A stretch of 33,271 bases of DNA from a virus. Made by a program: the position numbers and the translations under genes. The stretch is taken from positions 1 to 33,271 of the IMG/VR virus record IMGVR_UViG_3300032898_000490. The stretch is one strand, 5' to 3'. This document shows, piece by piece, positions 1 to 33,271 of this stretch (positions are counted from its first letter, which is position 1; each line of letters opens with the position of its first letter). The notes beneath the pieces are model-generated. The model was not told where the DNA came from. It ran no database searches and saw nothing but the letters and a program-made list of their open reading frames with translations.

Positions 1-117
1 CGGCTGGCCATGGCCCGTGCCCGCGAAGAAGTCAGCCGCCAGGGGTGGATTGAGGACGTCAAGGATCGCCTCGGGCTCGTGACCATGGAGGAGGCCGGAA
101 GTCGTGAGCGAGGCTAG
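1..117 (+). CDS. 3' end of an unknown protein (partial)
   Basis: The plus frame is open from the window edge to a TAG at 115-117 and encodes a charged helical tail of 38 residues beginning RLAMARAREEVS. The codons have the G/C-rich third positions of the neighbours, and the end overlaps the GTG start of the next gene at 104, as in the rest of this cluster. Too little is present to name a family; the start lies outside the window. Confidence 0.5.
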   Translation, partial: RLAMARAREEVSRQGWIEDVKDRLGLVTMEEAGSRERG

Positions 118-331
118 CGAGGACGGGACCTGGGATCCGGAGTTCGCCGTCGACGTACCGCCGGGCGTGCTGGTCTGCAGCATCTGCCTGTTCGTCAGCG
201 AGAGCCCGCCGACGGCGGCGGTCACGGTGATCAACGGGCATGCCGTCTGCGAAAGCCACGCCACGGACGCGCAGGATTCCACGGAGCACTGGCGGATCAT
301 CGGGAAGATACGGCGGGAGGCCCGGACGTGA
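104..331 (+). CDS. small hypothetical protein with a CxxC pair
   Basis: This 75-residue protein starts at a GTG inside the end of the preceding reading frame and ends in a TGA overlapping the GTG of the next gene. It has an acidic N-terminus (SEASEDGTWDPEF), then a VCSIC pair and a later VCESH, which could form one zinc-binding site (C-x2-C...C-x2-H). It sits in a run of six tightly coupled small plus-strand genes. No family was recognised; the zinc-binding idea is inference. Confidence 0.6.
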   Translation: MSEASEDGTWDPEFAVDVPPGVLVCSICLFVSESPPTAAVTVINGHAVCESHATDAQDSTEHWRIIGKIRREART

Positions 332-834
332 CGATCCCCTACCACGTCGGTCCGGACTGCCAGTCGTCCGGCGAGCCGTTCCGTAATGCGCTGCCGCGTA
401 GTCCCCGGCAGGACGCCCAGTGCTGCAGCACCATCCCAGGATGGGAGGGCTTCATAGTCGATGAGGTCACGCTCGCCGATGAAGAGTGGGCTGAGGCCGC
501 TCGCCGGTGGCGCGAGAGTTACCGGTCGCGCGACATCCAGGTCTGGGTGCCCGAGCATGAGGACGGCCGCGAGGTCATCTGTGATGGCGGTCGCCCGCTG
601 TGGCCTGTGCGGTGGAGTGTCCTGCGGCACGGGACGTTCACCTACCGGGTCACGACCGCAGGACTGGAAGCTGAGTGGACCTGGCACGATCCGCCGACAC
701 CCAGGCTCTGCGTTGACGGCCGGGAGTACCGCCGACGGCAGAAGGCGAGAATGAAGAGGAGGCGACGGTTATGCCCGTCCTGCTGCGGAGCCGAAGCCCG
801 CTCAACGCGCCGGGCACGCCCATCCTGGTCGTGA
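328..834 (+). CDS. hypothetical protein, basic C-terminus
   Basis: This 168-residue protein begins at a GTG overlapping the previous stop. The middle (VDEVTLADEEWAEAARRW to about residue 135) has normal protein composition and ends with an Arg/Lys-rich stretch (REYRRRQKARMKRRRR) and a CPSCC motif. The last 20 residues overlap the next gene in another frame and look less protein-like. It resembles an accessory phage protein but matches no family I know. Confidence 0.6.
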   Translation: MTIPYHVGPDCQSSGEPFRNALPRSPRQDAQCCSTIPGWEGFIVDEVTLADEEWAEAARRWRESYRSRDIQVWVPEHEDGREVICDGGRPLWPVRWSVLRHGTFTYRVTTAGLEAEWTWHDPPTPRLCVDGREYRRRQKARMKRRRRLCPSCCGAEARSTRRARPSWS

Positions 835-980
835 CCCTCCGGCGGCGCCAGTGCGGCAACTGCAAGGGCCGCGCCCGCGTGACGCTGTGGTCGCCGTCAA
901 CGGCGCTCACGACCGCGTTCTCCGGCGACGGGAACGGCCAGTGCTGCATCCGCTGCACGCGGGGACTCCGGTCGCCGTGA
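771..980 (+). CDS. small Cys-rich protein (possible zinc ribbon)
   Basis: This 69-residue protein has CGNC in the middle and CCIRC near the C-terminus, a plausible four-cysteine zinc ribbon. Third codon positions are almost all G or C in this frame, supporting coding. It overlaps the tail of the preceding gene by 64 nt and its TGA overlaps the GTG of the next gene. Its target (DNA, RNA or protein) cannot be inferred. Confidence 0.55.
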   Translation: MPVLLRSRSPLNAPGTPILVVTLRRRQCGNCKGRARVTLWSPSTALTTAFSGDGNGQCCIRCTRGLRSP

Positions 981-1363
981 GCGACCGGCACATGCATGTC
1001 ACCGGCTACCTGTACGGCCAGGACCCGGCGTGCATCTTCCGCTTCATCGAGGCCGCCGCCAGGACCGGCCTGTTCCACGAGGTGATCCCTGTCCGCCGCG
1101 GCGACGGGAGCATCATCGCGGTCGCCTTCTACAGCAAGGACCTGGACGGCTTCAGCGACGAGCTTGAGATGCCCGGCATCGCGAGGCGCCTGTCCGGCAT
1201 CCTCGACCGGGACATCGAGATCGCCTCAGCGTGGGACAGCCCGCAGCCTGACCGTGAGCGCGAGCACGCGTGGCTCGTCAGGGGACGAGGCGCCGCGATA
1301 CAAGGCCAGGTCGTCGCCGATCACGGCGAGCTGGCATCCTCAGCGGAAACCGAGCGCTGGTGA
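977..1363 (+). CDS. hypothetical protein
   Basis: This 128-residue protein begins at a GTG overlapping the previous TGA. An in-frame extension upstream exists, but it is antisense-like in composition and overlaps the previous gene, so the GTG is preferred. The sequence (HMHVTGYLYGQDPACIFRF, then a run ending AVAFYSKDLDGFSDELEM) looks like a compact alpha/beta domain. It carries no motif I recognise. It is part of the coupled plus-strand cluster. Confidence 0.6.
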   Translation: MSDRHMHVTGYLYGQDPACIFRFIEAAARTGLFHEVIPVRRGDGSIIAVAFYSKDLDGFSDELEMPGIARRLSGILDRDIEIASAWDSPQPDREREHAWLVRGRGAAIQGQVVADHGELASSAETERW

Positions 1364-1581
1364 GCGCCGCCGGGCAGGCGGCATGGCCCTGGGGTGAGTG
1401 CCGCTGTCACGCGCACGGCATCGGCCACGCGCCGGCCGATCCGACTTCCGGGTTCTCTGCGCCTGCCGACCTGCCGGACAGTCCCGGCCAGTGGCGGGGC
1501 CGGGAGTGGCGCCATGTCCCGCTCTGCACTGACTGCATGCATAACGGCTGCGACGCTAACCGGCCGCTGCCCGCTCACTAG
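1360..1581 (+). CDS. small Cys/His-rich protein
   Basis: A 73-residue protein starting at a GTG that overlaps the previous TGA. It contains CRCHAHGIGH near the start and CTDCMHNGC near the end, a Cys/His set suited to metal binding. It is the last gene of the plus-strand cluster, and its stop overlaps by 4 nt the stop of the opposing basic protein gene. The two operons therefore converge with no room for a dedicated terminator. Confidence 0.55.
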   Translation: MSAAGQAAWPWGECRCHAHGIGHAPADPTSGFSAPADLPDSPGQWRGREWRHVPLCTDCMHNGCDANRPLPAH

Positions 1582-1871
1582 CCCCGGGTGCTGGTCAGCG
1601 CGAGGTTCAGCTTCGCCTTCTTCATCCTGACGACCTTCACCTTCCGTGCCTTGACGGCGCGGGCCTTCTTCATGACGGCCCCGTGCCCGGCTATCCTGCG
1701 CCGGCCATGGGCCTTGAACGCTGAGGCGTGCCGTCCCTTGTGGGCGCGGAACACGGCCGAGACGGTGCGTCCCTTGTGGGCCTTGAACGGAGTCGCCGTC
1801 CTCGCGGGCTTGCGCGGCGCGGCTGCCTTCGGCTTCCGGCGCTTCCTCGGCCGGTACGCCTTCCGCCTCAT
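1578..1871 (-). CDS. Lys/Arg-rich protein with AHKGR repeats
   Basis: This 97-residue protein is overwhelmingly basic. It has three tandem copies of a motif like FKAHKGR(T/H)xSA (FKAHKGRTVSAV, FRAHKGRHASA, FKAHGRRRIAG), followed by a run of KARKVKVVRMKKAK. At DNA level a 12-bp block (gtcccttgtggg) is repeated. The start at 1871 was chosen because its ATG overlaps the TGA of the head-tail adaptor. It resembles histone H1/HU-tail type low-complexity DNA-binding sequences. It is the last gene of the head operon, so binding packaged DNA or closing the neck is possible, but both are inference. Confidence 0.65.
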   Translation of the reverse strand: MRRKAYRPRKRRKPKAAAPRKPARTATPFKAHKGRTVSAVFRAHKGRHASAFKAHGRRRIAGHGAVMKKARAVKARKVKVVRMKKAKLNLALTSTRG

Positions 1872-2536
1872 CCGCGCATCCACGGCTCGAGCCACATCAG
1901 GGCGTCGTTGTGGAGCTGGTCAGGGTCGTGGTCGTTCGCGTCCGGGTTCAGCTCCCGCACCGCGAGGTAGGCGCTCATGAACTTGCAGGCCCGCACCAGC
2001 GACGCCGGGGTCGCCACCGTGTACCCGCCGCTGTAGGTGATCATCGTCCGCGAGCCGACGGGAATGAACTGCCCGAGCTGGAACCACACGTGACCGGTGT
2101 CCGGCTCCGGGCCGGACAGGATCTGCGCATTCGACAGCTGCTCAGTGCCGCCGTAGGACCGGACGATCGTCACCGACACGTCCGTGTACTGCCACATGTC
2201 CTGGTAGCGGGGCGCGAACTCGCTCACCCACGCGTGCCGCACCAGCGACGACGCCCCCAGGGCCTGCGCGTAGGAGGCCGACAGGGTCGACCGGACGTCC
2301 ATCGGCAGGTTCGCCGAGTCGGTGTACTCGTCCGGGTCGATGCCCTCAGCCCTGCTGTACTCCGTCAGGCCCGTGAACGCGGTGAGCCGCCGCTGCGTCA
2401 CGTCCTCGCACCGCCGCGTCCCCTCAGCCAGCAGGTCATACAGGGCCTGGTCGGTATAGTCCCTCACCAGGTCGCCGAGGGCGCCTTCCTGGAACTGCGC
2501 GGGCGAGCAGAGGGGAACCGGGGAGTCTGCCGCCAT
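1868..2536 (-). CDS. head-tail adaptor (gp6/connector-like)
   Basis: A 222-residue protein with the pattern of phage head-tail connector proteins. An N-terminal helical part (LVRDYTDQALYDLLAEGTRRCEDVTQRRL) is followed by a beta-rich middle (YTDVSVTIVRSYGG, GHVWFQLGQFIPVGS) and a final helix-rich part with ITYSGGYTVATPASLVRACKFMSAYLAVREL. The ITYSGGY...P..lv.A...... pattern is typical of adaptors that assemble on the portal. It lies downstream of the capsid gene, the expected position. Normally tail completion and tail tube genes would follow; here only the basic protein does. Confidence 0.75.
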   Translation of the reverse strand: MAADSPVPLCSPAQFQEGALGDLVRDYTDQALYDLLAEGTRRCEDVTQRRLTAFTGLTEYSRAEGIDPDEYTDSANLPMDVRSTLSASYAQALGASSLVRHAWVSEFAPRYQDMWQYTDVSVTIVRSYGGTEQLSNAQILSGPEPDTGHVWFQLGQFIPVGSRTMITYSGGYTVATPASLVRACKFMSAYLAVRELNPDANDHDPDQLHNDALMWLEPWMRG

Positions 2537-2587
2537 CAGCCCTCCCGTGTATGCGAATGACGGCGTGGAGGGCAGCGCTGCTAGCGG

Positions 2588-3052
2588 TTACGCCCTGGCC
2601 GTGCCGCGGGTCCTTGAGCGGGACGGCTTCGCGGCCTCGGCCGCCTCGCCATCTGCGGCGACCGGACCACGGCCGGGTTCTCCGTCGCCACCCTCGGCCT
2701 TAGCGGCCGGCTCAGGCTCCGGCTCCGGTGCTTCCGCTACCGAGTAGCCGGCACCCCTGATTGACAGCAGGTCGGCTCCCAGCTCGGGAGGAACCTCAGT
2801 GACCGACCCGTCCTCAGGCCACGCGTACACCTCCTTGCGGAAGGTGAGCTCCGTGCCGCCCTGTTCCTTGCGCAGCCACATCGGGCCGCCTCCTTGATCT
2901 CGTGGTGGCCCTGCCGCGGTGAAGCCGCCGACGCCGAGCAGGTGCGCGCCGACATGATCCGGGACCTCCGCCGGCGCCCCGGTGAACGGGAAGTTATGCA
3001 CGCCGCCCGTGTGAGCGACCATCCGGCCCGGCTGATCACTGGACACCAGCAT
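2588..3052 (-). CDS. neck-region small protein, possible in-frame double gene
   Basis: The reading frame gives 154 residues. Two short segments resemble each other: PAEVPDHVGAHLLGVGGF in the first third and TEVPPELGADLLSIRGAGY later, like the C-termini of small actinophage proteins found after the capsid gene. An internal ATG at 2881 is preceded by a near-perfect ribosome site (aaggagg, 6-nt spacing) and would give a 97-residue protein, MWLRKEQGGTEL onwards. So this may be two genes that lost a stop between them. The tail is an acidic, Ala/Pro/Glu-rich linker ending in a basic patch (SRSRTRGTARA). Function unknown; the position suggests head completion. Confidence 0.6.
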   Translation of the reverse strand: MLVSSDQPGRMVAHTGGVHNFPFTGAPAEVPDHVGAHLLGVGGFTAAGPPRDQGGGPMWLRKEQGGTELTFRKEVYAWPEDGSVTEVPPELGADLLSIRGAGYSVAEAPEPEPEPAAKAEGGDGEPGRGPVAADGEAAEAAKPSRSRTRGTARA

Positions 3053-3071
3053 CGGCGCGCACCGCCTTCAG

Positions 3072-4301
3072 TCAGGCCGCCTTGCCGCCCGCACGCTTGC
3101 GACGCTCGTAGTCCCGCTGCCGTTCACGCTGGCACTCACGGCACTTCCGGCCGCCGTCCGCGCGGACGATCAGGTTGTCGCCCTCGTACGGGTGGCCTTG
3201 CGGGCAGTGAGTCTTCGACCCTCTGGGCTTTCCCTTATTCGGGTTCGGGACTGCCTCGCCGTCCCGCCTGCGCCGCTGGTACTCCGCCGTGCAGGTGCGG
3301 CAGAACTTCCGGCCGTCCGGGCCCGTGTACAAGTTGTCGCCGGCCAACTCGTGGCCGTGCTTGCAGTGCGTCCGCGGGGGCTTCGGTGGCCGGGCCGCCT
3401 TCCGCTTGGCTTCGTGCCGGCGGTTGCGCTCACGGGAGCACTCACGGCACTTCTCAAGCCCGGACGGGGTCACGTACAGGTTCTCCGGCGTCCAGGGGTG
3501 GCCGTTCTTGCAAGTCTCACGGGGTGGCTTGGGGAGCTTTGCCGGCCGCGCCGCCTTCTGCTCATAGTAGGCGGCGAGCGTCTTGGCGTTGTGGCAGCTC
3601 CGGCACGCCTTACCGCCGCTCGGGCTGACGTAGACGTTCTCCTCGCTCCATGGATGGCCGTGGGCGCACGTCTCCCGCTCAGGCTTCGGCCCTTGCTCTG
3701 CTTTGCGCTTCTCGCGGGACCGGCGGCACTTGTCCCGCTCGCACTGGCGGCACACCTGCCGTCCGTTACGAACGACCCCGAACTCGGCCCACGAGTGCCC
3801 GTTCGCGCACCACTCGCGAGGCGGTTTCGCGACGATGGGGCTCTCGGCCCGCAGTCGTTCCCGCCGCCTGGCCATCTGCTCACGGGCGCACGCCCGGCAG
3901 ACGCGGCGACCGTCCCCGGCGATCCGGAGGTTGTCCCCGGCGAATGGATGACCCTGGGCGCAGTGCGTCTTCGCGCGCTGCGCTGCCGCACCGTTCTCCC
4001 ATGCCTTCGCGCGCCGCAGGTTCTCGGCGAGCGAGATCGCTTCCAGGTGCTGCGGCCGGACGCACGCCCGTACCGTGCACAGGTGGTCGATCGTGAGCCC
4101 ATCAGGAATCGGGCCGACGAAGATCTCGTATGAGGCCCGGTGCGCGAGCCTCATCTTGCCGTCTAGGTAGAACTGCCCGTATCCGCCGGTGCTCGGCGTC
4201 GGCTTCCACATCCAGCACGGGCCCAGCTCGGGCTTCCCTGGCGGGAGGGGGCCGTTCTCGTTGACCTTGCTGAGAAATCGCGCAAGGGTACGCTCGTTCA
4301 C
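3072..4301 (-). CDS. HNH endonuclease with six C-terminal zinc modules
   Basis: This 409-residue protein has an N-terminal HNH-type nuclease domain: CWMW at 29-32, AHRASYE at 53-59, GLTIDHLC at 68-75, ACVRPQHLEAIS at 79-90. The usual Asn of the VNPxHLE motif is Arg here (VRPQHLE). Six tandem modules follow, each with C-x3-H (CxxGH), then about 17 residues and C-x2-C (cysteines near 114/135/138, 165/184/187, 212/233/236, 264/285/288, 313/334/337 and 366/387/390), joined by basic Lys/Arg/Pro linkers. The array probably reads DNA as a zinc-module string. It lies between capsid and neck genes, like a free-standing homing endonuclease. It could instead act in packaging, since HNH proteins assist some terminases. 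Confidence 0.8.
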   Translation of the reverse strand: MNERTLARFLSKVNENGPLPPGKPELGPCWMWKPTPSTGGYGQFYLDGKMRLAHRASYEIFVGPIPDGLTIDHLCTVRACVRPQHLEAISLAENLRRAKAWENGAAAQRAKTHCAQGHPFAGDNLRIAGDGRRVCRACAREQMARRRERLRAESPIVAKPPREWCANGHSWAEFGVVRNGRQVCRQCERDKCRRSREKRKAEQGPKPERETCAHGHPWSEENVYVSPSGGKACRSCHNAKTLAAYYEQKAARPAKLPKPPRETCKNGHPWTPENLYVTPSGLEKCRECSRERNRRHEAKRKAARPPKPPRTHCKHGHELAGDNLYTGPDGRKFCRTCTAEYQRRRRDGEAVPNPNKGKPRGSKTHCPQGHPYEGDNLIVRADGGRKCRECQRERQRDYERRKRAGGKAA

Positions 4302-4335
4302 GTCGGACCTCTGGTTCTAGCTGCAGGTTCGGCAT

Positions 4336-4369
4336 GGCCCCGGCAGGTGGTGGCACACTTGCCGGGGCC
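4336..4369. terminator. 10-bp perfect hairpin after the capsid gene
   Basis: ggccccggca at 4336-4345 and tgccggggcc at 4360-4369 form a perfect 10-bp stem with a 14-nt loop, between the capsid stop (4441) and the HNH start (4301). No U-run follows on the minus strand; on the plus strand a weak T-rich stretch follows. It could attenuate minus-strand transcription into the HNH gene or protect the capsid mRNA 3' end. Confidence 0.45.
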
Positions 4370-4440
4370 GCTTTGTCTCTGTTAGCTTACCACCTCTCGT
4401 GGTTTACTGAGAGCCAGAAGATCCATCTTAAAAGCCCTGC

Positions 4441-5817
4441 TCACACGCTAACAGCTACCCTATATGCCCGGCCTAGGAATTTAGGGGCCCGGACCGCGAG
4501 CGTGGTGTCACCGATCATTGCGTACGGCAACGTGTCCGGCTGCGCCGTAGTGGGGTAGAGGTCCAGCGGCTTGGCCTCGCGGACATAGGGGCGGCAGACG
4601 TTCCCGCGGTCCCGGCTGATCAGGTAGAGGTTCTCCTGGCCGGCCGCGGGCGGGAGCATCGCCGTGTTGGTGCCGTAGTACTGGGCCGGCAGCACTCCGG
4701 GGACGATGGTGCCGCTGGACTGCTGCGGGATGAGCGCGGTGCCGGTGTCGACGATCTGGTTGGCGATGACCTGGGTGACGCCGTCGGCGGCCAGGCCGAC
4801 AGTGGAGTCGACGTAGCCGAGAAACGTCTCGGACCCGGATGCCCCGTTCGCGGCGGTGCGCCACACCTTGTACAGCTGCGGGGCGAGGCCGTCCTCGCCG
4901 CTGGGCGGCGTGAAGGACAGGACGACGTTGTTGCCGGTGGTGACGGCCTGGCTGACTTCCTGGGACGGGGCGATCTCGCCCTGCCGCGCAATGATGGCGC
5001 TGACCGTGTACTTGTACGTCCCGTTCAGGGTCGCGGACCCGTTGGACGCGGTGGTGGAGGTGACGGTACCGACGTTGTAGCCGCGCATCTGCACGAACGA
5101 GGACTTCACGATCGGCACGTTGCGGTAGGTCGGGCAGATCAGCCCGGGGGCGACCTCGACCTTGTCGTTGAACCGCTGCTGCCCGCTGAACAGCTGCGCG
5201 ATCTTGCTGTTCATCGTGGACGACCCGATGATCATCCACGTCTCGTCGTCGACAGGCTGGGAGGCGTTCGACTCGACCATGTCGATCAGCTCGTCGAGGG
5301 TGGCCTGGGTGAGGGTGTTGCCGGCCTTGTCGATGACGTTCTGGGTGCCGCCAGAGAACACGTTGATCTGCGTGTCGAGGCCATCGAACTGGGGCTGCGC
5401 CCCGTTTAGGGTGGCGGCGGCGTTGCCCCAGCCGATGAACGTCTCGATGTCCCAGTAGTAGCCCTTGATGGACCCCTGGATTTCTGTCTGCCGCAGGTCG
5501 CCGATGAGCTGGCGGGTGACCTCCTGCGCGTAGCCGCTCACCGAGCCGACGCTTTCCACGTGCTTCATCTGGAACTGGTTCTGCACGTACGTCGAGCTGG
5601 TGACCGGGCGGGCTCCGCCGTCCGGGACCGCGCCACCGCTGGGAACCGCAGTGCGCTGGTTGAAGTAGTAGATGTCGGTGTTCCACGGCTGCATCGGGAT
5701 GGCCCGGCACAGGGGGGCATAGCGGCGCTGGTATTCCACCAGTACCGGGTCGATGATCTTGGGTACGAGGGCGCTGGCGCCTGCAGCGGTTAGCGCCTCT
5801 CTCAGTTCGGACGGCAT
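4441..5817 (-). CDS. major capsid protein with inserted Ig-like domain
   Basis: This 458-residue protein is read as an HK97-fold major capsid protein. An N-terminal helix/arm (MPSELREALTAAGASALVPK) is followed by a long strand and spine region (PVTSSTYVQNQFQMKH, then VTRQLIGDLRQTEIQ), and a C-terminal P/A-domain ending MIGDTTLAVRAPKFLGRAYR. Residues about 250-360 form an extra beta-rich segment (NGTYKYTVSAIIARQGE, NNVVLSFTPPSGED, YKVWRTA) that looks like an Ig/FN3-type surface domain inserted in the fold. The ATG at 5817 was chosen for its GAGAGGAGG ribosome site; a further 20 residues are open upstream. It follows the protease/scaffold gene, the classical order. Confidence 0.85.
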   Translation of the reverse strand: MPSELREALTAAGASALVPKIIDPVLVEYQRRYAPLCRAIPMQPWNTDIYYFNQRTAVPSGGAVPDGGARPVTSSTYVQNQFQMKHVESVGSVSGYAQEVTRQLIGDLRQTEIQGSIKGYYWDIETFIGWGNAAATLNGAQPQFDGLDTQINVFSGGTQNVIDKAGNTLTQATLDELIDMVESNASQPVDDETWMIIGSSTMNSKIAQLFSGQQRFNDKVEVAPGLICPTYRNVPIVKSSFVQMRGYNVGTVTSTTASNGSATLNGTYKYTVSAIIARQGEIAPSQEVSQAVTTGNNVVLSFTPPSGEDGLAPQLYKVWRTAANGASGSETFLGYVDSTVGLAADGVTQVIANQIVDTGTALIPQQSSGTIVPGVLPAQYYGTNTAMLPPAAGQENLYLISRDRGNVCRPYVREAKPLDLYPTTAQPDTLPYAMIGDTTLAVRAPKFLGRAYRVAVSV

Positions 5818-5956
5818 TAAGGGCCGCCTCCTCTCGGATGAGTGAAGGTCGGCCATCGCTGCCAGGCGCGGCACCAGCCGGGACGGCTGGCGGCCAGGGT
5901 TCAGTTGCGTTTCGGGTGGTCCCGGGGCCAGGGCAGTGCCCCGGGACCGGGAAGGG

Positions 5957-7909
5957 TCAGCCGATCAGGTCGGCCCGGTCCTTCAGGACGTGCCGGACCA
6001 GCACCGGGTTCGCGTACTGCTCCAGTTCCTCGCCGGTGAACTCGTGCAGCGGCTTGTCCGGCCACTCCATGGGCAGGCCGAAGCGGTTCATGCCCGGCTC
6101 GCCCCCGACCTTGACGCCGGAATGCTCGTTGACCTCGCCGGACGGGGAAAGTCCCTTGCGGCCCGGCCCCCCGCCCTGCTCGGTGATCTTCTGCCGCTCG
6201 ATGACCATCTGCGCCTCGACGATCCTGGCGATGCGCTGGTCCTCGGTCTCCGTGACCGGGGCCGGCGTGAGGGCGGCGACCTTCTCGGCGACGATCCGGG
6301 CGATCCGCTCGTCTTCCGTCTCGGTGACGGCCGCGGCGGCAGGCGCCGCGGACTCGGCGGGAGCGGCTACGGCGCCCCTCTTCGCGGCCTTGCGGGCCCG
6401 GCGGGCCGCCTCGGCCCGCTCCAGGGCAGAGGCGATCATGCCGTCCACGTCGGCCTGGGTGAAGGTGGCGGCCGGTGCCTGCGCGACCGCCTCCGTGGTG
6501 GTGGTGCTCTCGCTCACGGGAGCCTCCGTTTCCTCTTGGCGCTCGGCAGCCGCTGGGGGTGCCGGTTCCTCCTTGTCGGTTGCCGCCTCGGTGACGGCAG
6601 GTGCGGATGCCCTCATCTCCGCGATGACGGCATCCGGGTCTTCTGCGGACTCCCCCCGGAACGCCGCGGCGAGCCGGGACACGAGGGAGTCAATGGCGTC
6701 GCCGCTAGTGACCTGGGCCGCGTCGTCATCGGTGTCCTCGGCATCGGCGCCAGCGACGTCAATGTCGGCGTCCATGTCCGGGTCGAGGGACATCAGCGCC
6801 AGCGACGCGCCCTTGCAGGCCTGGGCGAGGATCACGCACAGGTCGGCCGGGTCCAGCTGGTAGGAGCAGATCGTGACCGTGGTCGGCCCGTTCGTCGCGG
6901 ACAGGCTGTAGGACCCGGCGCACTCCGGGTCCATGCCCGCGTACTCGGCGATCGCCTCGGTGATCTCGACGGCCGGGTCGACGCACCAGCCCTCGGCCGC
7001 AGGGGTGATCCCGAACTTCTTCAGCGCCGCCCGGATGCGATTCTTGACCCGCTTGAGCTGTGCCGCGCTGTAGAACTTCTGGTTGGCCGGCTTGTTGATG
7101 TAGCTCCAGGCACTCTTGGCGTGCGCGGCGGTAGAAAGGTCGTACCTCTGCTTGTTGTCCGACTGGTAGCCAGGATCTGCAAAGGGCCTGCCCGAGTCGT
7201 CCTTCAGGCCAGAGTCCCGCTTGGACAGCGGAGGCGTCCCCGCCTCGAGCACGGCGCCCGGGGTGCCGAGCATACCGCGCAGCGCCTCCCGGATGCCCTC
7301 CGGCACGGCCGGGACGGCCGGGATCGCCGGGGAGGGCGGGGTGGCCTCCTCAGAGATGACGGTTTCCAACAGCGCCTCCGGTGCCGATTCCGAGATAGTG
7401 AAGGTCTCGCCGGTCTCGCCGTCACCGGCGTCCGCGTAGCGGAAGGAGTCGACCCCGGCGTCATCGACGCCCGGCTCGCTCGTCCAGTCCAGGCGCCCGA
7501 TCTCAAGGTCGCTTCCGGCTTCCACGAGGCCCCCGTCAGGGCCGCGCTCGCGGCGGGACCCGCCGACCCAGTTGCCGCGGATCGAGACGCCGCGCAGGAA
7601 CGCCGGCTCCTCGCCCTCGGGGTTCACCAGGCTGGCGATGTCCCGTCCCGTGCCCGTGTCGGCGATCGCGGCGACGTAACGGGCAGAGCCGTCGTCTTCC
7701 TGCCAGATCCTCGTGACCCTGCCGACGAGTTCCCGGGTGTTGGTGGTCTCGTGGCGGGTGTACATGCCGATCGGGCGCCTGCCCTCGGCGATGCGCTGCT
7801 GCGCCCGCTTGACTGCCCGGCTGATGGTCTCGCGGGTGTACAGCCTGTTGTTCCGGGAGACGCCCGGCGCGAGCGCTACCCCGGAGACGTAGGCGAGTGC
7901 CCTGGCCAA
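5957..7909 (-). CDS. capsid maturation protease with scaffold-like C-terminus
   Basis: This 650-residue protein begins like phage prohead proteases of the capsid-assembly type: GVALAPGVSRNNRLYTRE at about 9-26, MYTRHETTNTRELVGRVTRI and FLRGVSIRGNW further on. Around residues 275-325 lies a small domain, AAHAKSAWSYINKPANQ to NRIRAALKKFG, common in actinophage proteases (I believe the DUF6582 type). The rest is acidic, Ala/Glu/Pro-rich, and includes a coiled-coil repeat (TETEDERIARIVAEKV and TETEDQRIARIVEAQM), as expected of a scaffold built onto the protease. It would cleave itself and the capsid protein during head maturation. It lies immediately upstream of the capsid gene. Confidence 0.8.
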   Translation of the reverse strand: MARALAYVSGVALAPGVSRNNRLYTRETISRAVKRAQQRIAEGRRPIGMYTRHETTNTRELVGRVTRIWQEDDGSARYVAAIADTGTGRDIASLVNPEGEEPAFLRGVSIRGNWVGGSRRERGPDGGLVEAGSDLEIGRLDWTSEPGVDDAGVDSFRYADAGDGETGETFTISESAPEALLETVISEEATPPSPAIPAVPAVPEGIREALRGMLGTPGAVLEAGTPPLSKRDSGLKDDSGRPFADPGYQSDNKQRYDLSTAAHAKSAWSYINKPANQKFYSAAQLKRVKNRIRAALKKFGITPAAEGWCVDPAVEITEAIAEYAGMDPECAGSYSLSATNGPTTVTICSYQLDPADLCVILAQACKGASLALMSLDPDMDADIDVAGADAEDTDDDAAQVTSGDAIDSLVSRLAAAFRGESAEDPDAVIAEMRASAPAVTEAATDKEEPAPPAAAERQEETEAPVSESTTTTEAVAQAPAATFTQADVDGMIASALERAEAARRARKAAKRGAVAAPAESAAPAAAAVTETEDERIARIVAEKVAALTPAPVTETEDQRIARIVEAQMVIERQKITEQGGGPGRKGLSPSGEVNEHSGVKVGGEPGMNRFGLPMEWPDKPLHEFTGEELEQYANPVLVRHVLKDRADLIG

Positions 7910-7938
7910 CGCGGCCTCCCTTCAGTGCTGGTAACGGG

Positions 7939-8262
7939 TCAGGAGTACCCGACGGTGATGTTGCCGGTCCCGGACCCCGAGGCGACCACGATCCCGAGCG
8001 CGGCGGGCAGCGACACGTCGTAGACGGTCCCCGCAGTCGCGGTGGAGGGGATGGTGAGCAGCGGGGTACCGGACGCGGCCGACGCGGAGTCGTAAATCAC
8101 GGTCGCGGCCGTCCCGAGCGAGGCGGTCACGGCGACCTTCCCGACGCGGCCCGGGGCGCCCTTGACGACCTGGGTACCGCCGAGGGTCAGCGGGGCCGTG
8201 CGGGCCGCGTTGGACGGGAAGCCGTTGTCGTCGTACGGCGTGACGATCTGGTTGTTGGCCAT
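7939..8262 (-). CDS. putative head decoration protein, short paralogue
   Basis: This 107-residue protein starts MANNQIVTPYDDNGF and ends NITVGYS. It is paralogous to the next gene upstream: both share an N-terminal YDDNGF and a C-terminal module with YDSAS..GTPLL.IP...AG......PAA.GI and T.GYS. It is beta-rich and Gly/Ala/Thr-rich with no cysteines. The position between MuF-like and protease genes suits a capsid decoration or fibre-like protein. Function is inferred from position and composition. Confidence 0.6.
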   Translation of the reverse strand: MANNQIVTPYDDNGFPSNAARTAPLTLGGTQVVKGAPGRVGKVAVTASLGTAATVIYDSASAASGTPLLTIPSTATAGTVYDVSLPAALGIVVASGSGTGNITVGYS

Positions 8263-8274
8263 TGGGCAGCCCTC

Positions 8275-8961
8275 TCAGGAGTAACCGATGGTGACGGCCC
8301 CTGCCGTCAGCAGCGAGCCAAGCGCCGTGATCCCGGAGGCGGCGGGCATGTCGGCGACGAAGATCGCCCCGGCGGCCCCGGCCGCCACGGGGATGACCAG
8401 CAGCGGCGTCCCGGGCTGGCCGGAAGCCGAGTCATAGAACGCGAGCTGCCCGCCGGACCCCGTCAGCGCCGTGGTGACGACGGCCCGCACGAGGCGCCCG
8501 GCCGCGGCCCGGATGATGCCGCCGGTGGAGTTCGACGTGGGCGGGCTCGCGCCGGTCGACGTCGGCGGCGCGGTCAGCGTGAGGTTCGTCCCGATCGCCG
8601 TCGGCGACCCTGCGGTCTGCTGGCGGGTGTAGGCGGAGCCGCCCAGCTGGGTCACGTAGGCGTACCAGCCGGTCGCGCCGCCGCCCGCAGTCGGGGAGTC
8701 AACGGTGAGGGTTGACGTGGACCCGGTGGTGGCCTGGGACGTCGAGGCGGAGGCGATCGACTCGCCTTCCGCGTTGACGACGGTGATGACGACCTGGTAG
8801 GTGCCCGCCAGGACGGTGCCGCCGGTGGTGGCGGTCGCCGTGGTCGGCGCCGCAGGGGCGGCGAGCCCCGCCGTGGTGTTCCACGTGGCGGTCGCGGTCG
8901 CTCGCGCGTCCAGCGCGAACCCGTTGTCGTCGTAGTTGGTCACGACGCCGTTGAAGGGCAT
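8275..8961 (-). CDS. putative decoration protein, long paralogue with inserted Ig-like domain
   Basis: This 228-residue protein has the same N-terminus (NYDDNGF) and C-terminal module (VVTTALTGS, YDSASGQPGTPLLVIP, AVTIGYS) as its 107-residue neighbour. About 100 residues are inserted between them: TGGTVLAGTYQVVITVVNAEGE, TSTLTVDSPTAGG and GWYAYVTQLGG. That insert resembles the Ig/FN3-type segment in the major capsid protein (GTYKYTVSAIIARQGE, PQLYKVWRTA). A gaaagggg ribosome site precedes the ATG. It is probably exposed on the head surface; function is inferred. Confidence 0.65.
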   Translation of the reverse strand: MPFNGVVTNYDDNGFALDARATATATWNTTAGLAAPAAPTTATATTGGTVLAGTYQVVITVVNAEGESIASASTSQATTGSTSTLTVDSPTAGGGATGWYAYVTQLGGSAYTRQQTAGSPTAIGTNLTLTAPPTSTGASPPTSNSTGGIIRAAAGRLVRAVVTTALTGSGGQLAFYDSASGQPGTPLLVIPVAAGAAGAIFVADMPAASGITALGSLLTAGAVTIGYS

Positions 8962-9020
8962 GACTCACGCCCCTTTCTGGGCCTGGTCAGGGGTGGTTTG
9001 TCGCCTTGTCGGCGCGTGCT

Positions 9021-9434
9021 TTAACGGGCGTACAACGCGATCTCAACGCCGGTCATGGACCCGGTGAGCGTCCACGAGACCCTTCCCCATTCAGGAAGGA
9101 CGAAGTATGACCCGGACCCGCCGCCGCCGTGGCGGCCGCCGAACGCAACCGCGCTGCCAGGAGCAGACGCGAGAGTGACCTTCAGGAGCTGGGCGAAGAG
9201 GTTGCCCTGGTCATCCCAGGCGTCCAGCTGGACCGTCGCCGCAGTCCCGGCGCCCCCTGCGGCGGAGACGGACAGCCATACGTCATCGACACGGCGCAGG
9301 TCGACCGCGGAGCGGGCGTTCGGCGGGCTGGCGGACCAGCCGCCGGAGTTCCCGGACGTGGTGATCGTCGTGCCGATCGCCGGAGTAGCCGAGGTGAGGG
9401 ACCAGATGAGCCGCACGGAATCGTCGAACGCCAT
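9021..9434 (-). CDS. small putative capsid-surface protein
   Basis: This 137-residue beta-rich protein starts MAFDDSVRLIWSLTS. The ATG at 9434 is preceded by a perfect aggagg ribosome site; the open frame upstream overlaps the MuF gene and is not used. It has Gly-rich (GGRHGGGGSGS) and Trp-containing strands (GGWSASPP, WLSVSAAGG, WGRVSWTLTGS), as in jelly-roll or fibre proteins. It lies between MuF and the decoration candidates. No family was recognised. Confidence 0.6.
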   Translation of the reverse strand: MAFDDSVRLIWSLTSATPAIGTTITTSGNSGGWSASPPNARSAVDLRRVDDVWLSVSAAGGAGTAATVQLDAWDDQGNLFAQLLKVTLASAPGSAVAFGGRHGGGGSGSYFVLPEWGRVSWTLTGSMTGVEIALYAR

Positions 9435-9445
9435 GACCAGGCCTC

Positions 9446-10447
9446 CTAGCCGACAGGGACGAGGAACTGGGCGAAGGCGGAGACGGGAAGCGGCTGCGCC
9501 GGCGTGGGGCAGCACCGGCACGCGTAATGGTCCGGGCACTGAGGGAACTCCCACGGCTGGTACGGGCCGTTCTCCTCGTTGGCGTCGCAGCTAGCGCAGA
9601 CCCGGCCGTCCCCGGCCGTCAGCCATGCGGTTAGCACGCCCTCGGACGTGTACAGGTCCAGCGCCGCCTGCGCCATGGAGCGGCCGATCGCGAAGTCTGT
9701 TACGAGGCGCACGGCCCGGACGTCCTCGCCGTCGACCGCGTCCATGATCCCGGCCGCGATCTCGGAGTCACTAGCGTCCGTGGCCGGCATCGTGGCCAGC
9801 ACCCGGGCCGCGTCACCGGCCGCGGCGCCTATGATCTCGCGCACCCACGATGCCGACAGGCCCTGCACGCCCTCGACGTCGGTCAGGCCCGCTCGCATCG
9901 CCTTGTAGGCCTTGTCCCAGCTGAAGCCGAGCGCGGCGGCCTGGTCGGCGGCGACTGCCAGCGCAGCCGTCTTGCCCTCGGCTGCGGCGTCCATCAGGGC
10001 ACCGGTCATTTCCTGTGCGAGGTCGCCATAGCGGGGGTCGGACAGGATCCGGTACAGCCATGCGAGGGCCGCCGCCCTGGCGGCTGCCCGCTGCCATGCT
10101 TCCGGGTGCTCCTGTGCCGCCTCGAACGGGTGGGTGATGACCCGCTGGTAGTCGGCGATCAGGTCGCGGGGCCTCAGCTTGCGGACGAGCCTGCGCCATG
10201 CCGCTGTCACCCTCGCGACGTGATCCGCGGTCATGGCCTCACGGCGCCTGTAGACCTCGGCCCAGGTGCCTTCCAGGTGGCCGAGGTGCAGCGAGACCTC
10301 GAGCACGCCCGGCTCGCCGGGGTGCTCCAGGGCGTGCGCTACGGCAGCCTGGCATCCGGCGGCTACCCGGCTGGTCATCGGGCCGCCGCTCAGCGCCCAT
10401 CCTGCCGCGTAAGCCTCGCGGGCCACTTCAGCAATGGACGCGGCCAC
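9446..10447 (-). CDS. MuF-like minor head (head morphogenesis) protein
   Basis: This 333-residue, largely helical protein ends in the diagnostic MuF signature: TAWLTAGDGRVCASCDANEE, then PQCPDHYACRC, the C-x2-C...P.H..CRC pattern of phage Mu gpF-like proteins. These are minor capsid proteins tied to the portal that help head assembly or enter with the DNA. The start is GTG at 10447. The gene is usually directly after portal; here about 7 kb of other genes separate them. The protein is somewhat shorter than many MuF proteins and carries no obvious toxin domain. Confidence 0.8.
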   Translation of the reverse strand: MAASIAEVAREAYAAGWALSGGPMTSRVAAGCQAAVAHALEHPGEPGVLEVSLHLGHLEGTWAEVYRRREAMTADHVARVTAAWRRLVRKLRPRDLIADYQRVITHPFEAAQEHPEAWQRAAARAAALAWLYRILSDPRYGDLAQEMTGALMDAAAEGKTAALAVAADQAAALGFSWDKAYKAMRAGLTDVEGVQGLSASWVREIIGAAAGDAARVLATMPATDASDSEIAAGIMDAVDGEDVRAVRLVTDFAIGRSMAQAALDLYTSEGVLTAWLTAGDGRVCASCDANEENGPYQPWEFPQCPDHYACRCCPTPAQPLPVSAFAQFLVPVG

Positions 10448-11399
10448 CGGCGGCTCCCGGAACAGGGTGAGAAGCGGGCAGGGATGGCAACCGGAACGGC
10501 CCGGCGCGCGTCAAACGGTCATGTTCGGTAAGAAGCTGACAGGCCCGTACAAGTGGGCGCCGGCCCGGATCTCCATGGACCGGATCGACGCCGCTCTCGC
10601 CCAGGGCGCGCAGGCGGAGTTCCAGCCAGGCCAGGGGCGGAAGGCCCCGGCGATGGTCACCCTCGTGATCCCTGGTACCCGGGTGATCGCGGACCAGTGG
10701 ACGGTGCAGGGCAACGACCGGCACGCCATGCGGTTCGTCACCGTGTACAACGCCAGGCTCCGGGAACTGCGTGCCGCCGCCCCGCCACAGCAGGGGCCGC
10801 CGACGACCGGCTGGACGACGCAGCTGCCACGGCACCAGCCGTAAGAGGCCGAGCTTCTTCCTCACGTCCCGCCACGAGCTGAACCGCCACACGCCCGCAG
10901 GCGGGTCACCGGCCGGAGTCCACGGGCGAGGCGGCACCCACACCTGCACGTCGCTGCTGGCGATCGGCTCGTTCGCCGGCGAGTCATCGATCAGGATGGC
11001 CTTCCCGCCGCCAGCCGCGATCCGCTCGCCCTTCATGCCCTTGCCAGGCAGCGCCAGGTTGTCGTACGGGACCTGGAAGTACGCCAGCCAGGCTGCCGTC
11101 AGCTTTGCGAGGGACGGGTCCCGCTCGGTGATCACCGTCACCGGGTAGCCGGCCTTTACCGCCTTGCGGACGGTGGCGATCGCGATGGTGTCGGGCGCGA
11201 GGTTCGCGCAGACGACGGCCTTGCTCGCCTCAAGCCAGTCCTGCTGGACTTGCGGGATCGTCGCTGCCCACGGGTAGGTTGTCGCCTCGGCCACCAGGTA
11301 CGACGTTCCGAAGCGGCCGTTGACCGCGAGGACTGATCCCTCGGGCTGGAAGGCCAGCACGCCGTCGATGTCGAAGTACAGGGCGGGAAGGCTGGCCAC
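10428..11399 (-). CDS. HAD-like phosphatase, read-through C-terminus
   Basis: The N-terminal 185 residues form a HAD-superfamily hydrolase: motif I YFDIDGVLAF (DxDG), a YPVTVITERDPSLAKL segment corresponding to motif II, a Lys-rich GKGMKGERI and motif IV ILIDDSPAN. It would hydrolyse a phosphate ester or phosphonucleotide; the substrate is unknown. The frame then continues without a stop for another 138 residues that are Arg/Pro/His-rich and exactly antisense to the plus gene at 10521-10844. The natural end was probably lost there. The start is GTG at 11399, 3 nt after the upstream stop. A second, shorter HAD-like gene lies at the other end of this accessory island. Confidence 0.7.
   Translation of the reverse strand: MASLPALYFDIDGVLAFQPEGSVLAVNGRFGTSYLVAEATTYPWAATIPQVQQDWLEASKAVVCANLAPDTIAIATVRKAVKAGYPVTVITERDPSLAKLTAAWLAYFQVPYDNLALPGKGMKGERIAAGGGKAILIDDSPANEPIASSDVQVWVPPRPWTPAGDPPAGVWRFSSWRDVRKKLGLLRLVPWQLRRPAGRRRPLLWRGGGTQFPEPGVVHGDEPHGVPVVALHRPLVRDHPGTRDHEGDHRRGLPPLAWLELRLRALGESGVDPVHGDPGRRPLVRACQLLTEHDRLTRAGPFRLPSLPASHPVPGAAGGRVHC
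10521..10844 (+). CDS. plus-strand small protein antisense to the HAD gene end
   Basis: This 107-residue frame starts MFGKKLTGPYKWAPARIS and has coding-like codon use, with nearly every third position G or C and a normal amino-acid mix (MVTLVIPGTRVIADQW). The opposite minus frame over the same bases is Arg/Pro/His-rich and looks like a shadow. It is the only plus-strand gene between 1.6 and 23.6 kb and lies head-to-tail inside the minus operon. Frame-compatible earlier starts exist at 10434 (ATG) and 10468 (GTG). No strong ribosome site and no family were recognised. Confidence 0.6.
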   Translation: MFGKKLTGPYKWAPARISMDRIDAALAQGAQAEFQPGQGRKAPAMVTLVIPGTRVIADQWTVQGNDRHAMRFVTVYNARLRELRAAAPPQQGPPTTGWTTQLPRHQP

Positions 11400-11402
11400 G
11401 GG

Positions 11403-11936
11403 TCACAAGTCCGGGAAGCCCGGGGGACGGCGGAGCGCCTCAGCCTGAACAACGCGGTAGATCTCGGCGGCAAGCCGCTTGCTGTCGCCGACGTAGCCCC
11501 CGACGTGCACGTTGATCGTGACTGGCGGGGCTTCCGGCGAGTCGGCGACGGCGGTGATCTCCGCAAGTCCTGCCTCGTCGCCCAGCCTGCGAAGCCGCTC
11601 CAGTGGCCAGCAGCGCGTCACGAACGGCCTGAGGGTCTCCTCATCCACCTTGCTGGCGGCGGCAGCGAGGAGCCGGAGCCAGTCGCGGTCGATCCACTCC
11701 GGCCTCATGTGGTGGCCCTTGCATCCCGACGGGCCGGGCAGCTGCCTCCCGAGGCAGGCGACCTCGACGAGCGGGGCTGAGTAGCGGCCGATGACGACGT
11801 CGCAGTCCTCGTGGCCCTCTAGTGCCGGGTGCTCGCGGCTGGCTACGGACTCCGCCTCGGCGTGGGTGAGGTCACGGCGGTAGAGGACGATCGCCGGGTC
11901 ATGGGACAGGCAGATGAGGTGGTAGTCGCTGCTCAC
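11403..11936 (-). CDS. hypothetical protein
   Basis: A 177-residue protein beginning MSSDYHLICLSHDPAIVLY, with HEDCDVVIGRYSAPLVEVAC in the middle and a C-terminal part that appears to fold around VTINVHVGGYVGDSKRLAAEI. This type of protein (YHL.CLSHDPA, DCD...GRYS.PLVE) recurs in actinophage accessory regions, as far as I remember, without a known function. It is coupled to the HAD gene downstream. Confidence 0.6.
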   Translation of the reverse strand: MSSDYHLICLSHDPAIVLYRRDLTHAEAESVASREHPALEGHEDCDVVIGRYSAPLVEVACLGRQLPGPSGCKGHHMRPEWIDRDWLRLLAAAASKVDEETLRPFVTRCWPLERLRRLGDEAGLAEITAVADSPEAPPVTINVHVGGYVGDSKRLAAEIYRVVQAEALRRPPGFPDL

Positions 11937-11963
11937 CAGGGCACCCTTTCCGTCGTGGCAGGC

Positions 11964-12365
11964 TTAGGCCCGGCGAACCGTCCCGCTGGCAACCGGGTTC
12001 TCGCCGCTGGCAAGCTCCCACGCCCCAGGCTCGGCCGCCGCGTCCCGGGTGACCGGGATCCCCGCGATCTCCTGCAACGGGAAAGACGGCAGGCCGCTGA
12101 CGAACTCGGCGTAGCCAGGGATGATCACGCGCTGCACCGAGCACTCGGCAGCCGGGTGCCAGCGGAGGGCGAGCCCTGGCATTGTCCGGTCGGCTTGCAG
12201 CAGGCGGCGGACGAGGTTCTCCGCGTCGCTCTCGGCTTCCGTCCATCCCGGGCACTGGCCGGGTTCTGCCCACTTGTGCGGGAAGAACCCGTGGGGACCG
12301 TGCGCGATTGCAGACTGATCGGTCCCGTAGGTGGCGCCCCGGCAGGCAGCACTGCGAAGCTCCAT
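11964..12365 (-). CDS. hypothetical protein
   Basis: This 133-residue protein starts at an ATG (MELRSAACRGATYGTDQS). It has mixed composition, including HGFFPHKWAEPGQCPGWTE and ECSVQRVIIPGYAEFV, with an Ala/Glu-rich end. No motif was recognised. It sits 11 nt after the upstream gene in the minus operon, so it is likely co-transcribed with the accessory island. Confidence 0.55.
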   Translation of the reverse strand: MELRSAACRGATYGTDQSAIAHGPHGFFPHKWAEPGQCPGWTEAESDAENLVRRLLQADRTMPGLALRWHPAAECSVQRVIIPGYAEFVSGLPSFPLQEIAGIPVTRDAAAEPGAWELASGENPVASGTVRRA

Positions 12366-12376
12366 CGCTTAGGCGG

Positions 12377-12886
12377 TCACTTCGGCGGCAATCCCAGCGA
12401 CGTCCTGATCATCGGCGGTTCAAGCATCATCACCTTCAGCGCCTCCTCCTGCTCCCGCATCCGGCCGCGCGCATCCTCGGCATCTGGCCACGGGGAACCG
12501 TACAGCAGGCGGCGGACCGCCCGTAGGCGCGTCTCCCCGGCCACGCCCTCGGCCTTGAGGGCGTCATCAAGCATCGAGAGCATCGACCGGATGACGTGCA
12601 TCTGGAGCTGGTAGGCGACGTCCAGGGCCATGTCCGGCGGCTTGCCCTCGGCGATGAGGTACCGGTCGATGACCTCCTGGACGGCGCTTGGGGGACGCGG
12701 GGCCTGGTTCTGCGGCTCGCCTTCTTGTCCTTCGGGGCCGGGCGTCGCCAGGTCCAGTGCCGCCGCGACCCGCCGTAGCGCTTCAGGGATTCCGCCCGGC
12801 GACTGCCTGGATGCTGCTGACCGGCATGCCATCGCGGCGTTCGCGGGAAAGCATTCGCCGCCCTCAAGCTCAACGATCCACTTCAC
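12377..12886 (-). CDS. hypothetical helical protein
   Basis: A 169-residue protein. The N-terminus (MKWIVELEGGECFPANAAM) is followed by a Pro/Gln linker near residues 50-70, then long helices (AVQEVIDRYLIAEGKPPDM, YQLQMHVIRSMLSMLDDALK, EDARGRMREQEEALKVM). It starts with a 4-nt overlap with the preceding gene. It could be a small oligomeric helical protein; no family was recognised. Confidence 0.55.
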   Translation of the reverse strand: MKWIVELEGGECFPANAAMACRSAASRQSPGGIPEALRRVAAALDLATPGPEGQEGEPQNQAPRPPSAVQEVIDRYLIAEGKPPDMALDVAYQLQMHVIRSMLSMLDDALKAEGVAGETRLRAVRRLLYGSPWPDAEDARGRMREQEEALKVMMLEPPMIRTSLGLPPK

Positions 12887-13125
12887 GTCCTTGAGGCTCC
12901 TGCCGGGGCTTCCCCGTAGGCCTCGCGGCGCGCCCGCTGGAGAGTCCCGATCAGCCGGTCAAGGTCAGCGGCGTCGAACTGGGGATCGGCGCGCATCCCG
13001 GCAGGCGCGCTGGCCCTGTCGATGCTCACGTAGACGACCGTTCCGACGTAGCAGAAATCCTCGCCCCAGACGACCTCGAACTCGACTCCGTCATTCTCGC
13101 GGGTCTTGAGTGCCTCTCTTGGCAT
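12883..13125 (-). CDS. small hypothetical protein
   Basis: This 80-residue protein (MPREALKTRENDGVEFEVVW...) begins with a beta-rich segment (FEVVWGEDFCYVGTVVYVS) and ends with a helix (AADLDRLIGTLQRARREA). It overlaps the next gene by 4 nt. It is the first coding gene downstream of the odd tRNA-like sequence. Function unknown. Confidence 0.55.
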   Translation of the reverse strand: MPREALKTRENDGVEFEVVWGEDFCYVGTVVYVSIDRASAPAGMRADPQFDAADLDRLIGTLQRARREAYGEAPAGASRT

Positions 13126-13153
13126 GCTCTTGAGGCTAGCCGGTTCCCCTTGC

Positions 13154-13283
13154 TGCCGTTGCCCCGATTTGAACGGGGGTTTCCGTGCCGGGGGCCGTTT
13201 GGGTTCGGGATCGTTCGCGACCGTTCCCAGGGGACTCGAACCCCGCCGCTCACGGCGTCCTAGGCCGGCTAGACGACAACGGC
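13154..13283 (-). tRNA. tRNA-like gene with 63-nt anticodon loop
   Basis: Read on the minus strand, 13283-13277 (GCCGTTG) pairs perfectly with 13161-13155 (CAACGGC), followed by discriminator A. T8 and C9 come next, then an 18-nt D-arm (13274-13257) with GTCT/GGAC stem and the conserved A14, GG and A21, then G26. The anticodon stem CCGTG (13255-13251) pairs with CACGG (13187-13183); a 4-nt variable loop AAAC follows, then the T-arm CCCCG-TTCAAAT-CGGGG (13178-13162). All helices of a class I tRNA are present, but the anticodon loop is 63 nt (13250-13188) instead of 7 and does not start with Y32-U33. The insert itself holds a T-arm-like hairpin, GGGG-TTCGAGT-CCCC. It could be an intron-bearing tRNA, a disrupted tRNA or a tRNA mimic. 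CCA is not encoded. No anticodon can be assigned. Confidence 0.6.
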
Positions 13284-13532
13284 ATGAGCGCGCGGCGACC
13301 GGGACCCGTTAGGGCTCTTCACCTCTCGGCTGGCCGTGCCCGGTTCTCTACCTAGCCCAAGGCCGCGCGCTGCTAGCCTGCCGGGCGGCCGGCGGGCCCG
13401 TCCAAGTCGCTCTCTGCCAAGCCACCCCGGAGGGTGGCGCACCGCCGCTCTAGGCGATGGGAAACGGAGTTATGCCCGCTCCAGGCAGGTTGCCCTGCCC
13501 TACCTGCGACTCGAACCGCCCGGCAAGTCTTT
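13284..13532. other. non-coding stretch beside the tRNA-like gene
   Basis: No convincing protein gene lies between the tRNA-like sequence and the membrane protein gene at 13533. Frames here are short or Arg/Pro-rich. A 6-bp hairpin, ccaccc-cgga-gggtgg, lies near 13421-13436, and a T-arm-like fragment (tgcgactcgaaccgc) near 13505-13519 lacks a matching acceptor stem. It may be the leader of the tRNA-like transcript. Confidence 0.4.
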
Positions 13533-13775
13533 TCATCGTGGGGGCCGGAGCATCGCCCCGCCACCCGCGCACACCGCCACGAACACTGCGAGGCCGCACC
13601 AGGCCGGGGACAGCGGATGATGCCGCGCCGCCACGCCGATGCCCGCGCCCGACCCGAGGATGACGGCCAGGAGCAGGTTCCGGAGCGCGGGCTTGCCCCT
13701 CAGGGGACCACGGCAAGCCCAGTGGAAGCCAGACACGACAGCCAGCGACAGGCCACAGGCCAGCACGATCATCAT
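13533..13775 (-). CDS. small membrane protein, two or three TM helices
   Basis: This 80-residue protein has a hydrophobic N-terminal helix (MIVLACGLSLAVVSGFHWAC), a second hydrophobic stretch (NLLLAVILGSGAGIGVAA) and a third (WCGLAVFVAVCAGGGAML). The loop between the first two is basic (RGPLRGKPALR). Its start overlaps the stop of the upstream gene. A holin role would need a lysin partner nearby and none is visible, so it is left as an unknown membrane protein. Confidence 0.6.
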   Translation of the reverse strand: MMIVLACGLSLAVVSGFHWACRGPLRGKPALRNLLLAVILGSGAGIGVAARHHPLSPAWCGLAVFVAVCAGGGAMLRPPR

Positions 13776-14023
13776 CCGCTGTCCCCGTCATCGCCGCACA
13801 AGCCCCGCCGGGTGTCCCTCAGGTCGTCCAGCAGCCCCAGGGTCATCCCCATGGCCTCAGTTACCGTCAGGCCGTCGCTGGTGGCCGACCAGTAGGCGAT
13901 CTCGCCGTCCGAGTCCAGGCCCTTCAGCCCGACGACGACGGCGATCGGGTGGACCACGTCCCCGCCGTACAGGAGGGGAAGCCCGAAGGCCGTGGCCTCA
14001 GGCAGCGGCACGGCGTCGCTCAC
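13772..14023 (-). CDS. small hypothetical protein
   Basis: A GTG start at 14023, overlapping the upstream TGA, gives 83 residues (VSDAVPLPEATAFGLPLLY..., ending CGDDGDSG). The middle resembles a small beta domain (HPIAVVVGLKGLDSDGEI, SATSDGLTVTEAMG). Its ATGA overlap with the membrane protein gene suggests co-translation. No family was recognised. Confidence 0.55.
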   Translation of the reverse strand: MSDAVPLPEATAFGLPLLYGGDVVHPIAVVVGLKGLDSDGEIAYWSATSDGLTVTEAMGMTLGLLDDLRDTRRGLCGDDGDSG

Positions 14024-14442
14024 GGCTCGTGGAACCCCAGCGGAGCATCCGGGCACCCGTAGGCCAGCGGGCCGTCCTCATCGTCACGCCACCCCTTGGG
14101 CCCGTGGGTGACTGGCTTGCCGCAGCGACGGCAGGTGCCTCGCCTTGTGGCCCTGATGATCGTCAACGACGGCAGGAACGGCTCGGCCGCCATCTCCTCT
14201 TCCGTCTCAGGAAGCCTGAGGACGTGCTCGTACGGATGGCCGTCGCCCGGGTCCGGGTCGGCGCCCATCATCGACCGCACGAACTCGCCGCAGGTCCGAT
14301 CACTGACGTCGGCCAGGGCCTCGGCAAGATCGGCGGCCGGCGAGGCGCTCAGGCCGGACAGGAAGCCGGTCATGGGCTCATCGTCGCAGACACACTCGGC
14401 CTTGGGCATCCGGCACACGCAAAGTGACTTTGGCGCGCTCAC
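14020..14442 (-). CDS. Cys-rich hypothetical protein, two putative zinc sites
   Basis: This 140-residue protein opens with CVCRMPKAECVC and has a second cluster, GTCRRCGKPVTHGP...YGC. The two groups suggest two small zinc sites around a helical acidic centre (AADLAEALADVSDRTCGEF). The ATG overlaps the upstream gene by 4 nt and its stop overlaps the next start. Possibly a nucleic-acid or adaptor protein; not identified. Confidence 0.6.
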   Translation of the reverse strand: MSAPKSLCVCRMPKAECVCDDEPMTGFLSGLSASPAADLAEALADVSDRTCGEFVRSMMGADPDPGDGHPYEHVLRLPETEEEMAAEPFLPSLTIIRATRRGTCRRCGKPVTHGPKGWRDDEDGPLAYGCPDAPLGFHEP

Positions 14443-14738
14443 TCGGCTCGTTCCGGCCAGTGCCAGGTGCCACCAGCGTGGTCACGTTCGTCCTGGCAGA
14501 CGGTTTCGCGGAAGAACATGCCACTGGGATTGAGGACCGCCAGGCCTACCCAGCCGGCCCCAGGGGGGCACTCCGGGTCTGGTGGCGGGTTCTGCTCGTC
14601 GTAGGTTGCCGTGACGATGGCTGCCCGGCACTGGCTTGTGTACGCCTGCGTGCCGTCAGGCCGCACGGGGCTTCCGTGGGAGGCGTAGTGGACGCTGTCG
14701 CCGATCTGAGGCTCGCGGCCGGGCATCGTGGTGCTCAT
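14439..14738 (-). CDS. hypothetical protein, possibly SH3-like
   Basis: This 99-residue protein begins MSTTMPGREPQIGDSVHYAS. It has a beta-strand pattern (GDSVHYASHG, CRAAIVTATYD, GWVGLAVLNPSGMFF) like small SH3-type barrels found in actinophages (the IGD.VHY...G opening recurs). The end is HAGGTWHWPERAE. It is coupled to the gene downstream. The fold suggestion is inference from pattern only. Confidence 0.6.
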   Translation of the reverse strand: MSTTMPGREPQIGDSVHYASHGSPVRPDGTQAYTSQCRAAIVTATYDEQNPPPDPECPPGAGWVGLAVLNPSGMFFRETVCQDERDHAGGTWHWPERAE

Positions 14739-14739
14739 T

Positions 14740-15081
14740 TCAGCAGATTCGCTGGAGGAAGCGGCAGCCGATCATCGTTCCCTCGCTGTTGCGGACCTCG
14801 ACGTACGGGGCGAGCAGGTCGTCCCGGCCGCGGGCGGCCAGGGCCACGACGAGGGACACGATGTAGTCGGTGCCGGGCTGCCGCTGCGGCAGGCCGCTGA
14901 CATGGCCGTACTCGACAAGCTCGTAGCTCCGTCCGCTGTGCGGGGACAAGTTGGTGCCCAGCTCGATCACGGCGACCCGGGCTACCGTGCCCGATGGCGG
15001 GATGACCTCGGCCGGGCCGTCATCAGCCTCGCGGTCACGGTAGATGGCGATCGGGTGGGGCGTCAGGTTGACGAGGCTCAT
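14740..15081 (-). CDS. LTPH-type small hypothetical protein
   Basis: This 113-residue protein starts MSLVNLTPHPIAIY. It belongs to a recurring bacterial/phage family with an N-terminal NLTPH.I.i motif, a TVARVAV strand and a YIVSLVVALAA...R.D...P segment. The family has no function I can name. Its start overlaps the stop of the exonuclease gene by 4 nt, so the two are translationally coupled. Confidence 0.65.
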   Translation of the reverse strand: MSLVNLTPHPIAIYRDREADDGPAEVIPPSGTVARVAVIELGTNLSPHSGRSYELVEYGHVSGLPQRQPGTDYIVSLVVALAARGRDDLLAPYVEVRNSEGTMIGCRFLQRIC

Positions 15082-15608
15082 GCGCTGGCCCGCTCACGGA
15101 GCCAGGAGAGCCGGGCCGCGACCTCGCGGGCGTCGTGGAGCGCATTGTGCTGGGCGCCGCCGGCAAGTGCCGGGAGCGCCGGGTTCCCGAGCCGCTCGGC
15201 TTCCTGCCGCAGGTCGTTCGTCCACATCGGGATGCCGTCAGGCAGGCTGATCATGGGGCCGAACAGCTGGGCCAGGGCCACGTGGTCGTAGCTCGAGTAC
15301 CACGCCCAGAGCTGGGGGTCAGGCACGCCGAGGATGAAGTCGCGGACCTCGCGGGCGATCTGCGCCCGGGTCTTCACGTGCCTGAAGTCGCGGTGGCCCC
15401 GGTCCCAGAGAAGGGGGGCGCCGCCCCGCAGCGGCAGGGACGGCACGACGTTCGCCCGGAGCCACTGGTGAGCCTCGATCCGGTCCAGGGGCATGTCGAG
15501 GCTGACCGCGTAGTACTCATTCCCGTCCTCGCGGACCATGCCGATCGAGATCAGCTCGATCGTCTTGCCGTCCTCGAGGAACTCCGTGTCATAGGCGATC
15601 GAGGTCAT
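15078..15608 (-). CDS. RNase AS-like DEDDh 3'-5' exonuclease
   Basis: This 176-residue protein has the DEDDh exonuclease pattern. YDTEFLEDGKTIELISIG near residues 6-23 gives the first Asp and Glu; WAWYSSYDHVALAQLFG supplies a further Asp; HNALHDAREVAARL gives the final His and Asp. The opening closely resembles actinobacterial RNase AS (Rv2179c family), which degrades polyA-containing RNA 3' to 5'. The ATG at 15608 was chosen because it overlaps the stop of the preceding gene; the longer open frame upstream is antisense-like. Alternatively it may act on tRNA or DNA ends. It is the best-defined enzyme of the accessory island. Confidence 0.75.
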   Translation of the reverse strand: MTSIAYDTEFLEDGKTIELISIGMVREDGNEYYAVSLDMPLDRIEAHQWLRANVVPSLPLRGGAPLLWDRGHRDFRHVKTRAQIAREVRDFILGVPDPQLWAWYSSYDHVALAQLFGPMISLPDGIPMWTNDLRQEAERLGNPALPALAGGAQHNALHDAREVAARLSWLRERASA

Positions 15609-15997
15609 CAGGTCACCGGGTGGATCGACGTGATCATCGGGGACGGCGGCGCGGTGGCCTGCCGGGCGATCACGGACAGGTCCCCGATGAGCCGGTCGAC
15701 CCGCTGCCGCTCGTCGTCGTAGTCCCGCCGTAGCGCCCGGGTGTCCTCGGTGCCGCTGTAGTGGCGGGTGAGCGCCTCGAGCAGGGCGCGGGCCTCGCCG
15801 TCGGTGATGGTGAACGTCGGCTGCACGTCGGAGCATGGCTCGACGTCGTGCACCTGGCGGATCAGGGTCTCCCCGTCATCGTGGACGGCGAAGTGCAGCA
15901 CCGAGTAGGGGCCGTTGTCCGCATGGCGGTAAGCCAGGGTGACGGTGACTGAGTCCGGGGACCACCCTGACTGGTGAACGTGGGCGGTGACCGTCAC
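15608..15997 (-). CDS. hypothetical protein
   Basis: A 129-residue protein starting with GTG (VTVTAHVHQSGWSPDSVTV). It has a beta-rich first half (VTVTLAYRHADNGPYSVLHF, TFTITDGEARALLEAL) and a helical second half (ALRRDYDDERQRVDRLIGDL). It could be a small dimeric regulator or accessory subunit of the neighbouring exonuclease; there is no direct evidence. Overlapping stops and starts couple it to both neighbours. Confidence 0.55.
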   Translation of the reverse strand: MTVTAHVHQSGWSPDSVTVTLAYRHADNGPYSVLHFAVHDDGETLIRQVHDVEPCSDVQPTFTITDGEARALLEALTRHYSGTEDTRALRRDYDDERQRVDRLIGDLSVIARQATAPPSPMITSIHPVT

Positions 15998-16128
15998 ATC
16001 TGCTCCAGCACCTGCGTGGTGGTCCGGAAGCCGGGCGACTCAGTGCCTTCCTGCCGGTCCACGGACAGCACCTCGTCCTGAGCGATCAGCGTGACGGTCC
16101 TGTGCTCGTGGTCCTTGAACGCGAGCAT
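15994..16128 (-). CDS. short protein, probable second half of a frameshifted gene
   Basis: This 44-residue frame (MLAFKDHEHRTVTLIAQDEV..., ending QVLEQM) is well-formed coding sequence, but its start lies inside the end of the preceding gene in another frame. Joined to that gene at MPY it reads as one natural protein. The TGA overlaps the GTG of the next gene. It is either a coupled small gene or the C-terminal half of a broken or slippage-expressed gene. Confidence 0.5.
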   Translation of the reverse strand: MLAFKDHEHRTVTLIAQDEVLSVDRQEGTESPGFRTTTQVLEQM

Positions 16129-16250
16129 ATGTAAGGCATCGCCTGGTCAGAGGTGGCGTAGGCCGCCCGTACCGTCTTCGTTGGCCGGCTCGGGTCGCGG
16201 TAGGTGACCTTGAAGTCGGCCAGGTCGGCCTCGGTCAGCTCCTTGGGCAT
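16086..16250 (-). CDS. small protein, probable first half of a frameshifted gene
   Basis: ATG at 16250 with a caggag ribosome site gives MPKELTEADLADFKVTYRDP and then 34 further residues. After TSDQAMPY the frame turns into an Arg/Ser/Thr-rich tail (ICSRSRTTSTGPSR) typical of out-of-frame reading. The overlapping frame from MLAFKDHEH continues the protein character. The junction acatatg would restore one frame if two bases (at) were absent. Possible sequencing error, real mutation or programmed slippage. Confidence 0.5.
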   Translation of the reverse strand: MPKELTEADLADFKVTYRDPSRPTKTVRAAYATSDQAMPYICSRSRTTSTGPSR

Positions 16251-16276
16251 GATGGTGCTCCTGATGGTGATGGTGC

Positions 16277-16411
16277 TTATCCGACGATCTTGGGCACCAG
16301 CGCCTCGCAGTCCTCGACGCGAAGCGGGTGCCCGGGCAGGGTGGCCGGCTCCCAGGCAGGCTGAGTCCCGGGGATTTCGTACGGTTCCTCCCCGGGAGGC
16401 TGCTCGCTCAC
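16277..16411 (-). CDS. small acidic hypothetical protein
   Basis: A GTG at 16411 overlapping the upstream TGA gives 44 residues (VSEQPPGEEPYEIPGTQP, ending VEDCEALVPKIVG). Codons have strong G/C third positions and the protein is acidic and Pro-rich, with one cysteine. It is within the tightly coupled run of small genes and too short for family assignment. Confidence 0.5.
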   Translation of the reverse strand: MSEQPPGEEPYEIPGTQPAWEPATLPGHPLRVEDCEALVPKIVG

Positions 16412-16743
16412 TGGCGGATCCGGATCGCCGCAACGTGGAACGTGAACGTGCCCGTGAGAAGCTCGCCGTCCCGTTCGACGGGCTTGCCGTTGGCGTACAG
16501 CCTGTTCCTGTCGGCGTCGACCAGGACCCCGAGCTCTGCGGTCACGATCTCATCTGGCTCGGTGCGGATCGCCAGGCTCGTGAACGGCAGGAGCCGCTCC
16601 TGGCCGTCCGGCATGACCTCGTAGATGGCGATGAGCCTCGTGATGACGAGCCGCGCGCACCGGGGTTCCGAAGGTGCCGGGGGCCATTCGATGATGATCT
16701 GCCCGCTTGGCTGGCCCGGCTCCGTGGTGGCGTCCTCGCTCAT
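16408..16743 (-). CDS. hypothetical protein
   Basis: This 111-residue beta-rich protein (MSEDATTEPGQPSGQIIIEW...) has strands CARLVITRLIAIYEVMPDG, TSLAIRTEPDEIVTAELG and LLTGTFTFHVAAIRIRQ. There is a short acidic N-terminal tail. It has no catalytic motif. Start and stop overlap both neighbours by 4 nt. Possibly a small structural or inhibitor protein; unknown. Confidence 0.55.
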   Translation of the reverse strand: MSEDATTEPGQPSGQIIIEWPPAPSEPRCARLVITRLIAIYEVMPDGQERLLPFTSLAIRTEPDEIVTAELGVLVDADRNRLYANGKPVERDGELLTGTFTFHVAAIRIRQ

Positions 16744-17045
16744 CGCCCGTGCCTCTTCCAGTCCGGGATGAACGCCTCAGCGATCGGATGCGTGCCGTCT
16801 TGCGGGACTGGCGTGCAGCAGTGCGGGCAGGGAATCCCGATGCCGCAGTCCCGGCCAGAGTGCCCCTGGACGGCCACGCCAAGCGGGAAGTCCGGATGGG
16901 CCTCGCACACCGTGCCGTCATCGAGGCAGTGCGGGCAGCGGTACAGGGCGAGCATCTCGGCAGTGCAGTCCGCGCAGATCGCCGGGCCACCGCACCTGGC
17001 CACAGCGCCGCCTGGGGCCGGCCGGACGTGCCCGTGGCCGCTCAA
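16740..17045 (-). CDS. Cys/His-rich zinc-ribbon-like protein
   Basis: This 101-residue protein has ten cysteines. They form pairs ICADC, YRCPHCLDDGTVC and IPCPHCC, with several histidines. The pattern suggests two zinc ribbons like those of small nucleic-acid-binding or chaperone-like proteins. It overlaps both neighbours by 4 nt. Function not recognised. Confidence 0.6.
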   Translation of the reverse strand: MSGHGHVRPAPGGAVARCGGPAICADCTAEMLALYRCPHCLDDGTVCEAHPDFPLGVAVQGHSGRDCGIGIPCPHCCTPVPQDGTHPIAEAFIPDWKRHGR

Positions 17046-17257
17046 GTGTCCATCTCGTCAGCGTCGCCGCCTGGCCCGAACGGCGAGTAGGCCAGCGTCC
17101 GCGCTCCCCACTGGTGGTCGCCGACTGGAAGGACGTAGCCGTTGCGGGTCATCACCGCGCCGTGCTTCAGCCTCACGGTGATCCCCGCCTGCTCGCAGGC
17201 GTTCAGGGCGCCGGCGACAGCACCGAGCAGGTCAGAGGGGTCAGGCTGCCCGGTCAC
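17042..17257 (-). CDS. small hypothetical protein
   Basis: GTG at 17257, overlapping the stop of the HAD-like gene, gives 71 residues (VTGQPDPSDLLGAVAGALN..., ending GGDADEMDT). It has a helix followed by strands (ITVRLKHGAVMTRNGYVLPVG, WGARTLAYSPF). The ATGs further upstream lie inside the HAD gene and are not used. No family was recognised. Confidence 0.5.
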   Translation of the reverse strand: MTGQPDPSDLLGAVAGALNACEQAGITVRLKHGAVMTRNGYVLPVGDHQWGARTLAYSPFGPGGDADEMDT

Positions 17258-17664
17258 GCGGCCCCCAGGCTGTCGAGCCACGCCGATACCTGCTGGCAGT
17301 GGGCCAGTTGCAGCCCTTCGCCAGGGTGGACCTCAACCTGCAGCGTCGGCTCTCGCCTCGCCGCCGCCCACGCGCAGGCCTCCGGGGCGAACCAGTCGTC
17401 AATCCACGCCAGCGGCCTTATGCCGCACCACTCCCGGACGCCCGGCAGCTTCACCAGGCAGGGAAACTCGATCACCGCAAGCTCCGGCAGGCCGATGCGC
17501 GGTCCGATGTGCCAGTTCGCCGACTCGCCCCAGCCTGACGACGCCCACACGAGCTCGGCCCGGCCGGCGAGGGACAGGAGCCACTGCCCGTAGTCCGGCT
17601 TCAGCCACGGGAACAGCACGCCGTCCACGTCAAGGGCGATGACTGGGCGCCTGTCAGGCTGCAC
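17254..17664 (-). CDS. small HAD-like hydrolase
   Basis: This 136-residue protein has HAD motif I (VIALDVDGVLFPW), a Ser/Gly segment VWASSGWGESAN in the place of motif II, and an acidic motif IV, LAWIDDWFAPEA. It is shorter than typical HADs and lacks a clear motif III Lys and cap. Such minimal HAD proteins are common in actinobacterial mobile elements. The GTG at 17664 overlaps the portal stop by 11 nt, so it is probably translated by coupling to portal. A second HAD-like gene lies at the far end of the island. Confidence 0.65.
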   Translation of the reverse strand: MQPDRRPVIALDVDGVLFPWLKPDYGQWLLSLAGRAELVWASSGWGESANWHIGPRIGLPELAVIEFPCLVKLPGVREWCGIRPLAWIDDWFAPEACAWAAARREPTLQVEVHPGEGLQLAHCQQVSAWLDSLGAA

Positions 17665-20596
17665 GCTCGCCCTTGCCCTGCGACATGGCCATGACCTGCC
17701 ACGGCCCCTTCCCGGCGCTCACCTTGCCGGCGAACGCCCAGATCGAGTCCATGCCCTCGGCCTCTGCGGCGAGGAACCGGTGGTGGCCGTCGGCGATCAG
17801 CCACTTCTTGCCGTCCGGCGTCCTCACCAGCACGACGGGCTTGGGCTGCTCACCGGCGGCGAGCTTCTTGCGGAGCTTCTTCCTGGCCTTGGCGACACGG
17901 CCTGGCTGATGCCATGCCTGCCACTCGCCGCGGTCGGAGGTGTCAACCTGGTCCAGCGGGACCCGCTTCGGCCCGGACCACGAGACGTCGTCCTTGACCC
18001 AGGCGATCGCCGACGGCGGGAAGTCCCCGGCCAGCTGAGCGTAGACGCGATCGGCGGTGCCGGCGGTGGCCTCGGTGACGGGCAGCACGGCGAGGGCCTC
18101 GCGGACCCGCCGCCTGTACTCGATCATGCCTGCGGCGACCGCCTCGGCAGGCATCGGCGGCGTCTCGCCTTCTGGGGCACCCGCAGGCTCTTGCCCTGGC
18201 TGCATCGGCTCCCCGCCGGGCGTTTCCTCCCCGGCCGCGACCGCCGGGGCACCCTTCGCGGCGATCGACGCCTCCGACATGCGGGCCATATCCGCCCACA
18301 AGACGAGGTTCTGGCGGTCGACCAGGACAGGGTCGTCACCGCCGTCAGTCGGCGGCTCGCCGATCTCAGCACGGTATTTGTTGAGGGTGTTGCCAGTGAA
18401 GTACACGGTGCCGTCACGGCGGGCCATCCAGCTCTGGTTGCCTGTGCGAGGGCACCAGACGGTGCCCTCGTACACGACGCGCTCCGCCACGGCGTCCGGC
18501 GAGCCTTGCGTGATTGCCTGAAGCGGCCTTACCCCGGTCCGCTTGCTGACGTTGACCTTCCACATCCGGTAATGCGGCCGCTCGCTCTTCCAGAACTGGT
18601 AGATCGTCGCGGCGCGGCCAGCGAGGACGCAGGCTAGCTGGAACTGCTCCGCAGCGCGGCGGCGCTTCTGGGTGAGCGTCCGCTGGCCACCCTGCGAAAT
18701 GTTCCCGTCAGCCATGATCGAGACGTCTATGAACAGGTCAAGCTGCTCCTGGGTGAGCGCCATCAGGAACTCGTTCGTAACCACGTGATCGTGGACGACA
18801 TCCCTGAACATCTGCCCGTGCGAGGCGGCAATTCGGAAGTTGCGCGTCCCGTCCGCGCGGGGCTTCGGCTCTGTCCAGGCGCCGGGGTCGCTCTTCCGGT
18901 GGTACCTGGAGCGCTTGTAAGGCGGCCCGAAGAGCTTCTCCAGCGCATACCGGATGCGCGCGATCCCCTCCAGGTTCTTCTGGGTTATCCGGACGAACGT
19001 CTGGCCCTTTTCCGCGTGGCCCTCGGTCCAGAACCAGGCGACTAGCTCCACGAAGGCGTCATCGTAGACGGCCTCAACAGGCAATGTTGCGTTTGGTGCG
19101 GCGGTCAGGACGCGGTCCCAGATCGTCATCGTCTCGCTGGTCACCCAGCGCCGCTTCCACTCCCTGACCTTGCTGCCGGCGGTGTAGTTCTCGACCGGCC
19201 ACCTGTGGTCAACGGTGGTGAGAGACGAGTGCGCCCGCGACCGCAGCCGCATCATCTCCCGAGGTGCGGGCGGGAAGACGCAGACTTCCTCGCACTCCTG
19301 CCATTCCGCGTTGCCGGTCTCGTGGTTAAGGGTCAGGACCATATCGCCAGCATGGAGCGCGTCGTAGGCCTTCCAGCCGTCGCGGGTGAGGATCTCGGTT
19401 TCCTCGTCCGCGCACCAGGCGCCATTCCTCAGCCTCTGGTCACGAATACCCTCGATGACACTGCTGGCCCGGTAGTCCACATCACGGAACTTAGCATGCC
19501 AGCCGTCAATTCCGAAGCCATTGTTGGTAATTGAGAAATTGAACGCCTCAAGCACCAGCTCCGCAATTGGCTGGCACGTGTCGATTTCGTACGTGCGGTT
19601 CTGCTCTTCCCCGGTGCCGCCGCCGAGATTGCCGGACTCTATTACGCCCGCCTTTGACGGGGGGACGCCGAACGAGCTGAGTATCTCGTCGCGGGCCTGG
19701 TCCTTGAAGGCCAGGACGTCGGTGACCTTGCCGGACTGCAGCTCGGTGAGCTTGCCGCCGTTCTTGGTGGTGATCGGCGCGCCGATGTTCCTCGGCCCGA
19801 CCTGCGTGACCATGTACCGGTCGCGCCACCGCTTGACCTCGCTGTCAGAGTAGGAGGCTGGCAGGTCGGCGTGGACCGCCGGGGGCAGTCCCTTCCTGAA
19901 CATCTCCTTGCCAGTCGCCGCGGCGTGCAGCCACGCCGTGATGGGCAGCAGGGCCGCCTGCATCGGGGGAATCCCGAACACCGACGACCGGGGGGCGTCC
20001 AAGCTGACGTGGATGACCTCGCGCGGCTCGAATGTCGCGCGCTGCCCGTAGTCGGTCACCTGGACGTAGGAGGTGACGTCGCCGTGCTCATCAGCGACAG
20101 GGGTAGTGGTGGCGCTGTCCAGGTTGTAGATGGCGACCGGCTGGCTGCCCCACCAGACAACCTCAAGGAACGCGTCACCGAAGACGAGCAGGTCAACGAT
20201 GAACGCGCGCAACAGCTGCCGGATGTTCTGCCGCGGGTTGGTGTAGGCGATCAGCCGCTCGAGCGCCAGCACCTCGGGCGGCTTTTCCGGCTGCTCCTGG
20301 CCCTCGCCGTTGTCGGTGTCCCAGTCCATGACGAGGCCGCCCGCGGTGATGGTCCGGGCTATGGCGTTAACGCAGGCCCAGGCCCAGGGGCAGGCAATAT
20401 AAGCCTCGTACAGTTCCGTCAGGGCAGAGCGGCGGTCGGTCTGGGTGCTCGCCCCGACGCCCGCGGTGTACTCGTCGATCCCGCCTGGCGGGATGCCGCC
20501 CGCGTACCCGCTGCGGCGCACCGCGGATGCAGGGATGGCCCGCTCGGGGGCGGCCTCGGTGACGTCCTGGCGGCGGAACCGGTTCCAGAAGGCCAA
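17654..20596 (-). CDS. portal protein with intein and ParB-like C-terminal domain
   Basis: The 980-residue precursor begins with a portal-type N-terminus (LTELYEAYIACPWAWACVNA) and passes through the core, with LVFGDAFLEVVW, REVIHVSLDAPRSSVFGIPP and ILSSFGVPPSKAGVIE. Its conserved C-terminal motif GAW/TLNKYRAEIGEPP is interrupted between Trp394 and Thr737 by an intein. After the extein a Pro/Glu linker leads to about 115 residues like ParB/sulfiredoxin domains: RVPLDQV, PKPVVLVRTPDGKKWLIADG and HHRFLAAEAEG (DGHHR motif). The start is TTG at 20596 with an aggagg site. The portal is the dodecameric gate through which terminase pumps DNA. The extra domain could bind or cut nucleic acid; its role is inference. 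Confidence 0.9.
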   Translation of the reverse strand: MAFWNRFRRQDVTEAAPERAIPASAVRRSGYAGGIPPGGIDEYTAGVGASTQTDRRSALTELYEAYIACPWAWACVNAIARTITAGGLVMDWDTDNGEGQEQPEKPPEVLALERLIAYTNPRQNIRQLLRAFIVDLLVFGDAFLEVVWWGSQPVAIYNLDSATTTPVADEHGDVTSYVQVTDYGQRATFEPREVIHVSLDAPRSSVFGIPPMQAALLPITAWLHAAATGKEMFRKGLPPAVHADLPASYSDSEVKRWRDRYMVTQVGPRNIGAPITTKNGGKLTELQSGKVTDVLAFKDQARDEILSSFGVPPSKAGVIESGNLGGGTGEEQNRTYEIDTCQPIAELVLEAFNFSITNNGFGIDGWHAKFRDVDYRASSVIEGIRDQRLRNGAWCADEETEILTRDGWKAYDALHAGDMVLTLNHETGNAEWQECEEVCVFPPAPREMMRLRSRAHSSLTTVDHRWPVENYTAGSKVREWKRRWVTSETMTIWDRVLTAAPNATLPVEAVYDDAFVELVAWFWTEGHAEKGQTFVRITQKNLEGIARIRYALEKLFGPPYKRSRYHRKSDPGAWTEPKPRADGTRNFRIAASHGQMFRDVVHDHVVTNEFLMALTQEQLDLFIDVSIMADGNISQGGQRTLTQKRRRAAEQFQLACVLAGRAATIYQFWKSERPHYRMWKVNVSKRTGVRPLQAITQGSPDAVAERVVYEGTVWCPRTGNQSWMARRDGTVYFTGNTLNKYRAEIGEPPTDGGDDPVLVDRQNLVLWADMARMSEASIAAKGAPAVAAGEETPGGEPMQPGQEPAGAPEGETPPMPAEAVAAGMIEYRRRVREALAVLPVTEATAGTADRVYAQLAGDFPPSAIAWVKDDVSWSGPKRVPLDQVDTSDRGEWQAWHQPGRVAKARKKLRKKLAAGEQPKPVVLVRTPDGKKWLIADGHHRFLAAEAEGMDSIWAFAGKVSAGKGPWQVMAMSQGKGERAA
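18389..19414 (-). other. intein with LAGLIDADG endonuclease in portal
   Basis: Residues 395-736 of the portal precursor. Cys395 starts block A (CADEETEILTRDGW), and TVDHRW (461-466) forms block B with its T-x-x-H. LAGLIDADG-like motifs LVAWFWTEGH (518) and LFIDVSIMADGN (621) mark a homing endonuclease. Block F is TVWCPRTGN (712-720), and the C-terminus is VYFTGN followed by Thr737. The penultimate residue is Gly, not His. W466 (B:12), C715 (F:4) and T734 (G:5) match the WCT triad of class 3 inteins, although a Cys is also present at position 1. The flanking extein joins to a conserved portal motif. Confidence 0.85.
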
Positions 20597-20622
20597 CGGA
20601 CGCGCCTCCTAGCCGTCTAGCC

Positions 20623-22269
20623 TCACGCCCACGGCGCCCGCTGCACTATCCCGCGCGGGGCATCATCGTCATCAGCGAACGGGGCGCGCTCCGGGGCGCC
20701 CGCGTCAGGCGCACGGGCGAACGCGCCATGCTGCTCGAGCGGCGTCACGCCGAGGCCATCGGCCGCGCCAGGGGCATCGGGGAGCACGAACTGGGGGCCG
20801 GTGCCGATGTTGACGAGCCAGTACCGGAGGCAGTCTGCGAGGTGATCGGGGGCGTCGGTGTCGGCGTCCTCAGGGTCGCCCTTCTTCGCATGCGGGAGGT
20901 TCTCCAGCTCCCACCACAGCTTCGGGCAGGTGCGGAAGATGTGGATCTTGGGGCAGGTCTTCCAGCCTTGCGCCCGGTGGATCGGGCATGCGGGCGCCTC
21001 GGCGAGGTAGGTATGGATCCGCTGCCATCCGGCGACCCGCGAGTGAGGCCCCTTGCCCGCTGGCGTCAGGGGAACGCCGTTGTCCGAGTAGACGTCGGCG
21101 ATTGCCTTGACGTCGCCGCCCCGGGATGCCCACATGGCATCATCGGCCAGCCGGAGGCTGACGTGCTCGCCGTCGGCCTCCGCAGCGAGGATCCGGCGGG
21201 CCTGCTCGGCCTCGCCGACCTGCGTCTCGTAGATCTCCCGGTAAACCCAGGCGCGGCCATCCTCATCAACGCAGCCCCAGAGGGTCCCCCAGGGCTTCGC
21301 GTAGCCCCAGTCCGTCGAGGTGTACCGCCGCCATGAGGCGGGAAGCTCGAAGGGGTCGATGACGTGCCGGTCCCAGCGGAGGGCCGGGAACATCTGCCCG
21401 GCGAACTGGCTCCAGTCGCCGTCCCGCATCGCCGCGCGCCGGGCCTGGTCAGGGATCGCGTCCAGGCGGCGGAAGTAAGCCGCGTCAAGGAACGGGTTAT
21501 CCGTCGCCTTCGCAGGGATGAACCGGCGGGTCAGCCCGTGATCATCGGTGAGGACGACCTTGCCGTGCTCGGTCGGATCTATGTAGCGGGCCTTGACCTC
21601 GCCATGCGAGGGGCCGCCCGGGTTTGACGTCGACCGGATGCCCAGCACCGGGACGCCCTGCGCCGACCGCAGCCGCTCCAGGGCGATCGCGTCGGTCACC
21701 CCGGGGCTGAGGAGCGTCCTTTCATCGACCAGCAGGAGCTGGTAGGCACCACCCTGCCGCTTTGACGCGTCCTCGAGGCTGTCCATGTACCGGAGGCGGA
21801 TCACTGACCGGTTCGGGAACGTCAGTTCCTTCTCCGTCTTGTTCCACCGGCCGCCGAGGGCCGCGGCCCACGAGATCCGCTGGAACTCGGGATAGACCGA
21901 CTCCGCCAGCTCGTCATAGGTGCGGCGCAGGATCAGCACCCGGATCCCCGGGTGCCTGGAACAGGCCCGGACGGCCTCCATGACGATCGCGCAGGTCTTC
22001 CCGCCCCCGGCCGCTCCGCCGTACAGGACATCGTCCTCGGTCGCTGAGTGGAATAGCTCCTGCGGGCACTGGCCGCACGGCTCCGGCAGCAGTCCGGCGA
22101 CCGCCTCAGTTACCTGCGGGTCGTACAGGCTGTCGACGCCCAGCCGTGCCGCGGCCTCCTTGCGGATCCTGTGCCGCGGCAGGCAGATCGGCTCGTAGCC
22201 CAGGACGTCGAACGCGTCGTCAGGCGGGTCAAGCTGATCGGCCAGCGCCGCGGCGTACGCGTCCGCCAC
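20623..22269 (-). CDS. terL: terminase large subunit
   Basis: This 548-residue protein has an N-terminal ATPase with Walker A GGAAGGGKT (near 84-92), arginine-containing RVLILRRTYDEL, and Walker B LLLVDE. The C-terminal nuclease domain has YTSTDWGYAKPWG, LRLADDAMWASRGGD and DAPDHLADCLRYWL, the acidic residues of the RNase H-like fold. It would cut concatemeric DNA and drive it through the portal. The GTG at 22269 has a gcggagg ribosome site. It follows terS by 17 nt and precedes portal, the classical order. The C-terminal tail is acidic. Confidence 0.92.
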   Translation of the reverse strand: MADAYAAALADQLDPPDDAFDVLGYEPICLPRHRIRKEAAARLGVDSLYDPQVTEAVAGLLPEPCGQCPQELFHSATEDDVLYGGAAGGGKTCAIVMEAVRACSRHPGIRVLILRRTYDELAESVYPEFQRISWAAALGGRWNKTEKELTFPNRSVIRLRYMDSLEDASKRQGGAYQLLLVDERTLLSPGVTDAIALERLRSAQGVPVLGIRSTSNPGGPSHGEVKARYIDPTEHGKVVLTDDHGLTRRFIPAKATDNPFLDAAYFRRLDAIPDQARRAAMRDGDWSQFAGQMFPALRWDRHVIDPFELPASWRRYTSTDWGYAKPWGTLWGCVDEDGRAWVYREIYETQVGEAEQARRILAAEADGEHVSLRLADDAMWASRGGDVKAIADVYSDNGVPLTPAGKGPHSRVAGWQRIHTYLAEAPACPIHRAQGWKTCPKIHIFRTCPKLWWELENLPHAKKGDPEDADTDAPDHLADCLRYWLVNIGTGPQFVLPDAPGAADGLGVTPLEQHGAFARAPDAGAPERAPFADDDDAPRGIVQRAPWA

Positions 22270-22286
22270 CGAGCCTCCGCAGTGCT

Positions 22287-22871
22287 CTAGGCCACAGATA
22301 CGGCGCGCAGGTGCCGGGCCACCAGGACCCTAGCCTGCCGCTGCTGCTCCCCGCTCATCCCCAGCTCTCCCATCGCCGCGGCAAGCGCGTCCATTGTCAT
22401 CTCTGCCTGCCGCTCGGTCACCCGGGCCAGGCGCTCCTCGATGTTCAGCTTCGCGATGTCGACTAGCAGGCGCCCGGCCCGGTCCATCGCCCGCTCGAGG
22501 ACGGCGACCTCCGACCGGAGCTGCTCCCCCCCGCCTTCAGACTCATAGCGCAGCGACCGGAGGTTGTTGACCATCTCCCCGATGGTCTCCTCCAGCGCCA
22601 GTGCACGGCCCGCGAGCCGCTGGAGCGCGTCAAGGTGGTTCGTCACCGCAGGCGCATCGTGCTTGTAGAGGAGCTGCCGCGCCTGCTCGTTGATCCCGGC
22701 GGTCACTGACGACGGAGCACAGCCGCCATGGAGCTTGCACCTGCCGCTACCTGGATGCGGCGTGCCCCAGCCGGCCGGCCGCGTGCACGTGCCGTCTCGC
22801 TTCCTGAGCTTCCCGCCGCAGTAGCTCTTGCCGTCACCTGTCACGGATGGGCGCCGATCAGCAGCTGTCAT
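22287..22871 (-). CDS. terS: terminase small subunit-like protein
   Basis: This 194-residue protein starts MTAADRRPSVTGDGKSYCGG. The N-terminal Cys/His motif (CGGKLRKRDGTCTRPAGWGTPHPG, then CKLHGG) is the signature of many actinophage small terminases. The rest is helical (DAPAVTNHLDALQRLAGRALAL to ERLARVTERQAEMTMDAL), forming the oligomer core. It would bind the packaging site and feed DNA to TerL. The ATG at 22871 is chosen; the open frame upstream of it is antisense-like and overlaps the HTH gene. Confidence 0.8.
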   Translation of the reverse strand: MTAADRRPSVTGDGKSYCGGKLRKRDGTCTRPAGWGTPHPGSGRCKLHGGCAPSSVTAGINEQARQLLYKHDAPAVTNHLDALQRLAGRALALEETIGEMVNNLRSLRYESEGGGEQLRSEVAVLERAMDRAGRLLVDIAKLNIEERLARVTERQAEMTMDALAAAMGELGMSGEQQRQARVLVARHLRAVSVA

Positions 22872-22885
22872 GGATGGCTGTCCGT

Positions 22886-23137
22886 TCAGGCGGCCAGTGG
22901 CGGGGGCTTGCGGAGCAGGCGGGGGTCGACGCCGGTCAGCCGGATGCCGTGCTCGCGCACCAGCTTCTCGGCGGCGCGGAGGGCCTCGGCGGTGTGCAGG
23001 GGCCAGCCTCGCTCGTCCAGGCCCTGGGGTGCGAGGTAGCCGCGCTTGCGCCACTTGCGGATCAGCGCGGGGTCGACGCGGAGCAGCCGGGCGGACTCGA
23101 CGGTGCCGTAGAGGCCATCGGGGCGGGACGGGAGCAT
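22886..23137 (-). CDS. small HTH DNA-binding protein
   Basis: This 83-residue protein contains a MerR/excisionase-type HTH: YGTVESARLLRVDPALIRKW, then RKRGYLAPQGLDERGWPLH and a helix AEALRAAEKLVREHG. That type reads an operator or att/cos-type site. It sits 15 nt upstream of terS with the same orientation, so it may regulate the packaging operon or help terminase recognise a pac site. It could be an Xis-like protein, but no integrase is visible. Confidence 0.7.
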   Translation of the reverse strand: MLPSRPDGLYGTVESARLLRVDPALIRKWRKRGYLAPQGLDERGWPLHTAEALRAAEKLVREHGIRLTGVDPRLLRKPPPLAA

Positions 23138-23190
23138 CGCTCACCTGCCCCGGAAAGCGCGAGGCCCCGGGCGCCTGGGGCGCTCCGGGG

Positions 23191-23240
23191 ACACGTGTAC
23201 TAGCTGCGGCTAGTGTGCCACCCCATGCGCGTCAAGATCA
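23191..23240 (-). promoter_or_regulatory. putative promoter and palindromes before the HTH-terminase operon
   Basis: Between the zinc-finger gene and the HTH gene lie acacgtgt (23191-23198, palindromic) and actagc-tgcg-gctagt (23199-23214). On the minus strand a TTGACG box (23235-23230) is followed after 17 nt by TAGCCG (23212-23207), a weak sigma-70-like promoter overlapping the dyad. The TTGACG is part of the GATCTTGA motif described elsewhere. This suggests operator control of the terminase/head operon. Confidence 0.4.
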
Positions 23241-23275
23241 AATCACGAGGCGCGACACGCCGGGAAGGCCTGCGC

Positions 23276-23434
23276 TCAGCCGAGCCGCAGGATGTGCCGC
23301 AGGGCGTAGTGGCCCCGGTAGCCGGCGAGGGTCCAGAACTTCCGGCCGCACTCGCAGCGCTTGCGGAGGCCGAGCAGGGGCAGCGGGATAGCAGGCACCC
23401 ACTGGCCGTCATCGTTGCGGGCCTGCGTGGTCAC
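23276..23434 (-). CDS. small C2H2-like zinc-finger protein
   Basis: GTG at 23434, overlapping the upstream TGA, gives 52 residues. The core [22 protein letters not shown] has C-x-C and H-x4-H spacing of a short C2H2-like finger, common in small actinophage proteins. It could bind DNA or another protein. It is the last gene before the HTH-terminase promoter region. No partner can be inferred. Confidence 0.6.
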
Positions 23435-23619
23435 GAGGTGCGCCCGGCCTGCTCGCACGCGCGCCTGGCGCAGGCGAGCCGGGCGCGCATCTCGGCCGTG
23501 TCGTTATGCGGGTCGGTCGCGTCACCGAAGCCCGCGATCTCCGTGGGGTCGGCCAGCCTGCGGAGTGCGGCCAGCGCGGCGTCAAGCCGGGCTTCCACGG
23601 CCTGGGTGCCTTCGCTCAT
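23431..23619 (-). CDS. small helical hypothetical protein
   Basis: ATG at 23619 gives 62 residues ([20 protein letters not shown]..., ending [11 protein letters not shown]). It is helical throughout, with two heptad-like helices. Seven nt upstream of the ATG lies TACCGT, a -10 box at leaderless distance. The longer open frame upstream overlaps the divergent gene's reading frame and is Arg/Pro-rich, so it is rejected. Function unknown. Confidence 0.55.
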
Positions 23620-23682
23620 GATGCCCACGGTACCGCCGGAGCCGGTTGTGACGGCCTCGGCCCGGCCTGTACCGTCACCGGC
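23620..23682. promoter_or_regulatory. divergent leaderless promoters with identical -10 boxes
   Basis: On the plus strand TTGTGA (23646-23651), an 18-nt spacer, then TACCGT (23670-23675) and 7 nt to the GTG at 23683. On the minus strand the same TACCGT (23632-23627) is followed by 7 nt and the ATG at 23619. Both fit leaderless transcription starting at the initiation codon, common in actinobacteria. No -35 was seen for the minus promoter. Confidence 0.5.
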
Positions 23683-23877
23683 GTGAGGATCCCCGGCCGG
23701 TGCCCGTGCTGCCGTGCGCCGGTGCCGCCGGTGAAGGCGTGCCCGGTGTGCGGGCGGGACTTCTACCGGGGCGAGGGCGGCAGGTCGGATGCCGTCTACT
23801 GCTCGCCGCGGTGCGCGGGGACGGCCCGGATGCGGAGGTGGCGGCAGCGGCTGAGGCGGCGGGATGGCGGGGCGTGA
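23683..23877 (+). CDS. small double zinc-ribbon protein
   Basis: GTG at 23683 gives 64 residues with CPCC (start), [10 protein letters not shown] and VYCSPRCAG, then a basic tail ([16 protein letters not shown]). Six or seven cysteines in CxxC pairs suggest two zinc knuckles, and the Arg tail suggests nucleic-acid binding. It stands alone on the plus strand, divergent from the minus cluster, with a leaderless-type promoter. It could be a regulator of the divergent operon. Confidence 0.55.
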
Positions 23878-23949
23878 CGGCAACCGGGCGGCACAAGCCG
23901 TCACAAGGCGGCGTCCGTGCTGCCGGCCTGGCCTAGCGGGCCGGGACGG

Positions 23950-25254
23950 TCACGCCGTCCCGCGGTGCCCGCTGGCCCTGCATGCGCAGGCGGCCCACTG
24001 GCACCGCTCGCAGGCCCCGCGGTCGCACCGGCGGCAGGTCTGGACCGCCGCTCCCCTGGCATAGGCGTGGTACTGGGCAACCCACGCGACGTACTCAGTC
24101 CTGGTCATCCGGTCGCCGCAGGTGCCGGCAGTGCAGCGGCAGTAGTCCGGCTCAGGCAGCCTGGGGTCCGGCGGCTCCTGGGGCAGCACCTCGAGGGAGG
24201 ACATCTCCTCGCAGCGGCGGCACGGGATCCCGTCAAGCAGGTCACGCGGTGCCGGGCTCTCCCTCAGCAGCGTGTACGCGCGGTCGCGGAGGTCGAAGAC
24301 ATCAAGGGCCGCGGCCCGGCCGCCGAGCGGGGTGAGGCACTGGACCCAGCCGTCGCCGGCCCGGACGACCTCCAGGTCCTCGATCTCAGGCTCCAGCCAC
24401 GCGGGGACCGGTGACGGCGGGAGGGACGCTCCGGTGGCCTCGTGGCGGCAGCGGGGCGGGGCCTGCCAGCCGTGCGGGACGCGGACGCCGCAGGCGGAGC
24501 ACAGCAGGCCGTCGTCCTTGCCGGTTTCGTCGTCGCGCTCGCCCGCGGGGAGCAGGGGCGCGGCGTGGGTGCACTGGGCTGGCCACCAGCGCTCCCCGGA
24601 CGGGGACGGGGACACGAGGATGCCGCAGCGGCGGCAGCGGGCCGCGCGGCCAGGGGCGGGGCGCGGCGGGGCGGGATGGCCGAGGGCGGCGGCGTGCTGC
24701 AGGCCGAGGCGGTGCACCGGCGGCGGTGCACCGGCGGCGGCGAGGCGAGGCAAGGGGAACGTCCAGGTGCGCAGGGCGTTCCTCGGCTCCAGGGCGAGCA
24801 TCATGCTGGGGCGCCCCGGGTCAGCGAGGACCTTGCAGTCAGCCGTGACGCGCTCGAGCGTGCCGTACGCGGCCTTCGGCCTGGACAGCTGGACGACGGC
24901 ACCGACCCGCACTGCCCATGCCCCGACCTGGTCGGCGATGTCGTGCATCAGCTCGTCCGCCTCGCCGCTGACCAGCACCCTCGACCCGGGCGAGACCCGC
25001 ACTGGGCGGGCGCGGCGAACCGGGTCGGTCAGCATCTGGCCCAGGCGCTCGTACATGCCGGGAATCTCTCCGAGGTACGCCACCATGACGTCCTGGTCGG
25101 CGGGGCACAGGTGCTGGGCGGCGCGGGCCGGGTGCCAGGTGCCCTCGTCGTCCCTTGTCCTGGCCGAGCACCAGCCCTCACGGGCGCACGGGCGCTGGCT
25201 CTCGGTCGTAGTAGCGGATGGGGATGCCTGCTGGTAGCTCGCCCGGACTGCCAT
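23950..25254 (-). CDS. large Cys-rich hypothetical protein
   Basis: This protein of about 434 residues (start taken at the ATG of MAVRASYQQASP; two ATGs upstream are possible) has CPADQDVMVAYLGEIPGMYERL early, then a ligand-like LVSGEADELMHDIADQVGAW. A Pro/Ala-rich middle carries several CxxC pairs (ARCRRCGIL, LLCSACGVR), followed by a C-terminal Cys-dense section (GIPCRRCEEMSSLEVL, CRCTAGTCGDRMTRTEYVAW, CRRCDRGACERCQWAACAC). Proteins of this make-up recur in actinophages and Streptomyces mobile elements, in my recollection, without known function. The zinc-rich end suggests nucleic-acid binding. Confidence 0.6.
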   Translation of the reverse strand: MAVRASYQQASPSATTTESQRPCAREGWCSARTRDDEGTWHPARAAQHLCPADQDVMVAYLGEIPGMYERLGQMLTDPVRRARPVRVSPGSRVLVSGEADELMHDIADQVGAWAVRVGAVVQLSRPKAAYGTLERVTADCKVLADPGRPSMMLALEPRNALRTWTFPLPRLAAAGAPPPVHRLGLQHAAALGHPAPPRPAPGRAARCRRCGILVSPSPSGERWWPAQCTHAAPLLPAGERDDETGKDDGLLCSACGVRVPHGWQAPPRCRHEATGASLPPSPVPAWLEPEIEDLEVVRAGDGWVQCLTPLGGRAAALDVFDLRDRAYTLLRESPAPRDLLDGIPCRRCEEMSSLEVLPQEPPDPRLPEPDYCRCTAGTCGDRMTRTEYVAWVAQYHAYARGAAVQTCRRCDRGACERCQWAACACRASGHRGTA

Positions 25255-25422
25255 GCACAACATCATGCGCCACACCGGCCAGTGCAGGTGACGCGGCTCA
25301 CCGGAATTTGAAAGCGAGACTGCCGTCAGCTTTCATAAGGCGCCCCGTCAAGATCATTTACGGATGCGGGCGGCACGTGCCGTCAAGGTCAGCCTGGTCA
25401 AGATCGCTTAGCTCAGGATCGC
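25255..25422. promoter_or_regulatory. intergenic region with two GATCTTGA-type motifs
   Basis: The region between the Cys-rich gene and the small HTH gene contains gtcaagatca (25347-25356) and gtcaagatcg (25397-25406), spaced 50 bp, both reading (A)TGATCTTGAC or CGATCTTGAC on the minus strand. It is less GC-rich than the genes beside it. No clear -10 box at proper distance was found; it probably holds the promoter/operator of the Cys-rich gene. Confidence 0.4.
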
Positions 25423-25665
25423 TCACGCCGGGGCCGGGAAGTCGGCCAGGAGCCGGGAGAGGACGGCAGCGGAGACGCCGATCCGGTGAGCGTAGGCGGC
25501 CTGGGTCTCGCCAGCGGCGAGGGCCTCGCGGGCGGCTCCGGCGCGGGCTGAGGCGAGGGCGCCCTGGAACTCGCCGCGGAGCCGCTTGGCCTCGGCGTCG
25601 CGGGCCGCAGGCGGCAGGGCGTCGAGGGCGAGGAGGGCCGCGGCGAGCTCCCGGGTTGTCATCAC
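25423..25665 (-). CDS. small HTH repressor
   Basis: An 80-residue protein with a helical N-terminus (TTRELAAALLALDALPPAARDA) and a C-terminal helix-turn-helix: AGETQAAYAHRIGVSAAVLS, then RLLADFP. That is an XRE/sigma-like recognition helix pair. It is divergent from the 91-aa gene at 25817, and the two promoters each carry a perfect palindrome (ttagcag-nn-ctgctaa). This is the layout of an autoregulated repressor controlling a switch. Its DNA target is inferred from position. Confidence 0.7.
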   Translation of the reverse strand: MMTTRELAAALLALDALPPAARDAEAKRLRGEFQGALASARAGAAREALAAGETQAAYAHRIGVSAAVLSRLLADFPAPA

Positions 25666-25674
25666 GGCCCTAGG

Positions 25675-25690
25675 TTAGCAGTCCTGCTAA
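25675..25690. promoter_or_regulatory. palindromic operator O1
   Basis: ttagcag-tc-ctgctaa is a perfect 7+7 bp inverted repeat with a 2-nt centre. It lies directly upstream of the HTH repressor gene and overlaps a candidate minus promoter (TTGCGC, 18 nt, TAACCT). It is identical in its arms to O2. Confidence 0.75.
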
Positions 25691-25746
25691 CGCTGGCGCA
25701 ATCAGGGTGAAGGGGAAAAAAGTTCCGGAAATCGTGCTGTGCCAGC

Positions 25747-25775
25747 TTGACCGAACTTAGCAGCGCTGCTAATAT
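25747..25775 (+). promoter_or_regulatory. strong sigma-70-like promoter with operator O2
   Basis: TTGACC (25747-25752), a 17-nt spacer and TAATAT (25770-25775) form the best promoter match in the window, for the 91-aa plus-strand gene. The second perfect palindrome ttagcag-cg-ctgctaa (25757-25772) lies in the spacer and -10. A repressor bound there would block RNA polymerase. The centres of O1 and O2 are 82 bp apart. Confidence 0.8.
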
Positions 25776-25816
25776 TAGGAGTGTCAGCAGGGAACAGAAA
25801 GCAAAGGGAGCGGGAC

Positions 25817-26092
25817 ATGGCCAGCACGAAGACCCCCGAGGACAAGGTCCGGGCCGCATGGAAGATGATCGGCGGCAAGCCCGGAGAGTTCGCCCGCGTC
25901 TCCGACCTCCGCTACGCCCTCTGCTCACAGGGACTCACCTTCACCCAGCAGGACGAGGTCCTCGCCGGCATGTACCGGGCGCAGGCCGTCAACCTCGTGC
26001 CCCAGGAAAACCAGCAGGCACTCACCCGCGACCAGCAGGCCACCGCCCTGAGGATCGGCGGGGAGGACAAGCACCTGATCTCGCTCAGGTGA
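25817..26092 (+). CDS. 91-aa winged-helix-like protein, switch gene
   Basis: ATG at 25817 with a gggagcggg ribosome site gives MASTKTPEDKVRAAWKMIGG..., ending GGEDKHLISLR. The later half (VSDLRYALCSQGLTF, VLAGMYRAQAVNLVPQENQ, ALTRDQQATALRIGG) looks like a winged-helix fold, as in small plasmid/phage regulators of actinomycetes. It is transcribed alone from the strongest promoter in the window and ends before a clear terminator. Repression by the divergent HTH protein is likely. It might activate transfer or head genes; that is inference. Confidence 0.65.
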   Translation: MASTKTPEDKVRAAWKMIGGKPGEFARVSDLRYALCSQGLTFTQQDEVLAGMYRAQAVNLVPQENQQALTRDQQATALRIGGEDKHLISLR

Positions 26093-26105
26093 GCCGCCCC
26101 GGCCT

Positions 26106-26138
26106 AAGGGCCGCTCCCCACAGGAGGGCGGCCCTTTT
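26106..26138 (+). terminator. intrinsic terminator
   Basis: aagggccg (26106-26113) pairs with cggccctt (26129-26136), extended by three further pairs, and is followed by a T-run (26135-26138). It lies 13 nt after the stop of the 91-aa gene, ending its transcript. Confidence 0.8.
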
Positions 26139-26146
26139 GCACGTGC

Positions 26147-26200
26147 AGATGATCTTGAGCGAGGGCTAGATGATCTTGGTCTATAGTGGTCGACTACCCT
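26147..26200 (+). promoter_or_regulatory. two direct repeats 21 bp apart, possible promoter
   Basis: agatgatcttg occurs at 26147-26157 and 26168-26178, exactly 21 bp apart (two helical turns), as expected for a tandem protein-binding site. The second copy leads into TTGGTC (26176-26181) and TTAGAT (about 26200), a weak promoter on the plus strand, though no gene follows. The motif also occurs near other genes here. Confidence 0.5.
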
Positions 26201-26275
26201 TAGATAGGGAACCGTCATGCGGCTCCCCGGCGGTCAGTGAAGGTGGCCCGAGCCACGCGATCAGCGAGTACCAGG

Positions 26276-27388
26276 TCACTCGGAACCACCCTCCCCGGCG
26301 CTCCCCGTGCCGTCCGCAACATGCCCGGCGAGCTCGCTCTTGCGGAGCTGCCCCCACCGCTCGCCGCGACCGCACCGCTCCCCGAGCTCCTTGCCGGTGA
26401 TGTTCGGTTCCTCAAGGAGGATGGCGAGCGCCTGCGCCCTGGCGTCGACGTCGTTCGGCACCGTCGTGCGGTTCTGGCCCGCATCCTTCGGTGCCGCATT
26501 GCGGTTCCGGCCCGTACCCGAATTCGGTGCGAGCTTTCGGCTGAGCCGTTCGGCCTTCGCCTCGGCCGCGTCGGCCCGGCGCGTGGCCTCCGCGAGAGCC
26601 TCGTCCGCAGTGTGGCGGGCCTCCTCAAGTGCGGAAACCTTGACCCGAAGCTCGGCAAGCTCCTCGTCGGCCTCAGCGTGCCGCCCGGTCATGGCAGATA
26701 CCTGTGCGGCCGAGCTGGCTGCAGCCTGTGCGGCTTCCTGTGCCTGCCGCAGTGCGGTCTCGCGTGCGCCTCGTTCGGCCTCGATTTCGGCTTGCGCGGC
26801 GTCCCGCATTTCGGTCAGCTCAGCCTCGTGCGTGCGGCGCTCTTCGGCGAGCTGCCGGCGCAGTGCGGCCCGCTCGTCGTTCTCAGCCCGCTCGATCGCG
26901 GCCTGCCGCTCGGCCGCCGCCTGCGCCTCCGCGGCAGCCTTCGCCGCCGCCTTGTCCGACAGCTGCAGGTGGCCAAGCACCGACCCGAGGATGACGTCGA
27001 TGACCGGCACCGAGGACGAGCCGATCACCAGCAGGACCGGGGCGTGCGCCCAGTGCTCGGCGAGCATCAGGTGGTAGGGGGCCTGCACCGACAGGGACAG
27101 CGCCAGGGCGCAGATCGCGGTGACCCCGGCGAACTTGCGGGACCGCTCCCCGGCCGCGCCGCCGAGCCACGCCCATAGCGCGTACCCGGTGTATCCCTCA
27201 GTGCCGGTGGCAAGGGTCAGGCCGGTCGGGATGCGCAGGTGGCCAAGCGGGATCGGCGGGAAGCCCGCCACGTTCCCGATTCCCGTCCAGGTCGCGGTGA
27301 CGACCACCGCGGCCGAGGCGGCGATCGCGGCGATCACCCAGATGTGCTTGTCGCCCTTCTCGGCGGAGTGCGTTCCCATGGGGGCCAT
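26276..27388 (-). CDS. membrane protein with coiled coil and C-terminal HTH (transfer-associated)
   Basis: This 370-residue protein begins with three or four TM segments: HIWVIAAIAASAAVVVTATW, YTGYALWAWLGGAA, FAGVTAICALALSLSV and APVLLVIGSSSVPVIDVILG. A long charged coiled coil follows (AEAQAAAERQAAIERAEN to EAKAERLSRKL). The end has a winged-helix-like segment (AQALAILLEEPNITGKELGE). The layout resembles DUF2637/Spd-type proteins of Streptomyces plasmids and AICEs. It may anchor the transfer machine and bind DNA. It lies directly downstream of the TraB-like gene; the ATG has an aaaggcgg site. Confidence 0.65.
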   Translation of the reverse strand: MAPMGTHSAEKGDKHIWVIAAIAASAAVVVTATWTGIGNVAGFPPIPLGHLRIPTGLTLATGTEGYTGYALWAWLGGAAGERSRKFAGVTAICALALSLSVQAPYHLMLAEHWAHAPVLLVIGSSSVPVIDVILGSVLGHLQLSDKAAAKAAAEAQAAAERQAAIERAENDERAALRRQLAEERRTHEAELTEMRDAAQAEIEAERGARETALRQAQEAAQAAASSAAQVSAMTGRHAEADEELAELRVKVSALEEARHTADEALAEATRRADAAEAKAERLSRKLAPNSGTGRNRNAAPKDAGQNRTTVPNDVDARAQALAILLEEPNITGKELGERCGRGERWGQLRKSELAGHVADGTGSAGEGGSE

Positions 27389-27588
27389 CGTTGCCGCCTT
27401 TCAAGATCATTTCAGCTGGTTCGGGGACGCTCCCCGGCTCGGTCACGTTCCGTGTTTTCCGGCGGATCGTTCGGACCGGAATTCCGGTCCGGAATTCCGG
27501 CTCTCTCGCGCGCCCGCGCGCACGCCTGCGCGCGTTCGGGCGCCCGGCTCGCTCCTGGCCGGAAACCGGAAAACCACGGCGGTCATGG
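27389..27588. repeat. inverted and tandem repeats next to traB (possible clt or oriT)
   Basis: This 200-bp region holds a 6-bp hairpin (27422-27436) and gttttccgg (27454-27462), inverted as ccggaaaac (27566-27574). It also has two 13-bp direct repeats, ggaccggaattcc (27473-27485) and ggtccggaattcc (27486-27498), which also form palindromes, then an alternating gcgc-rich stretch (about 27507-27550) and a second ccggaaac (27559-27566). It contains no gene. Streptomyces TraB proteins bind repeated 8-bp sites at clt; the ccggaa repeats could play that role. The GATCTTGA-like motif lies at 27401-27409. Confidence 0.5.
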
Positions 27589-29712
27589 TCACGCTGCGTG
27601 GATCTTGCTGCGGCGGATCCTGGCCTTGGCGTCGTCCCTGAGCTGCCTGTTCCTCGCCTCGGCCGCCTCTAGGGCCTGGTGCACGTCAGCCCCGGGCAGG
27701 GGCGCCCACATGCCCTTGCGGACCACGGTCAGCGCCCCGGCGCTGGTCAGGGCGTTCAGTGCCTGGTAGATCCAGTCCAGGCCCCGGCCGCACTCGGCCC
27801 TCAGCTGGGTCGCGGTGATGCCGCCGGGGGAGGCCATCAGGGCGTCGCAGAACCGCTCCACCTGCCCGGCGCGGACCTCGGCCAGCTCGCCGCGCCTCGG
27901 GCGGGGAAGGTCGTCGTCGGTGATGTGCTCGTAGGGTGCGCCCTCGGCGGCGATCGACGCGGCAAGCTCGGCGGCCACGGGCGTGACCTCACGGGCCGGG
28001 GCCGCTGGAGCAGCCTGCGGGGCGGTGGCCGCGGGCACTGCGGGCTGGGTGTCCGCCCACTCCTGGTACTGGGGCGAGATCTTCCGGAAGGCCGGGTCAA
28101 GGCGCTCCCACCGGCGGTCCCACCATTCCTGCCAGGTGACCGCGGGGGTGCCGTCCTCGCCGGCCGGGATGGCGGTCATGCTGCCGCAGTACAGGGCCAG
28201 CGGCCCGCGGCTGCCGAGGCGGCGGACGTTGCGGGCGGCTATCTCCCGGAACAGGTCGTGGTCCATCTTCGGGGCGCGGACCTGCTCCGTCATGGCCTGC
28301 GGGCCGTCCTTCAGCAGGTGGCTGCCCTTCTGCCGGAGCCTGCTCGCGTCGTGGGTGGCGTAGTCGGGTATGGCGAACGTGCCGTGCCGGGCCTCCTCGA
28401 CGGCGTAGACGGCGCGGAGCAGCAGGTTGGAGCGGGTCTGCTCGGTCTGCACCGACTCGTCCAGGCTGCCGTACTGGGTGTAGACCTCGGCGTACAGCTC
28501 CAGGCCGCTGCCCTGGCTGGCCAGGGTGGCGAGCAGGGCGGCGCACGTGTCGTCGCCTGCGGTGGCGGAGGCAAGGTTGCGGACCTCGTCGATCAGCGTG
28601 TGGATCGCGGGGACCTCCTCGGTGGCATGCCCCTGCTCCCCGCCGGTGTACCAGTGCTTGGCGCGGGCCTCGATCTCGGCGGTGATCATCCGCAGGTACA
28701 TGCGGGCCTCGTCCACGCTGGTGATGACGTACTCGGCGCAGCCCGTCTCCAGGGCCGGGCGGGCGGACCGGCCGCCCTTCAGGTCGATGATGACCTGCCG
28801 CCCGTCGGCGCAGCCCGACAGCTGCGCGAGCCGCACGAGCAGGTGGTTGCTCTTGCCGGAGCGCGTCCGGCCGATGATGAGGGCGTTGACCCGCATGGGC
28901 GTGTGCTTCCAGCGGCCCGTCTCCGTCAGCCCGTCGACGGCCATCTCGTGCACCGACCGGGGGGCGAGGGACTGGTCCCAGGCGACCTCCTGCTCCAGGG
29001 GGTCGGCCAGCTTGACGTGCAGGTCGACGACAGACGGCTTGACGACCTCGACGCGGACCATGCCCGCGGTCACCATGCCGTCCAGGCCTGACTCGATCAG
29101 CCGCAGGACCGCGCGGACGCTCTCGGGCGACTGCCGGCCGGCCAGCAGCTGGACGCGCAGCCGGATGGTGACCCCGGCCTCGGCCGCCTCGATGACCCGG
29201 GAGCCGCCCAGGCCCCAGGCATTAGCGTGGTGCTGCCACCAGCCGTCCCACCGGGCGAGGAGCCGCTGCCGCCTGCGCTGCCCTCGCGGGCGCTTGTGCC
29301 GCCACCACGGGATGCCCCAGGCGGCGCCGAGGACGACCAGCAGGCCGCCGAGCCACGGCGTGCCGGGCCCTTTCCATCCTGCCAGCGACTCCCATGCGAA
29401 GAAGGCCCCGGCCGACAGGCGCACGTACAGCACCTCAGCCGGCCTGTTCCACCGGCTCGGCGCGAAGAAGGCGATCACTGCCCCGCCGATTCCCGTGGCC
29501 ACGACGGTGATGAGCGCGCCATGGGGAACAGCGGAGTGCATCACCTGGGCGCACGCCCAGCAGGCGGCCGGCACCGTCAGGGGCACCGACAGGTGCCGGT
29601 TGCGGCGGTAGGACCGGAAGGCCCGCGGCACCAGGGCCTCGGACTCCGGCTTGCGCTGCCCGGCGGGCACCGGCGGGTAGTACGGGCGGCGCTCCAGCTG
29701 GGAGCCTGGCAT
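27589..29712 (-). CDS. traB: TraB/FtsK-like DNA translocase
   Basis: This 707-residue protein has N-terminal membrane segments (about 43-137), a middle region, Walker A IIGRTRSGKSN (281-288), Walker B AIHTLIDEV (369-377) and the FtsK/HerA core (VIIDLKGGR, QGSGLELYAEVYTQ). Its C-terminal winged helix (ITATQLRAECGRGLDWIYQAL) matches the DNA-reading domain of Streptomyces TraB. It would move double-stranded plasmid DNA between hyphae at septa. Its ATG overlaps the upstream stop by 4 nt. FtsK itself is unlikely, as there are only two or three TM segments and plasmid-type neighbours. Confidence 0.8.
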   Translation of the reverse strand: MPGSQLERRPYYPPVPAGQRKPESEALVPRAFRSYRRNRHLSVPLTVPAACWACAQVMHSAVPHGALITVVATGIGGAVIAFFAPSRWNRPAEVLYVRLSAGAFFAWESLAGWKGPGTPWLGGLLVVLGAAWGIPWWRHKRPRGQRRRQRLLARWDGWWQHHANAWGLGGSRVIEAAEAGVTIRLRVQLLAGRQSPESVRAVLRLIESGLDGMVTAGMVRVEVVKPSVVDLHVKLADPLEQEVAWDQSLAPRSVHEMAVDGLTETGRWKHTPMRVNALIIGRTRSGKSNHLLVRLAQLSGCADGRQVIIDLKGGRSARPALETGCAEYVITSVDEARMYLRMITAEIEARAKHWYTGGEQGHATEEVPAIHTLIDEVRNLASATAGDDTCAALLATLASQGSGLELYAEVYTQYGSLDESVQTEQTRSNLLLRAVYAVEEARHGTFAIPDYATHDASRLRQKGSHLLKDGPQAMTEQVRAPKMDHDLFREIAARNVRRLGSRGPLALYCGSMTAIPAGEDGTPAVTWQEWWDRRWERLDPAFRKISPQYQEWADTQPAVPAATAPQAAPAAPAREVTPVAAELAASIAAEGAPYEHITDDDLPRPRRGELAEVRAGQVERFCDALMASPGGITATQLRAECGRGLDWIYQALNALTSAGALTVVRKGMWAPLPGADVHQALEAAEARNRQLRDDAKARIRRSKIHAA

Positions 29713-30590
29713 CAGCGTGCCCCCGTCTCCGTCAGCTCGTCATGATGCGGGGCCTGCCGGCCGGAGGCGGGGACGTCGCCCAGCTTCATGTCGAGCAGCG
29801 CCTTCAGGGACGACTCGGCCTCGGCGAACGCGGAGGCCGCTGCGGTCAGGTGGATGGCGGCGGTGGAGATGACCTCCGTGATCTCCGGCCCGTAGTGGCC
29901 CGATTCGCTCATCGCCCTGGACAGCGACGTCGCCATCGACGCGAACCGCATGCAGGCCACCGAGCAGGCGGACAGTGCCGAGCGCTTGACGTGGACGTTG
30001 CCTGCTGTCGCGATGGCGCGGATCCGGTCGATCACGGTGACCAGGTCGGCTATGCCCGTGATGATCGCGGGGCTGCTCACTGGGGGGTTCCCCTTCCGGG
30101 TCTTGGTTGCGTCTGCACGGTCCTCGTCCCGTGCATCCGGTCGTGCAGGCGGATCGGACGGCGGCTCCTGGCCGCCGTCGCGCCCGGGCCGCGACGAGTC
30201 GTCTCCTGGCGGCCGGGACTGGCGGGGACCGCGCGGGGCAGCCCCGCCGCCGGTGCCGTCACCCGGGCGCGGCGGGGCGTCATCACCGTCCGGCTTCTCG
30301 GGCCGCAGCCGGATGATCCTGGCCGCCGCGTCCCTCGCGGTCCTCGCCGCCCCGGACGCGCCGCCTGCGGCCTTCTCCCGCATCCGGTGCTCATGGCGGG
30401 CCTGGTCGCGGAGCCGCTCCTGGAGGCCCTTCTCCCGGATCTGGCGGAGCCGCCGCCGGTGGGCGAGGAAGCCCTCCCTGCGGGAGGCTCCGCCACCGGG
30501 GCGCCGGCCCGCCTCGCGGGCCTTCCCGATGAATCCGAGCAGCACCAGCACGCCGAAAGCGGCGAGCGCCCAGTCAGCGACAGCATGCAC
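29712..30590 (-). CDS. membrane-anchored coiled-coil/low-complexity transfer protein
   Basis: GTG start at 30590. One N-terminal TM helix (WALAAFGVLVLLGFIG) is followed by basic helices (EGFLAHRRRLRQIREKGLQE), a Pro/Arg/Asp-rich linker (about 100-165) and a C-terminal helical domain (IADLVTVIDRIRAIATAGNV, MATSLSRAMSESGHYGPEIT). This fits accessory plasmid-spread proteins of actinomycetes by position and architecture, not by sequence identity. It is translationally coupled to traB. Confidence 0.6.
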   Translation of the reverse strand: MHAVADWALAAFGVLVLLGFIGKAREAGRRPGGGASRREGFLAHRRRLRQIREKGLQERLRDQARHEHRMREKAAGGASGAARTARDAAARIIRLRPEKPDGDDAPPRPGDGTGGGAAPRGPRQSRPPGDDSSRPGRDGGQEPPSDPPARPDARDEDRADATKTRKGNPPVSSPAIITGIADLVTVIDRIRAIATAGNVHVKRSALSACSVACMRFASMATSLSRAMSESGHYGPEITEVISTAAIHLTAAASAFAEAESSLKALLDMKLGDVPASGRQAPHHDELTETGAR

Positions 30591-30594
30591 GCCC

Positions 30595-31038
30595 TCACCC
30601 GCCGACCTTGCGGGAGATCTCCTGCACGATGTGCTCGGCAGGGAAGATGGTCAGCAGCGAGTGCTCCCAGCCTCCCGCCAGAACGAGGATGAACGGGACG
30701 AACGCGGCCAGGTAGGCGGCCTGGGGGCGCGGCACCTTCGCGATCGCCACGGCCACCGACGCGAACAGGGCCGCGCCCGTGATCTCGATGGCGAGGTGGC
30801 CGCCGTTGCCGTGCTGGCCGCCGACCGGGTGCAGCAGCCACGTCAGGAAGCTCTCCACGTAGGAGCCGAGAACGGTCAGCGCGATCGCGCACCCGGCGAT
30901 GTAGGCGCCGGCGATCGCCAGCCGCACCAGCACCGGGTGAGCCATCGGATGCAGGTGGGTGTAGTGGCGCAGCAGGATCAGGCACAAGGCCAGCGTGAAC
31001 ACTGCCGCGCAGGAGATGGCCCACGATGCCCCGTTCAC
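30595..31038 (-). CDS. multi-pass membrane protein (Spd-like)
   Basis: This 147-residue protein has four TM stretches: AISCAAVFTLALCLILL, VRLAIAGAYIAGCAIALTV, AIEITGAALFASVAVAIA and AAYLAAFVPFILVLAGG, with a short C-terminal tail. Small multi-pass proteins of this size (Spd type) accompany traB in Streptomyces plasmids and help the DNA spread through the mycelium. It is the likely membrane partner of TraB. The GTG overlaps the whiB stop. Confidence 0.6.
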   Translation of the reverse strand: MNGASWAISCAAVFTLALCLILLRHYTHLHPMAHPVLVRLAIAGAYIAGCAIALTVLGSYVESFLTWLLHPVGGQHGNGGHLAIEITGAALFASVAVAIAKVPRPQAAYLAAFVPFILVLAGGWEHSLLTIFPAEHIVQEISRKVGG

Positions 31039-31463
31039 GCGGCCAGCCCCTGGTCATGCCGTGACGGCTGCCCCTCGGCGGCCTGCTTGCACGCCCGGCA
31101 CTTCCCGAACCTGAGCGTGTTCCACGCGGTCATCTCGTGAAGGCCAGCCGGGCAGACGGCCGGGGCGCTGCGGGCCTTCAGCCGCCGGCGCTCCCGCTCC
31201 GACAGGCCTCCCCAGATTCCGAACCGCTCATCGTTGGCCAGGGCGTACTCCAGGCACTCGGCCCGGACAGGGCACGACCGGCAGACCCGCTTGGCCTCCC
31301 TGGTCGATCCGCCCTTCTCCGGGAAGAACGCCTCCGGATCCGTCTGCGCGCAGACCGCCTGGTCCTGCCAGGACAGGGTGATCGCCGACGGGAGGGTCAG
31401 CTCCCGGGAGAACAGGGGCCCAGCCGCCCCGGGGCTGAATCCAAGGGGAGAGCGGCGGTTCAC
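31035..31463 (-). CDS. WhiB-family iron-sulfur regulator with C-terminal Cys extension
   Basis: GTG at 31463 gives 142 residues. The WhiB core has four cysteines: WQDQAVCAQTDPEAFF, KRVCRSCPVRAECLEYAL, then the conserved GIWGGLSERERRRLK turn and basic tail. WhiB proteins bind a 4Fe-4S cluster and contact sigma factor. A C-terminal extension carries CPAGLHEMTAWNTLRFGKCRACK, a C...C-x2-C site not typical of short WhiBs. It overlaps both neighbours by 4 nt. It likely regulates the transfer operon or host development. Confidence 0.85.
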   Translation of the reverse strand: MNRRSPLGFSPGAAGPLFSRELTLPSAITLSWQDQAVCAQTDPEAFFPEKGGSTREAKRVCRSCPVRAECLEYALANDERFGIWGGLSERERRRLKARSAPAVCPAGLHEMTAWNTLRFGKCRACKQAAEGQPSRHDQGLAA

Positions 31464-31648
31464 TGGCTGCTCCCCGGCGACGGCGTGAAGGCGCACGTCG
31501 TGCTGCCCGGGCTCGCGCCAGGGGCGTTCGGAACCTGGGACGAGCCATGCGGGCAGATGGGCGTGACGGTCTGGGACTGGCACCCGGCAGCGACCGAGGC
31601 CACGAGCAGCGCTCCGGCAAGCCAGGACAAGGCCAATCGAACGTTCAC
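31460..31648 (-). CDS. small lipoprotein A
   Basis: This 62-residue protein has a signal sequence (VRLALSWLAGALLVASVAAGC) ending in a lipobox AAGC. The mature part is short (QSQTVTPICPHGSSQVPNAP...), with CPHG. It is paralogous to the lipoprotein at 32070-32276 (both C...TVTP...CPHG...VP). It is probably exported and lipid-anchored on the outer face of the membrane. GTG start overlapping the upstream stop. Role unknown. Confidence 0.65.
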   Translation of the reverse strand: MNVRLALSWLAGALLVASVAAGCQSQTVTPICPHGSSQVPNAPGASPGSTTCAFTPSPGSSQ

Positions 31649-32073
31649 TGACCCTCCTCAAGCAGGCCGGCGGCCTCGGCCTTCTCGTATCCGTCGAGCA
31701 GCCTCCCGGCCTCATGGATGGCCGCCACGACCAGCGGATCCGGGAGGGCCGCCGCAGGTGCCTTGTCGGGCAGGCTCAGCCCAGGGAAGTTCAGGCAGCG
31801 GACGCGGATGCAGGCTGTGAATGCGCCCTTGCCGGTGCTCCAGGTCTGGATAGTGCCGACGCGCTCGACCTTGAGCTCCGCCGATTCGCCGTACAGTTCC
31901 CTAGCCTGCTCCAGCGCGGCCCTTTCGAGTGCCGGGATGCCGTCGCCGTACACAGTCGCCTCGAGCACGTCCGGGCCACCCGGACGCCGCTCCTGCTCCT
32001 GGCCGGGCGCCGGTGCCTGCGGGCGCTCCGGGGCCCTGCGAGAGGGCCGCCTGAGGACCGGGCGGCGCCTCAC
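31645..32073 (-). CDS. hypothetical protein between two lipoprotein genes
   Basis: A 142-residue protein starting with GTG. The N-terminus is basic and Pro-rich (VRRRPVLRRPSRRAPE), followed by a compact domain (VLEATVYGDGIPALERAALE, RVGTIQTWSTGKGAFTACIR, DPLVVAAIHEAGRLLDG). No signal peptide is visible. Overlaps couple it to both lipoprotein genes. No family was recognised. Confidence 0.55.
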   Translation of the reverse strand: MRRRPVLRRPSRRAPERPQAPAPGQEQERRPGGPDVLEATVYGDGIPALERAALEQARELYGESAELKVERVGTIQTWSTGKGAFTACIRVRCLNFPGLSLPDKAPAAALPDPLVVAAIHEAGRLLDGYEKAEAAGLLEEGQ

Positions 32074-32276
32074 TGTGGCCTCGCGCCAGGGGTATAGCCC
32101 GGCGGCAGGAAGATCGCCGGCAGGCAGCTCCCGTCAGGGACCCGGTCCTGGCCATGAGGGCACGGGCTGGCGGAGGGTGGCGTGACCGTGGCCGGCTGGC
32201 ACGCTGCCACGGCAGGGGCGACCGCCAGGGCTGCGAGCAGCGTGGCCGCCACGCCGAGAGCCGATCGGGATTTCAT
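32070..32276 (-). CDS. small lipoprotein B
   Basis: This 68-residue protein starts at ATG 32276 with a signal sequence (SRSALGVAATLLAALAVAPA) and lipobox VAAC. The mature part ends ILPPGY-like (PAIFLPPGYTPGARPQ) and shares TVTP...CPHG...VP with lipoprotein A. It is the first gene of the transfer operon, with a -10 box (TAGGAT) seven nt before the ATG, pointing to leaderless transcription. Role unknown; surface exclusion is one possibility. Confidence 0.65.
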   Translation of the reverse strand: MKSRSALGVAATLLAALAVAPAVAACQPATVTPPSASPCPHGQDRVPDGSCLPAIFLPPGYTPGARPQ

Positions 32277-32306
32277 GTTGCCATCCTAAAAGCTAGGCTT
32301 TAGGTC
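32277..32306. promoter_or_regulatory. divergent leaderless promoters with a shared dyad
   Basis: The 30-bp gap between the transfer operon and the gntR gene contains the dyad aaagc-tag-gctt(t) (32289-32301) inside cctaa...ttagg. Plus -10 TAGGCT (32294-32299) is 7 nt before the GTR-family ATG; minus -10 TAGGAT (32288-32283) is 6 nt before the lipoprotein ATG. A regulator bound to the dyad would control both genes. Confidence 0.55.
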
Positions 32307-32921
32307 ATGACCACAGTCTACGACGGCGGGGCCGTTGTCAACCCGGTACACGGCCAACTAGGTGCCGGGAAGCTTGACCTCTACGATTGGCTGAGACTTC
32401 GGGGCCGGATGGGAAGGACGCGCTGCGTGGAGGAGCTGACACCGCCTGGGGCACCCAGGTACGAGCAGCTCACCGAGAAGCTCCGCAAGCGCATCTTCAC
32501 CGGCGACTGGCCCGACAAGGCCAGCGGCCCGTTCTTCGCCAAGGACTACGGGGTCAGCCAGCCCATAGTCCAGCGCGCGTTCGAGGCCCTGGAGCGCGAG
32601 GGGCTCGTCCAGCTCGAGTCCGGCAGGCGGACCACGGTCTTGCCCCGGCAGCGATGGCTCATCTCATTCGAGGGCAGGCTGCCACTCGACGACAAGGTGC
32701 GGGATGCGACGGTGGCGCGCGTCCGCGATGCCCTGCGAAGCGCCACCGGGGAGCAGCCGGCGATCAGCGAGGCCACCGCAGAGCGCTCTGCCATCGGTGT
32801 CGTGATCTCGATGATCGTGGAGGCAGCCGAGATCGAGGGCGCGCAGACGGCAGCCTTCCCGATCGCCAGGCGCGCGCTCGGGGACGTTCCCCGCGTGGCC
32901 TACTCGGCCCGGGAGGCGTAG
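32307..32921 (+). CDS. GntR-family regulator (KorA-like)
   Basis: This 204-residue protein has a winged HTH of GntR type near residues 50-105: RYEQLTEKLRKRIFTGDW, FFAKDYGVSQPIVQRAFEAL, EREGLVQLESGRRTTVLP. The C-terminal half (KVRDATVARVRDALRS, ERSAIGVVISMIVEAAEI) is a helical dimer/effector region. KorA/KorSA-type GntR repressors control transfer genes in Streptomyces plasmids and AICEs. It is divergent from the transfer operon across 30 bp with a shared dyad, so it probably represses that operon and itself. Its effector is unknown. Confidence 0.75.
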   Translation: MTTVYDGGAVVNPVHGQLGAGKLDLYDWLRLRGRMGRTRCVEELTPPGAPRYEQLTEKLRKRIFTGDWPDKASGPFFAKDYGVSQPIVQRAFEALEREGLVQLESGRRTTVLPRQRWLISFEGRLPLDDKVRDATVARVRDALRSATGEQPAISEATAERSAIGVVISMIVEAAEIEGAQTAAFPIARRALGDVPRVAYSAREA

Positions 32922-32948
32922 CTGAGAGCACCCTGGGGTGCCTCTCAG
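32922..32948 (+). terminator. hairpin after gntR
   Basis: ctgagag (32922-32928) pairs with ctctcag (32942-32948), with further pairing inside (caccc/gggtg). It begins right after the stop of the GntR-like gene. There is no U-run, but the strong stem fits the T-poor terminators of high-GC actinobacteria. Confidence 0.5.
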
Positions 32949-32998
32949 GACGGCCCGTGCCATGGCATCCGGGCAGCTGGCAGCGTACCCTTGACGTC

Positions 32999-33271
32999 AT
33001 GAGCGCGCAGCCAGCTGAGTCACCTCAGGACCGCCTACGGCCAGATGGCCTCCAACTGCGCGGCGAGGACGCCGTCATCATCCCGCTGGCCACGCTGACC
33101 AGGCTTGAGGCCATCGAGCGGCATGCCACGCCGGAGGAAGTCGCGGCGGCGGAGGCCGAGGAAGCCGAGATCGCCGGGGTCTACGCCGAGTACCGGCAGT
33201 ACGTCGAGGGCGGACGGCAGGGCGGCAGCTCGCAGGAGGAGATCGACGCGGCACTGGCCGCCACCCGGTGA
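32999..33271 (+). CDS. small acidic protein, antitoxin-like
   Basis: This 90-residue protein starts MSAQPAESPQDRLRPDGLQL and is highly acidic and helical later (TRLEAIERHATPEEVAAAEA, EEAEIAGVYAEYRQYVEGG). TACCCT (32986-32991) lies seven nt before the ATG, suggesting a leaderless transcript. The VIIPLATLTRLEAIE segment recalls the C-terminal halves of Phd-type antitoxins. The gene ends exactly at the window edge, so any toxin would lie beyond. The antitoxin reading is weak inference. Confidence 0.5.
   Translation: MSAQPAESPQDRLRPDGLQLRGEDAVIIPLATLTRLEAIERHATPEEVAAAEAEEAEIAGVYAEYRQYVEGGRQGGSSQEEIDAALAATR

Follow-up and report, generated by a model that had tools for sequence, protein, structure and literature searches.

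A viral cloverleaf whose anticodon loop spans 63 nt is a probable tRNA-Glu-type relic with two 3' halves

A tRNA-like element on the minus strand of an IMG/VR virus record (33,271 bases, analysed in full and referred to as the window) is best explained as a tRNA-derived relic of the tRNA-Glu type that contains two 3' halves and would no longer decode (probability about 0.6). It probably stems from a decayed tRNA island. The 5' half and the beginning of the supposed intron align continuously with actinobacterial tRNA-Glu genes, and a second tRNA 3' half, located downstream, completes the outer stems.

Window, gene content and relatives

The gene content of the window (Table 1) suggests an actinobacterial phage. 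Relatives were gathered via the similarity of their portal and capsid proteins. The nearest was L002 (portal 84%, capsid 83% identical), followed by records of 80-95 kb with lower similarity. The portal of the window carries a LAGLIDADG-type, intein-like insert (about 18390-19430) that is missing from the L002 portal. The tRNA-like element is located among late structural genes. An RNase AS-like gene, claimed in an earlier note on this DNA, is real and lies about 2 kb upstream of the element; since the DNA of the relic-free L002 is 79% identical over most of this gene (window 14595-15607), it offers no specific link to the relic. A scan for relatives of an 80-aa protein encoded downstream of the element gave none. 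The motif AGCCTCA is found at 13131-13137 and about 12894-12900 (minus strand), in each case shortly ahead of where one of two consecutive small genes starts, and also precedes the equivalent gene start in L002 (7260-7266).

Table 1. Features of the window, with the parts of the tRNA-like element and of the adjacent conserved RNA.
Feature	Position	Strand	Description
WhiB-like regulator	31038-31715	minus	
Terminase	20623-22269	minus	
Portal	17654-20596	minus	with LAGLIDADG-type insert
Rv2179c-like (RNase AS) exonuclease	15078-15836	minus	ORF; Pfam match, E 3.6e-10
Conserved RNA block 1	13374-13525	minus	multibranch fold, closed; far more stable than shuffles (z -4.3 over 13379-13525 of the window; -2.4 in L002)
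Conserved RNA block 2	13287-13373	minus	87 nt, 94% identical to L002 7173-7259; abuts relic
Segment missing from L002	13138-13286	minus	149 nt between GCGCGCT (13293-13287) and AGCCTCA (13137-13131)
5' acceptor strand	13277-13283	minus	GCCGTTG; pairs with CAACGGC at 13161-13155 (7/7), imperfectly with 13226-13220
D arm and 5' anticodon strand	13251-13277	minus	tRNA-Glu type; 24/25 aligned columns as in tRNA-Glu(CTC) of Nocardia and Tsukamurella
D stem	13274-13271 with 13260-13257	minus	GTCT/GGAC; one G-U (T-G) pair
Anticodon stem	13255-13251 with 13187-13183	minus	CCGTG/CACGG
First 3' half (A)	13217-13250	minus	anticodon arm, T arm, acceptor-like strand; tRNA-Glu alignment continues (p 0.0015)
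10-nt tandem micro-repeat in spacer	13203-13226	minus	2.4 copies, 85%; slippage-like
Second 3' half (B)	13151-13193	minus	CACGG, V loop AAAC, T arm, acceptor CAACGGC, A, then GCA
Outer T arm	13178-13162	minus	CCCCG-TTCAAAT-CGGGG
Discriminator	13154	minus	A, followed by GCA
Capsid protein	4441-5874	minus	

Anatomy and detection of the cloverleaf

The earlier note had described a minus-strand cloverleaf with four intact stems and conserved D- and T-loop residues, and exactly this structure was recovered at 13283-13155, with all pairs formed in the acceptor (7/7), D (4/4), anticodon (5/5) and T stems (5/5). The elbow residues (U8-A14, G15-C48, G18G19 with T55C56, T54-A58) are all present by inspection. 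As had been noted, the anticodon loop is 63 nt long and its first bases are not Y-U, and the hairpin GGGG-TTCGAGT-CCCC (13244-13230) and the GGGTTCG/CGAACCC complementarity reported within it are both there. In the free-energy ensemble of the isolated RNA, pairing probabilities are high for the acceptor (0.97) and the T stem (0.6-0.8), and neither the D stem (0.06 or less) nor the anticodon stem (0.01) is favoured. The stability of the fold was no better than that of shuffled sequences (z -0.35).

The element escapes tRNA finders at their default settings and is detected in intron-aware mode. ARAGORN reported zero tRNAs when run without introns and, with introns of 0-120 nt at its default threshold, exactly one in the window, namely the present element with a 56-nt intron. 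The Rfam tRNA model does not reach E<=10 at this site, and the element stays below the gathering level of the covariance model. A strict scan, which required all four stems to be perfect, a D-loop GG and the T-loop motif and allowed for an insert, matched once in the window and never in the related loci (358 kb) or in simulated order-3 Markov sequence (60 Mb). The expectation by chance in the window is therefore about 0.003 or fewer, and a chance origin was rejected: the cloverleaf is tRNA-derived.

A tRNA-Glu body followed by a second 3' half

For comparison, tRNA-Glu(CTC) genes from Nocardia and Tsukamurella plasmids were used. The alignment of the element with these actinobacterial genes runs unbroken from 13277 to about 13225 and crosses the putative 5' splice point, with about 5 nt of the anticodon loop (anticodon included) and 7 nt of the variable loop missing. 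The match beyond the supposed splice point, covering the first 34 nt of the 'insert', was better than 99.85% of shuffles (p 0.0015), and the alignment of the spliced alternative better than 97.2%. The 'insert' thus opens with the tRNA's own 3' half and is not foreign, and the stretch 13283-13217 alone represents a tRNA-Glu body without an anticodon. Half A consists of a shortened anticodon arm (CGCCG-TGAG-CGGCG), the inner T arm GGGG-TTCGAGT-CCCC, whose motif has a p of 0.00065 given the loop composition, and the acceptor-like strand GGGAACGGT. The best Rfam hit at 13283-13217 was mascRNA-menRNA (RF01684), with a sub-threshold score of 14.5 bits (gathering score 42.5). Recognisable tRNA ancestry thus coincides with loss of the decoding parts, the combination that defines a tRNA-derived pseudogene.

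The outer acceptor strand and T stem, both perfect, are contributed by half B. Both 3' halves carry AACGG facing CCGTT of the 5' strand. Their T stems are opposite in strand composition, which argues against half B being a simple duplicate of half A and against the two tRNAs having been identical. The similarity of half B to tRNA-Glu is weak (p 0.12-0.55). Tandem tRNA-Glu genes were detected by ARAGORN in an actinobacterial (Tsukamurella) plasmid (L022, 595-668 and 738-811).

Comparison with relatives and search for further copies

In L002, the GCGCGCT and AGCCTCA motifs flanking the 149-nt segment are directly adjacent, and the segment is absent as a whole. Neither the D-arm sequence nor the 3' half, used as patterns against viral contigs, recovered a further copy of the relic; none came from a scan of genome contigs with the acceptor plus D arm or from 17 related records. 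BLAST searches of phages and plasmids gave short matches and no relic copy; when four of these matches were analysed with ARAGORN, L021 and L022 proved to be real tRNA-Glu genes, and the other two lacked a tRNA. In the relatives, ARAGORN in intron mode also called a tRNA-Gln (50 nt), a tRNA-Ser (61 nt) and a tRNA-Asp (98 nt); judged from the drawings, these are not comparable, the tRNA-Ser call being a 3' fragment downstream of an integrase.

The adjacent conserved RNA

Directly upstream of the relic lies a conserved RNA of about 240 nt (window 13287-13525, minus strand; L002 6877-7259) composed of two blocks. The nearest alignable flanking proteins of the window and L002 are 35-39% identical, as against the 94% of block 2. 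When the folds of block 1 were compared by hand between the two records, the compatible changes numbered three on both sides of a pair and about five on one side, along with two breaks. There was no match to an Rfam family, GOLLD and ROOL included. Pattern scans for further relatives recovered only L002 and none among the genome contigs, and an RNA model run over 18 records found the window and L002 only. This structured RNA is apparently undescribed, with two sequences being too few for a family claim, and may be the more important lead. A 167-nt insert (7005-7172) splits the blocks in L002, at a place where the window has almost nothing; unlike L002, the window carries the 149-nt tRNA-like segment after block 2.

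Origin of the element and alternative explanations

The simplest account would be two neighbouring, related tRNA genes, the second without its 5' half. A phage would have captured a tRNA-Glu-type gene whose anticodon and variable loop were lost (13283-13217), and half B just downstream (13193-13151), from a second tRNA, is probably the remnant of a tandem neighbour. Because the acceptor of half B complements the 5' strand of the first tRNA, the outer parts join into a cloverleaf whose 'anticodon loop' measures 63 nt. In a transcript, the acceptor/T-arm helix could serve as a substrate for RNase P and RNase Z, and cutting would do no more than set a processing boundary that separates the conserved RNA upstream from the gene downstream; the relic itself would probably have no maintained function. 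This origin is favoured because the D arm agrees with tRNA-Glu(CTC) in 24/25 columns and the alignment continues past 13250, because the spacer repeat is slippage-like, an inner T-arm motif is present and no register provides U33, because the element is absent from the same place in L002 and was not found in the 17 related records, and because tandem tRNA-Glu genes do exist. It is at odds with the integrity of all 21 outer base pairs and of the elbow residues, which goes beyond the upkeep expected of a long-dead gene, and with the differing T stems, the weak tRNA-Glu likeness of half B and the single copy.

That integrity, next to a destroyed anticodon, would be accounted for by a tRNA-like element that dropped decoding and is under selection, be it as an RNase P/Z signal, as a decoy for tRNA-cutting host enzymes or as the structural tail of the conserved RNA. 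Such a role is possible at perhaps less than half the weight of a relic. It fits the acceptor and T stems, which form at high probability in the isolated RNA, and the position of the element, which abuts a strongly conserved RNA block, and it has precedents in a Bacillus cereus pseudo-tRNA within a larger regulatory RNA (PMC3399842) and in phage tRNAs thought to evade host anticodon nucleases through changes in the anticodon loop (PMC10264068). However, L002 keeps the conserved RNA and lacks the tRNA-like part, the D and anticodon stems are not favoured in the free-energy ensemble, and only one copy was found, leaving none for covariation. A more elaborate form is doubtful: the phage RNA would consist of a core that is new, structured and conserved (13525-13287) and of an exchangeable tail shaped like a tRNA. 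In this tail, the elbow and the acceptor arm would be kept for processing by RNase P/Z or to occupy host factors that bind tRNA, and the 63-nt insert would replace the anticodon end and offer two alternative pairings of the 5' strand.

It is quite unlikely that the tRNA fragments are a phage attachment site for integration into a host tRNA gene. The related phage G016 has a tRNA-Ser-like 3' fragment beside a tyrosine-type integrase, but that site is located elsewhere in the relative's genome; the present element lies within late structural genes and contains a full 5' half, not just a 3' end, and no integrase was recognised near 13.2 kb among the subset of ORFs scanned against Pfam and PHROGs. 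In G016 (record of L018, 41.8-43.1 kb), L030 and L035, the fragment just downstream of the integrase resembles an attachment site, and some relatives therefore seem to be temperate.

An assembly or chance artefact is still less probable: the element is a single copy on a metagenomic contig, but the strict scan found nothing in 60 Mb of simulated sequence and the 5' half resembles real tRNA-Glu.

Among the three options of the earlier note, a disrupted tRNA fits best, and the intron is contradicted. The outer cloverleaf has the four stems and elbow residues of a functional tRNA; a 7-nt anticodon loop with U33 is obtained neither directly nor after one removal, as none of the registers (all checked) that trim the loop to 6-9 nt gives U33. 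A true tRNA with a short anticodon-loop intron, spliced by an unknown mechanism, is the least credible explanation, since the ARAGORN call is opposed by the tRNA's own 3' half within the 'intron', an insert (56-63 nt) far too short for group I, the lack of a self-splicing group I or II intron in the region according to Rfam, the lack, by inspection, of a bulge-helix-bulge (the extended helix CGGGG/CCCCG has 5 and 1 unpaired nt at its ends instead of the 3/4/3 pattern), and a 2014 review in which the phage introns known at the time sat in protein-coding rather than tRNA genes (PMC3984707).

Comparison with known systems

The element shows how tRNA finders can come to report an intron in a bacterial virus where there is none: one 5' half and two 3' halves of tRNA genes close a perfect cloverleaf. 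Programs that allow for introns are liable to be misled by chimeras of this kind. Like group I introns in bacterial tRNA genes, the element has extra sequence inside the anticodon arm, but the insert is too short, has no catalytic core match and leaves no exons that restore the anticodon loop. The mascRNA-menRNA family shares the tRNA-like shape and the short anticodon arm; the likeness is one of shape only, this family being eukaryotic and not homologous, with a score far under its threshold. The phage tRNA islands with GOLLD and ROOL (PMC12286853) likewise have sequence of the tRNA type next to a phage RNA that is large and conserved, whereas the RNA of the window, of about 240 nt, has no Rfam match to either and is accompanied by a relic only, the window having no working tRNA. 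The relic resembles tRNAOther of Bacillus cereus (PMC3399842) in being a tRNA-shaped element of mobile-type DNA that is not used in translation and may belong to a larger RNA; tRNAOther keeps a Trp anticodon, whereas the relic has none and carries two 3' halves. The closest likeness is to tRNA-Glu(CTC) of the Actinomycetota, such as the Nocardia and Tsukamurella plasmid copies, in the D arm and the start of the anticodon stem and on into the T arm; from these genes, the relic differs in having no anticodon or variable loop, another acceptor stem and an extra, second 3' half.

Follow-up and report, generated by a model that had tools for sequence, protein, structure and literature searches.

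The portal gene and its intein

The window analysed here, a stretch of 33,271 nucleotides (positions 1 to 33,271 of the IMG/VR virus record IMGVR_UViG_3300032898_000490), carries a portal protein gene that is interrupted in frame by an intein (17654..20596, minus strand). As called, the gene has a TTG start and encodes 980 amino acids, of which residues 71–363 match Pfam Phage_portal (E = 1.4e-29). The terminase large subunit gene (20623-22269) lies directly upstream. The N-extein comprises residues 1–394 and ends in ...RNGAW (19415..20596), the intein comprises residues 395–736, 342 amino acids running from C1 to T340-G341-N342 (18389..19414), and the C-extein begins at Thr+1 (TLNKYRAEIGEPP...; 17654..18388), all on the minus strand. 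The C-extein has a weak ParB-like match close to its C-terminus.

Both splice junctions are fixed, because portal relatives without an intein align across the site. Ten of the 12 fetched portal loci lack the insert and align straight through ...RNG(A/S)W-TLNKYR... (at most nine distinct junctions; loci L009–L011 share an identical one). Locus L002 has an intein at the same site as the window, and locus L013 stops short of the insertion site. The original prediction that Cys395 occupies position 1 of the intein is confirmed by these junctions and by the alignment, where it falls at A:1.

The LAGLIDADG endonuclease that had been predicted inside the intein is indeed present, with a match to Pfam LAGLIDADG_3 (PF14528) at residues 520–574 of the portal frame (E = 1.4e-5). 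The domain sits between blocks B and F, as in other endonuclease-bearing inteins, and both of its motifs are conserved in the family: motif 1 (LVAWFWTEGH; 19016..19045, minus strand), which is supported by the Pfam match, and motif 2 (LFIDVSIMADGN; 18701..18736, minus strand), recognised from the sequence. In structure comparison, the model of the portal intein resembled endonuclease inteins and I-DmoI. A phmmer search of the intein against the PDB gave nothing useful, and a profile of the C-terminal block found no intein.

Splicing-block residues

We coined the name GN family for the Cys1 family that includes the portal intein. Its members are recognised by Cys1, a TxxHR motif in block B, an F:4 Cys and a C-terminal Thr-Gly-Asn. 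Cys395 (A:1; 19412..19414), the presumed first nucleophile, is matched by Cys in 117 of 119 distinct relatives. Block B holds Thr461 at B:7 of a TxxH motif (19214..19216; Thr in 112/119 relatives and in 0/23 class 3 inteins), His464 at B:10 (19205..19207), Arg465 at B:11 (19202..19204; Arg or Lys in 115/119) and Trp466 at B:12 (19199..19201; Trp in 114/119, Val in 5). Cys715 lies at F:4 (18452..18454; Cys in 118/119) and Thr734 at G:5 (18395..18397; Thr in 119/119). The intein ends in Gly735-Asn736 (G:6 and G:7; 18389..18394; Gly in 118/119, Asn in 117/119) and is followed by Thr+1, the proposed second nucleophile (18386..18388; Ser, Thr or Cys in 117/119). All of these codons are on the minus strand.

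The original prediction had assigned W466, C715 and T734 to B:12, F:4 and G:5, and was to be abandoned if an alignment placed them elsewhere. Alignment of blocks A, B, F and G put all three in those columns, and the span from F:4 to G:7 is 22 residues, free of gaps, in both the portal intein and the ET08 gp202 intein, so the assignment stands. The portal intein thus has the Trp-Cys-Thr (WCT) triad of class 3 inteins. Class 3 inteins are also defined by the lack of a class 1 nucleophile at position 1, by DxxH and by His at G:6; the portal intein has Cys395, TxxH and Gly at these places. It has both the Cys, Ser or Thr at position 1 and the TxxH motif in block B expected of class 1. The G:6 His, which is usual but not universal in class 1, is replaced by Gly. 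The predicted Gly-Asn end in place of His-Asn was likewise found, as Thr-Gly-Asn before Thr+1. All features of the GN family are present: Cys1, TxxH[RK], Cys at F:4, TGN and a match to the family HMM.

A large family with Cys1 and the WCT triad

Cys1 and the complete triad occur together in 112 of the 119 distinct relatives, which come from phages and actinobacterial chromosomes. Hence, the WCT triad of the portal intein is not due to chance, and its combination with Cys1 is the rule in a large family rather than a one-off. The Thr at B:7, the B:11 Arg and the G:6 Gly characterise a Cys1 family and not class 3. The residue at -1 in the GN family is mostly aromatic.

The closest member, from an uncultivated phage contig in IMG/VR (L002/L034), occupies the same site at 67% identity and has Cys1, WCT and TGN. 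The portal intein of Gordonia phage Woes belongs to the same family (roughly 35–48% identity; Cys1, WCT and TGN), as do its relatives in the TerL genes of GordTnk2 and GMA3, in Pinkcreek gp135 and in amidase-like chromosomal genes of Nonomuraea, Nocardiopsis and Thermobifida; unlike the portal intein studied here, these inteins reside in other host genes or insertion sites. The mycobacteriophage RDF-type intein of LilBib gp51 (L117) shares Cys1, Cys at F:4 and TGN but has Val at B:12. From its gene annotation, we infer that it is the RDF intein of PMC5050341, where Gly-Asn endings are reported among phage class 1 inteins, and where an RDF intein with a penultimate Gly splices and is harmed by changing this Gly to His.

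Cys1 is present in every intact relative. Both exceptions among the 119 are decayed: L032 has Arg1 and ends in Glu, while L186 has Leu1, Gly at F:4, Gly at the end and a 17-aa tail. Such relatives raise the question whether the portal intein itself has decayed and lost splicing. This is very improbable, as the reading frame of the portal gene is open and preserves every catalytic position of the intein, Thr+1 and the two LAGLIDADG motifs, and a second phage contig has the 67% identical intein at this site.

Relatives were retrieved by an F-block pattern combined with an endonuclease pattern, and in another search by an N-terminal pattern including Cys combined with an endonuclease pattern; both searches thus carry a retrieval bias. 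When the retrieving patterns were independent of position 1, Cys1 was found in 70 of 70. The same holds for the 'HRM' branch, sister to the Trp-bearing branch, where Cys1 was found in 66 of 66 with a pattern not touching position 1. The F:4 regex of this tally required Cys, so F:4 was counted separately: 59 distinct HRM tails gave Cys in 53, Ser in 4 (L245, L295, L305 and L310), Leu in 1 and one shifted (Val), with Cys1 retained. Cys is the second commonest residue at F:4 among inteins (PMC4031507).

In the Trp-bearing branch, the position of Cys715 is conserved as well as that of Cys395, and conservation there therefore cannot tell the two cysteines apart. The near-invariance of both could reflect a three-step relay, in which Cys395 forms the linear thioester and passes the N-extein to Cys715 and then to Thr+1, and the F:4 Cys of the AceL NrdHF intein can face both junctions (PMC7891396). 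However, F:4 is naturally Ser in 4/59 and Leu in 1/59 tails of the sister branch, and no known intein is so described in the intein literature searched; we regard a relay as doubtful. Natural variation instead favours Cys1 in the role of first nucleophile.

Relation to the DnaB/TerL class 3 clade

The DnaB/TerL class 3 inteins (Msm DnaB1, Mch DnaB1, ET08 gp202/MP-Catera Gp206) share WCT, His at B:10 and Thr or Ser at +1 with the portal intein, but differ in having no Cys1, no Thr at B:7 and His at G:6, and form a separate clade. In our class 3 set (n = 23), B:7 was Asp in 14, Gly in 4, Cys in 3, Ser in 1 and His in 1, and never Thr; His was found at G:6 in 23/23, Lys at -1 in 22/23 and Cys1 in 0/23. 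This set omits L149, L152, L007 and L013, whose ends the alignment failed to place, as well as L025, L093, L094 and L150, which run off the locus.

The WCT triad had been taken as the mark of class 3, yet it does not bring the portal intein into the published class 3 clade, which is of DnaB/TerL type and ends in 'THN'. The portal intein lay outside this clade in all three careful trees, made with the diagnostic columns removed from chosen subsets of 39, 44 and 48 rows and ~140 columns. The third tree left out x_L120, k_TfuRecA2, y_L229, w_L029 and w_L030, while m_L312 did not qualify. Splits with support of 99/98, 100/99 and 97/97 set the GN family apart from a group made up of class 3 and Asp-type class 1 inteins. 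AU tests that forced the portal intein into class 3 gave p = 0.021 and 0.019, and 0.059 with another row set. A quick 80-row tree also separated the two groups, but its constrained trees had higher likelihoods than the free tree, which made its AU tests unusable; the smaller careful trees were therefore used. With diagnostic residues hidden, the portal intein scored 131.8 bits to the GN family HMM and 20.1 bits to that of class 3, and its structural match to DnaB/TerL class 3 inteins was weaker (Z = 14.9 for Msm DnaB1, and 14.8) than to AceL NrdHF (see below).

The ET08 gp202 intein, used here to represent the inteins of known class 3 phages such as Catera, Bethlehem, Omega and Kostya, is a precedent for WCT in the presence of a position-1 nucleophile (Ser1). 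Its protein is 99% identical to Catera gp206 (PMC3029335), and PMC3196547 lists MP-Catera Gp206 among the class 3 inteins that splice efficiently. As reported for MP-Catera Gp206, Cys715 might attack the N-junction first with Cys395 as a bystander. The complete and correctly spaced triad, this Ser1 precedent, and the class 3 mechanism of AceL NrdHF, the nearest solved splicing domain, are consistent with such a mechanism. Yet position 1 drifts in the ET08 group, as expected of a bystander (Ser, Ala, Ala and Asp in the four closest members), whereas Cys1 is fixed in intact GN relatives. Moreover, the portal intein keeps TxxH and sits outside the class 3 clade. We therefore consider a class 3 mechanism unlikely here.

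AceL NrdHF as a class 3 relative

The AceL NrdHF intein (Ala1) is a biochemically proven class 3 intein (PMC7891396), and by tree, HMM score and structure it groups with the Cys1 GN family. With masked HMMs it scored 51–61 bits to the GN family versus 9 bits to class 3. Its structure (PDB 6zgq) is the top solved splicing domain for the portal intein (Z = 19.4, 1.8 Å over 149 residues, VIA-align); in the Foldseek order by E-value, gp41-1 was slightly ahead of it. Like the portal intein it has a TGN end, Arg at B:11, Cys at F:4 and Ser/Thr-xxH, whereas it differs in Ala1, Met at B:12, being split and lacking the LAGLIDADG domain.

AU tests placing AceL NrdHF inside class 3 gave mixed results, p = 0.038 in one case and 0.176 once HRM rows had been added and five rows removed. 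A tree that unites all Cys1 GN inteins to the exclusion of AceL NrdHF was not rejected (p = 0.21), so AceL NrdHF may be sister to the Cys1 members rather than nested among them. Its grouping with a Cys1 family implies that class 3 chemistry probably had more than one origin, and makes inteins like the portal intein plausible bridges between mechanisms. The suggestion that the portal intein is a transition form thus holds in that a switch of mechanism is seen in the wider family, but not in the sense of a singular form.

Proposed splicing mechanism

Our preferred reading, to which we assign a probability of roughly 0.68, is that the portal intein is an endonuclease-bearing phage intein of class 1 type and belongs to the large GN family. 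Its anatomy, family, conservation and relationships are shown by the comparisons above, whereas the order of steps, drawn from conservation, and the part played by Cys715 are inferred. Most likely, Cys395 would attack the Trp394-Cys395 peptide bond to form a linear thioester. Thr+1 would next take over the N-extein, after which Asn736 would cyclise, with Arg465 helping in place of the missing G:6 His, and the exteins would join. In AceL NrdHF the counterpart of Arg465, Arg69, makes contact with the C-scissile carbonyl (PMC7891396). Cys715, His464 and Thr734 correspond to the Cys-His-Thr set that initiates class 3 splicing, and here would probably assist and provide a latent second nucleophile. 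In the distant relative AceL NrdHF, position 1 would have become Ala and the F:4 Cys taken over.

Several observations count against a class 1 mechanism. AceL NrdHF shows that splicing can begin at an F:4 Cys within this structural framework, MP-Catera Gp206 is class 3 despite Ser1 with WCT (PMC3196547), and the AU test gave p = 0.059 with one row set, from only ~140 columns. There is some chance, well short of even, that either cysteine of the GN family can start splicing, or that they act as a relay, and that class 3 arose at least twice, in the DnaB/TerL clade and in the GN family, where it gave AceL NrdHF. On that tentative reading, the family would be a living bridge between mechanisms: with a working Cys-His-Thr centre at F:4 alongside it, Cys1 could be lost without an inactive stage in between.

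Implications for intein evolution

The WCT triad by itself is an unsafe class label. Conversely, surveys that define class 3 by a missing Cys1 are blind to inteins like the portal intein; for instance, the 1701 class 3 inteins in PMC7891396 were picked with the criterion of no Cys at position 1. The simultaneous changes needed to reach class 3 have been called improbable, because WCT grafted on gp41-1 with Cys1 removed failed (PMC7664689). A large natural family that combines Cys1 with an F:4 centre, and that has a proven class 3 intein among its kin, offers a path that avoids the dead intermediate and a direct route to testing such a path.

Portal gene and limits of the intein

The portal gene of the complete virus record (33,271 bases) lies at 17654-20596 on the minus strand, encodes a protein that matches Phage_portal, and directly follows the gene for the terminase large subunit (20623-22269). 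Ten of the 12 related portal loci fetched lack the insert and align uninterrupted across the site (at most nine distinct junctions, with L009-L011 identical), which places the limits of the intein at portal residues 395-736, from Cys at the start to Thr-Gly-Asn at the end, followed by Thr+1. Of the other two, L002 has its portal interrupted by an intein at this very site, and L013 stops short of it. As originally predicted, the insertion splits a conserved portal motif, RNG(A/S)(W/Y)-(T/I/V)(L/I)(N/D)(K/R)..., which is kept in all ten intein-less relatives. The predicted LAGLIDADG endonuclease is also present, as a LAGLIDADG_3 match within the insert.

Unusually for a portal, residues 903-953 in its C-terminal extension (17654-18388, minus strand) weakly resemble ParB (E 0.15). 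Elsewhere, 3072-4301 (minus strand) encodes a 409-aa protein in which six stretches match HNH endonuclease phrog_826, possibly as repeats.

A family combining Cys1 with the WCT triad

Intein classes 1-3 and the WCT triad (Trp B:12, Cys F:4, Thr G:5) that marks class 3 are known. Block alignment placed Cys395 at A:1, Trp466 at B:12, Cys715 at F:4 and Thr734 at G:5, exactly the columns proposed for them, and hence the observation of Cys1 together with the triad was correct. Further block positions are Thr461 (B:7), His464 (B:10), Arg465 (B:11) and Gly735 (G:6).

We found 119 distinct relatives in viral contigs, phage records, plasmids and bacterial genomes, here called the GN family (Cys1, TxxHR, Cys F:4, Thr-Gly-Asn end). 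Conservation was high at A:1 (Cys, 117/119), B:7 (Thr, 112/119), B:12 (Trp in 114, Val in 5), F:4 (Cys, 118/119), G:5 (Thr, 119/119), G:6 (Gly, 118/119) and G:7 (Asn, 117/119). Since 112 of the 119 carry Cys1 and the full triad together, the combination is a rule of the family rather than a peculiarity of this phage.

Host genes include portals, TerL, methylases and DNA polymerase; in Streptosporangiales and Nocardiopsaceae genomes the exteins resemble, by eye from sequence, an Amidase_2 domain. These chromosomal members (L161-L195) sit in peptidoglycan amidase-like genes, and some have a shortened endonuclease region (L188, L193 and L194, inteins of 259-273 aa). A 655-aa gene of a Streptomyces avidinii plasmid (L032:1498-3465) consists of two tandem decayed intein-like domains without a clear N-extein, the first running from Arg1 to TGE and the second lacking the F:4 Cys; other Streptomyces plasmids also match the window intein. 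Streptomyces tateyamensis (L186) carries an orphan pseudo-intein with Leu1 and Gly at F:4; its last residue is Gly instead of Asn, and 17 further residues form a tail.

Separate features of the family have precedents. Cys is the second commonest residue at F:4 (PMC4031507), class 1 inteins with F:4 Cys are known and have been termed polyphyletic (PMC3196547), and phage class 1 inteins may end in Gly-Asn (PMC5050341). According to passages of PMC7891396, class 3 inteins were gathered there by absence of Cys1 plus Cys at F:4, and inteins like that of the window would thus be excluded from that collection. Passages of the literature searched, a scope outside which most subscription papers fall, yielded no description of a Cys1+WCT family.

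Separation from class 3 inteins

The combination of Ser1 with WCT is already known from MP-Catera Gp206, an intein that Tori and Perler reportedly showed in 2011 to be class 3. The intein of ET08 gp202, a 99% match of Catera gp206 (PMC3029335), has the WCT triad, Ser1 and a THN end. Its 23 usable relatives, our class 3 set, have Ala (12), Gly (4), Asp (2), Leu (2), Ser (1), Gln (1) or Met (1) at position 1, never Cys; Asp (14), Gly (4), Cys (3), Ser (1) or His (1) at B:7; His at G:6 in 23/23; and Lys at -1 in 22/23. In contrast, the window intein has Cys1, Thr B:7 and Gly G:6. The four sequences closest to the ET08 intein (L123-L126) start with Ser, Ala, Ala and Asp, the kind of variation to be expected at an unused position. 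At B:7, DxxH has been assigned to class 3 and TxxH to class 1 in passages of PMC6195587 and PMC12245125.

The TerL intein of phage Pinkcreek (L114:38546-39352) has Cys1, Trp B:12 and Thr G:5 and ends in His-Asn, yet its F:4 residue is Ala; hence, Trp and Thr by themselves do not mark class 3. With the ET08 intein as query, tails of class 3-like inteins ending in THN were matched on the contigs of the intein-less portal relative L007 and the truncated L013.

Trees were built from 39, 44 and 48 chosen rows with the A:1, B:7, B:12, F:4, G:5 and G:6 columns removed. All three separated the family of the window intein, together with relatives bearing Cys at F:4, from class 3 and Asp-type class 1 inteins (support 99/98, 100/99, 97/97), with class 3 itself cohesive (96/94, 99/99, 98/98). 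Forcing the window intein and its nearest relative into class 3 gave AU test p values of 0.021, 0.019 and 0.059. With HMMs masked at the same residues, the window intein reached 131.8 bits against its own family, whose profile excluded the nearest relative; the corresponding scores were 20.1 for class 3 and 0.3 for Asp-type class 1. Conversely, the 15 class 3 sequences used scored 11.0-24.0 against the GN family, compared to 107.6-150.7 against their own group when each was omitted in turn from the profile. The window intein thus carries Cys1 and WCT but lies outside the class 3 clade in all three trees, and the proposal that WCT makes it class 3 is not supported.

Relationship to AceL NrdHF

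The best PDB sequence match of the family profile was the split intein AceL NrdHF (6zgq, E 0.0023), and DnaB-type class 3 entries were absent among the 14 PDB matches listed. When the window intein was modelled with AlphaFold2 (mean pLDDT 94.3), the closest splicing domain in structure was again 6zgq, with Z 19.4 and 1.8 A for 149 residues, followed by a match at 17.4, with Msm DnaB1 (6bs8) at 14.9 and Mch DnaB1 (6riy) at 14.8.

AceL NrdHF, for which the class 3 mechanism has been proven, starts with Ala1, ends in Thr144-Gly145-Asn146 and has Met-Cys-Thr as its triad; passages of the same study describe that Arg69 (B:11) assists at the C-junction, that Gly145 to His abolishes splicing, and that Ser to Thr at B:7 is tolerated without loss (PMC7891396). 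Its Arg B:11, TGN end and Ser/Thr B:7 are also those of the GN family. AceL itself is present in viral contigs L234-L238. Our trees placed it on the GN side, beside the Cys1 intein of the phage phiTE ribonucleotide reductase, a weak pairing (84/54 in one tree, 20/32 in another). Masked HMM scores were 50.7 to the GN family, 60.6 to its sister, the HRM branch (five members), and 9.0 to class 3; forcing AceL into class 3 gave AU p values of 0.038 and 0.176. Kinship of AceL NrdHF with the GN family is likely, and the same literature passages did not describe it as related to Cys1 inteins. Since an intein of proven class 3 mechanism falls together with a Cys1 family, the suggested transition form finds partial support at the level of the family, but not as a singular form, the combination being the family rule.

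Which cysteine starts splicing

Our last scan used only the block-B pattern H[RK]M and is thus neutral for A:1, F:4 and the intein end. It retrieved 80 loci, with Cys1 in 66/66 distinct N-termini, compared to 70/70 in the endonuclease/F-block scan. Among 59 distinct C-termini (alignment reaching 72/80 loci), F:4 was Cys in 53, Ser in 4, Leu in 1 and Val in 1 (with Cys displaced by one residue), G:5 was Cys in 26, Ser in 22 and Thr in 11, G:6 was Gly in 58 and Tyr in 1, and G:7 was Asn in 57 and Gln in 2. Two members, L256 and L283, end in Thr-Gly-Gln instead of Gly-Asn, one of them with Leu at F:4. In the HRM branch, Cys1 is thus constant while F:4 and G:5 vary.

In the branch of the window intein, both cysteines are fixed among intact members. 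Loss of Cys1 is limited to two decayed members, L032, which starts with Arg and ends in Glu, and L186, which starts with Leu, ends in Gly and has Gly at F:4; F:4 Cys was found in 34/35 of the genome scan, with L186 as the exception.

Judged from these residue patterns, the window intein most likely uses class 1 chemistry. Cys395 would then most likely start splicing, and Cys715 most likely acts as a helper or a latent second nucleophile.
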